64,000 nucleotides of DNA from Rugalucina vietnamica. Lineage: Eukaryota; Mollusca; Bivalvia; Lucinida; Lucinidae. The translations under genes were made by a program, and so were the position numbers. Location of the stretch: assembly GCA_964017185.1 (NCBI GenBank), contig OZ024869.1, positions 56,756,761 to 56,820,760 on the forward strand, read 5' to 3'. Below are positions 1 to 64,000 of the stretch, in pieces (position 1 is the stretch's first letter; each line of letters begins with the position of its first letter). The notes beneath the pieces are model-generated. The model saw nothing but the letters and a program-made list of their open reading frames with translations. It did no database searches and had not been told where the DNA came from.

Positions 1-94
1 CGCCACAGGACTTTTGTTAAGTTTTGTAATTATGTCGGTGCATGTGTGATGAAATTGTTGAGCATGCAAGTGCTTGTGTGTTGAGAAATAAGAT

Positions 95-141
95 GACGTG
101 TGTGAGGCGACTAAATAGGGAATGCGCTTAAGTAGGGAAAA
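95..141 (+). repeat. Left arm of a long-range inverted repeat
   Basis: This stretch contains AGGCGACTAA followed by TGCGCTTAAGTAGG and is matched in inverse orientation at 6893-6941. A further GCGCTTAAGTAGGAAA copy lies at about 193-209. The similarity runs over about 47 bp with several mismatches. The arms face outward as terminal inverted repeats would, but no target duplication was found, so two independent insertions of one family in opposite orientation are equally possible. Confidence 0.5.
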
Positions 142-247
142 CCCGTCAAGGTGAAGACATAAAATTGCGCTCATCTCGGAAATTCGTTCACTGCGCTTAA
201 GTAGGAAACGCTAGAAAACTTAAGGCAAATCCTTCCAGTGTTTCATA

Positions 248-502
248 TGAGCCGCGTTATGAGAAAACTGACTTCTATATATGATCATCCTTCTGGGAAA
301 ACCAACAATGTGGTTTCCGAACAGGTCTGACACAAACCGGCCTGTAGAGCTTCAGAAGCAGGCTAGAAGCTTGAAATTTTTGGAGTTAAGTAGGAGAGGA
401 TTCGAAAACAAAGGTGCTGATCAGCTTCGCAGTTACCGCGAAGCTGATCTGCGCCTTTGTTTTCGCCGATGCAGATTGTTGTTTTTCCCATGAGGCGGCT
501 CA
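248..502. mobile_element. Fold-back MITE with TGAGCCGC termini
   Basis: The element begins TGAGCCGCG and ends GGCGGCTCA, and is flanked by TA on both sides. A large internal palindrome surrounds the centre near 432-437, with GATCAGCTTCGC on one arm and GCGAAGCTGATC on the other, flanked by CAAAGG and CCTTTG. A second copy in the opposite orientation lies at 19486-19725. No transposase is encoded; the short open frame across it is a by-product of the hairpin. Elements with similar ends are familiar to me from bivalve genomes. The TA flanks suggest, but do not prove, a Tc1/mariner-type origin. Confidence 0.75.
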
Positions 503-2115
503 TATGCGACAGTATATTACTATATTAGCATAGATTATCTGAGCAGCTGATCAGTGCTTGTGTTACAATACAAAAGTAGAAAGTATACAATCACTCTGTG
601 TATCAAGAGTGCTCAGTCAACTTCTGTGGCTGTGCAACATATTTTGTGTCTAACCTGACCGGATACAATAAAGAGATCATTTAACGCTCGCGGCTTAAAA
701 CAAAATAATAGTATTGTTATCAGCATCTTTGCGATAATGCAGCAAGTTTGTTGCCACCCCCCCCCCCCCCCCACCTTTTAGTCATGTAATGGGTGATTAT
801 TGTAAACTGTTTGTTTGTTTGTTTGTTTGTCGTTTGTTTGTTTCAATTACTGAAATAACCACATAATCTTTCTGAACTACATGTGCATGTATCTTCTATA
901 CCTGCTTTGCCGATATAGTTTAAAGTTCGATCGTTCTGCCTCTATGATGATATTTCCCGATTTGGCACTTTAGGTCCCGATGGGCATTTCGAGTTCTTGG
1001 TTGCCTATAAAATATTGGCAATAATTATAGTTTCAACGAAGATGTTTGGTATTTTTATTACATATTTCGGAATGTCTGTTCATCTACCCACCAGAGTCGT
1101 AGACAAACATAACGCTAATGCCGTAGTTTGCCGACTAATTTATGACCCTAGTAGCCGCAGTCATTTTCATTTGGTTTGTTTGTTTTCAATGATTGATTAA
1201 TATCCCTCTCAACTTTTTTGGTCTGAACCTAAGCTTCATGGATAGTAGCAGCTGCCTCAAATATACATGAAAACCATACAGTTTATTACAACGGAATGCC
1301 TAAATAAATACCTATCATTAATTAGTTGGAGGGGCTTCAACTCGAGAATAACTATCATTTTCAGACCACGTCCTGGCACATGGTAACAAATGATTTATAT
1401 TAAAATATTAAATAAAATCATGTGTAAATATGTGAAAGTTTATTTTTAATAACATAACAAAGATCCGCTTGTGCAGCATTAAATGTGTTTGCTGCTAACT
1501 GTGTAGGTTGTGTATTTCGCTTGTGTGGCATTGTGGCATTATGGCAAAACTTCGAAAAGCCACTGCAGCAGTGCAATTCCTTTAAAAGTAATCCCTTATA
1601 CAGGTTTTTGTTGGTTACAGACAATTCGCAGGCGATAAGCCAGTGGTTAGCTGATATTAAATCGGTGTGTTAATTACAATTTTAGCTGCACCATTGAAAC
1701 ACTGGTATTTTATTGATGTAAACAATCGGAGAGGCAGAACTGCTTATCATGTATAATGTCACATAAATCCAACCACCATCCATTTTGACTCTGCCTAAAT
1801 GCCGATTCAAAGACACACTAGAAAATTCGCCAGAAAAAAAAAAGAATCTGTGATCATATTCAACAACGTGTCAGCTTGATTCCTCCAAAATAAATAACGA
1901 CAATGACCATTTTAACGAATATTTTGCATAGAATATCAGGCTGAGTGTGCCCGGTTCCAAAAGTATTGCATCACTTTTCTAAATCAACATCACGCAAATA
2001 TTTCCTTGTAATGTAAACCCCTTATACCCAACTTTTATGTACTGACCCTGGGGGTATACAACCCTAGGTATACATATTTTCTTCTTTTTGATCCAAAATA
2101 TTCATAATTTGTTTA
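503..2115. other. No gene recognised; simple repeats
   Basis: Unique AT-rich DNA. It contains a run of 16 C at 757-772 and a (TTTG)n tract at about 809-842. The few short open frames show no recognisable domain. Confidence 0.6.
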
Positions 2116-2242
2116 TTGGTTTAAAGGCTTAACGTCCCATTCAACAATTTTTCAGTCATGTCGGGACGGAACTAATTATAAATTGTGGGTACTCGTTAGA
2201 ACCGCCTCGCTGCGGCGGTTATAACGTGTTCCCACAATCAAT
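2116..2242 (-). repeat. SINE tail fragment followed by a hairpin
   Basis: TTAACGTCCC and GTCATGTCGGGACG (about 2131-2167) form the minus-strand version of the tail shared by the SINEs of this window. Directly after it, 2182-2239 form a long imperfect hairpin: ATTGTGGG pairs with CCCACAAT, and AACCGCC pairs with GGCGGTT around a short loop. The hairpin could be a small fold-back insertion or part of a SINE variant. Confidence 0.55.
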
Positions 2243-2275
2243 GTTTCGGGCAAACATCTTAAAAATTATTATGTC

Positions 2276-2277
<2 letters not shown>

Positions 2278-2308
<31 letters not shown>
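2278..2308. repeat. Poly(T) tract
   Basis: A run of 31 T, possibly the reverse-oriented tail of a retroelement. No element body could be assigned to it. Confidence 0.8.
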
Positions 2309-2526
2309 CAAAATTATTATAACGAATTTTTTCAAATGAAACTTTGGAATTTTATAGCTCAAGAAAAACATGTGTATTGCATGGGCATGTTTTCGTATGC
2401 GATATTAAAGCAAATATTCGACGTTGCTCTAAGGAAAGCAGAAATGATGGAATGATCCAAAATGCTCAATTTATTGTATCAAAAGCGATGAGCCATGTAT
2501 ACCCTTTACATCCACTGTATTACCAG

Positions 2527-2822
2527 TTTGTTTCTTTGTTTGAATAAATCCAGCCAACAGCCAATGTCATGTCGGGACGTCGCCTCCACTTTATTGGACT
2601 CTTACCCAAAATGAGGATGTCATGACATCCAACAAGTGCTTCAAATATAACCATCCGACAAAGCCAAAAGGGCTTATATGTGCGGACGGCTCGATTTGGA
2701 AGCACATTTCCTGGGCAGGCTCAGACACGAGCGATTCATCAGTAATCAGATAGCTAGTCAGCATCGTACAAGCTTTGCCGCGAGGCACAAGCAGCCCATC
2801 TATTTCTTTAAGCCCCAATGGG
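2527..2822 (-). mobile_element. tRNA-derived SINE, inverted copy 1
   Basis: Read on the minus strand it has a tRNA-like head, with a TGGTTAACCGCTCAGG-like A box and a GGTTCCAAGTC-like B box in the better copies. It then has a middle region and a tail with CCCGACATGAC and TGTTGGCTGG. The same family recurs at 2885-3170, 14226-14495, 16379-17195, 21640-21790, 29577-30008 and 52545-52640. This copy and the next face each other and could form a large hairpin, with about 60 bp of satellite between them. Confidence 0.65.
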
Positions 2823-2884
2823 CAGGCCCCGTCCTACCGTTACATCCCCTATATTACAATAACTGGTCCCTACCCTACCGTTTT
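2823..2884 (+). repeat. Satellite units inside the SINE inverted pair
   Basis: About one and a half units of the 41-bp repeat of 3205-5632 (CTACCGTTACATCCCC and AACTGGTCCCTA) lie exactly between the two inverted SINE copies. The array sequence was therefore present on both sides of, or carried into, this structure. Confidence 0.6.
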
Positions 2885-3170
2885 GGGCCCCGCCTATTGG
2901 GGCTTAAAGAAATAGATTGGCTGCTTGTGCCTCCAGGCAAAGCTTGAACGATGCTGACTGTCTACCTGATTCATGGTTAACCGCTCAGGTCTGAGGCTGC
3001 CCAGGAAAAGTGGTTCCAAGTCACACATACGAGCCCTTTCGGCCTTGTTGGATGGTTACATTTGAAGCACTTGCTGAATGTCATTACATCCTCATTTTGG
3101 GTAAGAGTCTCATAAAGTGGATGCAACGTCCCGACATGACCTTAGTTGTTGACTGTGACGTAAAGCATCA
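2885..3170 (+). mobile_element. tRNA-derived SINE, inverted copy 2
   Basis: This is the reverse complement of the 2527-2822 copy: GGGGCTTAAAGAAATAGATT, then GCCTCCAGGCAAAGCTT, then the tRNA-like head ending in GTGGTTCCAAGTC. The tail is CGTCCCGACATGAC followed by GTTGTTGACTG. Open frames crossing it have no protein meaning. Confidence 0.65.
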
Positions 3171-3204
3171 ACGAAAACAAATTCTCATCGTTAAGTTCAC
3201 TATA

Positions 3205-5632
3205 TTCAAAGTATTGGTCCTTGTCCTATCGGTACATCCCTCATATCACAAGTACTGGTCCCTATTATACCGTTATCTCCCTTATACCCTTTTTCTACCA
3301 TTAACTCCCTATCCTATATTACAAGTACTGGTCCCTGTATCAAAAGCGCTTTGTCCCTGTACTACCGCTAGCTCCACTATATCACATGTACTGGCACCTG
3401 TTCTAGCGTTAACTTCCCTTACATCACAATCACTGGTCCCGTTTCTACCGGTGCATCCCCTATATCACCGCATATCTCCTAAATTAATACTACTGGTCCC
3501 TGTCATACCGGTACATCCCCTACGCCACAAGCACTGGTCCCTGTCATACCGGTACATCCCATATATTACAAGTACTGGTCCCTGTCCTACCATTACATCC
3601 CACACACACGGATATATTTCACAATTATAAGTCCCTGTACTACCGCTACAACACCTATATTGCAAGTACTGATCCATATCGAACCATTACCACCCCTATA
3701 TCACAAGTACTGGTCCCTGTCGTACGGTTACCTCCCCTATATCACAAGTACTGGTCCCTAAACTACCGTTATCTGCACTAATTCACAAGTACTGGCCCCT
3801 ATCATACCGGTACATCCCCTATATCACAAGTACTGGTCCTTGTCCTATCGGTACATCCCCTTTATCACAAGTACTGCTCCCTATCCTACCGGTACATTCC
3901 AGATATCACAAGTACTGGGACCTGCCATATCGGTACATCCCCTAAATCACAAGTACCGGACCCTGTCATACCTGTTCCTGGCCTATATTACAAGTACTGG
4001 TCCCTATCCTACAGTTAACACCCGTATATCACAAGTACTGGTCCCTATCCTACAGTTAACACCCGTATATCACAAGTACTTGACCATGCCGTACCAGTAT
4101 ATCCCGTATATCACAAATACAGGTCCGTGTTCTACTTGTACATCACCTAAATCAAATCTATTGGTCCCTGTTCTACCGTTTCATTCTCAATATCACAAGT
4201 ACTGGTCCCTATTCCACCGGCACATTCCCTAAATCAAATCTATTGGTCCCTGTCTTACCGGTACATCCCATATGTCACATGTACTGGTCCCTGTCCTACC
4301 GGTTCATCCCCTATATCACAAGTATTGGCCCCTTTCCTACCGTTACATTCCACTATATCACAAGTACTGGTCCATGCCCTACCGGTACATCCCCTTTATC
4401 ACAAGTACTGGTCTCTGTTCTAACGGCACATCCCCTTAATCCGACTACTGATCCCTGTCCTACCGATACACCCCCTATGTCACAAGTACTGGTCCCTATA
4501 CTACCGTTTTCTGCCCTATTTCACAAGTACTGGCTCCTATCATACCGGTACATCACCTATAACACAATACTGGCCCCTGTTCTAACTGCACATCCCCTAA
4601 ACACAAATCTACTGGCCCCTGTCCTACCGATACATTCTACATGTCACATGTACTTGCCTCTATCTTATCGTTACATCCCCTTAATCACAAGTATTGGTCA
4701 ATGTCCTACCAGTATATCCCCTAAACCAAAGAACTGGACACTGTCATGCCGGTACATCCCGTATATGTCAAGTACTGATCCCTGTCCAATCGTTACCTCC
4801 ACTATTTTACAAGTACTTGTCCCTGTCCTACCGGTATATCACCTATATCACAAATACTGGATCCTACCCTACCGGTATATCTCCTAAATCAACAGTACTG
4901 GTCCCCGCCTGCCGTTATATCCCCTATATCACAATTACTGACCCCTGTCCTGCCGTTCTATCTAAATTGAATGTACACTCTGTGCTACTGTTATATCCCC
5001 TATGTCACAAGTATCCTACCGGTACATCCTCTATATCACAGTTCTGGACACCGCCATATAGGTACAAACCCTATATTACAAACACTGGTCCCCGCCATAG
5101 CCGGGTACATCTCCTATATCACGAGCTGGTCCCTGTCCTATCGGTACTTCCTACTGGACCCAGCCCTCCAGATATATCCCCTATATCACACGTACTGGTC
5201 CCTGTCCTTCCGGTATATCCCCAATATAACAAGCACTGGACCCTGTTCTACCGGTACATCCCCAATACCACAGTACTGGACCCTGTCCTACAGGTACATC
5301 CCCTATATATCAAACACTGGTCTTTGTCCTACCAGTACATCCCGTTTATCACAGTAATTGCCATGTTCTACCCGTTCATCCCCTATATCACAGTACTTGC
5401 CCTGTTCTACTGGTACATCCCCTATATTACAGTACTTGCCCTGTTCTACCGGTGCATCACCGTTATATCAAGTACTTGCCCTGTCCTACCGGTACATCCC
5501 CTATATCAAAAGTACTGGACCTGCGCTACCGGCACACCCTCTATGTCACAAGTACTGGACCCTGCCATACCAGTACATCCCCTATATCACAAGTACTGGT
5601 CCCTGTCCTACTGGTATATCCCCTGCCCCTTG
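3205..5632 (+). repeat. 41-bp tandem satellite array
   Basis: About 60 head-to-tail units, core CTACCGGTACATCCCC then TATATCACAAGTACTGGTCC. The period is 41 bp, with unit divergence and occasional small indels. The consensus has no stop codon in any of the three plus-strand frames. As 41 is not a multiple of three, one frame reads the three phases in turn. This gives several long overlapping open frames, with a 41-residue protein period in the longest (4694-5746). The minus-strand unit contains TAG. I treat these frames as by-products, not genes. No promoter, splice site or conserved domain supports translation. Confidence 0.9.
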
Positions 5633-5984
5633 TACGCTCGTACGTGTGATGAAATATTTTATAATCAACTGGACAACATTTTTGGTTTTAAGCGTCATAC
5701 GCCTGCATTACAAAATGTTATTTTCAGCTTTTATTTCATGTCGTAGGTATAAAATGTAATCCGTAAGTTCTAAACATGAAGGTAGACAAACAATTTCAGA
5801 GGAGACGGGGAAGAGGAACTGGTGTCGGAGTATGTTATAAACTCTCAGTGTGCCTGTTGGTTTTTCTAAGCTAAAACGGAGGGGGGGGGTTACAATGTGT
5901 GCCCATGGCTGTCTTTGCTTTCCTTAACATTGCATGACCACGAATTGAGCGTTTGCTGGCATTTATGTATTATTATGTATTTAT
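5633..5984. other. No gene recognised
   Basis: Transition from the satellite array to unique DNA, with a run of nine G at about 5881-5889 and a short TATTTATG repeat near 5965. Nothing else is visible. Confidence 0.6.
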
Positions 5985-6290
5985 GTATTTATGTATATGA
6001 TTGAACAGTATGCATGCTTTGTGACTGACCTCTTCTAAAGCATGAAAAGGTAAAAGTAAGCAATAATCCGGAATGGTCAAATCGAATCCAGCCCCACCCT
6101 GAAACCCAAGGTGGGAAAACGACTTATACAAAAAGAACATATTACAATGTGCACGAGCAGCTATTTCCCCAAAGGAGCCCACTAATTTACTGAACTTAAC
6201 TAAATGTATGAATACGCACGTAAAATACACAGAACGCGCACATAGTCTACACCTAAACATAAGCCAAATACGTGTAGAGCCACAAAAAAA
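5985..6290 (-). mobile_element. Penelope-like element 3' UTR fragment
   Basis: In reverse complement this matches, with divergence, the untranslated region downstream of the reverse transcriptase at 26450-26700. Shared landmarks are TTAAGTTnAG, then GGGAAATAGCTGCTC, then TTCCCACCTnGG, then TACTTnTACCTTTTnATG. A third copy is at 55640-55975. No coding part is present, so this is a dead 3'-end insertion. Confidence 0.6.
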
Positions 6291-6892
6291 AGGCTTTAAA
6301 GTATCATCGTTGCTGGGACCCCTTTATTATTGCCTAACCTTATCTGCAATTAACATCATTTTAATAGTTCGATGAACATCCGTGGTTATCATCACCGGAC
6401 AAACAAATAAATCGAGATAAAACGTAATGATGATTGAAAAAAGATGAGTTGCAGATAAAATGTGTTGCCTGTCAACTGAAGATCCATGGAAAACAAACAA
6501 GAATACTGAAAATCTTGAACAAAGAAACTTAACTGTATTAATAAAAATAACTCAGCCACGGCATGAGAATGTCTGCATTGTGCATATAAAAATAAAAATA
6601 CTGCGCGTAGCTTAGCGACGTTACAACCTTTATTACAGAGACAGTGCCTTAATCATAAAGTAGGAGCCTCTTACCCTGTTCTTTAGCTGTGCACGTTTGT
6701 GTTGGATAGGGTCGAAAACGTTTGAGATAGGTTTCCTCAAGACACGGCGTATTGATGTCCTAACAAGTTGCAATTATAAGTCCGACTTGTATTTTCTTTT
6801 CCAAGTCAGTCGTTTTCCCACTTAGTCGCATTCCCCACTTAGTCGCATTTCCCATTTAAGCGCCTGACGGACGGTTTCCTAGATAGTCGCAA
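6291..6892. other. No gene recognised; repeated CACTTAGTCGCA motifs
   Basis: The stretch 6810-6870 carries tandem-like copies of CCCACTTAGTCGCATT and TTTAAGCGCC, the same motif family as the inverted-repeat arms. The remainder is unique. Confidence 0.55.
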
Positions 6893-6941
6893 CTTTTTTC
6901 CTACTTAAGCGCATTTCCCACTTAGTCGCCTAACAGACGTG
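6893..6941 (-). repeat. Right arm of the long-range inverted repeat
   Basis: CCTACTTAAGCGCATT then CTTAGTCGCC, the inverse of 95-141. See the left arm for interpretation. Confidence 0.5.
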
Positions 6942-7384
6942 CGCTATTAAATTGGATTATAGTGAGGAAGAGGTGCGCAGCGTCAACCTCACTCACTCGT
7001 CCTCACCCAACTGTGCCCAGAGGCAAGACAGAGGTCAAGACGTCTGGAGTTGGGTTGGGATGCAGTGGATGACCGTAACATAAGATTTTTGGGGCTTGCA
7101 TTTGCACAAATACGTATAGAGGCCTAGGCGCTAGGCATATTTTGCGAAAATTTGCTGGTTTAAAAAGGGGTAGGGTTAAAGTTCTACAATACAGATGGGT
7201 CAGTGAAAGATGGTTTAAATGATATTATTTTATTGTGAGGCAAATGAATTCATGCTTTAATAGGAGAAATCGGATTGTTCACCAGATTGGACAGAGCTAT
7301 TTTGAAGTATTTCAAGTATCGTGGATTTAGCGAAATCAACTAACAATGCTCTAAACGCTGTGGACGACTGCTAGTTAAGACCCT
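6942..7384. other. No gene recognised
   Basis: Unique DNA; no coding frame, RNA gene or repeat was recognised. Confidence 0.5.
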
Positions 7385-7645
7385 GATGCCACAAGTTTCA
7401 AGATCATAGGCCTTTTGTTTCTGGAGAACAAGATTTTTAAAGGTTTTGGCTAATGTATTTATAGTCCTGGCGGCCATCTTGGTCATGTGACCCGGACCAT
7501 TTATATAAACTTTTGTTCCCCTTCCTAAGCATGCGATATTTGGCATTGATTGGCCAAGGGGTCTCAGCGGAGATGTTTGAATATTCTGGAACGACGACGA
7601 CGCCATCCTATAAACTCACCTATGATACTTCGGCTCAGGTAAGCT
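7385..7645 (-). mobile_element. Modular repeat (AGCTCACC family), 5'-end fragment
   Basis: A minus-strand copy of part of one module plus the 5' end of the family described at 31647-33570. Landmarks are ATAGGCCTTnTG, GGCGGCCATCTTGGTCATG, TTTGGCATTGATTGGCCAA, a short CGACGACGACG run, and finally CGGCTCAGGTAAGCT. It is about half a module long and diverged. Confidence 0.75.
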
Positions 7646-7849
7646 AATGCTTAGTCCTTGACACTGTCCTGTGCCGACATCAAAGTTAGGTTTCACGATG
7701 TGCATATTATGTTGTTGTAAGTTTTCAGGAAATAGTTGAAATATAAGGAATAGTTTGACAATTTTCATATACTATAGAAACGTCAACAAAGTCCACTCTG
7801 ACAGACATACAAAAAGGAAACGATCTGAACCTTAGGCGTTTAATGACAA

Positions 7850-7853
7850 TCTT

Positions 7854-7888
<35 letters not shown>

Positions 7889-8170
7889 TGATGATGATGA
7901 TGATGATGATGATCTCTATACTTTATGAGGATAACGTATTTTGCATGAATGCTAGTCTTCCATACTGTACTCGAGTGAATATAGACATTGGTTATTACCG
8001 TACCTGCGATGTAAATGGTGACCTATTTTGGGAGATTAGAAACCAGTTCATGCCCTACAATGCTGAGTACCAAGTAGGGTAGCCATTGGTACCATTTTTA
8101 CACCTTCGGACCAGGACGCGAACACCAGTGACGACCCACCGCTCCCGAAGCCGCACGTTCTAACATAATG
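7850..8170 (-). mobile_element. tRNA-derived SINE with (ATT)n tail
   Basis: A minus-strand copy whose tail is the (AAT)n/(GAT)n run at about 7857-7912. The body includes CTTCCATAC, then an AGTGAATATAGACATTG-like stretch, then GGTACCATTTTTA. Its tRNA-like head at the right end is decayed (CCAGGACGCGAACACCAG in place of a canonical B box). The same family is better preserved at 30012-30385. The 79-codon open frame is a by-product. Confidence 0.65.
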
Positions 8171-8789
8171 AGTTGATGATACGTAAGACACTAATAATGG
8201 ATTATTATATTTTAGCAATATCTATGTGTGGGCAGAACCTCACGTGGAACACTCCTTCGTGACTTCAATCCCAGTTGTGACTTGATTCGATTGAGATTAT
8301 TAAGGCAAGGGACGTTCATCTCGCGAAGACTTCCGGGGTACTGGACAAAAAATACACATATCAACTGACACTGCATTTTTAACCACATAATAAAATTATC
8401 GATACACATTAAAAAGCCACCGAACCGCAGGCGCTCAAAAGATTAAGCGTGAAAAGGCAGACATTTTACCACAAGACGAGCTGAAACAAATACGTGAAAA
8501 GATTTGTTACAATGCATTGAAACGTTGATGATAGTATTCGTGTTTTAGAAATTTGTTTCATGAAATATGAAACAGTGTGTTTACATGTCTGCTTTCTACA
8601 AAAAGACAGTAAAACAAATGCTCAGTTAAACGTATCGCATGCCAAAAAGGAAGTTGAAATGAGTTATAGCTACGAGGAGTCTTTTATGTTATATTTTTCG
8701 CAGTTTCACTCGAGCTGAAACGTCCACTTTAGATTCTTCATGAAACGATTATAGATAATCTATAGTGAACCTTTTTCGAAAAGTATATA
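8171..8789. other. No gene recognised
   Basis: Unique AT-rich DNA; nothing supported. Confidence 0.5.
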
Positions 8790-9748
8790 ATCAACAAAAA
8801 GTTAAGGAAAATGTGTTCAAGTGCTTATTGCAATAAATCTAGTGGAAAGTTAGAAATTCAAACTTAAGTATGTTATAAAGTGTCTTTTTATCTTTCCATC
8901 TTTCTTATTTGAACTTGTAGCATCAGCGCAGGCTTCGAGAAACAATGTCAAAGTTGACTAGTTGTCAATCCAGTTTTCACAAAATTGCAATATTGTTTGG
9001 TTTGAGTAAAAAGTGTCAATGTAGACTCTGGCCTTAAAAGCATAGACTTTAAAACATGTTTCCCCATGACTACAAACCAGTGCACGAAACAAGATGTTGA
9101 GGCATGCCATACTGCTTTTCCTGCATAAGCATCATTTCCTTGATGCCAATATCAGGCTGCAAAGCACTACAGCCAACCGACAATTCTTTAATCTGACCAA
9201 CAATATGCCGAATTTGGTGCTGAGAAACCAGCCCCCATTCCTCCTGAAGCACCACAGCATGAGCTTGGAGAGTTTTTGGGACCAGTATTCCACGCCAGAC
9301 CATATCATGCTGTCCCAGAATGTGTAACTCTTGTTCAGCGGGAGGCATGTCTGGTGGGTGGGTTGCCGAGTCCTTGACGTCAACGATGTTACCAACAATG
9401 GTACTGGTGTTGAAAATGCTTTACAACAGGTCTGCTCAACTCAGTGTGTGCACTGTACGGATGTTAATGAGAAAATGTGTCTATGGAGACATGGTCATTG
9501 AGTGAAAAAGCTCCAGTGACAATTCATACACAAATCGAAAAATATGGCAATTTTGTGAAACATGGAGGGACGACCAGTCAACTTTGACATTGGTTTTTAA
9601 AGCTTCTGTAAGAGTCATCATCTCAAATAAGCCCTCATTTGAAAGATAAAAAGACACTTCATAATAATATGGCGTTCAATTTTCATGAAATATAACAGTT
9701 CTTGTGTTACAGGCCCTAAAACACATTTTCCTTAACTTTTTTGTTGAG
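8790..9748 (-). mobile_element. Tc1-like DNA transposon, degenerate
   Basis: Terminal inverted repeats at about 8791-8817 and 9720-9747 share CAACAAAAA followed by GTTAAGGAAAATGTGTT. Looser similarity runs further in, including GAAGTGTCTTTTTATCTTTC on the right side against AAAGTGTCTTTTTATCTTTC on the left. The ends lie next to TA-rich DNA as expected for TA insertion. At about 960 bp it is shorter than an autonomous Tc1 element (around 1.6 kb in the family), and its transposase is broken. Confidence 0.65.
9070..9400 (-). pseudogene. Tc1-like transposase C-terminal remnant
   Basis: The minus-strand translation contains LQEEWGLVSQHQIRHIVGQI and then CSALQPDIGI. This fits the end of Tc1-family transposases, which typically carry an EEW..IPQ..IR.L...M..RC.A motif followed by a GG..Y ending. 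In another minus-strand frame the preceding DNA gives PLNKSYTFWD, comparable to the family's SPDLNPIEHLWD stretch, so at least one frameshift separates the two parts. The last catalytic acidic residue region is only partly recognisable and the N-terminal DNA-binding domain is absent. It is non-functional. Family assignment is inference from these motifs. Confidence 0.5.
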
Positions 9749-10457
9749 TATATATATATTCACAGTGTCATTTTCTATTCACATTTTCATAAATGCAAGA
9801 AACATAACATATCTTTTTAGAATAAATTTGTAAATTTCAATGTTTTTAACACACAGGTTTCATCGATGAATATACAAGTTTCCCTTCTATATAGCATTTT
9901 CAAGTGCAACATTATCGATGACGTAGTTCTGTCTCGCGCCATCCACGCGCCACTAGGTAACTCCGCCTCCATCACACGAAATGACACACTCCACGTATTT
10001 CCGATAATTTATTTACAACCATTTACCAATACGGATAAAGCTCTCCATCGCCACAGCTTGACGTTACACAGTCTGTTTTATCAGGTAATTTATGAAAATA
10101 GGCGGATGTCAAAGTGTGTTCAACGTTAAGGTGAACAATCAGACTCTTACTAAATTACTGCATGAATATTATGCACAGCGCGCAAATACACAAACGGTCA
10201 CAAACACGCGAATGTCGCATTTACATTATACATATATACAAAGTATAGTTCCCGGACGATCGTAGTGCACTTTCGTCACAGATTTACTGCTATAAATATG
10301 AATGACACGCCTGTTCCAATTGGTCAAATACATTCATTTCATTCGTATGTATAACGGTAAACTTGTGACGTAAGTCTACTCCATTCGTCCGAGATCTATA
10401 CACTGTTCACCAATACCGTAAACTGAATGTGATTTCTAGTGTGGAGTAATCGTCTCT
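9749..10457. other. No gene recognised
   Basis: Unique DNA. A TATAAATA string occurs near 10293-10300 with a reversed CCAAT-like ATTGG about 20 bp after it. No downstream exon supports a promoter. Confidence 0.5.
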
Positions 10458-10462
10458 AGTAC

Positions 10463-10622
10463 TGTGACGAGATAGCCTCCCTTGGAAATATGCAAATTTC
10501 AAACTCAAGACTTTGTAAATTGAGTAAGTGTTGGGTATATAGCGCAGTAAACCACCCTTGGTGGATGAGCATGCTTTTCCACCGACGGAGTTTGCTGTGG
10601 CTTGTCACGGCTGCACGTTACA
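10463..10622 (+). repeat. 5' LTR of the TRIM
   Basis: 160 bp, TG...CA ends. A TATATA string in GGGTATATAGCGC (about 10533-10538) could serve as the LTR promoter. Confidence 0.85.
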
Positions 10623-10641
10623 TTTGGTGGCAGCGGTGGGA
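10623..10641 (+). promoter_or_regulatory. Primer-binding-site-like sequence of the TRIM
   Basis: TTTGGTGGCAGCGGTGGGA starts right after the left LTR, where reverse transcription is primed by a tRNA 3' end. The tRNA was not identified. Confidence 0.7.
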
Positions 10642-10713
10642 TGATGTCAACTGCCAGAACGGAGTTGCCTTACCCATGTAGTCCCAAGGCCAAGACTCGG
10701 GACGAGTCTTCTC

Positions 10714-10724
10714 GGAGGGGGAAG
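10714..10724 (+). promoter_or_regulatory. Polypurine tract of the TRIM
   Basis: GGAGGGGGAAG ends 3 bp before the right LTR, the usual place for plus-strand priming. Confidence 0.65.
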
Positions 10725-10727
10725 TAA

Positions 10728-10887
10728 TGTGACGAGATAGCCTCCCTTGGAAATATGCAAATTTCAAACTCAATACTTTGTGAATTGAGTAAGTGTTGGG
10801 TATATAGCGCAGTAAACCACCCTTGGTGGATGAGCATGCTTTTCCACCGACGGGGTTTGCTGTGGCTTGGCTCGGCTGTTCGTTACA
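10728..10887 (+). repeat. 3' LTR of the TRIM
   Basis: 160 bp, the same length as the left LTR and colinear with it. Most substitutions cluster in the last 20 bp. Confidence 0.85.
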
Positions 10888-10891
10888 GTAC

Positions 10892-11297
10892 TTAAAAGTC
10901 TTTATTTTAGTAGTACAGTACGCTAAAATCATTTGCACTAAAATACGTTAATCACGAAATTTACTGATAAACATAAAACGATTACTCAGAAATCATCAGC
11001 AATCATTTTGCAGTTTTCGATTATTTTGACTTTTTTTCCGGCAAGATAAAATCTAAACGACTGATACCTTTTTGATAAAAAAATGTTATTGTTCCATGCG
11101 CGTGCTATATGCGTTGTCAAAATGACCTTTTACCGGATACTTGCTATTGAATTCCTTTCGCCCAAAGTACATTAGAAATCGAGCAACAGTTTACTTCGAA
11201 ATGTTTAAATTTGAAAAAAATATACAATTATGCAGTTTTGGAAACGATATTTTGTAAACATGTTAAAGGAATCTGTAAGACTTCATTCTATATATGA

Positions 11298-11300
<3 letters not shown>
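10892..11300. other. No gene recognised
   Basis: Unique AT-rich DNA up to the start of the GTAA microsatellite. Confidence 0.5.
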
Positions 11301-11333
<33 letters not shown>

Positions 11334-11384
11334 GTAAGTATGTAATTAAGTAAGTAAGTAAGTAAGTGAGTGAGTGAGCAAGCG

Positions 11385-11430
<46 letters not shown>

Positions 11431-11614
11431 AAAGTAGTGAGTGAGTGAGTGAGTGAGTGAGTGAGTGAGTGAGTGAGTGAGTGAGTGAGTGAGTGAGTGA
11501 GTGAGTGCTTTGCTTGTCAATTTTAGCTCTAAATTGTCGAGACAAGTAAAGCTGGATATGTCTGATGCTTCTGGACAGGGTAGTGAGTGAGTAAGTAAGT
11601 AAGTAAGTAAGTAA
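11301..11614 (+). repeat. Compound GTAA/GTGA microsatellite, copy A
   Basis: (GTAA)n, then a GAGCAAGCGAGTAAG interruption, then (GTGA)n, then a unique tail from GCTTTGCTTGTC to CTTCTGGACAG (about 11505-11579). The same compound with the same interruptions and tail recurs in the same orientation at 12783-13062, so they are duplicate copies. Open frames read through the tetranucleotides as LTYL or LTHS repeats and are meaningless. Confidence 0.85.
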
Positions 11615-12782
11615 CACTGCATGAAAAAACGCGTTTAATTTGCCATAATATCCGCACAAAACGTAATTAAATTTCCAATTTAATTGAATTTTTGTGAGTT
11701 TACGTTGGAATCATATTTCACATATACTTCTTGTTTACTTTAAGTTTAATGCAACGTAAACTGTTACAGTTTACTGCGTTTGTGTGCAAATTATACTCAA
11801 ACAAAGCGTAAAATCTAAAGAAGGTAAACTCAAATTATATGCTTTGTAAACGTGGAATTATGTGAACTTAAATTTATACAAAACATGGAGTTTAATTTGA
11901 CGTAAACTTGACTTAAATTTGACAATAATACAACCAGAGTCGTAATTGGCGAATAAAGTTTTATGCAACATAGACAGAAAAAATTAAGTGTTTAAACAAA
12001 AGAAGAAAAAGGAGGAAATGAAAAAGTAAAAAAAAAAAAATGAATGGCATTCACAGTGGGATTCGAACCCACTACTTTTGCGGATTTTCCTTTACCGCGC
12101 TACCCTGTCCCACCCTGCAGCCCCAGTCTTCCCAGACCCAGGTTTTTGCACCGGCCTAAGAGCGGATCTTCGACTGAAAGAAACGAGACATATATGTGAT
12201 TGGAGGGTGAGATACAACACATTAAACATTATACCCTAACAACGTACTAGCACATTCCGCCATATCAACAGTTGGTAGAAGAACTGAAATTTAAGATAAT
12301 AAGCTTTCTCTTATTTTGGTCGAAGTTTGATGAAATTTACGAAGATCAAAAACTCCAAGTTTTATAACATTTAATTTTTTTTACTTCATACATGAAATTT
12401 TCAAGCCGTTTACTTGGATTTTTAGTGGTATAACAACTTCACATTTTATTTATATTTCAAATTTGAATTTTATTTTACAAACGAATTGTTGGACATATAA
12501 TTGTGCATTATATTCTTATATATCAGTAATATACTTTAAGTTTAAGTGTCCCAACAATTTCACATTTTCTTTTTCTTAAATCTTAATTAAATCATAGACG
12601 TCAAATTATTTCTAATTTAATGCATGCTTATACGCAGGTAAACGCGGAATATAAAGCACAACAAAATGTGTAAATAACGTCAAGTTTTGTGTTACCTAAA
12701 ATTTGAATAAAATCTAAAACTCCGAGTTGTATGGAATTTTACGAAAATGTAAACTTGCTTAAACGCGTTTTTTCATGCAGTG
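11615..12782. mobile_element. CACTG-ended non-autonomous DNA element
   Basis: The element starts CACTGCATGAAAAAACGCGT and ends in the exact inverse, ACGCGTTTTTTCATGCAGTG, giving at least 20 bp of perfect TIR that continues with TTAA. It is flanked by TAA on both sides, compatible with a 3-bp target duplication, but the target is a GTAA microsatellite so this is ambiguous. CACTR ends and a 2-4-bp duplication are known for the CACTA/EnSpm (CMC) group. The 1168-bp interior has no transposase and contains a tRNA-like SINE head. It inserted between the two copies of the compound microsatellite. Confidence 0.75.
12040..12112 (-). mobile_element. tRNA-derived SINE head or tRNA-like fragment
   Basis: The minus strand reads GACAGGGTAGCGCGGTAAAGG, then about 15 bp later GTGGGTTCGAATCCCAC, a perfect T-arm and B box. 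The A-box region (TAGCGCGGTAAAGG) is near consensus. The would-be acceptor strands do not pair, so this is not an intact tRNA gene. An A tract on the plus strand (about 12029-12040) would be a T-run terminator or tail on the minus strand. Confidence 0.6.
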
Positions 12783-13062
12783 TAAGTAAGTAAGTAAGTA
12801 AGTGAGTGAGTGAGTGAGTGAGTGAGTGAGTGAGCAAGCGAGTAAGTAAGTTAGTAAGTAAGTAAGTAAGTAAGAAAGTAGTGAGTGAGTGAGTGAGTGA
12901 GTGAGTGAGTGAGTGAGTGAGTGAGTGAGTGAGTGAGAAAGTGTACGAGGTAAGTTAGTGATCAAGTGAGTGAGTGAGTGAGCGAGTGCTTTGCTTGTCA
13001 ATTTTAGCTCTAAATTGTCGGGACAAGTAAAGCTGGATATGTCTGATGCTTCTGGACAGTAG
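12783..13062 (+). repeat. Compound GTAA/GTGA microsatellite, copy B
   Basis: The second copy of the compound at 11301-11614, ending in the same GCTTTGCTTGTC...CTGGACAG tail (about 12986-13060) with one visible substitution. Confidence 0.85.
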
Positions 13063-13970
13063 TGACCTTTAACATTGGCTTTGCGTTGTTACCTTTATTT
13101 GGGTTGAAGGTTCACTTTCTCGCATACAGTGTACATCCTCTTATCTCAATAACCGCACTTTACCCCCATTTTCCTATGTTTTGGGGGTAAAGTGTGGTGT
13201 CCACTTATGCTGTAATAGCTGCTGTGATTATATACAGCTTATCAGTGTTGAGCTGCCTCTCCAGGGTAATTATGCAAGGAATGGTGGGATTTACTGTAAT
13301 CTGATACCTAGAATTCCAGGTATTTTACAGTACAAACCAAACCCAACAATAAATTTTTGTTCATTTTTCATCAAAATACAATTTAATCAAAATAATTGAA
13401 ATAAGCATAAAAAGTTAAGCGACATTACATTTTCAATGGTCTAAATCGGTTATGTAAAACGGACTTTGTATGGTTATATGTATATGCTGATCAGAGCAGA
13501 TGTTCCTTACCTGGAATTTCTTATCAGAGGCTGCTGAACTGAAATTATCCCTGCTAATTGGTTTTACTGCCTTTTGCACCATGGGTGTCTAATGACCAAA
13601 GTGGATTTTTGGAGTTAAGAGAATGTACACACTATGGGGAACTACTTTCTCCCTATTTAGCAGCCCCTTAATTAATATAAGGTAACGTCACTTTACTCGA
13701 CCCTATGCAGTATGTTTCCAGGTTTCTGTTGGAACTTTGAAATTCTCCATTGTCGCTTTAAGAGTGTCTTTTTTCTATCAATCTTGTCAACACCATCCCT
13801 CTCGTAATTCTATGTAAAAAGACTTCTTTTAAACTCATAGGGCATTCAGTCCATATTGGTTGTACTTGCGTTCGTCGTGTGACCTTTTTTGTCTATAATT
13901 TTGTCTTGCGACTTAATTTCTAGTTCAGTTGAAATAGTTAAATCTCTTTCTTTGCTAATTTAACAGCCCA
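13063..13970. other. No gene; one strong hairpin
   Basis: At about 13151-13202, GCACTTTACCCCCA pairs with TGGGGGTAAAGTGTG around a loop of about 20 bp. The rest is unique and no exon or RNA gene could be supported. Confidence 0.55.
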
Positions 13971-14225
13971 GCTTGCACTAGCGTATAAGAGTGTCTGTAG
14001 TGCCAAAGCTTTGTAGACTACCGTATAATTGTATTTGTAGTGCCACAGCTTTGTAGACTAGCGTGGAATACCGTTTATAGAGTCACAGTTTTGTTGACTA
14101 GCGTATATATAGTGTTTGAAGTACCACAACTTTGTTAAGTACCGTAAAACATTGTTTATAGTACCACTGCTTTGTAGACTACCGTATAAGAGTGTTTGTA
14201 GAGCCACAAACTTGTAGACTACCAT
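13971..14225 (+). repeat. 40-bp satellite, block 1
   Basis: About six diverged units of a 40-bp repeat, consensus GTAGACTAGCGTATAAGAGT followed by GTTTGTAGTGCCACAGCTTT. Confidence 0.85.
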
Positions 14226-14495
14226 GTGTTTGTTTGGACTAATGCCTAACGTCCCAGTCAATAGCTATGATCATGTCGGGACGTTGCCCCTATTCTATGG
14301 GACTTGTACATGTCATAACATCCAAAAAATGCTTCAGATATAACCACCCAACTAACCCAATAAGTCTTATATGTATGTATGGTTTGACTTGAACCACTTT
14401 TACTGAGGCTGAGACGAGCGGTTGACCAGTAATGAATTGACCAATCAGAAGTGTATATGCTTTGTCTGGAGGCACAATCAGTCCATCTAGCGTAA
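14226..14495 (-). mobile_element. tRNA-derived SINE inside the 40-bp satellite
   Basis: Starts with the tail (AATGCCTAACGTCCCAGTCA, then TCATGTCGGGACG) and ends at GAGGCACAATCAGTCCATCT, where the satellite resumes as AGCGTAAAAGAGTG. The right junction is the same as that of the copy ending near 17195. Confidence 0.7.
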
Positions 14496-14534
14496 AAGAG
14501 TGTTTGTAGTGCTACAACATTGTAGACTATTGTA
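14496..14534 (+). repeat. 40-bp satellite, block 2
   Basis: A single unit between the SINE and the mariner-like insertion. Confidence 0.75.
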
Positions 14535-14536
14535 TA

Positions 14537-15554
14537 CGGGGGATGATCCAAAATAACGTAGACTTTTGCTGTAGCTTCTAAACAGCTCAATCAAATGCTT
14601 ATAAAATAACATGAACATAAATCGGAATGTGTCTAGAATATTGCGGCAAAATATCAAGCAAAAATAACTACTCGTTAAAAATCAACATTAAAAACAAAAA
14701 GATCCCTGTGGTCTACCCGGCGCACGTCAGCTCTGATTTCGTAACGTCGTTGGCGTTTGTATTATTTTCCTATCAGCGCTTGCGGCCATCTGTTCAACAT
14801 GTACCATAGATAAAAGCATTTTAACTTATTGTGCTCTGTACTTCACATATTTTCCGTCTATGTCCAAAACTCGAAACAAATTCTAACTTTAAATTGCTTC
14901 AAAATCGCCTCATCCGTAGCCTGTATACGGTCAGCGCATTACGCATTTACGTCACCAGTGATGCGCGTTATTTTTGTTTCTTTTTCCATCTTTGTTATGC
15001 TATTTTAGCGTCCGAATCACAAGGGCAATATTTTTACACAGCTGATTTATTCATTGACTGTTCTTATTTTCTCTGCATTTAGTTATTATCGGTGTTTGTG
15101 TTGGCGTTTTTAGAAATCGCGGTAATTTTAGTAATCGCATACATTTAAACCGTGTCTGGTGACGACGTTTTTAACGTTAAATGCAGGCTGAAAAGTGCAC
15201 CATTGATACATGTAATTAAAAAACGCATGACTCAAATTTGTTGAAACTTATACACAGCAATATCTAAACGCCAAGCTTTTACTGTACTAAATTTGGTGCG
15301 ATTTGCATGCCTATTTTACATTTTATTAAGACATGTATGACACAGGACACGACCGAAAATTCGCGTGCGCCGCCTATGCTTCACCATAGTTTTAAAATGG
15401 CTCGGCGTGTTTGCGATACTTACGAAATGTGTAATTGTTTTATCTTATCTTGATATACGAATGTTTTTATTGAACGCAATATTCATTTTTCTTAAATAAA
15501 TCTATGTATGTTAAAGCTACAGCAAAAGTTTACGTTATTTTGGATTTTCCCTCG
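14537..15554. mobile_element. Mariner-like MITE, 1018 bp
   Basis: TIRs of about 40 bp: the left reads CGGGGGATGATCCAAAATAA then CGTAGACTTTTGCTGTAGCT; the right is its inverse with a few mismatches. TA flanks both ends (14535-14536 and 15555-15556), the Tc1/mariner target duplication. The interior has no recognisable transposase, so it depended on another element. It sits inside a unit of the 40-bp satellite. A related but distinct TIR is at 38958. Confidence 0.82.
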
Positions 15555-15556
15555 TA

Positions 15557-16378
15557 AGAGTGTTTGTAGTGCAACAGCTTTGCAGACTAGCGTTTTAGAG
15601 TATCTTTAGTACCACAGTGTATACGAGTGTTTGTGGTGCCACAGCTTTGTAGACTAGCGTATAAGATTGTTTGTAGCACTACCGCTCTGTAGTCAAGCGT
15701 ATTAGAGTGCTATACAGCTTTGTAGACTGGCGTATACGAGTGTTTGTAGTGACACTGCTTTGTAGACTAGTGTATAAGAGTATCTGTAGTGTAACAGCTC
15801 TGTAGACTAGCGTATAAGAGTGTCTATAATGCTATAGCTCTGTAGACTAGCGTATAGGAGTGTTTATAGTGACACAGCTTTGAAGACCAGCGTATAAGAG
15901 CTTTTGTAGTGTCACAGCTTTGTAGACTAACGTATAAGAGTATTTGTAAAGCAACGACTGTGTAGAGAACCGTAAAAAAGTGTTTGTAGTGCCACAGCTT
16001 TGTAGACCAGCGTATAAGAGTTTGTAGTGTCACAGCTTTGTAGACAAGCATATAAGTGTGTTTGTAGACAAGCATATAAGTGTGTTTGTAGTGTCACAAC
16101 TTGTAGACTAGCGTATAAGAATGTTTGTAGTGTCAATGCTTTGTAGACAAGCATATAAGTGTGTTTGTAGTGTCACAACTTGTAGACTAGCGTATAAGAA
16201 TGTTTGTAGTATCAATGCTTTGTAGACTAGTGTTATAAGAGTTTGTCACAGTGCTAGAGCTTTGTAGACTAGCGTATTAAAGAGATTGTAATGTCATAGC
16301 TTTGTCAAGCAGCTTATATATATATATATCGTATAAGAGGTTTGTAGTGTCACAACCTTGTAGACTATCGTAAAAGAT
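15557..16378 (+). repeat. 40-bp satellite, block 3
   Basis: About 20 units of the same 40-bp repeat with substitutions and small indels. It includes a local duplication around 16050-16200, where GACAAGCATATAAGTGTG occurs three times, and an AT run near 16316-16330. Minus-strand open frames here only reflect the repeat. Confidence 0.85.
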
Positions 16379-16518
16379 TTGTTTGTTTGAACTAATGCCT
16401 AACGTCCCAGTCAATAGTTACGGTCATGTCGGCACATTGCCCCCATTCTAGGGACGTGTACATGTCATAACATCCAAAAAGTGCTTCAGATACAACCGCC
16501 CAAATAACCCAATGAGTC

Positions 16519-16697
16519 TTTGATTTAGACGACACAGATGTAAATTATTGAAATTGCAGCAAAAATGCCTGGCTTTCACTGCCAGTTTTGTAAAGGGTCA
16601 CTAATGAAGGTTCATTACCCGAAATTGTACAATATGGCCCATCTTCCTGCTTTGAATGTTTTACTGCTTCCAAAGGATCTAACAATTATTTTTATTT
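16519..16697 (+). repeat. Direct duplicate, first copy
   Basis: TTTGATTTAGACGACACAGA through GGATCTAACAATTATT recurs 377 bp later at 16896-17074 with few differences. A diverged relative is at about 59190-59305, so this is a dispersed repeat that was also locally duplicated. Confidence 0.8.
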
Positions 16698-16895
16698 GCT
16701 ATTACTGCAGCTGGTGTTGTGCCGAGTGGCGGCCCTAAAAAGTCTTCCCGTACATCATCCATAGTGCAGATTATATTTTTCTTTTGATTCTTTGGGATCA
16801 GTGAATATATTTGGAGTATATCAAATATATTGTTCGTTAAGAATCATCTTCTTAACTGTATTTTGATTATTTGGCCCCTTTTGGGATTATGAGTT

Positions 16896-17074
16896 TTTGA
16901 TTTAGACGACACAGATGTAAATTATTGAAATTGCAGCAAAAATGCCTGGCTTTCACTGCCAGTTTTGTAAAGGGTCACTGATGAAGGTTCATTACCCGAA
17001 ATTGTACAATATGGCCCATCTTCTCGCTTTGAATGTTTTACTGCTTCCAAAGGATCTAACAATTATTTCTATTT
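16896..17074 (+). repeat. Direct duplicate, second copy
   Basis: Second copy of 16519-16697, offset exactly 377 bp. Confidence 0.8.
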
Positions 17075-17195
17075 ATTATATATATCAATACTTGTACCAG
17101 TTTTCTTTGGCAGGTTCAGACGAGCGGTTGACCAGTAATCAGATGGTCAATCAGTAGCGTATATGCTTTGCCTGGAGGCACAAGCAGCCCGTCTA

Positions 17196-17799
17196 GCGTA
17201 AAATGTGTTTGTAGTGTCACAGCCATATTTTGGTAGGTTAGCGTATTCGAGATTTTGTAGTGCCACAGCTTTGTAGACTAGCGTATTCGAGGTTTTGTAG
17301 TGCCACAGCTTTGTAGACTAGCGTATTCGAGTGTTTGTAGTGCCACAGCTTTGAAGGCTAGCGTATTCGAGTTTTTGTAGTGCCATAGCTTTGTAGACTA
17401 GCGTATTCGAGTTTTTGTAGTGCCATAGCTTTGTAGACTAGCGTATTCTAGTTTTTGTAGTGCCACAGCTTTGAAGGCTAGCGTATTCGAGTTTTTATAG
17501 TGCCACAGCTTTGTAGACTAGCGTATTCGAGTTTTTGTAGTGCCACAGCTTTGTAGACTAGCGTATTCGAGTTTTTGTAGTGCCACAGCTTTGTAGACTA
17601 GCGTATTCGAGTTTTTGTAGTGCCATAGCTTTGTAGATTAGCGTATTCGAGTTTTTGTAGTGCCATAGCTTTGTAGACTAGCGTATAAGAGTGTTTGTAG
17701 TGCCACAGCTTTGAAGGCTAGCGTATAAGAGTGTTTGTAGTGCCATATCTTGGTAGACTAGCGTATAAGAGTGTTTGTAGCGCCACAGCTTTGTAAATT
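17196..17799 (+). repeat. 40-bp satellite, block 4 (most homogeneous)
   Basis: About 15 units in perfect 40-bp register, many reading GTAGACTAGCGTATTCGAGT then TTTTGTAGTGCCACAGCTTT. The internal units are the most alike, as expected for recent homogenisation in the middle of a block. Confidence 0.9.
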
Positions 17800-18064
17800 T
17801 TTCCGCTTGACGTCAACTATTTCGCTCCCAGGCCGTTCCACTCTTATTCCATAACAAACGACACATTGGTTTTCGATGTTCTGACAGCGGTCTCAGTTCT
17901 GATAGACATCGTCATCAGTTGCAATGTTTCTGAATTGGTATCTTCTTGTTATACAGATAGTGTTCATTGTTTTCATTTTAAAATTGTATAATTCAAGCCT
18001 GATCAAGATTAACTATAAGCCCACTGGGTTGAATAGCAGTAGTGTTCAAGCTATGTGATAGTTA

Positions 18065-19008
18065 GGCTGCGGTCACATAGAAGTAGACTATTCGGGTATA
18101 CGGTACATTCGTTTTTGAGGGCACGCGAATACTTGAAATCAAACATTGTGATTTCCTTATTATACCGGGTCACATTTTTTTAGGAGGACACTATTCGAAA
18201 AGTTCGTATAGGCGCGTATAGGTGCGTACAGTATAGTATAGTGGGAATCGAACATGTTCGATTTTCGTATAGCGTATAGTGGTTTTCCAGGTCTGATTTT
18301 TTTTATTTACACAAGTTATAGAGCGTTTTGCTGGAAAACTACATGTAAGTTAAAAGCAATTTTTACACAATAAAGTCATATATTTGAATCCTCATGAATA
18401 TGCAAAACAACGTAAATAACTTTAATAACTTCTCATAATACTCAAGTAATGTTTGTTTGTTTGCTTGCTTGTTTGTCCCCATACTCCTCCCAGATAGGTG
18501 GCCATCTTCACCAAACTTGGTGAGATCCAGGTGTGTCATTTGAAAGGACAATGCCGTCTAGGTCACAGGTCAAATTTGTATGGATTTTAATGTATGAATA
18601 ACGTCAGAACGTTTACAATTTACTAGTATTGGTGATAAATAATGACATGCATACATGTATCAGAAAGTTTCCACGTTTTCAATGAGAGTGGATGGCTGAA
18701 ATAATTAATGAGATTCTGGAATGGTGTGTTAAATTCGACCAACACAGGCCACATTTCAAAGTGCTGTCGAACCAATATGCGTCTGTTTTTCTTATTTGTA
18801 TTGCCGCCTCCGCCTTCCCTCGGCTAGTAAAAGCAAAGATCTTTTCAAAATACCGAATTCGCAACTTTTTTCATACTCACGAAAAGAGCACACTGAAAGC
18901 ACGTGCTACTTCTATGTGAACCGTCGTGCCCGTATAGCGAATACCGAATAGCGTATAGCGAATGCCGTATAGTGTATACTAACCGTATATTTCTATGTGA
19001 ACGCAACC
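18065..19008. mobile_element. 944-bp TIR element, GGCTGCGGTCACATAG ends
   Basis: The left end GGCTGCGGTCACATAGAA is matched by the right end TTCTATGTGAACGCAACC, and similarity continues about 20 bp inward. TA flanks both sides (18063-18064 and 19009-19010). Near both ends there are many GTATAGCG and CTATACGC-like strings. A 75-codon open frame inside (18692-18919) has no recognisable domain. The superfamily is uncertain. Confidence 0.65.
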
Positions 19009-19485
19009 TAAGGCTAAGGCTGCGAGAATATCAACTGTAAATATTGGTACATTTACGAATGTGCAGAACAGAAAATGCGTTTCTCGGGTCCTCTTGCTTG
19101 CGAGACGGACAAGCGACCGTCTCTTGTATAGCTTTGAAGTCAATGACCGAGCTTGCTTGGTCTTTTTCAAATACAATCCTATTACCACGGGTATTACTTG
19201 GAACAAAGTTTGTATAGGAGCTACGTTTGTTTTTCTTCACAACAAATGCATCATTAGTGTTGAACTCTAACCTTTTATGTCACCATGACGTATTTGTTAA
19301 CGCGGTTGGATCAGACATTGATACGCAGTATCGGTTGTTTTTGTAACGGTTAAATGTATCGTAGATGTTGCCTCGGCTATCGCCAATGCTTAATTTGACA
19401 TCAAATGGTGATCTCCAACTGGTACTGACTTTTCAGAGTTGTTCAAGCAACAACTGATACAGGAGAGGAAACAGTGTAGAAAAAA
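19009..19485. other. No gene recognised
   Basis: Unique DNA between two mobile elements; nothing supported. Confidence 0.5.
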
Positions 19486-19725
19486 TGAGCCGCCTCATGG
19501 GAAAACCAACAATTTGATTATGCAAAAACAAAGGCGCAGACCAGCTTCGCGGTTAATAACCGCGAAGCTGATCAGCGCCTTTGTTTTCGCTGCACGGATA
19601 GTGCAATCCCTCTACTTCATACATACGAAATTTCATGCTTCTAGCTGTCTTCTGTTACTGTGCAGTTCGGTTTGTGTCGGACCTGGTCGGAAACCACATT
19701 GTTGGTTTTTCCACGAGGTGGCTCA
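19486..19725. mobile_element. Fold-back MITE, copy 2 (opposite orientation)
   Basis: TGAGCCGCC start and GGTGGCTCA end. The central palindrome has GACCAGCTTCGCGG against CCGCGAAGCTGATC, flanked by CAAAGGCGC and GCGCCTTTG. Relative to 248-502 it is inverted: GTCGGAAACCACATTGTTGG here corresponds to the reverse of the left part of copy 1. Confidence 0.78.
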
Positions 19726-21363
19726 AATATTAGCTACGGTATTATGTTAATTCATGTTATTTCTCAATCAACAGTGGGAATAAATGTAATTAGGAAGACC
19801 TCCTATAAAACCTCATTATCATCGGAAATCCTTGATTTATAATGTTTCTTAAGCCGCTTAGCAGTTATTTGAACGTATACGGTATAACATTATTTAATTC
19901 TTTCGAAAATGATATGGTGGGTGCTTATACGGGCATGGATCGAAGGGCATCAAAGGCGTCCGAGCTTGTCCCCATAGGGTCCAGTGGCTGCCCTCTGGAT
20001 GTTCAGAATATGGCTGCGCGAATTCGTTTTACATCAATCTTTGGAGATCATGAGTGTCACTAAATTTTGACGTAAATTATATCTACCGTCATTCAGTGAT
20101 AATATTTATTGAAGACAATAAATTCTTAGACATTCTAGTAGATCGATATGAAATATTAAAAGATATGTATAGCCGTACGTTTCGTTTTCGTTTCAGTTTA
20201 GTTTCAGTCAATGACAGCATGACGTCATTCTGACGCCATGTGTCTGCTGGGATAATTCATCCAGCAGGCTGGTCTATATAAGGACCTGAACGAAAATGCG
20301 AATTAATAACTTCTCTATTTTTCTTGCGCCTACGTGTTACCTATAGTTAAAAGTCTAGGTCGTGTCGTTATTCATCGTTTAGCTATCACAGGTGTGGATT
20401 TTAAAAAGCGTATAATTTAAGAAAGCGAAAATCCCTCGACACATACTTGCGTAAAATGTTATTCTGTCATGTTTTGCGATTTCCAGACAAAATCGCTATC
20501 CTTCGTGTTCCGTTCGTTTAAAAGATTAGTTTTATAAAGTATCTTCAAAACGTTTCGACCAGAGATTTCAAACAATGGCATATTTACCCTTCGATTCCGT
20601 TCAAATGTGCCCTTAGTGCGAGGTAGGCGTTATCAGAGATGCAACTGGTAGAATGGTTGACTCTCAAGAAATCTGGTACCGAAACAAACCTCTGACTAGC
20701 GATGCAAATGCATTTGACTTGACTACTTGATGATTTGTAACCTTTTCGTTTTGAATATGATTCATATTATAGAGAAGCGCTAACTCAGAATGGTCATCCG
20801 GAAAATGCTTCTCACGTTAAAATGCTGCCAAATCTCTCTCAACAAAAGAAACGCAATTTCATTGGTAGTTACAGGCACTTGATGTTTGTCGATTCAGATA
20901 TTTGCTGTTACATGTAATTAATCGAGTCAATAAATATATTTGTTTGAATGCCACTCATACAAAAAGTAATTGCCAACTTCCTTTTCTATCCTATAAATAT
21001 ATCTTCTTTTAAAATTGACTGGGGAAACCGCTGTGCGTCCTCGCCATACTGTATAGACTCGAGCCCATGTCACAAGTTGAAAGTTTTACGGAAACTAGGA
21101 AACGAGTTGCCATTGTGCATATATAATCATATCAAAACATGAAACTATCACGCCTCAGTACAACAAGGTTAATGATGCAATCAGATGTAAAAAGCATATC
21201 ATTCAATAAAAAGTGAAAAAGAACGAGAGACATGAATGTCTCAGTAGGCAGCAAAATTGCATATTTGTAATGAGGAAACACATTTAAGGATAATGTCAAA
21301 CGCACTCGTATCACTCCATATTACATTATCTTGTATAATATGCTGTAGTCGCAGTGGTAATTG
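19726..21363. other. No gene recognised
   Basis: Unique DNA with a possible promoter at 20215-20282 (listed separately). Open frames are all short and show no domain. Confidence 0.5.
20215..20282 (+). promoter_or_regulatory. Possible TATA promoter with CRE-like site
   Basis: A perfect TGACGTCA (about 20220-20227) and a second TGACGCCA lie about 50 bp upstream of CTATATAAGG (20273-20282), a spacing typical of metazoan TATA promoters. No downstream coding exon or LTR partner was recognised. It may be a promoter of a gene off-window, a relic LTR or chance. Confidence 0.25.
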
Positions 21364-22291
21364 GACAATTCGGACTTAGGCTAATTCGGACCTCGACCAC
21401 TGGTCAATTCTCGCCCCACAAAATCGAAGTCCGAATTGACCAATGATTTTTTTGAAATCGGGTCAGATGATTAGGCAAGGTCCGAATCGGCTAAAGAGGT
21501 AAATAGCCAATGTCCGAATCTTTAACAGAAATAAGGTTTTATGTCTTCAAATCATTAAAATAAAAATTCATTGTAGTACTTGTAGTACCCATCCTATTAA
21601 TTCATGGAGTATTCGCGAGTGAAATACTTTATTTTGTTGATGCGTCCAAGTAAACTGCTATGGCCATGTCGGAAGAATACCTTCATTTTACAGGACTTTC
21701 ACCCAACATGAAGATGTCATAATACCCAAAATGCTCTTGATAATGTAACCACTCAAGTAAACACTAAGGCGTGTATTTATGGATGTTAACTAATCAGCGA
21801 GCGGAGTCATTTTAATTTTGGTCGTCGTCGACGATGCGTGTCTGTCTACATTTCAAGACCGTCATATAAAACAACAAGAAAGCTGTACACCAACCGTAAA
21901 AGTAATACGTTTTCTATGCATCGGATTTTACGGCCAATATTGGGACTGAAGTCTCATTCTAGATGTTTGGACTGCTCGTTTTTAATCTGAACGCAGTTTT
22001 TATTTAAAATACTATACAAACTAAAGCTGATCAAATTGACAAATATAAAAGGTCCTAAATGACCAAAGGAAAAGGTCCGAATTGACCAATGAAAAAAAGT
22101 CGAATTGACCAGGACATTAGGTCCGAATTGACCAATTGTTTAATTTGTCCGAACTGACCAATAAAAAGGTCCGAATTGAACAGTGTTTGAAGTCTTAATT
22201 CACCAGTTATCGAGGTCGACTTGACTAGGTCAGACTTTTTAAGGTTTGAATTGACTAGGGCCGAATTAGCTAAGGTCCGAATTTTGTACAT
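21364..22291. mobile_element. DNA element with TCCGAATT motif arrays at its ends
   Basis: The left end contains ACAATTCGGACTTAGGCTAA then TTCGGACCTCG. The right end contains the inverse (GGGCCGAATTAGCTAAGGTC then CGAATTTTGT). Inside the right end (22070-22290) a motif of the form GGTCCGAATTGACCAA occurs about ten times every 18-20 bp, and the left end has several inverted copies. This resembles subterminal transposase-binding repeats. No transposase is present, and the exact borders and target duplication could not be fixed. Confidence 0.6.
21640..21790 (-). mobile_element. SINE fragment nested in the DNA element
   Basis: A diverged minus-strand copy of the tail and middle of the 2527-2822 family (GGCCATGTCGGAAGAATACC, then AAGATGTCATAATACCC). 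Confidence 0.5.
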
Positions 22292-22327
22292 ACTGGCCGG
22301 ACTTACATGTACATGAAATATAATTAT

Positions 22328-23593
<1,266 letters not shown>

Positions 23594-24530
23594 GACCATG
23601 TCATTGTTACACAGATTGACTGATTCAGTTTCAGCCAATCTATGTAATAATACCTTGAGTTTTATTTATGCCTTTGATATCATCTAAACAGGAATAATTC
23701 ATTTTAATAAATCACAAAAATGAATGTGATAGTACATAAACTTCCATTTTCACTTTTAAAAGAATATTATTGTGGGCATTAATAATAATTAAATAATAAA
23801 ATAATAATAATAATAAAGTTAAAGAGAAGTATAATTGTTATGATTATGATTATAAGTTAAACACAATAAGAAAACAAAGACGTTTAAACCATTGCTTTGA
23901 TCATAGTCAAATAAAAGCTAATTAAAGCGAAGTTTGCAAGCTAATTAAAATGACATTGTGTGATAAATCCCACTCGACTACACTTTTTGATTTTAAGTGG
24001 AAGTGGAAGACAATGTTTCTATTTCTATACCTATGGTTGACAGAGGTAGAGGTGACCCACTCAACATTCTTGGTGTAATAATTCTGGTTTGTGATGAACA
24101 AAGTATGTACACTATTAAAACTGAACATTATGTGTAGTATTGAAAATGCTTCTGCGACATTTCGTCGAAAATTACATTTGTCGAACATGCCCCCATGCCC
24201 AGACCTTAACCCTAACCCTATTGGTTGGTGGCTCAAAATTTGGACCTATAGGCTAGTCTTTTACGGAATAAATCTCAAAAATTTGCGGTGAAAATTTTTG
24301 AAGTTACAAAATTTTCGACAAAACACATTTTCGACGAAATGTTGTGCATCGATTGAAAATGAACACTATTGATACGTGTTTCTAATGGCATGTTGCTGAT
24401 ATTTTGACACTTAGTATCTCATATTGTGTGATTCAATAACTTTGAATTTTCCTATGACAATAGGAAAAATGAAATGAAATTATTGTGCCAGTAAGAAATT
24501 GAAAATCTCAATATATTAACTGGGTTACTC
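23594..24530. other. Non-coding 5' part of the Penelope-like element
   Basis: AT-rich, with a TAATAATAA run near 23800. No GIY-YIG or CxC-type coding remnant was recognised in any frame. A CCTTAACCCTAACCC string near 24202 looks telomere-like but is only about two and a half units. Confidence 0.5.
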
Positions 24531-26062
24531 ATGACACGTACAATTGATCATTTGTACGTTAACACCTTAAAACAGGAGCTTGATGGTACCAGGGTTTATC
24601 TGGAGACAGATACTGATGAAGTGTCTGTAGTTAATGCCCACTTAAACGATTTACCTGTTAAGTTTTCTGTTTGTGTCAATGAAGGCCAAGCCAAACTTCC
24701 TACGATGTATTGGTTACCTAAGCTTCACAAAAGACCATACAAAGCTAGATTTATTGCAAATTCTAGCTCTTGTACTACCACTCTACCACTGAACTTTCTA
24801 AATTATTTACTTCCTGTCTTACTGCTATCAAATCTCATGTTATAAGATACTGTGAGACAGTGTATAAAACTTCAAATAAAAATTGGTTTTGGTCAATAAA
24901 AAATTCTGGTGAGGTGCGCACTAAATTGAAGTGTAGAGGGTTCCGTGCGACAAGCTTGTCCACGTATGATTTTTCTACTCTGTATACAACATTACCACAT
25001 AATCTAATAAAAGAAAAACTTCTGGATTTGATAGAGTGGACCTTCAAAAGGGTATTAAAAACTATGGTTCACTTTATTTGGCATGTAATGACAGAAAGGC
25101 TTTTTTCACTTCCTCTGACCAAAGTCGGTATACACTTTGGTCATGTCAGAATGTGTGCGACGCCTTGTCCTATCTCCTTGATAATATCTATATTAGATTT
25201 GGGACCAAGTTATACAGACAAATTGTTGGAATTCCGATGGGTACAAATTGCGCACCTCTCGTAGCTGATTTATTTTATACTGCTACGAAAGAGATTTCAT
25301 GGATTCTCTTAACCATGATAATCAAGCTGATGTTATCGAGGCTTTTAATTCCACATCTAGGTACCTCGATGACCTTTTGAACATTGACAACCCTTATTTT
25401 GAAGGTATGGTCAATCAAATTTATCCACCTGAACTTCAGTTGAACAAAGCCAATATCTCAGATACCGAAGCCCAATTTTTAGATCTACATCTTTCTGTTG
25501 CAAATGGATTTGTTTCTTCTAAAATTTATGATAAGCGCGATGACTTTGATTTTGATATAGTAATTTTTCCTTTTTTTGGATGGTGACGTTCCTCGTCGTG
25601 CTTCTTATGGTGTTTACATTTCGCAACTTATTAGGTTTGCTAGAGTCTGCAATCATGTTACAGACTTCAACGCTCGAAATAAATGTTTAACGGCAAAACT
25701 TCTCCAACAGGGCTATCGGTATCATAAACTTCGAAAAAAACTTTTCTAAATTTTATCGTAGACACTATGAATTGATTTCCAAATATAATGTTGGATTAAA
25801 GACGTTTTCAAGTGAGGGCCTTTCGGAACCTGAATTTTATGGTGACTTAGTTTACAAATTTAAGAAACTTATAGGAATTAATGATTTTTCTTTTCAGTTC
25901 AGAAAAATCATAACACGTTACAGACGTATAGGTTATAACTTGAATGTTATGCGACAGTCTGCATGCTTAGTTTTTAACCCAATCATGGTTGATAACTATG
26001 CTGCCTTCTTTAATTGCACGCCGGTGGGTCGGGCGTCAGACTCTATGATGGCCCCGACTTAA
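24531..26062 (+). pseudogene. Penelope-like reverse transcriptase pseudogene
   Basis: Five reading-frame segments in order carry: MYWLPKLHKRPYKARFIANS (RT N-terminal motifs); TYDFSTLYTTLPHNLIKEKL (motif A region); YRQIVGIPMGTNCAPLVADL (motif B); SRYLDDLLNI (motif C with the catalytic YxDD pair); then LQLNKANISDTEAQFLDLHL and SSKIYDKRDDFDFDI; and a C-terminal part with GYRYHKLRK and MRQSACLVFNPIMVDNY ending at a stop near 26060. The GIPMGTNCAPL and DFSTLYTTLPH motifs are characteristic of Penelope-like elements. Frameshifts occur near 24790, 25040, 25290, 25580 and 25735, so it is inactive. No endonuclease domain follows. Confidence 0.85.
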
Positions 26063-26811
26063 AGCTATTCATTTTAGTTGGTTGGGGCCGGAGCTCCTCT
26101 GTTGCTTGGCCCACCGGGGTCCAACTGGTGTTTTTCTTTTGCTCCGGAGTTAGTAGGTTATTCGGCGCCCAGGGATCTCCATCGTCGGGCAGCTTACTCA
26201 ATCTGTGAGTCCTTGTTTTTGATTCATCAGGATGTTTATCATGATTTATTTGTTTGTTCTTGATGATTCATTGACTAGTTAGAGATTCACCACGAGGACC
26301 GAAGAACTTACTAAATGTTATGAACCACTGCAGAAGCTGAGGGTGAGGTAAGGATCCTGTAAAACCGGTTTAAGCCCGCCAGTAACTTTGTGTTACTGAT
26401 CGTTCCAAGGCGATACTTCTGTGGTGGTTCTTTTTGTTTTATGTCTAGGTGTTTAAAATTTTTTGTGCTGTTGGCGCCTTATGTATGTTTTCATATTTTT
26501 AATTAAGTTAAGGTAACTGAGTGGCCACCTATTGGGAAAATAGCTGCTCATTCGGCTTACGATATGTTTCATAGTATAAGTGCCTGATTGTTAGTTTGGT
26601 TTTTTCCCACCTCGGTTTTTGGAGTGGGAATCTCTTTCTGATTGCGCCTTTTCCTGATCTTTGCCTACTTGTACCTTTTGATGTGTTTACATTATGTGCT
26701 TTATCATGTTTTAACCAATGTCCAGAGCATAATAAAAAAAACTTCAGTCTTTTTCTTGTTTTAAAGGTTCCCTTCTTAGTTTAGCCATTTCATGAAATGA
26801 CTAGAGCAAAT
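26063..26811 (+). other. 3' UTR of the Penelope-like element
   Basis: Non-coding. The stretch 26290-26760 is matched by reverse-complement fragments at 5985-6290 and 55640-55975, which confirms it belongs to a multicopy element. Confidence 0.7.
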
Positions 26812-26931
26812 TTTTAGTCATTTCATGAAAAGGCTGAAATATTTAGCCGTTTCATAAAATGGCTGAGTGAATTAGTCATTTCACGTAAAGGCTAAATTTT
26901 TTAGCCATTTCATGAAAAGGCTGATTTCACA
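26812..26931 (-). repeat. Right inverted terminal region, palindrome-rich
   Basis: The inverse of 23474-23593. One extra AGCCATTTCATGAAATGACT palindrome precedes it at about 26782-26801 and has no partner on the left. Confidence 0.85.
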
Positions 26932-26953
26932 GTTTGGCTGTTGGCTGTAACAC

Positions 26954-27074
<121 letters not shown>

Positions 27075-27179
27075 GAGAAATAGGACAAACATCAAACAAA
27101 AATCTTCCCGGTGGCACTGGATCCTAAGAAAGGATTCGAGGTATATAGGGGGATTAAACCATTAACAGTGCAAGCATAA

Positions 27180-27225
27180 ATCAAACTAAGCGCGCTTTCG
27201 GCTTTCGCCTTCTTCAGAGTCAATA
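27180..27225 (-). ncRNA. Hammerhead-ribozyme-like core
   Basis: The minus strand reads ACT-CTGAAGA-AGGC-GAAA-GCC-GAAA-GCGCGC-TT-AGT. CUGANGA and GAAA are the two invariant hammerhead core strands. GGC and GCC form stem II capped by GAAA. After the second GAAA, AGC and GCU can form a minimal stem III with a 2-nt loop. ACT before and AGT after the core can pair as the start of stem I. The predicted cleavage is between minus-strand bases at 27188 and 27187. Short-stem-III hammerheads are known in Penelope-like elements. Extension of stem I is weak by eye. Confidence 0.6.
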
Positions 27226-27465
27226 TGTATTTACAGGTAAAAACTGGAAAAAATGAAAATAGGTAAATAAACAAAATAAATCAAAGACAATGCAAAAATA
27301 CACAAATACACAAAAACCACATGAAATGTGACAAAGTTGACACCACTGTATGTTCGGCAGTGGGTAAACGACTTAAAATTAATCCATGAACGCCCTTTGA
27401 AAGGGCCCAGTATCTGATAAAAATGGCGGCAAAAATTGCGCGTCACTTTACTACATAAAGTCAGT

Positions 27466-27811
27466 TTGTAGCGGTGTGTTTAATTTACTCGGTAATTGTG
27501 TATTAGCTATGTAAGTTAAACATTGTGGAACCAGGGCTGGAGGCAACCAGATAAAAATCAAGGTAATAAGCACAAAATAGAGTCAAACAGAGTACTTTCC
27601 ATGAATGCAAATCATCCCAGAACTGCTCATGGACGGTGCTTGGAAGGAGAGACGGCGAAAATGGCCATCCTCGATTTTTGAAATATAGAAATTTAGATAA
27701 AAATTGCCTTTGTGCTCAATTGGCGAACATTTGATTTATTGAAGTTTGAAGAATTTAGATAAAAATCACATTTATGTGGTCAGAAGAGGAGGCGAACACA
27801 CCGCTACAAGC
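27466..27811. repeat. Small inverted-repeat pair
   Basis: TTGTAGCGGTGTGTT at about 27466-27480 is inverted as AACACACCGCTACAAG at about 27796-27811. The segment between is unique, apart from AATTTAGATAAAAAT occurring twice. It could be a 345-bp MITE or part of the Penelope 3' region. Confidence 0.45.
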
Positions 27812-27879
27812 AAGAAAAGGGGGATGCGAAAACCATGTCTTATGCAGAGAGACGAGACAGATATACGTATGTAGCTGAA

Positions 27880-28590
27880 ATGGCCCATAGGTTGACACAC
27901 TGCTACAGAATGAATAACTGGTAAGCTGTGGGGACCCAGGAAAACTGGGGAACCCAGAAAAACGAGTAGGATAAAGCAATTACTGCTACAAAACGAGAAC
28001 AGATGCCAGTCTGCATATCACTGAAATGTGTGTGAAACTGTAACTTGTGGAGGGAGCCCAGGAGAAATGGTAAGCTGTAGGAACCCAGGAAAACTGGTAT
28101 ATTGGGTGAACCCAGGAATGCCGGTAAACTGGGAGAACCCAGGAAAACTGGTAAGATGAAAGAATCATTGCTACAAACCGAGAACAGATGACGGTCTGCA
28201 TGTCAACTTGTCTGGGGAACCCCGGGAGAACTGGTAAATTGGGGAAAAAAGACTGGAAACCCAGGAAAACTGGTTATATGAAGGAAACTAAAATGTGTGT
28301 GGAACTGCAACTTGTCGGGGGAACCAAGAAGCACTGGTGAGCTGGGGGTGCCCAGGAGAACCGGTAAACTTGGGGAACCCAGGAAAACTAGTAAACTTTG
28401 AGAACCCAGGAAAACTGGTTAGGTGAAGGAAACACTGCTATAAAACGAGAGCAGATGACGGCCTGCATGTCATTGGAATGTGTGTGTAATTCCAGCTTGT
28501 TGGGGAAACAAACAGGGGGGATTGGCAAACTGAGAGAACCCAGGGAAACTGGTCAGATGAAGGAAACCATAATGGCTGGTCAACTGAAGA
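27880..28590 (-). repeat. 27-bp minisatellite within a higher-order repeat
   Basis: Units such as GGTAAACTGGGAGAACCCAG followed by GAAAACT, 27 bp each. They are grouped between recurring blocks CTACAAAnCGAGAACAGATG, then CTGCATGTCA, at about 27990, 28175 and 28443. As 27 is divisible by three, the minus strand gives a 9-residue repeat around YQFSWVxP; no evidence favours translation. Confidence 0.75.
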
Positions 28591-28599
28591 GATTTTGGA

Positions 28600-29553
28600 C
28601 TAATCTCCTTTGTTGATGCCGCTTGGATTCAGTGTGTTGAGACGGCGTATCCAGTAGCTCTCACGCTGTTTTCTGGTCTTGTCCGTCCAACCCGAATTGT
28701 GGTCCAAGCAACAAACAGAGGCATGACTCAAGAAGTCATGCCCTGGCAACCGGAAGTGCTCTGCAACTGGAGATCGTTCAAATCTCTTGTGTTTCCAGTC
28801 ATCTCTGTGACCATTCATCCTCACGCTGAGTAGGCCCTTGGTTTCCCCAACATACTGTTTTCCACACTCTCCACACGATATCAGGTAAACCACATTCATT
28901 GTTTTGCAGTCAGTACTCCCCTTCAGTCTTACTTTTGCCCCATTCGACGACTTGGCTATGTGGGACGGGGTTATCATGTCGCAGGTTCGACATCTTGGTC
29001 TGCCACAGGGCTTGCATTCGCCATGAGGCTCATCATCTATGGAATCTGGCTTCAGTCTCGCTCTCACAAGAAGGTCTCTGAGGCTTTTGGGCCTTCTGAA
29101 AGCCATAATTGGCTTTTGCGGAAAGACTGAGTTCAGATGGTCTAATGATTCGATGATGGGCCAATGCTTGTCAACGATATTCCTGACCTTAGGTAGGTCT
29201 GGGTGATAAGTTATGACGAATGGCAAGATGGCTTTGTCTTGGGTGGGTTTAGGCCTGTACGATAACAGACTTAGTCTGTCCATTTGCCTAACCCTTCCTA
29301 TGGCTTGGTCGATGCTCTGCATCTGATAACCTCGTTTACTGAGTTGATCAGAGAGTTCTTTCATTCGCAACTCAAAAGCCTCGTCGTCTGAGCAAATGCG
29401 TCTGATGCGTAGCGCAAGACTGTAAGGAATGTTCTGACTGCAATGGGGTGGATGGCAGCTTGATGGCAGGAGATACTGGTGTGAGTCTGTGGGCTTAGTG
29501 TAGAGGTCCACGACGACTCTGTCTCCTTCTAGGTGAGACGTGGTGTCTAGAAA
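28600..29553 (-). pseudogene. Penelope RT thumb plus GIY-YIG endonuclease (partial)
   Basis: Open for 318 codons. N-terminal part: LDTTSHLEGDRVVVDLYTKP then SCHPPHCSQNIPYSLALRIR, the end of RT and the thumb of Penelope-group proteins. The middle has a basic region with RVRQMDRLSLL. It is followed by CKPCGRPRCRTC, a CCCC/CCHH-type zinc motif, and then the GIY-YIG nuclease: VVYLISC (GIY part), KQYVGET (YIG part), RMNGHRDD (the Arg and His), SPVAEHF and RKQRESYWI (the catalytic Glu). It ends NPSGINKGD-stop. RT catalytic motifs A-C are missing because the element is truncated at the (TA)n tract. All endonuclease residues I can check are intact, so the copy is young, but without RT it cannot be autonomous. 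Confidence 0.88.
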
Positions 29554-29554
29554 T

Positions 29555-29574
29555 TATATATATATATATATATA
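29555..29574. repeat. (TA)n tract at the 5' truncation point
   Basis: Ten TA units mark the place where the Penelope coding sequence stops. Confidence 0.85.
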
Positions 29575-29576
29575 GT

Positions 29577-30008
29577 TTGTCGATTCAAATTGAAGTTTAA
29601 CGTCCCAGTCAACAGCTAAGGTCATGTCGGAACTTTGTCTCCATTTTATGGGACTTTTACCCAAAATTAAAATGTCATGACATCCAAAAAATTCATCAAA
29701 TATAACCGCCCAAGTAAGCCTCTAAGGCTTATATGTAATAGCTGGACTTGAATCACTTTCCCCGGGCAGGGTCAGAACTAAGTGGTTAACCAGTACAATG
29801 GCCGCAATGTTTACTGTCACCTCCCCGTGGGCATCGTTGTCCGGTTTTATCTGTTTAGTTAAAACCAACGGAACACTGAACCAAAATGACCTTTGCCACG
29901 ACATGTTTACAAAGTTACTACTGTAGCATTATATTCAGACTGTCTGTCAGCAGCGTATAAGCTTTGCCTGGAGGCACAAGCAGCCAAATTATTTCTTTAG
30001 GCCCCATT
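29577..30008 (-). mobile_element. tRNA-derived SINE with a 150-bp internal insertion
   Basis: Tail start GTTTAACGTCCCAGTCAACA, a middle region with ATGTCATGACATCC, and a head near 29745-29795 (GGTTAACCAGTA). About 150 bp of foreign sequence (about 29799-29950) then separates it from AAGCTTTGCCTGGAGGCACA and the conserved end TTTCTTTAGGCCCCATTGGG. Confidence 0.65.
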
Positions 30009-30011
30009 GGG

Positions 30012-30385
30012 CCGGGCCATATAATAATAATAATAATTAATAATGATAATAATAATAATGATAATAATGATCTCTATATTTTAGGAGGATAGCACAAATG
30101 CCAGTCTTCCATACGGTCCTCCAGTGATTACAGACATTGATTATTGTCGGACTTTTTTTTATTTTTTTCTGGCAGTCGTTTTCATATTTTGCTAGACATG
30201 TGATGTTAAAGCTGCTATATGTTTTAAAGAAGAGAATCAAGCGCTTGCCTTATACATGTAAAGCAAGCAAGGTATCCACTGGTACCATTTATAACGTTTT
30301 TGGTCTGACGCGGCTCGGGATCGAACCCAAGACCTCCGGCTCCCAAAACGGACGCTCTAACCATAATGTTAACGGGACCAATAGA
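30012..30385 (-). mobile_element. tRNA-derived SINE with (ATT)n tail, well-preserved head
   Basis: On the minus strand the head reads TATGGTTAGAGCGTCCG then GGGTTCGATCCCGAGC, a near-perfect A-box region and perfect B box of a tRNA-like Pol III promoter. The body shares CAGTCTTCCATAC and GATTACAGACATTGATTATT with 7850-8170. The tail is the (AAT)n/(GAT)n run at about 30022-30070. Confidence 0.78.
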
Positions 30386-31030
30386 CCAATTTAACCTTGT
30401 GTGAGTGCATTTGATGATGTGCGTATCATATTAATCATGAATATTTTCAGTTAAGAGCTCAAATTCATTACATATATAGTATTTTGTACTGCTGCCCCGG
30501 GTACCATTACTCTTCATTGTTTACAGTGCATAGGAAAAGATCTTATTAAATTAAGCGGTTATGCTTCCGTTCTGATCCTTTCGCTGATTACATCTCTTTT
30601 TATTGTATCTGTAGAAATATTGGAAATAAACTTTTTTTAGCAATGTGTACAAATACGTGTGTAATGTACGCAGGGGATCACTGCAAACACCATTGCATTT
30701 CACACACCCAAATATAAATGTACACCGCTATAAATCTTAAAGCTGATTGATCGTACCTTGAGTTTAGAGATGATGGCACCCACAATGGCATATTATCCAA
30801 TTCTGAGGCTAATAAAAAATACTTATTGACTTGACTTTTTTTTAGATTGTCATCTTCGTTTTGATTGATACTAGCGGGATGGCTGCCTTCCTAGGAGAGT
30901 ACTGACCACCTTGTTCTGTTCACCTCTTGTTCAATTTTATGGTGTATGTTGTCCCTTCTTTTCCGCCCGGTGTCTTGGTTGGAAACTTAGATTAATTTTA
31001 TCGTATTACTGGACTTTCTTACTTAAAAGA
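30386..31030. other. No gene recognised
   Basis: Mostly unique. AATAAAAAATAC followed by TTGACTTGACTT near 30810-30840 resembles the 3' end of a LINE, but no coding remnant precedes it. Confidence 0.45.
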
Positions 31031-31290
31031 GCCCAGAATTACAATGCTTCTTTAAAGTTAAGGCCCACCTTAGTTAAGGTTACAAATTTTGACACGATAT
31101 TGTACCGTTAAAATAAATAGCTGTATTTACGAAAATATACACATGTGTAGAATAAAATGTCATTTACATAATAAAACCAAAACGTTTGATTTCAGTATGC
31201 ATTAAATGTATCTTGTTGGATGCTATAACTCGCCACCTTAACTAAAAATTAGGTCTTCCTTAACGTTAAGGGAGCATTGTAATTCTGGGC
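31031..31290. mobile_element. 260-bp MITE with GCCCAGAATTACAATGCT ends
   Basis: The left end GCCCAGAATTACAATGCTTC is inverted at the right as AGCATTGTAATTCTGGGC (18 bp exact). Imperfect pairing extends inward to CACCTTAGTTAAGG against CCACCTTAACTAA. No target duplication is clear and there is no coding content. Confidence 0.7.
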
Positions 31291-31646
31291 CCAGCTCCCT
31301 AAAATATTTACCTCAGATCCGTGCACGCTGTTCCTTAAAACCCCAAAAGTGTATGCTTGCTCCCCATATCCCTGAAAATAAATAGTCTTTATCTCCAAAT
31401 TCCTGAAAATAATTTAACCTTCTCTACAGATCCCCAAAAACCATGGCAGGGCCAGATATTTAATGCCCATAGACCTGCACAATGTATGCCGAAGATCTTT
31501 ATTCGTTATGTCACTAGTTATGTCAATGTATTTGAGAGTACAGCGGTTTGTATTTGCTGCGATTAAAGCGGTCTCTGATTTAGTCTCAGACATTGACGAA
31601 AATAAATCATTAACTGATATTGTCTATTCTGCAAGTGTTTATTTTT
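31291..31646. other. No gene recognised
   Basis: Unique AT-rich DNA between two mobile elements. Confidence 0.5.
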
Positions 31647-33570
31647 AGCTCACCTGAGCCGAAGGCTCACAGGTGAGCTTATAGTATACCCATGCTCCGG
31701 CGTCCGTCCGTCGTCCGTCGTCGTCCGTCGTCGTCCGTCCGTCGTCCACAATTTCAAAGATCTTCTCCTCTGAAACTGCTTGGCCAATCAAAGCCAAACT
31801 TCATGTGGAGCATCCATAGGAAGGGGGAACGAAAGTTTATATAAATGGTCCAGGTCACATGACCAAGATGGCCGCCATGGCTATAAATAGCAAAAACCTT
31901 TAAAAATCTTCTTCTCCAGAACCAATGGGCCGATTTCCATGAAACTTGGTATGTAGCAACTGGGACTTAGGCCCATCATAGTTTATATAAATCATGACCC
32001 TAGGATGACCTTGACCTATTTACGGCAAGGTCAACTTAGGTCGCCAATGCATTTGAATGGGAAAAAATGTTAAAATGCTATTTAATGGGTAAAACTTACT
32101 GGGAATAGGCAAATGGACACAAGATTAATGTTTTTGGAAAATTTTAGCCCCTGGGGGGTTGTCTGCCCCTGCCCCGGGGCGATATACATGTATATTTCCA
32201 TAATAATGAAACATCTTCTCCCCTGAAACCGCATGGTCAATCAAAGCCAAACTTCATATGAAGCATCCTTGGTAAGTGGGAAAGAAAGTTTATATAAATG
32301 GTCAAGGTCACTTGACCAAGATGGCCGCCATGGCTATAAATAGAAAAAACCTTTAAAAATATTCTTCTCGAGAACTAGAAGACCAATGATTTTGAAATTT
32401 GGTGTGAAGCATCAGTGACTGGAGCTCTACAAAGTTTATATAAATCATGACCCTGCGATGACCTTGACCTATTTTACGGCAAGGTCAACTAAGGTCACCA
32501 ATGCATTTGAATGGGAAAAAATGGTAAAATGCTATTTAATGGGTAAAACTTACTGGGAATAGGCAAATGGACAGAAGATTAATGTTAATGGAAAATTTTA
32601 GCCCCTGGGGGGTTGTCTGCCCCTGCCCCGGGGCTATATACATGTATATTTCCATAATAATGAAACATCTTCTCCCCTGAAACCGCTTGGCCAATCAAAG
32701 CCAAACTTCATATGGAGCATCCTTGGGAAGGGGGAAAGGAAGTTTGTATAAATGGTCAAGGTCACATGACCAAGATGGCCACCATGGCTATAAATAGAAA
32801 AAACCTTTAAAAATCTTCTTCTCGAGAACCAGAAGGCCAATGATTTTGAAAATTGGTGTGAAGCATCAGTGGCTGGAGCTCTACAAAGTTTATATAAATA
32901 ATGACCCTGGGATGACCTTGACCTATTTTACGGCAAGGTCAACATAGGTCGCTCATGCATTTGAATGGGGAAAAGTGTTAAAATGTCATTTGTAGGGAAA
33001 AACTTGCAGGAAATGGGCAAATGGACTTAAGATTGATGATTCTGAAAACATTTGGACCCCAGGGGTCTGTCTGCCCCCACCCCGGGGCAATATACATGTA
33101 TATTACAGTGATATACAAAGATCTTCTTCTCTGAAACTGCTTGGCCAATCAAAGGAAGTGGGAATGAAAGTATATATAAATGGTCAAGGTCACATGACCA
33201 AGATGGCTGCCATGGCTATAAATAACAAAAACCTTTAAAAATCTTTTTCTTTAGAACCAGAAGGCCTATGATTTTGAAACTTGGCATGAAGCATCAGGCA
33301 ATGGAGCTCTACAAAGTTTATATAAATCGTGACCCTTGAATGACCTTGACCTATTTTATGGCAAGGTCAACTTAGGTGGCCCATGCATTTGAATGGGGAA
33401 AATTGATAAAATGTCATTTGAAGGGCAAAACTTGCAGTAAATTGGCAAATGGACTGAAGTTTTATGTTTTCAAAAAGAAATATTGACTCCAGGTTTATTC
33501 TAGTCAAACAAGTTTAATGGTATATATCTCAGGTTTCAGGTGAGCGTTTACAGGACCATTGGTCCTCTGG
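31647..33570 (+). mobile_element. Modular repeat copy A, Helentron/HINE-like
   Basis: The 5' end AGCTCACCTGAGCC makes a hairpin with GGCTCACAGGTGAGCT. A CGTCCGTCGTCCGTC tract follows, then four modules of about 453 bp starting near 31756, 32208, 32661 and 33117. The 3' end has CAGGTGAGCG, inverse to the 5' end. A terminal hairpin AGGACC-ATT-GGTCCT follows, then CTGG, and the element is flanked by T on both sides. Subterminal inverted repeats, a 3' terminal hairpin, a CTRR-like end and internal tandem modules together suggest a Helitron-derived non-autonomous element. No Rep/helicase is present. The class is inference; the repeat itself is plain. Confidence 0.8.
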
Positions 33571-34504
33571 TTTTTCTAGACACTGTATGGTGAAACATCT
33601 TGTGAAAGCATAAAAGAGCAGTCTCGGTTATTATTCGCCATTGTATACTCCCTTACAGCCCAAACTGCAACACCTGAAGTACGATCAATAAACGCACCAG
33701 CCAATGATGTTGGTAAAGTTGAAGAGAATAACATGCATGCAAGTGCACCTACTGGTTTATCGTACAGTGTATTATGGTTCTGATTGATGTGATATTGTTT
33801 GTCGTCTTGGGCCAAATTTCCATATTAAACCTAGCGGTAATCTTTACCTGCCGTAAATGACTTTGGTCAGCTGTTACACAGGAACACGTGTCGCTTCTCA
33901 ATGGCGATCTCATTGTTGCTCTTCACTTTTATCTTTGATCCTTTCGTCCATGTAGTCTGAATTCATTAAGAAAGTCTGAAATAATTAATGTGCACTTGGG
34001 TTTCCATATCTGCACGGGGCAAAGTTTGTTTCTGTCTCGCTAACGCATTCTGGGGCGAAAAGATATATGTACTCAATGGAAATTTACCATAATTCGGGTA
34101 ACAATATTCGGTCCATTTTTTAAGTTAGAAAGTAAGAATATAGGGATCAGGAATCGATGCAACTAAATTTAAAGTCCAATCATAGACACTAGTCACCCCC
34201 AAAGATATCCCTTAGGCCGAAAACCCCCAACCGAGATATTGGGGGACGAAAGCGAAAGATGCCCAAGGAACATATTGCCAGTGAAACAAGTAGGGAGTAA
34301 AATAACATTAACGTCTTACCGGCACAGGGCACACCTACATTGTGTACCACTCCATCTTTTTATGACTGATCTAAAGAAGTTTAAAAAATATGTGATATAA
34401 TTGTGAAAAAATAGAGAAAATACAGCTGTAATTTATTTGTTCGATATGGGAATACTTTACCAAAATTTAGATGTTCGTTGCATTCATTAATCATTTTTTA
34501 TGAT
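33571..34504. other. No gene recognised
   Basis: Unique DNA; nothing supported. Confidence 0.5.
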
Positions 34505-34777
34505 AGAAAAAGGAAGGCACACGAATTTGGATAGACTTTACCGAAATTGTTCGTTATGTATTCAAAGAAATGTTTTGTACTTGAAGAGGAATGCCACTTT
34601 TTAATGCTTTGTCCTGAATATGAAGATGTATGTTACAATCTCTTTCCAGAAATTATGCTTACAAATGTTAACTTGAACAAGTTTTATAGTTTTATGACAT
34701 CTAAGAAAGATCTTGTTATAACATCATTAGCGAAATATCCCTTTTCACGCTTTTCAAAAACGAAAGTCTTTACTTGA
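34505..34777 (+). pseudogene. LINE ORF2 C-terminal fragment
   Basis: Translation gives VLEEECHFLMLCPEYEDVCY, then KFYSFMTSKKDL and SLAKYPFSRF. This matches the zinc-motif C terminus of mollusc CR1/RTE-X-type LINEs, whose usual form is C..C...EDE.HF...CP.Y...R followed by a helical tail. The first cysteines are blurred (MYSKKC) and the RT is absent, so it is a short 5'-truncated insertion. The LINE 3' UTR probably continues to about 35205. Confidence 0.65.
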
Positions 34778-35096
34778 ATAAATATCTTCTCATAGAAGAA
34801 GCAAAAGACATACTATAAAGATTGCAGTAATCAGCGAGGATATTGTGAGAAATCAGAAAATTATAATCTCAGTTTTATTTTTATTATAGATGCATACGGT
34901 ATATCATCTTAAACTGAATATTTGACTGACAGTATCAATTTTGTTTCACCGTCTAGTGCACTGTTACAATAGGGTTTGCATTTTGAACATTGTTGATATT
35001 GGAAGAAAACAAAAGTATTTTTGTAGGGATTGTTATATTTATTATTTTGCTACACTTGTGGTTATTGTAATATTGTCACTCGAAGATCATGCCAAT

Positions 35097-35162
<66 letters not shown>

Positions 35163-35205
35163 TATGGGCCGGTGGCCTGTAAAGGGTTGAATACTATTTT
35201 GATTT
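34778..35205 (+). mobile_element. LINE 3' UTR with internal T63 tract
   Basis: Non-coding continuation of the LINE fragment, ending in ATGGGCCGGTGGCCTGTAAA, a 3'-end motif I associate with mollusc LINEs. A run of 63 T at 35098-35160 interrupts it. Confidence 0.5.
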
Positions 35206-35699
35206 GATTTATTTATAATTTTCTTGCTTCTTCAGGCGGGGAAATCCAAAGCTTGGTCGCCTGGAATCTGAAACTGTCTGTGCCGTACTTGGCGCTCTAA
35301 GATCCTGTAGTTCCAATAGATGTTTACCTAAAATTATAGGACGTTTGTTGTCAACACATAAAATCTTGCAGATAAGATGGTGAAATACTATAAACTTAAG
35401 ATTCAATTGCAAACATGCTAAGACGTGATATTAAATGTAAAGTCGTAGATCCTGCTTTTTCAAACAGAGTTTCATAGTTTGAGTTAAAATCTTGATATAT
35501 AAATTTTAAACCTCTATAATTTACTTTTTTCCATTTTTTCTGTGTTTCCTTTTGAACAAAAATGCCATATTAAAGGACAAAAAAAAAAATAATAAAATTT
35601 GACATAATAAAAGCATGATAAATAGTCATCCTCGACTCGAAATTGTAAAAAAAAAATCCAATATTTTTTTTAAACCTTGATTTGTTGAGAGGCTTTCCT
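35206..35699. other. No gene recognised
   Basis: AT-rich with several A runs. The minus strand could be the 3' region of the LINE pseudogene that follows. Confidence 0.4.
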
Positions 35700-36640
35700 A
35701 CAAATGTTTGAAATCTAATTGTCAAAATTTATTCTAAAATCAATGTCATCACCGAGAAGTTTTACTATCTCATCACACTCGATCTCTGCCTCCCCTATCT
35801 TAAAAGTGGGTCTCTCGCCGCGCGTCCTCTCCCTAACCCTAACAGCCACGGCATGAAACTTGTCAGGGCTGGCTTTCATTTGGTTCTGAGTGAACCACTT
35901 AACGCGATTCCCACTCTCCCTGTCTAGTATTTCAACAATGGTGGCAAAGACCGGCAGTGAATATGACAAGGTGTTATCTTTTGCATAGTTAAAAAGCTTT
36001 CACTCTTTTGTAGAACAAAAGCATAATGTTCTAAACATTTGTATTTGCTTACACATTAGATTACCTGCCTACTGATCTCAAGTCTATATGTTTCCATCGT
36101 TCTTATTTTGGTATAAACTCTACCAAATAACATTTGGAGCGTCCTTGGGCTCATTGGCTTTCATCGTCTTTCAGATGAGCTATTTTACCGAGGTCTCGTC
36201 TCCAAAGCTGTTGAGTCTTTAGCAATTGCGTGATCGCGATAAAAGGTATTAACCTGTCAACCAACAAACTTACTGCAGCACAAAATTATCGTTTAAGAAA
36301 ATGTTAAAAAGAAGAAGGCCAAGTATAGATCCCTGTGAGACACCCTTAGTTATATTTTGAAAGGTGCTACTATGGTTTCCTATCTGTACACATTGTTTTC
36401 TGTCAGACAGATAGGTTGACTGATTTTGACACACGCTGCCGAAGTTATAATAAAATTAATTGTTAGATCCTTTATACACTTTATAGCACTGATGCCCGTG
36501 CAGCATTGCTTTGGTAGACGATATCAATTAAAGTCAAATGCAATTCAAATAGACCTCTCTGAACTTCGTAGATCAGACTGAATTTCGCTTCGAAAATTGT
36601 TATTTTTGTAGTTTTATTTATATTTCCACTGGCTCTATTC
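35700..36640 (-). pseudogene. LINE reverse transcriptase, degenerate, minus strand
   Basis: Read from high to low coordinates: FGSVCQNQSTYLSDRKQCVQ, then NITKGVSQGSILGLLLFNIF (RT motif with GVxQGS). An unaligned stretch of about 280 bp follows, then YAKDNTLSYS, where the family normally has YADD (one catalytic Asp is Lys). Then VKWFTQNQMKASPDKF and VKLLGDDIDFRINFDN. The order and motifs are those of a mollusc Jockey/RTE-X-like LINE. It is inactive through frameshifts, the active-site change and truncation. Confidence 0.8.
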
Positions 36641-36727
36641 ACAACCCGTTCAGCTCAAGTTGTGGCCTAAAGCAGCCACAAATATCTCGACGTTAAATCA
36701 CACGTTGTATAATATGGTCAAACGGCA

Positions 36728-36730
36728 TAT

Positions 36731-36793
<63 letters not shown>

Positions 36794-36794
36794 T
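36728..36794. repeat. (TTTA)n microsatellite
   Basis: About 16 TTTA units. Confidence 0.95.
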
Positions 36795-37795
36795 TAGAAG
36801 ACGTGAATTACACGTCTACAAGCGAAGAAAAGATATTTGTTGACATTAACAAATTAACAGTATTACGTTTACTATAGAAAATGTTAAAGCCTGTCCCTGT
36901 TTTTAATTTCTTGTGTTACAATTTTGGAACAAAAAAAAAATTCTAATGAATTTTGCCACGCGTTTCTACGGCTTATTTTACATATGAAATTTCTGCACAG
37001 GATTTATGAAACATTTGGTTTGAAAATAATTTGTCAGTTACTGTGTAACGCGAGAAATTATTGAAACGCATGACAAATTAAGTCTTGAAACAGTCGCGTG
37101 CACAATAGACACAAAAATCTAATCTGGGCTGAAGAATAAGTAAACTGACAATCAGCCATTTTCTTGTTGTATAGAATGTGATGGATGCCCAAAAGTTGGC
37201 TTTCTTGTTCGAAAATGTCTGGTCCATTGTCTAGCATTAACAACGTGAAATAACAATAAAATCAAATTAAACCAATGGCATCATAAAGGATATAATATCA
37301 AGTATAAGGTTTCCTTCAACCTGTATTGAGATGTTAAGGTTTTGTAATATCACCCTGTAAGCTCACCTGCTCCACTGCACACCAACCAAACCGTGGAACA
37401 TTATTAGATGAGCTGCATCTTGGGAAAACTATGTGTGCGAAGTTTATGACCAGCTCCTACACAAAATGCATGACGAAGGCACTTTCCAGACGCAGAGTTT
37501 CTCACGACACTGTCAATAATGCCTGAAGAAACAAGTTAGGCTTAAGTTAGCCATTGATCGCCAAATTCAAACGCAATAAGCAATAAAAAAATTACTATAA
37601 GCCATCGGTGAATAACCAGATGGTAAGTTAATGGCGGTAAGGTAGATTTGTATATTTGATGCGATTCACAGTATCTGTTTTGATTAAGGTCTGTTTCAGA
37701 TGCTCATATACTGATCACTCGGACAGATAACCGTTTAATCTGAATATGACGAAGAGCATGTACCCGTTACCTATTTACTTTGAAAAAAATATGCT
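36795..37795. other. No gene recognised
   Basis: Unique DNA; nothing supported. Confidence 0.5.
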
Positions 37796-38251
37796 TCATA
37801 CTTTCGTGAAAGTAGCTACTAGTAACATATGATTCATGCTTTCGTAAAACTTGCTACAATAGTAACAAATAGATTCTAATAGTGACATTAATTGATATTT
37901 TCCAAAAAGATAATGCATGTTTATCATGGTATCTGCTTCATTTAGTGGCAAATATAGGGATCTCCTTGAACAAGTTAATATATATAATGTATCAATAGAT
38001 ACTTTCACCGTTGTTGATTGCTTAAGAACACAAATGATAAAATCATGAAACTTTTTCCTAAGATTTTGCTTAAGATCACACTCTTTGAAACCGAGTTTAT
38101 CACTTAATATAATCTTCGCTTTACAAGCTGCCTTATGAGTATCTAATAATAATACAACTGGGGGCCTAACAGTGCCACCGGACAAGCATTTTAGGAGAGG
38201 TTTAATTTTATGTGTCATTTTTTTCTGAAATATTTCAGAGTGTGGTAGCAT
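37796..38251 (-). CDS. Unrecognised 151-codon open frame (doubtful)
   Basis: The longest open frame here that does not come from a repeat I recognise. The translation has a basic N-terminal half (KKMTHKIKPLLKCLSGGTVR), a mixed centre (DLKQNLRKKFHDFIICVLKQ) and a cysteine- and tyrosine-rich C-terminal third (LLESICYYCSKFYESM). I see no domain, signal peptide, transmembrane segment or splice-site context that would support it. It could be an exon of an unknown gene, part of an old transposon or chance, since frames of this length do occur by chance in AT-rich DNA of this size. No function is proposed. Confidence 0.15.
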   Translation of the reverse strand: MLPHSEIFQKKMTHKIKPLLKCLSGGTVRPPVVLLLDTHKAACKAKIILSDKLGFKECDLKQNLRKKFHDFIICVLKQSTTVKVSIDTLYILTCSRRSLYLPLNEADTMINMHYLFGKYQLMSLLESICYYCSKFYESMNHMLLVATFTKV

Positions 38252-38389
38252 ATTCTTATACCGTTATGGCAACATGACGCACTGGTCCAAAATTGTCTGA
38301 ACTATCATTTCGCACCCAAAAGATAGGGGCATTAAACCATTTTGTAGCAAAAGTGGCCAGTTAATGTACAGTCGACACCAAAACCGGAC

Positions 38390-40488
38390 GCTCACCTGAG
38401 ATCTGTGGTATATACCAATAAACTAATTGGCAGACAACCCCCTTGGATTAATTTTATTTCATAAACATACATGTAAACTTCTGTCCATTTGCATACTCCC
38501 AGCAAATTTCCCCCCATTTAATTACATTTTAATAATTTTCCCCATTCAAATGCATATGCTTCCGTTCAGATCCTTTCATTATGAATCTGTATTTCTTGTT
38601 GTATTTGTATTTTGTAAATTTGAATAAATATGTTTACACTAAATGCATAGGCGACCTTAGTTGACCTTGTCATAAAATAGGTCAAGGTCATCCAAGGGTC
38701 ATGATTTATATAAACTTTGTAGAGCTCCAGTGCCTGATGATGCATGCCAAGTTTCAAAATCATAGGCCTTCTGGTTCTAGAGAAGGAGATTTTTAAAGGT
38801 TTATGCTATTTATAGCCATGACGCCATCTTGATCATGTAAACTTGACCATTTATATAAACTTTCATTATTCCTTCCTAACAATGCTCCACATAAAGTTTG
38901 GCTTTGATTAGCCAAGCGGCTTCAGAGAAGAAGATATTTGAATATTATGGTGAGATACGAGGGATTATCAAAAATTACGTGGACTTTTCTTATAACTTTT
39001 GATTATATTACTCGATTCCACTCAAACTTACAATCCAGATGTCCCCATGTAATATGCAGCAGTCTGCAAACTTCATCACATTCCCTTCTTCCGTTACAAA
39101 AGTATTGTATAATGAAAATGCCCACTTTCGCCATCATGTAGCAGTCCGATGACGTTATTGACCTCGACGAAAAAACAACGATTTTGAACCACAAAATGTG
39201 CTTTTTGAGCTACTGATTTTTTACATTTTTTACATTGTTAAAAATTGTCCACCATACCTGCATGGTTTAAAATTACCACTCTGCATAAAAGCATCCATGT
39301 ATTACATGTACCTTGATTTCAGAAAAAAAATTGGACGGGGCATATTGATTCTCAATTTGAACATTATGGTCTAGACGTTGGTACATGTTAAATGACGAAT
39401 ATGAACTTTTGATATTTATCTGGGCCCTATTCGTTCAGTAGTTCATGCAATGTTTTGATTTGTAATGTATTACCAAAGAATCTTGGACTTTTGCGGTCAA
39501 GTGAGAATTTGTATTTGTTTCAAAGGGGCATTGTATAACATTGCTTGTTGATCTGTGTTGCATGAAATTCAGACGTCGCTTATTTAAAAAGCAAACAAGT
39601 AGGCCTAAGCAAACCAAGATAGGTGCACAACCGGTCCATCATCATGAATTTTTTAGCAAGAATAAAATGTTTTGATATGAATTCATTAACACAAATCACA
39701 CGTTTGGCTGTCATCTGCAAAATAGTTTTAAGGAAAACGCAAAAGAAATGCGATACTGCAATGCCAAGCTTAACGCCATTTCTGACGTGGTCCGTGATCG
39801 GCCTTCTGATTCTGGAGAAGGAGATTTATAAAGGTTTTTCGCTATTTGAAGCCATGGCGGCCATCTTGGTCATGTGACCTTGACCATTTATATAAACTTT
39901 CATTATTCCTTCCTAACAATGCTCCACATAAAGTTTGGCTTTGATTGGCCAAGCGGATTCAGAAAAGATGTTTGAATAGTATGGTCATATGCATGTACAT
40001 TGTATATAGCCCCTGGGCAGGGGCAGACAACCCCATGAGAACAAATATTTTTCATAAGCATAAATTTTCTGTCCATTTGAATACTTCCAGCAAGTTTCCC
40101 ACCATTTAATTATATTTTACTAATTTTCCCAATTCAAATGCACTGGCGACCTTAGTTGACCTTGCCGTAAAATAGGTCAAGGTCAACCAAGGACATTATA
40201 TAATTTTTGTAGAGCTTTGGTCCTAAATGCTACATGCCAAGTTTCAAGATCATAGGCTTTCTGGTTCTGTAGGAGAAGATTTTTAAAGGTTTTTACTATT
40301 TATAGCCATGGCGGCCATCTTGGTCATGGGACCTGGACCATTTATATAACTTTTTGTTCCCCTTTCCTAAGGATGCTCTACATGAAGTTTGGTTATGAAT
40401 TGGCCCAGGGGATTCAGAGAAGGTGTGAACGACAACGACGACGACGACGGGCGGCGGAACTTGGGTATGCTATCACCTTGTGAGCACC
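38390..40488 (-). mobile_element. Modular repeat copy C
   Basis: Minus-strand copy of the 31647-33570 family. The 3' side starts at CGCTCACCTGAG. Modules are recognisable by ATAGGCCTTCTGGTTCTG and GCGGCCATCTTGGTCATG, and it ends with a CGACGACGACG tract and TCACCTTGTGAGCACC near the 5' end. It is interrupted at about 38952-39785 by a segment that begins with a mariner-like terminus. The 3' hairpin found in copies A and B is missing here. Confidence 0.75.
38952..39785 (+). mobile_element. Insertion with one mariner-like terminus
   Basis: TA at 38956-38957 is followed by CGAGGGATTATCAAAAATTA then CGTGGACTTTT, close to the TIR pattern of the MITE at 14537 (CGnGGGATnATCnAAAATnACGTnGAC). The opposite TIR was not found before the modular repeat resumes near 39786, so this is a truncated element or an insertion followed by deletion. 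No transposase motif was recognised. Confidence 0.5.
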
Positions 40489-42200
40489 AATATTAACTAG
40501 AGGACCAATGGTCCTGTAAACGCTCACCTTAGACCTGAGATATATACATGTACCAATAAACTTTTTAGATTAGAATGGCACAATGCATGTATATAACCCT
40601 AGGGCAGGGTCAGAATAACTCCTGGAGTCAATGTCTTTTTCAAATCATAAAAAAAATTAAGTCCATATGCCAAATAACTGCAAGTTTTGTCCTTCAAATG
40701 ACATTTTAACAATTTTCTCCATTCAAATGCATGGGCGATCTAAGTTGACATTGCCGTGAAATAGGTCAAGGTCATCCCGGTGTCATGATTTATACAAATT
40801 TTGTAGACCTCCGTTCCTTAATGCTTAATGTCAAGTATCAAACTCATAGGCCTTCTGGTTCTGAAGAAGAAGATTTTTAAAAAAAATTTGCTATTTATAG
40901 CCGTGGCGGCCATCTTGGTCATGTGACCTTGACCATTTATATAAACTTTCATTTCCTCTTTCTAAGGATGCTCCACACAAAGTTTGGCTTTGATTGGCTA
41001 TGCAGTTTCTGAGAAAAAGCTGTTTGAATATTATGGTCATCTACATGTATATAGCTCCGGGACAGGGGCAGACAACCCCTGGGCCTAAAATATTTTCATA
41101 AGCATAAATCTTCTCTCCATCTGCTCATTCCTAGCAAGTTTTCTGCCATTACATGACATTTTCCTATTTTTTTCCCATTTAAATGCATGGGAGACCTAAG
41201 TTGACCTTGCCGTAAAATAGGTCAAGGTCATCCCAGGGTCATGATTTATATAAAATTTGTAGAGCTCCATTCCCAGATGCTTCATACCAAGTTTCAAAAT
41301 CATAGGCCTTCTGGTTCTGAAGAAGAAGATTTTTAAACGTTTTTGCTACTTATAGCCATAGCGGCCATCTTGGTCATGTGACCTTGGCCATTTATACAAA
41401 CTTTCATTCCCTCTTCCTAAGGATGCTCCACAAAAAGTTTGGCTTTAATTAGCCTAGCGGTTTCAGAGAAGATGAAGTTTCAATATTATGGTCATATACA
41501 TCTTTATAGCCCCGGGGCAGGGGCAGACAGCCTCCTGGGCCCAAAATAGTTTCTTAAACATAAATCTTCTGTCCATTTGCTAATTTCTAGCTCATTTCCA
41601 CCATTTAATTACATTTTCCTATTTTTTCCCATTCCAATGCATGGGAGACCTAAGTCGACCTTGCCGTAAAATAGGTCAAGGTCATCCCAGGGTCATGATT
41701 TATATAAACTTTGAAGAGCTCCATTCCCAGATGCTTCATACCAAGTTTCAAAATCAAAGGCCTTCTGGTTCTGAAGAAGAAGATTTTTAAACGTTTTTGC
41801 TATTTATAGCCATGGCGGCCATCTTGGTTATGTGACCTTGACCAATTATACAAACTTTTATTCCCTCTTCCTAAGGATGCTCCAGGGGCAGTCAACCCCC
41901 TTGGCCCAAAATATTTTCTTAAACATAAATCCTCTGTCCATTTGCTCATTTCTAGCAAGTTTTCCGCCATTTGATTACATTTTCCTATTTTTTCCCATTC
42001 CAATGCATGGGAGACCTAAGTTGACCTTGCCGTAAAATAGGTCAAGGTCATCCCATGGTCATGATTTATACAAACTTTGTAGAGCTTCATTGCCTGAGAT
42101 GCTTCATGCCAAGATTCAAACCCATAGGCCTTCTGGTTCTGCAGAAGAAGATTTTTTAAAGTTTTTTGCTATTTATAGCCATGGCGGCCATCTTTTATTA

Positions 42201-42848
42201 CCTCTTCCTAAGGATGCTCCAGGGGCGCCCAAAATAGTTTCTTAAACATAAATCTTCTGTCCATTTGCTCATTTCTAGCAAGTTTTCCGCCATTTAATTA
42301 CATTTTCCTATTTTTTTCCCATTCCAATGCATGGGAGACCTAAGTTGACCTTGCCGTAAAATAGGTCAAGGTCATCCCATGGTCATGATTTATACAAACT
42401 TTGTAGAGCTTCATTGCCTGAGATGCTTCATGCCAAGATTCAAACCCATAGGCCTTCTGGTTCTGCAGAAGAAGATTTTTTAAAGTTTTTTGCTATTTAT
42501 AGCCATGGCGGCCATCTTTTATTACCTCTTCCTAAGGATGCTCCAGGGGCGCCCAAAATAGTTTCTTAAACATAAATCTTCTGTCCATTTGCTCATTTCT
42601 AGCAAGTTTTCCGCCATTTAATTACATTTTCCTATTTTTTTCCCATTCCAATGCATGGGAGACCTAAGTTGACCTTGCCGTAAAATAGGTCAAGGTCATC
42701 CCATGGTCATGATTTATACAAACTTTGTAGAGCTTCATTGCCTGAGATGCTTCATGCCAAGATTCAAACCCATAGGCCTTCTGGTTCTGCAGAAGAAGAT
42801 TTTTTAAAGTTTTTTGCTATTTATAGCCATGGCGGCCATCTTTTATTC
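42201..42848 (-). repeat. Two near-identical 324-bp shortened modules
   Basis: 42201-42524 and 42525-42848 differ at one base by my reading, in contrast to the 5-15% divergence of other modules. The unit lacks about 120 bp present in full modules, between GATGCTCCA and GGGGC. This is a recent tandem duplication of a deleted module. Confidence 0.85.
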
Positions 42849-43204
42849 CCTCTTCCTAAGGATGCTCCAGGGGCAGACAACCTCCTGGGCCCAAAATATT
42901 TTCTTAAACATAAATCTTCTGTCCATTTGCTCATTTCTAGCAAGTTTTCTGCCATTTAATTACATTTTCCTATTTTTTCCCATTCCAATGCATGGGAGAC
43001 CTAAGTTGACCTTGCCGTAAATTAGGTCAAGGTCATCCCATGGTCATGATTTATACAAACTTTGTAGAGCGAGCTTCATTGCCTGATGCTTCATGCCAAG
43101 ATTCAAACCCATAGGCCTTCTGGTTCTGCATAAGAAGATTTTTAAAGATTTTTGCTATTTATAGCCATGGCGGCCATCTTGGTTATGTGACCTTGACCAT
43201 TTAT

Positions 43205-43910
43205 TGGAAAAGGTCCCTCAGGACCTTTTCCACAGTGTTTTCTTTGAATATGAAGAAAAGTGTACCCATGGCCGACTGCTCTAAGCTAATTACGCGTTAT
43301 GTCAAACAAAGCGTTTGATAAAAACTAGTGAACCGGTCTATGCCGACTAGACAATTCACCGTAAGTAATTTAATTTATCCTTCGTTGACACTCTCCGTCA
43401 AAATGCGGTTTATGACTATTGACATGTAGCAGACTCGAGCGTGACGACTTCTTATCATACAGCTTATAAGCTTGGACGTGGGGTACGGGGACTATATGTA
43501 CTTTATAGGGCTGTTTTTTAGTTCATCACATCAAATCCTTGGGTCTGTGTCCGAGAGTTAGACTGCATGTTAAAATTCAGAACTCTGTTACAGATTCACC
43601 GTACTACAAATTATTATAGTTTTCTACAAATCGACAGATTGACTTAAATCTTGTTCCTTTTAGAATTGGCTTGGGTTCCTTACACCTGAAATCTTGACCA
43701 GTGCCTTTCGGGACACTAAGATTTCAAAGATAAACACACTGGCCTGTCTTTCATAAAATCAAACGAAATTCGCGTCAATGAAACGAAACTGAAACATACG
43801 AGAATCGAAACAAATGAATCCGCACTGAAAATCTAGAACAAACAAGCTTCACTGGTAGCTCTGGTTGCTGCTGACCTTTTCACTGGTTTCTTTTTAAAGA
43901 AGCCAACTTG
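43205..43910. mobile_element. Unclassified 706-bp insertion in copy B
   Basis: It splits the module sequence GACCATTTAT|ATAAACTTTC and duplicates TAT. The left edge holds a palindrome GGAAAAGGTCC-CTCA-GGACCTTTTCC (about 43206-43231). No TIR, coding frame or known family was recognised. Confidence 0.5.
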
Positions 43911-44516
43911 TATAAACTTTCATTCCCCCTTCCCAAGGGATGCTCCACATGAAGTTTGGCTTTGATTGGCCTAGCGGTTTCAGAGAAGAAGATGTGTGAA
44001 TATTATGGTCATATACATGTATATAGCCCCGGGGCAGGGGCAGACAACCCCCATGGGCTAAAATTTTCCATTAACATTAATCTTCTGTCCATTTGCCTAT
44101 TCCCAGTAAGTTTTACCCATTAAATAGCATTTTACCATTTTTTCCCATTCAAATGCAATGGCGACCTAAGTTGACCTTGTCGTAAAATAGGTCAAGGTCA
44201 TCCTAGGGTCATGATTTATATAAACTATGATGGGCTCACGTCCCTAATGCTACATATCAAGTTTCGTGGAAAGCGGCCCACTGGTTCTGGAGAAGAAGAT
44301 TTTTAAAGGTTTTTGCTATTTATAGCCATGGCGGCCATTTTGGCCATGTGACCTGGAGCATTTATATAAACTTTCGTTCCCCCTTCCTAAGGATGCTCCA
44401 CATGAAGTTTGGCTTTGATTGGCCAAGCGGTTTCAGAGGAGAAGATCTTTGAAATGGTGGACGACGGACGACGGACGGACGGACGACGGACGGACGCCGG
44501 AGCATGGGTATACTTT

Positions 44517-45800
44517 AAGCTGAATGTCAGACAACTCGGACCCAAGACGTTAAAATACGTTTTAATTCAATGGAACAATGAAGTTTTTCTTTCGCCTTTT
44601 TAATCTATATAGTAAGTCGCGTGGTATCGTACTTACTCTATGACGACCGATGCTTCTTATGATGAATTTTCCGTCGCTTTTACTTCTGTTTGTCGTACCT
44701 AGACCATGCCACACTTTTCAAGGATTCGCATGCAAGATGTTTTCTTTTAAATGTGCGTTGCTTCGTGGTCTTACATTAAAAAATTTTGACTAGCACACAT
44801 TTCGTTCATGTAAAACCGCGTTTTAGCGCCCGTAAAGTGCAAATGGGTTGGGGTATTACCAAAAGTTCGATTGATGTCGATAGCATTCACCGATTGCAAC
44901 AAAATTTCAGAATTTCGTTTAAAAATGGTTATTCTCATCATGCAGATAATTTGAAGGTTTTCTTAAATATTACTAGGTGCGTTGGAAATAAAGTGTCAGA
45001 CTTGATATGACAAAAGCATGCATGTCACATATAGACATGCGGTCTCAAATTGATATATTTCATATTTGACAATGAACAGCTTTATGTATATATTCCATTA
45101 ACTGATTAAAGCAACTTCATGGTATCTAAAACATAGAGCGGTGTGATATGACTTACATCGCTGACTCAAGGCTTTGGTGTCTGAAGCCAAAGATGAAACA
45201 AAAGATAAAACAGAAGAATAACGGTACAGCCTGTTACACGTATTGTTCTTGTACAATAACACAGCAAGGTAGTACACGTGCTTCGCTGTCTTTTCAAATT
45301 CTCAAAATTAATTACGAAACTATCGGAGAAAAACAACAATTTGTACAAAATAAAAAGTAGTATCTGATCAATCCTGCATATTAGTCTTCAATAATTTTAT
45401 CTTAATGATATTTTAAGGGCATACTCTGCCTATGCCAAAGAAATGGACCCCAATCCAACATGGATGACTGCTTGGAGACGAACGCTATTCCACGGAAGTC
45501 ATATATGATGTCACAAGATGGCACCAAGTCTGGAAAGAACCAGGGTGTGCAAATATAGGTTTTTAATGATTTCTTGTCGCACCTAGTATTTTGTTGTGTT
45601 TGCTGTCACAGTAGCTGTTGTATTGTTCTAGTTATAATGGGATCATCAGCTGTTGCAGCAACGTGTTACATAGCTCCAGTCACATCATCGATTAATGCTT
45701 CGCAAGTTGGACAGGTCGCGATAATAATGATCAGAGCTATACCGGCTTCTACGAAAATATTTCCGAACTCCGTGTAGGGTATAGTTTCAATATTGTTTTA
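44517..45800. other. No gene recognised
   Basis: Unique AT-rich DNA. Short open frames such as 45148-45360 and 45574-45777 lack domains. The DNA just left of 45800 is the pre-insertion target of the L1-like element. Confidence 0.5.
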
Positions 45801-45808
45801 AAATAAGC

Positions 45809-47251
45809 TGTATCCAAGTTTGGAAAAGCAGAAATTTATCATTGAGGGGAAAAGTGCTGATTATTAAAACGTTTTTGATTTCACTGATAGGCTATGAACT
45901 TGAAATGAATGGCATACCAAAGAATATAGAAAAAGAAATTAATAAAATCTTGTGGGATTTTCTATGGGACGGGAAACAACCCCTTGTAAATAGGCAAACT
46001 ATGTGTTTTAATTTGGACAACGGGGGAGTAAACATGATCAACCTTAGGCATTTCATTGAAGCCAAACAAATTAAATTCATACACAAAATAATTAATTCGC
46101 CAACTGAACACTGGAATATGATAGGCAAATACTGGTTAAGCTCGGTCGATAGATTACACAATACGGAAAACTTTCTATTCCGCTGCTCCACCATCAAAGG
46201 ACTGTATTTACAAATTCCCTCAAACTTTTACAAAGAGGCTGTAGCGTCATGGTGTTCCTTTAGAGGCAAATTACAGGCAACATTCCCACTTTCTATTTTA
46301 GAGGAGCAAATATCTGGAAATAATCAAATCCTTTATAAAAATAACCCTTTATGGCTGAATGAATTCAATAAAAGCGGACTCATACTTATCAAACATATTT
46401 GGGATCAAGGAAAAAGAAACTTTGTTGATGAAAACATCATTCTACACAGGTTAAGAGACAAACGGAACGCAATAAAAAGCTATAGATCAATAAAATCAAG
46501 CATTAAGGAAGAGTGGGTCACTACTCTGCAACAGAACACAAACGAAGAACAGCTTATTGTTGAGAAAAATAATAATTTACAAAGGACGTTTTATTTTAAA
46601 CTAGGTAAGGAAATAAAAATTTCATTAAAACAGATTCAAAACATCCTAAACAATGACCCGGCATTTAAACCAAATTATATCACGAAATGGGAATCTTCAT
46701 TTAACGTAAACATAAACTGGAAAAAACAATGGATAAGTTCATTAGAAACGCCGCTTTCAAATACTGAAAAACAGCTACACTGGAAAATAGTACATAATGC
46801 AGTTTTCACTGAGTACAAACTCAGTCTAATGAGCAGATCAGATGGTAAATGTCATTTTTGCAAAGTTGAAATTGAATATTTAACACATTTATTTTATGAA
46901 TGCAGAGTAATTAAAGATGTGCTTAAAAATCTTGAAACTAAAATAAATCAGACCTTGCAGTCAAACGGATATGAACAGCAATTGCTTGACTTACAATTAA
47001 TTTTACTGGGTGATAGTGAAAAAGAAGATTGTGTACGGGTATTTATTAATACTATTCTACATATATTTAAATGGGAGGTTTGGAAAATAAGAAATATTAT
47101 TAAATATGAAAATATAAGATACACTAGTGGGTCAATTACAAAAACAGTTTTACACAAAATCAAATCATGCTGTAAATTTTGGGCGAAAACAAATGTCAAA
47201 AAGAAACAGAATGCTGTACTTAACCTTCTACAAAAGTTTAATCCGAACTAA
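45809..47251 (+). pseudogene. L1-like ORF2 C-terminal region (truncated, open)
   Basis: 480 codons without a stop, beginning CIQVWKSRNLSLRGKVLIIK. This is the conserved LSLxGKVxIIKT segment after the RT thumb in L1/Tx1-type ORF2. Then IPKNIEKEINKILWDFLWDG, NRQTMCFNLDNGGVNMINLR (the GG.. motif of the connector region), and a C-terminal domain with LHWKIVHNAVFTEYKLSLMS. The terminal zinc motif is CHFCKVEIEYLTHLFYEC (C-x2-C, then H and C). It ends FNPN-stop. Endonuclease and the RT catalytic core (motifs A-C) are absent, so it is inactive despite the open frame. There is no start codon of its own. Confidence 0.88.
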
Positions 47252-47631
47252 ATGAGAAATATAACGTTAATCAGAGAAGAAGAAATTATATGGAGCTCTT
47301 GCTATATACTTTTGAAGCATAATAACTATGTAATGTTTTTTATTCATACATCATCAAAATCGTTAACTCATATTCATCAATGTGTTTATACTTCGTTTAC
47401 ATGTATTTCTAGAAATCTGACTATCCTCTGCTGTTACCATGTATGCATATGCCCAAACATAAATGACCTTGATTCAGTCTTCAGACCTTCTCCTGAATCA
47501 ATGGTCTATGCAAGGGCATTGCATCAGACTCCACAACTTCCTTCTTTCTGTTAGTATCGGTATGTGGTGTATCAAGGCAGGCAACTCGGATTTCCCTTCA
47601 AGTAAAACTATTTAGTAAATTAATTATCCTC

Positions 47632-47694
47632 ATGTGGCTGAAGGATCGCAATGGTTTACGACTCTCGCGAACCATTGTGAGGTTTCAGCCACAC
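47632..47694 (+). other. Hairpin in the L1-like 3' UTR
   Basis: TGTGGCTGAA and GCAATGGTT pair with AACCATTGTG and TTTCAGCCACA around a short loop, an imperfect stem of about 25 bp. A structured 3' UTR element may be recognised by the LINE's own RT, as known for some LINEs; whether it is here is inference. Confidence 0.6.
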
Positions 47695-47941
47695 ACTTAA
47701 AAGAATCTAAAATGTTTGTAAATTGTTGATGTAATAGTTTAACTGGAATGTATTATCAAATTAGCTGTATCGGAAAATAAATATATGCAACTGCACTGAA
47801 TGTAAACCCTGTATTTCAATAATGTATCATCAGTATATTATTAATAAAGTTAAAATGAATTTGATATCATCATCAAACCATCAAGTCATACTTTCCTTTC
47901 TTCTCCCTGTCATATCATCTCATCCCTCGGAGAAGCTTGCG

Positions 47942-48003
<62 letters not shown>
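47942..48003 (+). repeat. Poly(A) tail of the L1-like element
   Basis: 62 A in a row. Confidence 0.95.
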
Positions 48004-48005
<2 letters not shown>

Positions 48006-48008
48006 AGC

Positions 48009-49751
48009 CAACTAAACTCTGCAGCACTTTAAAGTTTTAAAGACATAAGAACAATAAACTCCAGGTTTGGTATCAGGCCGAAAAACAGTTACATGTAGCT
48101 GGTCATCTGTAGATATCAAATATTTGCTTTTTTCCATTCCTTCTGTAGAATCTCTATAAACGCTAAATATTTTTGAGTCGCATATGTGTTTCACAAACAA
48201 CTTCGAAAGACTTGACGTCGTTTACGTCATTTTATCCATTTTCATACCACTCGTGTGCCCATAATTTATTTGCATTCTACCAAACTTAATTTATTTTACA
48301 TGTAAACATATCTTATTCAAATAAATCACATACATATGAACCTGAACGCGACAAAATGTACCTTCGGACATTCTGATATTACTAGTAGAAAGCAGAAAAT
48401 AGCGGAAAAATAATGTAATATACATTTTAGAAATAACACTGTATTTGTAATCTTTGAACACTGGGCTACCAAATGAATGAGCTTTAAAACACGTTTATTC
48501 TCAATATTTGGAGTTATCTGCCCTTGTTTTACCCCGTATTACACATAATTTCCCTATATCTATCATTAAACGGTAACCATAGCAACCGCATCATCATAAA
48601 AATAGACAAAATAATTACGACAGATTGCCTGTAAGGATAGTATGCATCTATAGAAGTAACAATAGGTTTCTGACCAGTGCTTAAATAGTTTTAAGCAAAT
48701 GCATCGAATTTTGTAAGCTCTACTAACACGCAGAAATGCAAATACGCAACTTTGACGTCATTTTTCAGGACAATGGCGTCTGTAGGGCTCATATAGTAAA
48801 TTGGTCATAACTCATAAAATAGTTGAAATAATCTGGTTGAATAAAGACTAACAGACTCTAGAAACTTCACACATTCAAAGTAACTTTGCTTTTCTTATAC
48901 TCAAAAATTTGTCCGAAGGTATATTTTCTCACGTTGTGGCCCATATATAAATCATATATTTACATACAAAGCAAATTAGGATTAAAATGAAGGCTTATTT
49001 AATTCTTCTCCCCAAGAACTTACTTTAAAACATCTTGTGTGGGTCAAGGAAACAGTTACGCGCTACAAGTTTTGAAACTTGTTTGTTTATGCACTCGTGA
49101 GAGACACTACTGGTTATTCTAACGTTAATTTGCCTTATCGTTCAATGTGCCCCCAAAACGGACACAACATCATTTTAGAGAATTTCTTTCTGAATAAATG
49201 TTCTCTGTATCAGGAACTTCTACATGTAATCATAACGAAAAATACGGAAAATTAATGGAGAGTCTACAGAATAAGGAAAGCATGCATTATTTGACGTTAC
49301 TGACGTTCATTTACGTTGAAATCTATACGATGTCAAATACTGATTTTTAAAAGATCGAATCAAAAAAAAAATCGAAATTGTAAAGAGGTGTAAAAAACTC
49401 CAAGAAAGGCAAAATAACGTTCACGGTAAAGACTATGGATTATTAAACATTTATCGTCAGTTTTGGCGTTTCAGTCACTTAAGACGCAATTTAGTTTAAT
49501 CCATTATTTACCAAGCATCTAATGATTCAAACGATTAACGGGAATAAAAATTGCATTAATTGATGACGTAAATTTATTTATTTATTAGACATTTAATGAC
49601 AACATATACACATACATATATACTAATGACAATTTTCAAAAACATTTCATATACGAGCATGTCATATATACGTGTACATATACATGGGTCAAGAGATTAG
49701 ATGTATGCTAGGCCTGTGAAAAGGCGATTGTTAGTGATGATATATGTGGTC

Positions 49752-49788
<37 letters not shown>

Positions 49789-50940
49789 TTCCTGCACACA
49801 TCGATGACGTAAATCAAAATGATTTCCAGCGTTCGTTCGACCTCTTCTATCACAGCATTTGTCGTCACTTGCAAGGCATACGTACATTCAAATGCACCAA
49901 ATTCCAAATGAGAATTAAACTGTGTCATGTACTCATTTGTGTTTTATACAGAGATGTGGTTTTGTAGTTCATGCTCAACTCAGCTGAACATGAAATTTTA
50001 ACTCCTCATGAAGACAAAAATAGCCCAAATAAATTGAAATTTCAGGTTTAGATCACCAAGGCCTGTAATTTATCCTACTTACAAATGTATGAAATGAATT
50101 TTGATTTGTACACCAGTGTCCGTTCTGTTGACTAAGAAATATTTAAATATTATTTGCGTGATGGAGTTGTCAATCATTTTACGCCATAAGACACTGTCAG
50201 ACGCTCCAGAATTCATGTTTGTAACCGTTCCAATAAATGTGTCACTGACCGTTCAGCTGTGTTTGACATGTACGTTCCTTTTGTTTTGTCTTCATCGGGT
50301 TAATCATCCTGTTTTGCAGTATCACTTTTTCGCGGAACGTCATGTAGGTCATTGCCCTCATTTAATTCGTAGAATGCGTTGTTGGCGGACTTATGTCGTA
50401 TCATGTGTACTGGTCATTTCTTCGTGGACGGCTTGTCGTCCTTTAACTTCATACTTAACATTTCCGTTTACACTCGACGGTGTACCCTACAAATAAAACG
50501 TTCATATTTAGTCACTAAAGGTCTACAGTGCATCCATATGATTCGCCTTGAATACCTTTTGTCTTCCGAAAGTTAACTGTAGGCTGGCATTTTATGATCA
50601 TTTCGCTATCATCATGCCTTGTGCCTAGCAGTTTTCGACGCCGTATATTTTTAGATTTTCTTACGTGGGTCAACCTACCTCCGGACGTTCAGCAGGAGGG
50701 AAATTGTAGTATCTCTGGGGTAATTGTAAACTTAAGATATCTCAACTCTGAAATACTCATAACGTTCACGAAATGTTTTCTTTCCAATTCTCTGTTTTCA
50801 TTGGAAATGCATCAGATGTCAAGAGGAAGTATGATAACCTGTGTATTTAAGAGCTTGTCAATTTATTAATTTATCCTAGTGGTGACAAGTGCCAACGTTC
50901 ATCAGACGTATTAAGAATGTAAATATGATGTCGCCTGTGT
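48009..50940. other. No gene recognised
   Basis: Long unique AT-rich stretch. It contains an AG-rich microsatellite at 49751-49788 and a TTTA run near 49571-49585. The open frame at 50101-50496 (131 codons) shows no domain and is hydrophobic in places; I do not support it as a gene. Confidence 0.5.
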
Positions 50941-50980
50941 GTTATTAATTGTTTTATTATAAAAAAGGTATTACTGATTA

Positions 50981-51396
50981 ATATAAATGGACGGTGACCG
51001 TCGTTCAGTGTTCATTTAGTTACATGTCTGGTTTTACAAATAATGGATTTCCGTCAAGTTACCGTGACGTCCCCTATCTTTATACAAGACACTTGCTGGC
51101 ATGCACGTGACCGATACGTATCTCGTACTGCACACACGTGTCTACAATTCGCGGTGTTCCTCAAACCTGCACGCGTTGCCAGGTAAAAACATAGAATCAC
51201 GTGCAATTAAGGATAGATAATTTGTCTAACTAACAGCTGAAAACGTTTTTGTTTTATAAATAATCATTTATATGATACCCACGTTTAATTACTCAGTTCA
51301 GTAATTCATCATTGCACGCGGGAGTTGAATGCACATTCGTTTCTCCTTTTAAGTGCGGTGAGCGTCAGACTCCGCAGTTTTGCTCCAACAGAATTG
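50981..51396 (+). promoter_or_regulatory. Possible promoter and first non-coding exon
   Basis: ATATAAAT at 50981-50988 is followed by three CACGTG E-boxes (about 51105, 51135 and 51198). A splice-donor-like TTG|GTAAGAAT lies at 51396/51397, and a strong acceptor TTTTCTTTACAG|GC at 51490/51491. The intron would be 94 bp with a TAACTGA branch-like site. This could be the 5' UTR start of a plus-strand gene extending beyond the window. No protein evidence supports it. Confidence 0.25.
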
Positions 51397-51490
51397 GTAA
51401 GAATCCACATGGTGCCTCCATCTCGTCATAACTGAAAATTTGATTGCGTTTAAGTAGCAAATACACACTCAGCATTTGTTTTCTTTACAG

Positions 51491-51582
51491 GCATAGCATA
51501 GTAAACAGCTTTTATATACTGTAGACTACAGAATATTTAAACTGCAGCGGTTTGGTAAGACTTACGAACTACGAATTCAGTG
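51491..51582 (+). other. Possible second 5' UTR exon
   Basis: It lies between the acceptor at 51489-51490 and the donor CAGTG|GTAAGTAT at 51583. It has no ATG with a useful frame. The donor lies in a 100-bp tandem repeat, so the donor site is present again at 51683 and, weakened, at 51783. Confidence 0.22.
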
Positions 51583-51790
51583 GTAAGTATATAGAGGATC
51601 TTACACGAGTGGTCATTTCATATGAAATTTATTAAACGAGCCTTCAGCGGTTTGGTTAGACTTACGAACTACGAATTCAATGGTAAGTATATAGAGGATC
51701 TTACACGAGTGGTCATTTCATATGAAATTTATTAAACGAGCCTTCAGCGGTTTGGTAAGACTTACAAACTACAAATTCAATGGTAAATAC
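51545..51790 (+). repeat. 100-bp tandem repeat, about 2.4 copies
   Basis: CAGCGGTTTGGTAAGACTTA starts at 51545, 51645 (one mismatch) and 51745. Copies one and two are nearly identical, so the duplication is recent. Confidence 0.92.
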
Positions 51791-53767
51791 TTTAGATAAT
51801 GTACATAATGAATGATAAGATAAGCAGGATATAGCAGTCACAAATATTTTACATAACAAAAACTAGCACTATGTAAATCATCAAGTTAAAAATATAATCT
51901 CACTGGATGTGCAAAAATACTGCATGTTACAATACAGTACTCGTGATTTAAATGTAATGTGGTAAAATTAATGACTGAAATGAACAAAGGTCGCAATAAC
52001 CCGAACCGTCAAAATATTAAAACTGACACATCTTTATGTTCGAGAAAGGGAAACTTATCTAGCGGATAAAATCTACCCAGCATCTTTTGAAGTTCGCATT
52101 ATTCATTTTAAAAGAGATCGCTAAATACTTCTATAAAACATTTTCTAAGCTGGAAGACGTTAGCAATTTAAATGCTAATCAAAAATATGTCTTTTATGAA
52201 TTAAGGAAGAGTCCTTATCAGAACACTATCGCGCATCTCTCGTGTCGTGCGATTTGATGATAGGCGTTTATCTTGATCAAGAAGAAACATTATTAAAATC
52301 AGACAGGTGATGAAAAATGATATTACGGTGCGATGCGATTACATACTGGAAAAAAGGCATCGAAAAATTAATATTAACTATTTTGGAACTTTTTTTTTAA
52401 TAAATGTATCTATACCTCGCTGTTTCCCTCCATCGGGATGCAACGAGTAGTTAGGATAATACAAAGTTATGGAACCTCTCAAGAATAGTGCTAATTACAA
52501 TTTATATTATTAGTAATACATTTTATTTTAGTGATTTTAGTTGGTTTGTTTGAATTGATGCTGAACGTCCCAGTCAACAGCTGGACATTGCCTCCATATA
52601 AAGGGACTTCTACCCAAAAATAGAATGTCATGACATTCCCACCCGACCGACCACTAGTCTAGTATGTTCACTGAGGTACATGTAACGCGCTTTTGTACAC
52701 GGAAGAAGAGACAGTACATGGATGGACGTTCGTAAATTACATGTATTTACATTTACTTGTACGAAACAAAATCATGGTCTGCCAGATATCCAAACACGTC
52801 ACCAAGTTTAGCTAGAATCCGTATGCAGCATGCAGCTGGCATCGAGGAGACATGCATGGAATCATGCTCAATCCGGGTACTGTAAGGTTGCGACACACGT
52901 GCATGACCTTGCAAACATCAGTCAAGACGTCAAATAAACAAATTAACTGCGTGTTTCTGCAGCTGTATAGGGTAGCACAATACTGATTGCTGAAATGTTA
53001 AAACATTGTACGACAAACTTGACCTATGCGTACGCATGACCTGTCAAATCCCCAAATACAATCATATGTTTCTGATTCGCATTGAGGTGAAACGACTTCG
53101 TGTCAGCGAGGTAATCCCAAATATTTGTCACGGGAACGGCCCGATTTAGCTTTTTGTCGAAGATATTAACTAGAAAGATTGTATTTGAATGATTTTATGA
53201 AATTTTAAACTACATTTTGTTCTTTTCTGTAGGGATAGAAAAATAGTGTTCTTTTACAAGAACAAAGTTCAGCAACAAAATCAGATATGCTGTCACAAGA
53301 ATGATACCGGTAAGGTATAATCTACATGTACATGTGGATCCTGGTAACAAAAGATATGTGTAACATGTATATATATGATGCACAATTTCGAAAGCTACGA
53401 CGTCGCGTCAGATTTGCGATTTTTTCACTTGCTTTGTGCTAAAATGCTGCAATGTCAACATTTTATTGAAGTAACGGTATGCAAAATACATCAAAATAAT
53501 GATTTTGAAACCAGTGTTTAAATCATGTGCAAGTTTGATGTTTTGTGACCTGTTACTGAATACATGGCCAGTGTACTGTCAAAAATGCTAACAACGTCAT
53601 GTTACAACATTACAAAATACAAAATAAACCGCTGCTTTCGACGAAAACTATCATAAAATCGCAATTAGTAAATTAAATTTAGTATTTTTGCACCGAAACG
53701 ACACCCGTTGACAGAACGCCCACCAGAAGCTGAAGTTAGAAGACGAAATATAAGAGATACAACTGTA
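51791..53767. other. No gene recognised; SINE tail fragment and a possible micro-exon
   Basis: At 52545-52640 there is a minus-strand SINE tail (GAACGTCCCAGTCAACAGCT, then AGAATGTCATGACATTCC). At 53233-53309 a 77-bp segment is bounded by TTTTCTGTAG and GTAAGG and includes ATG-ATA-CCG at its end. This could be a splice-bounded exon but rests on consensus sites only. Confidence 0.4.
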
Positions 53768-53842
53768 TTTTTAGCTCGCCTGAGCCTTTAGGCTCACAAG
53801 GTGAGCTTATAGGATGACCATGATCCAACGTCCGTCCGTCTT
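53768..53842 (+). mobile_element. Modular repeat, 5'-end fragment only
   Basis: AGCTCGCCTGAGCC, then GGCTCACAAGGTGAGCTTAT and CCGTCCGTC, then unrelated sequence. The element is broken within the CGTCC tract. Confidence 0.75.
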
Positions 53843-55639
53843 TTGGATAAATACGCTACAAACAAGAAATTTATTTCAAAATGATATTTAAATTTAGCTT
53901 AATGATACTGCAGCATATATTTGGAAATCGTAGTAAATATAGTTATAAACAAGTCGTTAAAATAATGCCTTAAAGATCAGTCATGCAATATAAGAAATAT
54001 GAACTAAGGTTATCCAATGTAAATCACTAATGTTTTAGTAATGTTTTAGTAGGTCAAGTAAATATAAATATTACTGTTAGTTTAAATATCTTTTTGAAAA
54101 TAGGTGTTGTGTAATAGTTTTGGAGTCCATAACAAATATGAAGTTACACAGTTGCTTTCTTTATATTACAGAACATATTTTAGGTGCTTAAACATAATGA
54201 CCCTGTATTTTTGTCTGTATGTTTTTGCCGACGTCATAATTTTGTCGCTGAAACTTTTTCACTTTTCTCCCAAACTATCAAATTTTCATAATATTATCAC
54301 TAAATGATGCTCATAGGATGATAGTAAGGCTGGCATATTGATTTTTTAAATGATCACATTTTACATAATATTGATTTAGCAGATTGGGAAAAAATGAAGT
54401 TCCGAAAACATTTCTCATAATTTGACCTGCTGCGGTCATGCTTACTCATGGTTGCCGAGGTAACTGTAGCAGTGAGGTCATTGAAGTGAGTTCCATGTCG
54501 TACAGTAAAATAAGTTTCAATATGGCCAGTTATTATGCTTGAGAAACTTTGATTGCTTCCTGTTATGTGCTCAGAATAAAATTCATGTGTATCAAGACTT
54601 TTGGACACACCGTGTATACGAGTGTATCGGCATAATTTGGTCACTAAATGAGGAACGCATATCATTTATTTAAAAAAAGTATGACCATGATGTCATTTTG
54701 TGCACTGACAATTCATTCCATTTGCCCATAACTACAGAAACAACATCTACCTACATTTATTGATCATGATGGTAACATCTGGTATACATTGTTGTTTCCA
54801 TTTTTCCTAGTCGACTGAATCATAACTTTATCAAATGTCATATCAGATTGATTCTAGGAAACTCCCAACGAGTAAGGTTTATTGAGATGAATACACTGGC
54901 GATCAGTTGGTGCGCAAAATCTGAAAACGTGTCTAGCAACCCAGTGTATTCATATATTAGAAGCGGAAGTAATCCTTGGCTTGGAGTAGTGAGGAACATA
55001 CATAGTCATTTGATGTCAAAAGATCTTATCATAAAACACACAGTGGCAGCTGGAAGAGAAACCAACAGAAGATTTAATCTGTCTGTGCTGCCCTGCCTGG
55101 CATAACCACACCAAGAAGTATCCTATATAATACACCGATCGAACCTTTGATTGTTTTGGTGATACCGTCTTGTCTATAAATTCAAGAAAATTGTTGATTT
55201 TGAAGTGGTATAGCATTTTGCACTGTGAAGACGTTCAACATATTTATGCATCCATAATGTTAATATAAGATTAAATAAAGCTAGAACTAACGATACAAAA
55301 CGTGTTTTTGTTTTTATATACACGTGTATATTATGTGTTGAATGGATAAAACAGTTGTTCAAACACAAATAGAGTCTATGGATAGATGATATCTCAAGAT
55401 GTTTTTGTCCTAGAATATTTCTTTTAAACAATACTTATTTAGTCATAGCCTAAAACAACAGTTGTTTTGGACTTGGCTGAAAATTGTTTAAGGAACGTTT
55501 GTGGATTTCTGAAACACTCCATACCACTCGTATTTGACAATGTGTATTTCTGATGCTCTTCTTTTACGCGCATCTCAAAACTCGTACAATATACAATAAT
55601 TGAGGTTCAACCTGCAATAGAGGAAGCAGTAAGCAATGA
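53843..55639. other. No gene recognised
   Basis: Unique DNA. GACTTTTGGACACACCGTGT at about 54596-54615 looks like one end of a Tc1-like element, but no partner was found. The 85-codon frame at 54848-55105 has no recognisable domain. Confidence 0.45.
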
Positions 55640-55975
55640 TCTGGAAATGGCACAATCAAAAACTAATTCCCACTCCAAAAACCGAAACTAAAAATTAATT
55701 GTCGATCAGTTACTTATAAAAAGATAGCATATTGTAAGCCGAGTGAGCAGTTATTTCCCAATAGGTGGCCACTCAATTACCCGAACTTAACTAAATATAT
55801 GAAAACGTGCATTAGGTACAAACAGCACAAACATCCCACACCAGAACATAAAAATTAGAACCACAACAGAACGATGAGTGATTGAAAATTGCTGGGGGCT
55901 TAATCGGTTTTACGGACCCAACCTCACCCTCAGCTTCGGTAATGGTTCACAACATAACTTCTAAATTTGTGTTGA
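55640..55975 (-). mobile_element. Penelope-like element 3' UTR fragment
   Basis: The reverse complement of 26290-26650. Landmarks are ATTCCCACTCCAAAAACCGA, then CCCAATAGGTGGCCACTCAA, then TAATCGGTTTTACGG and ACCCTCAGCTTCGG. It is closer to that copy than the one at 5985-6290. Confidence 0.8.
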
Positions 55976-56769
55976 TTGCATTTTTCAAACCAATAAGAAG
56001 TTAAGTACTCTCAGTTGCACACCAGATGTCACTGCACCCAAGGTGCTTCTTCATGATAAACGTACAAAATGACATACAGAATAACAAGGGATCACATCAG
56101 AAAGGGTCGCCTAACTGTTGTATATTTAAAGAAATAATAGGTGCCTATTATTCTCAACACCTTATCAAGGGCACAAGAATCTGATCAAACCTTGTCGGAT
56201 GCCCAAGTTTATCTGAGTGCAAACATTTATTCGGAATGGTAATGCATGATACACGAGCGTCGTGTTAATCCTTAATATTCGAACCACTGAACCTTACTGC
56301 TTAAACTGCCGATCAGCTTATAGTTGCATTTAAATAAGATCACCCAAATAGCAAATACACCGACATCGTTTTGCAGTGGGGAAATAATAATGGATACATA
56401 AAGAAACAGAAAAATAGCAAATCGTTTCTTCTATTAACTTCTCAATACGACAGGAAGCCCCTAATTGCAAAGGGTCATAATTTCATATAACGTCTAATCC
56501 GCCAGTGTATGCTTCAGTAGCAGTGTAAAGCTGCATTTTTTAATCGCGTCGCATGTTTTCACGCGTCATCCTAGATAATGGCGTTTCTTAAATATGGAGA
56601 TGTGACTGAAATAAGGAATGACTTATTAACTATTACTTTGCATTTGTGAGCACACAAAAATGTTAGTGTAGTGTAAACCCCAACTTTTGATGCTAAACTC
56701 TCATGCAGAGGTTTGCCCTTTTGGCGAAGAACATTTATGTTTTTATATAAAAAAAAATCTTCGAAGTCT
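55976..56769. other. No gene recognised
   Basis: Unique DNA; nothing supported. Confidence 0.5.
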
Positions 56770-57506
56770 TGAACATCGGCCAGCAGAGTAAACGTTTGTT
56801 TTAGTCTCAAACTAAATACTGAACAGGGATTTTGAAAATCAGCCATCAGAGTAAAGGTTCGTTTTATTGTCGAACTAATTGTTGAACAGGGATTTTGAAA
56901 ATCAGTCATGTTTAAGTGTCGAACTAATTGTTGAACAGGGATTTTTAAAACCAGTCAGCAAAGTAAAGGTTTGTTTTATTGTCGAACTAAATATTTAACA
57001 GGCATTTTGAAAACCAGCCATAAGAGTAAAGGTTCGTTTTATTGTCGAAGTAAATGTTGAACAGGGATTTTGAAAATCAGTCAGCACAGTTAAGATTTGT
57101 TTAAGTGTCAAATCAAAGGATGAACAGGGATTTTGAAAAATCAGTCAACAAAGTAAAGGTTTGTTTAAGCGTCAAACTACAGAACAGAAATTTTGAAAAT
57201 CAGCCATCAGAGTAAATGTTCATTTTATTGTCGAACTAAATGTTGAACAGGAATTTGAAAATCAGTCAGCAAAGTAAAGGTTTGTTTAAGTGTCAAACTA
57301 CAGAACAGAGATTTTGAAAATCAGCCATCAGAGTAAATGTTCGTTTTATTGTCGAACTAAAGGTTGAACAGGAATTTGAAAATCAGTCAGCAAAGTAAAG
57401 GTTTGTTTAAGTGTCAATCTAAATGTTGAACAGGGATTTGAAAATCAGTCAGCAAAGTAAAGGTTTGTTTAAGTGTCGAACTAAATGTTGAACAGGGATT
57501 TTGCAT
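56770..57506. repeat. Tandem array of ~62-bp units
   Basis: About 12 units built on GAACAGGGATTTTGAAAATC, then AGTAAAGGTTnGTTT and GTCGAACTAAAT. Two subtypes alternate (CAGCCATCAGAG and CAGTCAGCAAAG), and some units are shortened to about 38 or 52 bp. A minus-strand open frame over part of it (repeating ADFQNPCS) ends within the array and is probably meaningless. Confidence 0.88.
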
Positions 57507-57880
57507 TTGCAAGCTAGATAATCCATTGTCATGAAAAGTCATATTATTTGAACATGTTTATTTGGTCATGAAAATTTGATCTTAAATAAGATATTTGTGT
57601 TGTTTTATTATGATTTTAAGTGGCGATATACATTGTCAAAAGACGTCCTGTTACAATACTATTTGATTTTTTGTGGGGAATTATTTTTGTTTTCTGTAGG
57701 AAATCCCTATTCAAAATTGTTTTGAACACAGCTTTTTAATGCATTTGGTCATCAATTTCCAGAATTTTATCAGCACATTTTACTATAAACTATGTGCCCA
57801 ATGTCGCTAAGAAAATATTTAACTACACCAAAACAAATATATGAAAACACACTTAAGTTAATATACCGAAAGGATTGAAA

Positions 57881-57912
<32 letters not shown>

Positions 57913-59189
57913 CATATAATGACACAAATACAAACATCTGCTTAGCTTTGACATATAACCATGTTTTTTTTTCTATGTCAGGCCTTTTAAGGTGTTTGCA
58001 TGTTTATAACTAACTAAAAGCATAAATGTACACAATGTTTAAAACGCATGTTAAAATACTTTATCTATTGCTAAATCTCTTCAACTCAGACCATGTGAGC
58101 CCATAACAAACTATTCAGACAAGAGAATATAACAATGACTGTAAAATATTTAAATACATGTTAACTGTGGTTGAAATGAGTGATTTGCATTTTTCAGATT
58201 CCCTGCAACAAACTGCAATAAAATTAGGAAATAACACCGTAAACAGCGCGTTTGGCAAGTATGTGTTATCATTAGTTTAAAGCGTAATTTTATTAGTCAA
58301 CCATTATTATTATTACAACATTGCTTGCTTTAGTTTTGGCAGTTTGCTTTGACATTTTAATTTGTTACTACGACCATGTCGAAATGAACATTGCTACATC
58401 ACTGGTCCCCTAATATATTGTACACCGATATGTCGAAATTATGGTTCTCATTCAGTACGCCACTGAATTAAGATATTTTGAAGTCAGTTATTAAATCAAA
58501 TAGTGATGCCTACATATAATGTTCACATTCAAGGATTATTACGAATGTATATGAGCTGTACATGTACAAACATCATACATTTTAGTAAATTATAACAATT
58601 GGCGCCGTCATAATGGATCTGCCCTTAAATGTATTTTCGCTTTGGAAAATATCACCTGGTTCATATTTGGATTTAGTCGCAGGTTTGTCCGTGAAATCAA
58701 TAACGCTGAGAATTAATGGAGTCGCGTGTCCACAGTTCTGGTCATGTATAGATGTATCACATGGCGGTTGTCAGAAATATTAAAACTCTATTATAAATAC
58801 TTTGAACCTTTTCCCAGTCAATATCCGTATACAGATACATTGATAGTCTCGAGTTTCTTTTGGGCGCCTTCACAATACATGCATAACCCCGCATAACGAC
58901 GCTAGTCAAAACTGTATTCACACGAAGAAAATATTTGCTATTCTAATTTTGCGTGTCAGAAAGGTAATTAAACTTTCTTTTAGCAACATGTGCTTGGATT
59001 TAGATTAAAACATGGCAGATGCTTGAAACTGTAAACGCAAATGAACATGTACTTTCTGTTATTCGGATTTCTATTTAACGAACTTCATTTGACATCTGGA
59101 ACAGTATATCAAAGGTGACAATTTGTGCATATCCAATATTCACATGCAGATATTTTTGAGAATACGAATATTTGACTTCTTAAAAATTG
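57507..59189. other. No gene recognised; (CA)n microsatellite
   Basis: (CA)15 at 57881-57910. At 58198-58257 a 60-bp segment lies between TTTTTCAG and GTATGTG with one open frame (SLQQTAIKLGNNTVNSAFG). It is too short to call an exon. Confidence 0.45.
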
Positions 59190-59310
59190 CAACCCAAGTG
59201 CATGGCTTTCATTTGCAGTTTGTAGTGGGTCACTTCCCGAAATTATACAATATTACCCAAGTTCTTTCTTTGCATGTTTTCCCGCCTCCAAGGGTCTAAC
59301 CTAAGGCGAA
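59190..59310 (+). repeat. Diverged copy of the 16519/16896 repeat
   Basis: CATGGCTTTCATTTGCAGTT, then TTCCCGAAATTATACAATAT and CCTCCAAGGGTCTAACC parallel the 179-bp duplicate at 16519-16697. Confidence 0.6.
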
Positions 59311-59311
59311 A

Positions 59312-59880
59312 GCTAACAGGTACCAGACGTTTGTCTGTCGTCGACCTTCGTCAGCCATTTTATGAGATCTGAAACCGCCCGGACAATCAAAGCCAAATTT
59401 TATATGATACATCTATAGGAAGAAAGAGCTCATGTATACATAAATAATCCAGGTCACATGCCCAAGATGGCCACCATGCCTATACATGGTAAAACATTTT
59501 CAACAAATCCGGGCCAATTTCAAATGAGCTTCGCATGTAGCATCGGGTAATTTAGTACTACACTGTGTACATAAATGATGACCCTGTGATGACATTGGCA
59601 TATTTTACGACAAGATCAATATCGTTTGCCCATTTCAACGGAAGTTGGCATAAAGCATTTGGACCTAAAATACTGCAATGTGTATTTAAACCAAGACTCT
59701 TTTGATGACCTTGACAAACCTTAATGCAAGGTCAACTTAAGTTACCCATGTATTGCTGTTAAAGTGCCGTTGAAAAGGACAAATTTGCAGGAAATGGGCA
59801 AAGGGACAGAATATTAATGATTCTGAAAAAACAGACTCCAGGGGTTCCTCTAACCCCAGGCTTAGGTTATATAACCATAA
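59312..59880 (+). mobile_element. Modular repeat, degenerate plus-strand copy F
   Basis: TGTCTGTCGTCGACC, then GAAACCGCCCGGACAATCAA, CAAGATGGCCACCATG and ACTCCAGGGG follow the module order of 31647-33570 with many substitutions. It is about one module long and the 3' hairpin is absent. Confidence 0.7.
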
Positions 59881-60439
59881 TAGTATTCAAACTTGTGTTT
59901 TGTATATAGCTCCCATAGACTTACAATGGGAAAAACATAAACAAGAAAAGCTATAACATGTAGCCACATGTAATAATTGGGCGGTGTGATAAAAGTGGTA
60001 GAAATACTAAAAAGAAATATGGCTTGATTTGCTAAGGTTTTATTATGGAAAAGGCTCCGTGTTAAAATTCCTTCATTCACCGGACTGCTTTCCACTGATT
60101 CGGGCGTTTTGGTCAATTACCAAATATACAGACATTAATGATCCGGTTCCGACTATGACTACACACTCAGTTTAGGCAAATAAAATGTATAATCGGTATA
60201 CTAACTCGAGCGATGTAGTCACATAAAAAGAAATTTAAAAAATTCAAACGAGCAGTCATCCTTTAATTTAATAATTAATGCAGTATTTCTGAACAAGATC
60301 ATGATTGAAGAATAAGACTGAATGCAAAACTTAAGAATGGTTAAGAAATATGTGAGGGTCGGGTGATGAACCCCTCCCCTCTTGATTTCTTTTGGTGGTG
60401 AGCAAAAAAGAGTTAAGAACCTACGAAATGCCAATTCAA
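59881..60439. other. No gene recognised
   Basis: Unique DNA between two copies of the modular repeat. Confidence 0.5.
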
Positions 60440-60982
60440 TCCGGACATGATGTTTGAATATTATAGTCATATACATGTATATAGCCCCGGTGCAGGGGCA
60501 GATAACCCCCTGGGGCCAAAATGTTTTTGTAAACATAAATAGTCCATCCATTTGCCCATGTCCTGCAAGTTTTGCCCTTCAAATCACATTTTAACAATTT
60601 TCCCCATTCAAATGCATGAGCGACCTATGTTGACCTTGCAGTTAATTAGGTCAAGGTCATCAGAGGGCCATGGATTGATTTATACAAACTTTGTAGAGCT
60701 CCATTGCCTGATGCTTCATGCCAAGTTTCAAAATCATAGGCCTTATGGTTCTGGAAAAGAAGATTTTTAAAGGTTTTGCTACTTATAGCCATGGTGGAAA
60801 TAACTTTTGTTTCCCCTTCCTGAGGATGCTCCATATAAAGTTTGGCTTTGATTGGCCCAGTGGTTTTAGAGGAGATGTTTCACTGAACATTGTGGACAAC
60901 AATGACTACAACGACGACGGTCGATGGAGCATGGGTATACTATAAGCTCACCTTGTGAACATAACGGCTCAGGTGAGCTAAA
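60440..60982 (-). mobile_element. Modular repeat copy G with intact 5' end
   Basis: One module plus the 5' end, minus strand. It ends on the plus strand with GAGCATGGGTATACTATAAG, then CTCACCTTGTGAAC and GGCTCAGGTGAGCT, followed by AAAAA, as in copies A and E. This fixes the 5' terminus of the family. Confidence 0.8.
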
Positions 60983-61017
60983 AATGGGACCTGGCGCGTA
61001 TACTAGCATACAAATAT

Positions 61018-61235
61018 GCATTCAAAGGAGCATGTTGGCCTGGTGGTTAGTGCATCAGACTCTGGTTAGGGAGGTAGGGAGTGGATCCCCACTGGTGGCT
61101 GGCTTATATCACTGCACGATGAGCAAGGGACATTGACTCTGGAAAGTACTGGTTAATACACACAAAGGAGTGTCCCAAGCTGGGGACATGACAGAAATAT
61201 TGTTGACTGGGACGTCACATCCATACCTAAATCAA
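61018..61235 (+). mobile_element. tRNA-derived SINE, head type 2
   Basis: Head: TTGGCCTGGTGGTTAGTGCA (A-box region), then GTAGGGAGTGGATCCCCA (B-box region, GGATCCC variant). The tail has GGGGACATGAC, then TTGTTGACTGGGACGTCA and AAATCAAACCAAA. This is the same tail as in the 2527-2822 family, but with a different head. Confidence 0.72.
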
Positions 61236-61339
61236 ACCAAAAGGTTGCACAGCTCAAATGTGGGTTGTACATTTTGTAAAGTGTTGTTTCTTAGTCTTTA
61301 AAAATCTGACAGCTGCTGACTACGCCATTTTAGCTCTAA

Positions 61340-61622
61340 AAATTCTGGTGTTTGATTTAAGGTCTAACATTCCTTCTTGGTCATCAATTTTTCAGTTATG
61401 TCCGGATGGTGCGACGGTTTTCTGGGTATCAACCAGGGTGAAAATCATGAGAGCCATGGACTAATTTCCCTCCTGGCGCACTCCCGGTGAAGTATTGTCA
61501 ATTTGGCGTGTCACCAGTAAACCATTCAGATTCAGATGTGTCTTGCTCAAGGACGCAACCAAGTCCCAGTGGGGTTTGAACCCAGAACTTTGTGATTCAA
61601 CACTACGCCACTGCCCTCACTA
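61340..61622 (-). mobile_element. tRNA-derived SINE, head type 3
   Basis: On the minus strand the head reads GGGCAGTGGCGTAGTGTTGA, then GGGTTCAAACCCCACTGGGA, with a perfect GGTTCAAACC B box. Its tail on the plus strand is GTCTAACATTCC and TTTCAGTTATGTCCGGATGG, a diverged form of the shared tail. Confidence 0.72.
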
Positions 61623-62098
61623 AGTTAATGACTGTAATGTGCTAAACCTCGGCTGCAGCAATCATGCCTGTATAGCTCAATTTCAGGAACATACTCTGAA
61701 TCCCTGGCGACAGGTTTTCTTGCACCCCGACTCACCTACTGATCTCGAAGTCATAAATTTTAAAACCAGCAAAATTTATAAGTCATGAAATTTCATGTAT
61801 TTATTTCTGTTTATGCACACTATGAAAGAACATAAATGCACTATTTACATATATAATACATGTACATGTTTGTACAAAACACATGCAATGTGTTTTTTTG
61901 TTTTTTGTTTTTCGAATTTAAGCATGGAAACTCCATGTGACCTGCATTGTCATGTTTGTCCATTGATGGGTCATGAAAGAAAGTCAACCTTGATAAACAT
62001 ATCCATATTGCAAGTATTATAATCTATATCACACTGGTTTATATTCAGAGAGAATTGTGAATGAAAACAAACAATGTCGATGCCATGATAAATACCTG
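61623..62098. other. No gene recognised
   Basis: Unique AT-rich DNA up to the target site of the palindrome-array element. Confidence 0.5.
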
Positions 62099-62105
62099 TG
62101 TGGAG
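62099..62105. repeat. Target duplication, left
   Basis: TGTGGAG, repeated at 63401-63407. With one mismatch the duplication may be 8 bp. Confidence 0.75.
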
Positions 62106-62106
62106 T

Positions 62107-63400
62107 ATGGCAAGCCGTTTTACTATTTATTATGCTTATTAGATATCTTGAATAGTAAATAAGATATCTTAATTAGGATATAAGATATCTTATTTAGCAA
62201 TAAAGATATCTTTTTTTATCAAAAAAGATATCTTATATCCTAAATTAGATATCTTATATAGTAAAGAAGATACCTAATATGCTAAATAAGATATCTTATT
62301 TGATCCCACAATTAAGATATCCTATATAGCATATAAGATATCTTATTTGATAATTTAGATATCTAATATACTAAATATGATATCTACTATACCTAAAAAA
62401 GATATCTTCTTTACAAGATTAATTAAGATATCTACTTTCATAAATAAGATATATATCTTCATTGCTAAACTAGATATCTTATATAGCAAATAAGATATCT
62501 AAAGTGGTAAATAAGATATCTTATTTAGGTATAATAGATATCTTATTTAATATATATGATATCTTATTTAGTATATTAGATATCTAAATTATCAAATAAG
62601 ATATCTTGATTAAGGCTATAAATAAGATATCTGTATTGGTATAGTAGATATCTTATATAAGTATCAGAAACCAATTGTGATTGGGTAAAACAAATAAGAT
62701 ATCTTATGTACTAAATAAGATATCTGATTTGTTAAACCTAAATAAGATATCTAATATAGGATATAAGATATCTATTTTTGTGTATACATAAGATATCTTA
62801 TTTGTCAAATAAGATATCTACTTTAGCATAGTAGGTATCTTATTTGTGAATGCAATTAAGATATCTTATATGTTGAAGAAGATATCTTATTTGACAAATA
62901 AGATATCCTATATGATAAAATAGATATCTAATATACTTTTTAGATATCTTATATATTAATTAAGATATCTTATTTAGAAAAAAACATTATTGATATCTAA
63001 TTTATCATATTAGATATCTAATTTGTTAAACAAGATATCTTAATTAACAAATTAAATGCTATATCAGATATCTATATTAATTAAGATATCTTATATATTT
63101 TTACAAATAAGATATCTAATATATCAATCAAGATATCTTATTTGTTAATTTAGATATCTACATTAACAAATAAGATATCTTGTTTAGTTAAAAAGATATC
63201 TTATATACTATATAAGATATCTTAAATGACAATTTAGATATCTAATATAACAAAACAGATATCTTATTTGCTATATAAGATATCTTCTTTATAATAGATA
63301 TCTAATAAAATAAAGTAGATATCTTATTTATTAAAGAAGATATCTTATATACAATATAAGATATCTGTTTGTTTGAATAAATAGTAAAACGGCTTGCCAT
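62107..63400. mobile_element. TIR element composed of 21-bp-spaced palindromes
   Basis: TIR: ATGGCAAGCCGTTTTACTAT then TTATT at 62107-62131, matched by its inverse at 63376-63400. A 7-8-bp target duplication (TGTGGAG) flanks it, so this unit moved as a transposon; 8-bp duplications are typical of hAT elements. There is no transposase. Between the TIRs, apart from about ten bases on each side, the DNA consists of AAGATATCTT-type palindromes. I counted 55 sites (52 with exact GATATC). Of 54 intervals, 37 are exactly 21 bp and most others 20-28. The spacers differ in sequence but are AT-rich and often partly palindromic themselves. Confidence 0.9.
62142..63365. repeat. Array of 55 RGATATCY palindromes
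   Basis: Perfect or near-perfect inverted repeats of 8-10 bp. Degenerate members are GATACC near 62269, GATATATATC near 62448 and GGTATC near 62834. The largest gap is 51 bp (62647 to 62698), where one site appears lost. Eight consecutive intervals of exactly 21 bp run from 63111 to 63279. Confidence 0.95.
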
Positions 63401-63407
63401 TGTGGAG
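63401..63407. repeat. Target duplication, right
   Basis: TGTGGAG, the partner of 62099-62105. Confidence 0.75.
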
Positions 63408-64000
63408 ACAACTTTCCACAGATCACAATTTTTTTTTGTAAAGTTGTTCTAAGGCACGTAATTGCATACTACAGTCTTTGAGTCTTTTACCGATTTTATC
63501 CGCGTTGGCTGTTCTCAGTTCTGGATAATCGGTTTGGTATTCTTACTATATATCACTGAAACATGTTTCGTGCACATGCACATCTTTGTTAACAGCTTCT
63601 CACCATGGTCTTATGTCACAGACAGCAAGATCCTTCATGCAGAAAAAACATACATACACACGAGTATTTAACAACAATTGTCAGAGAATCAGACTAAATC
63701 CTCGCTTCAATAAAACGCCTATGGGAAAGAACACAGGTTGCTAAAAAATGATGCACAGTTCAAGCCCAAGAATAGATCTTGTCAATGGCACTGTCACACT
63801 GAATCCAGTATAGCCCAGCCTTTTTATAGCAGGGCTTTAAAACTAAACTTTAATGATTTTTGCTTTGTAATATCAACTATATCTTGATTTCTTCACAGTA
63901 TTACTATAACTCATGTCCACTTCAAAACACAGATTGTATTAAAGTCCATTATTTATCATTTAAGTTAGGGTGAACAGTTTATTGTACATGCAGTCATCCA
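63408..64000. other. No gene recognised
   Basis: Unique DNA to the end of the window; a 69-codon open frame (63462-63671) has no recognisable domain. Confidence 0.5.

Follow-up and report, generated by a model that had tools for sequence, protein, structure and literature searches.

A non-autonomous IS3EU-type transposon of the bivalve Rugalucina vietnamica built of palindromic sites whose cores are under selection

The DNA analysed here (the window) is a stretch of 64,000 bp from contig OZ024869.1 of the lucinid bivalve Rugalucina vietnamica. At 62106..63401 (no strand assigned) it carries a whole non-autonomous IS3EU-type element with the termini TATGGCAAGCCG..CGGCTTGCCAT. Terminal inverted repeats of 26 bp, delimited by comparison with each other and by matches to the ends elsewhere in the genome, were located at 62106..62131 (forward strand) and, with an altered terminal base, at 63376..63401 (reverse strand). 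The 25-bp repeats first described as near-perfect proved to be identical, and comparison with other insertions placed the true ends (T..A) one base outside them; in the window copy the final base has changed from A to T. The element is flanked by a 6-bp target-site duplication, GTGGAG, at 62100..62105 and 63402..63407 (both forward strand), which stems from an old insertion into the ancestor of a 9-kb repeat. The duplication had originally been read as TGTGGAG, of 7-8 bp, an error explained by the altered last base.

The interior of the element consists of 55 palindromic sites with the consensus YA-N4-AGATATCT-N4-TR, which extend from 62141 to 63366 (no strand assigned) and are mostly 21 bp apart from centre to centre. 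Alignment to a longer relative, L127, revealed a short leftover of 28 bp at 62661..62688 (forward strand), where a central region has been lost from between the left and right arms of longer relatives; L127 has 0.9 kb of unique DNA at this place. The counts given in the original prediction were all reproduced. Exact GATATC occurred 52 times within 62107-63400 and 10 times elsewhere in the window; the number expected over the length of the element was 0.30 from the dinucleotides of the window and 1.24 from the element's own. Allowing at most one mismatch to AGATATCT there were 55 sites after removal of one overlapping match, and 37 of the 54 spacings were exactly 21 bp (38 of 55 with the overlapping match retained). 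The remaining 17 spacings were of 26 bp, the second commonest length (n = 5), 25, 22 and 18 bp and others; where sites are 18 bp apart, the sequences show that one TA dinucleotide can serve both neighbours. Across the 55 sites the core positions were 95-100% identical and the base in the middle of the spacer was near random, which agrees with the earlier observation of conserved cores and variable spacers, unlike a simple satellite. The element is AT-rich (GC 0.195).

Several other features were noted in the window. At 3491-5624 a 41-bp repeat, for which units of 164 bp were also called, forms a long array that stays open over frames of 206-350 codons, for which no gene evidence was found. A 303-codon frame lies at 28600-29511 on the reverse strand, and its end resembles what we take to be the GIY-YIG part of Penelope-like retroelements. 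Tandem repeats of 454 bp are present at 31756-33469 and 40696-41884, the first of which has inverted relatives near 43908-44521.

A search of the genome (1.09 Gb in 47 contigs) with the 25-bp end repeat, allowing up to 3 mismatches, gave 1,617 matches, 814 forward and 803 reverse, and none with a reversed control; as the original prediction had expected, other copies have the same ends together with target-site duplications. Forty stretches were fetched from 100 listed end matches, every one of them exact and located between C1 and the beginning of C4, so that the sample is not random. Fifteen of them fall in the 9-kb repeat, and the other 25 comprised 14 two-ended copies and 11 with a single end within the stretch. 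The 14 two-ended copies and three further long copies make up 17 independent insertions, by which the ends of the element were placed, since all 17 have TATGG..CCATA termini. Perfect 6-bp duplications were present in 10 of the 17, four had one mismatch and three were worse (L117, L129 and L131). The left part of L129 (G000:C3:21682813-21684489) and a short flank are inverted copies of its right part, so that an inversion-type rearrangement makes its duplication unreadable as one. For the 14 two-ended copies the mean identity of the 6-bp duplications was 0.86, compared with 0.21-0.34 for other lengths at the same ends. A hAT- or P-like duplication of 7-8 bp was rejected, because the nested 8-bp model, one base further in, reached 0.71, and a 4-bp duplication with the ends one base out likewise fell short (0.80).

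IS3EU elements are marked by 6-bp duplications and by TA..TA or TAYGG..CCRTA termini, according to the passages cited (PMC10045372, PMC12730594). By internal deletion the element has become a non-autonomous member of a cut-and-paste DNA transposon family of IS3EU type. The family has the TA..TA termini (TAYGG..CCRTA) and the 6-bp duplication of IS3EU/GingerRoot elements, and the corresponding IS3/IS481-like DDE transposase was found in a relative; the window copy itself lacks it. Assignment to hAT, where duplications are of 8 bp or, in hAT6, of 6 bp, was rejected because the gene beside the arm encodes an integrase-core transposase. Terminal inverted repeats of 26 bp together with duplications of 6 bp led us to reject a Helentron or HINE with satellite-like repeats. 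In the sample, the most frequent two-ended copies were those of about 1.2-1.6 kb that lack the gene but keep full arrays.

Some loci departed from this pattern. In L144 and L158 (G000:C1:90953540-90962290) the end repeat is followed by a tandem repeat of about 326 bp instead of palindromes; they are possibly another derivative of the family. No second end was present within 8.75 kb in either L144 or L152, both of which have a single end, and no transposase match was obtained there. The extra 1.3 kb of L113 looks like an unrelated insertion, and L166, which weakly matches the centre of L127, was dismissed because neither an array nor element ends could be seen. Among viral contigs a 15-mer of the end had 77 matches, by our estimate about the chance number, the best with 21 of 25 bases alike, and a search for three AGATATCT in a row found six short arrays, none resembling the element.

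The window copy resides in a non-coding interspersed repeat of 9 kb which occupies 59940..64000 (forward strand) and extends beyond the window. Three copies of this repeat were compared; they share 98.8-99.1% identity over long aligned pieces and a common left boundary at position 59940. Copy A (G000:C5, about 69075969-69085030) measures about 9.06 kb and has no stop-free frame of more than 130 codons; copy B carries extra pieces, and the window copy parts from the others shortly after the window end, at what would be position 64333. With a query that included about 100 bp on each side of the element, 866 candidate places were found in the genome. The 40 of these that were scored, the window's included, match both flanks, 39 at 96-100% and one at 90%, and in all 29 other loci fetched the similarity continues for at least 250 bp beyond both ends of the element and mostly much further. 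The duplication flanks of the window element thus recur in other copies within the 9-kb repeat, which means that the duplication goes back to a single old insertion, into the ancestor of this repeat, and not to a local jump. A recent jump into the present spot was rejected on account of these common flanks; to judge from them, the window copy probably did not itself jump here but multiplied as a passenger. The original claim that the element moved as a unit holds for the transposon and its 17 independent insertions, but probably not for the arrival of this copy at its present place.

The copies of the 9-kb repeat have the common ends AACAAGAAAAGC..CCGCCCAGAAAA, with short inverted GGGCGG/CCGCCC near them, and no target duplication was seen at the left ends of three copies and the right ends of two. 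The repeat may be a rolling-circle type element. Within the 9-kb repeat at L115 (G000:C1:20736600-20740240), part of the palindrome element has been multiplied in tandem, with three left ends at intervals of 1,065 bp ahead of a single right end.

The middle of L127 is made up of 0.9 kb of ordinary sequence, and through this copy three further long ones were traced. One of these three contains the start of a reading frame, and this led to a second place, C11:43361901. There, at C11:43361050-43366380, an end repeat with two mismatches precedes an arm with 22 exact GATATC, and the arm lies directly upstream of the start of a transposase gene. The four exons of the gene are collinear with a 481-aa protein of Mytilus edulis, and the best protein matches are from bivalves (Mytilus, Mizuhopecten). 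The catalytic exon matched the Pfam family Integrase core (PF24764, E=7e-45). In an alignment of 30 transposase homologues D228 and E320 were present in all 30 and D285 in 29, with DD35E spacing. Exon 3 and exon 4 each contain one in-frame stop, so that the C11 copy is decayed; the autonomous relative that the original prediction had called for was found to this extent, as one end, an arm and a four-exon but decayed gene. For the readings of the two N-terminal exons no Pfam family exceeded the cut-off (HTH_7 fell below it with E=0.022), and a PDB sequence search with the transposase core gave no match at E<=1.

The left arms of the C11 copy and of L127 differ little (8/208 in cores, 9/393 in spacers). 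With the right arm of L127 as query the C11 place was not among the 40 of 832 candidates that were scored, and the right arm of the C11 copy may be truncated or too decayed. In all four long forms the arms flank the centre on both sides. From the one half preserved at C11 and from the deletion derivatives, it would appear that the transposase gene lay between two arms; in its right half the full-size form is a reconstruction. In the structure predicted for the Mytilus homologue (mean pLDDT 83, pTM 0.72) an N-terminal helical bundle and helical groups at 106-139 and 153-206 precede the strands of the catalytic core; the helical groups look as though they might bind DNA. The best fold matches to this model in the PDB, with E from 1.5e-5, were retroviral intasomes, IstA and TnsB; their coverage of the model is partial (TM by query length <=0.31). 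These proteins form multimers that pair DNA ends.

Two comparisons of cores with spacers gave different results. In 30 copies inside the 9-kb repeat 69 of 13,186 core cells and 92 of 24,069 spacer cells had changed, cores being slightly but not significantly higher (p=0.057). As the cores of passengers change as fast as the spacers, they are not mutational cold spots. Between the two mobile subfamilies that were compared the picture was entirely different. The consensus of the young subfamily differed from each of the four long copies in 1.6-2.0% of core but about 23% of spacer positions, and from the majority of the four in 5/451 core and 213/794 spacer positions (p=1e-39); the latter spacer figure (26.8%, against 23-24% pairwise) may be somewhat inflated by misaligned monomers. 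An ordinary satellite, in which all positions of the monomer diverge alike, is rejected by this comparison. Spacers at orthologous sites were nearer to each other than those at paralogous sites (for example 0.42 versus 0.75 at position 11), which indicates that the monomers largely correspond and have not been homogenised. The private changes of the four long copies, which affected 9/1,896 core and 25/3,321 spacer positions (p=0.28), likewise showed no deficit in cores. Within the young subfamily L131 had changed in 11/276 core (4.0%) and 9/538 spacer positions (1.7%), and L113 in 7/441 (1.6%) and 26/844 (3.1%), respectively. The one-ended copies L139 and L148, taken as older, differed by 9-11% in cores and 22-25% in spacers. 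Equal divergence of cores and spacers, which according to the original prediction would have spoken for a satellite, was thus found among young passenger copies and was clearly absent between subfamilies, and it is the second comparison that tests selection. Since the cores are nearly frozen between the two subfamilies and drift in passengers, they are under core-specific selection in the mobile lineage and are not protected as a cold spot.

The positions under constraint outline a footprint. In the 33 of 56 sites that aligned without gaps the divergence at distances 1-12 from the dyad was 0, 0, 0,.03,.35,.39,.14,.26,.06,.24,.42 and.33. At distance 9 a symmetric pair of A and T, which forms part of the site, is kept in 106/110 half-sites of the young form and in 101/118 of L127. 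Next to gaps of 26 bp the outer T is present in 10/10 cases in the young form and in 14/16 in L127; it stays with its own core and so belongs to the site, not to the phase. Judged by these alignments, the unit is a 20-bp palindrome, YA-N4-AGATATCT-N4-TR, and the spacing is secondary. It had been proposed that a 21-bp phase places every site on one face of the DNA. This was not borne out: 17 of the 54 spacings differ from 21 bp, and the phase coherence of the consensus array at 10.5 bp (0.18) was not above that of spacings in shuffled order (median 0.23).

Frozen bases in a symmetric site, with contacts both in the core and further out, are the trace to be expected of a dimeric DNA-binding protein. 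Taking the evidence as a whole, we consider it rather probable that the arms are rows of sites for cooperatively binding dimers, most likely of the element's own transposase, which is the best candidate in view of the position of its gene next to an arm and of the retention of both arms in gene-less copies. Binding by a dimer, as originally suggested, suits the symmetric outer bases; the binding itself, its cooperativity, the identity of the protein and the pairing of ends are inferences. The full-size form would have consisted of an end repeat, a left arm of about 26 palindromes, the transposase gene, a right arm of about 31 palindromes and an end repeat, and deletion of the gene would have joined both arms into the 1.3-kb form made up entirely of palindromes. 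In each 20-bp palindrome a dimeric protein would read the 8 bp of the core and make symmetric contacts roughly a helical turn away from the dyad, and the pitch of mostly 21 bp would let adjacent dimers touch. A coat of dimers along both arms might then recruit the transposase and pair the two ends. Loss of sites would lower movement, and in this way the mobile lineage would retain its cores and dead copies would drift.

A bolder version can be put forward only tentatively, and we would not give it even chances. Each end would be a 'landing strip' of 0.6-0.7 kb with 26-31 dimer sites at 21-bp pitch, an end architecture for which the papers searched give no description and on which the transposase forms a long cooperative filament that pairs the distant ends. 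The non-autonomous copies would have become almost nothing but landing strip and would outcompete the autonomous element for the protein.

A host protein could equally select palindromic sites. The palindromes might be bound by a transcription factor, an architectural or a silencing protein and serve expression in germ cells, the opening of chromatin or replication timing, the transposase needing nothing but the ends. Selection on a symmetric site leaves open which protein reads it, and the position of the C11 arm upstream of the gene start resembles that of a promoter-proximal enhancer. Use at a promoter alone would not, however, call for arms on both sides of the centre, as in the four long forms, and the gene-less forms of about 1.2-1.6 kb retain full arrays with nothing to express. 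We regard selection by a host protein as rather unlikely.

Alternatively the internal sites might titrate the transposase or a repressor and damp movement, the non-autonomous copies regulating the family. An extra subterminal site restricts piggyBat (PMC11707139, in the part cited), a precedent for such decoys which, by analogy, also counts against an array that serves the transposase, given that extra sites can inhibit. Selection for self-restraint would, however, have to act on single copies and outweigh their reduced spread, and the strict keeping of dozens of cores in a multiplying lineage would be explained more easily by a gain in movement. Damping seems quite improbable.

That cruciforms or hairpins stimulate transposition, replication slippage or small RNAs seems very improbable. 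In line with the earlier proposal of hairpin or cruciform nucleation, the cores are self-complementary and the element is AT-rich, but the flanks beyond the core pair no more than base preferences predict. At distances 5-10 no left-right pairing exceeded the base-preference expectation in the young and L127 arrays (12 tests; lowest single P 0.037, the other eleven >=0.127), and this absence of covariation leaves hairpins unsupported; the bases at distance 9, furthermore, are kept while those at 5, 6 and 8 vary. What remains of the original interpretation is a transposon with many copies, a relative with a transposase gene, protected cores and outer bases that suit a dimer; a local jump, the length of the duplication and the single face have been given up, and the hairpin is disfavoured. 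Hardly credible, finally, is an ordinary minisatellite caught by chance in a transposon and kept alike by homogenisation: it could appeal to the about equal rates within young copies, to the satellite-like arrays known inside bivalve transposons (PMC7492417, in the part cited) and to two oyster satellites of 690 and 129 bp annotated as IS3EU-related (PMC8268682, likewise), but homogenisation acts on whole monomers, yet here the cores alone are frozen and orthologous spacers are closer, and the passengers exclude a mutational cold spot.

What is new is the design of the arms, together with the evidence that the array is selected in the mobile lineage while passengers drift. For repeats inside transposons selection is usually hard to separate from homogenisation or mutation bias. 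Here the passengers provide the neutral rate and the mobile subfamilies the selected rate, so that the two can be told apart. The passages cited on IS3EU elements contained no description of DNA recognition by their transposases. For the cooperative dimer sites favoured here, sequence alone yields a probable 20-bp recognition site at base-level resolution, dozens of natural variants of it and a transposase gene.

Among known systems IS3EU/GingerRoot elements, as described in the cited parts of PMC10045372 and PMC12730594, are alike in their TAYGG..CCRTA-type ends, 6-bp duplications, IS3/IS481-like DDE transposase and non-autonomous derivatives. The end repeat is 26 bp here, whereas rust-fungus IS3EU families are described there as having more than 30 bp. 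In the open-access literature, to which this comparison was confined (that is, without Repbase), the passages retrieved mentioned no IS3EU element with arms of tandem palindromes. The original statement that no described family has this design accordingly fails for the superfamily, which is IS3EU, and stands for the arms. The oyster IS3EU-related satellites differ in their long monomers (690 and 129 bp), and no palindrome array is described for them in the cited part of PMC8268682. The bivalve Helentrons (Cg_HINE, pearl/DTC84; PMC7492417, PMC5139131) are, like the present family, mollusc transposons with internal tandem repeats, but they lack a target duplication and have subterminal instead of terminal inverted repeats and a 3' palindrome, and the cited passages report no selection confined to cores. 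Closer in design are the STRs of the hAT element Hermes (PMC10368747) and the 19-bp palindromes of piggyBac (PMC11707139), which are repeated, partly palindromic sites inside the ends, as are the present arms. According to the passages cited they are bound by transposase domains and are thought to aid end pairing by avidity. They belong to other superfamilies, with one or a few to about fifteen short sites per end as against some 55 full 20-bp palindromes, a number that far exceeds the transposase arrays described in these sources and counts against reading ours as one. The layout itself has a parallel in the EBNA1 sites of EBV oriP, whose DS element consists, in the part of PMC3798644 cited, of tandem dimer sites 21 bp apart from centre to centre, as here; oriP serves replication and tethering of an episome with unrelated proteins, and the likeness is one of layout only.
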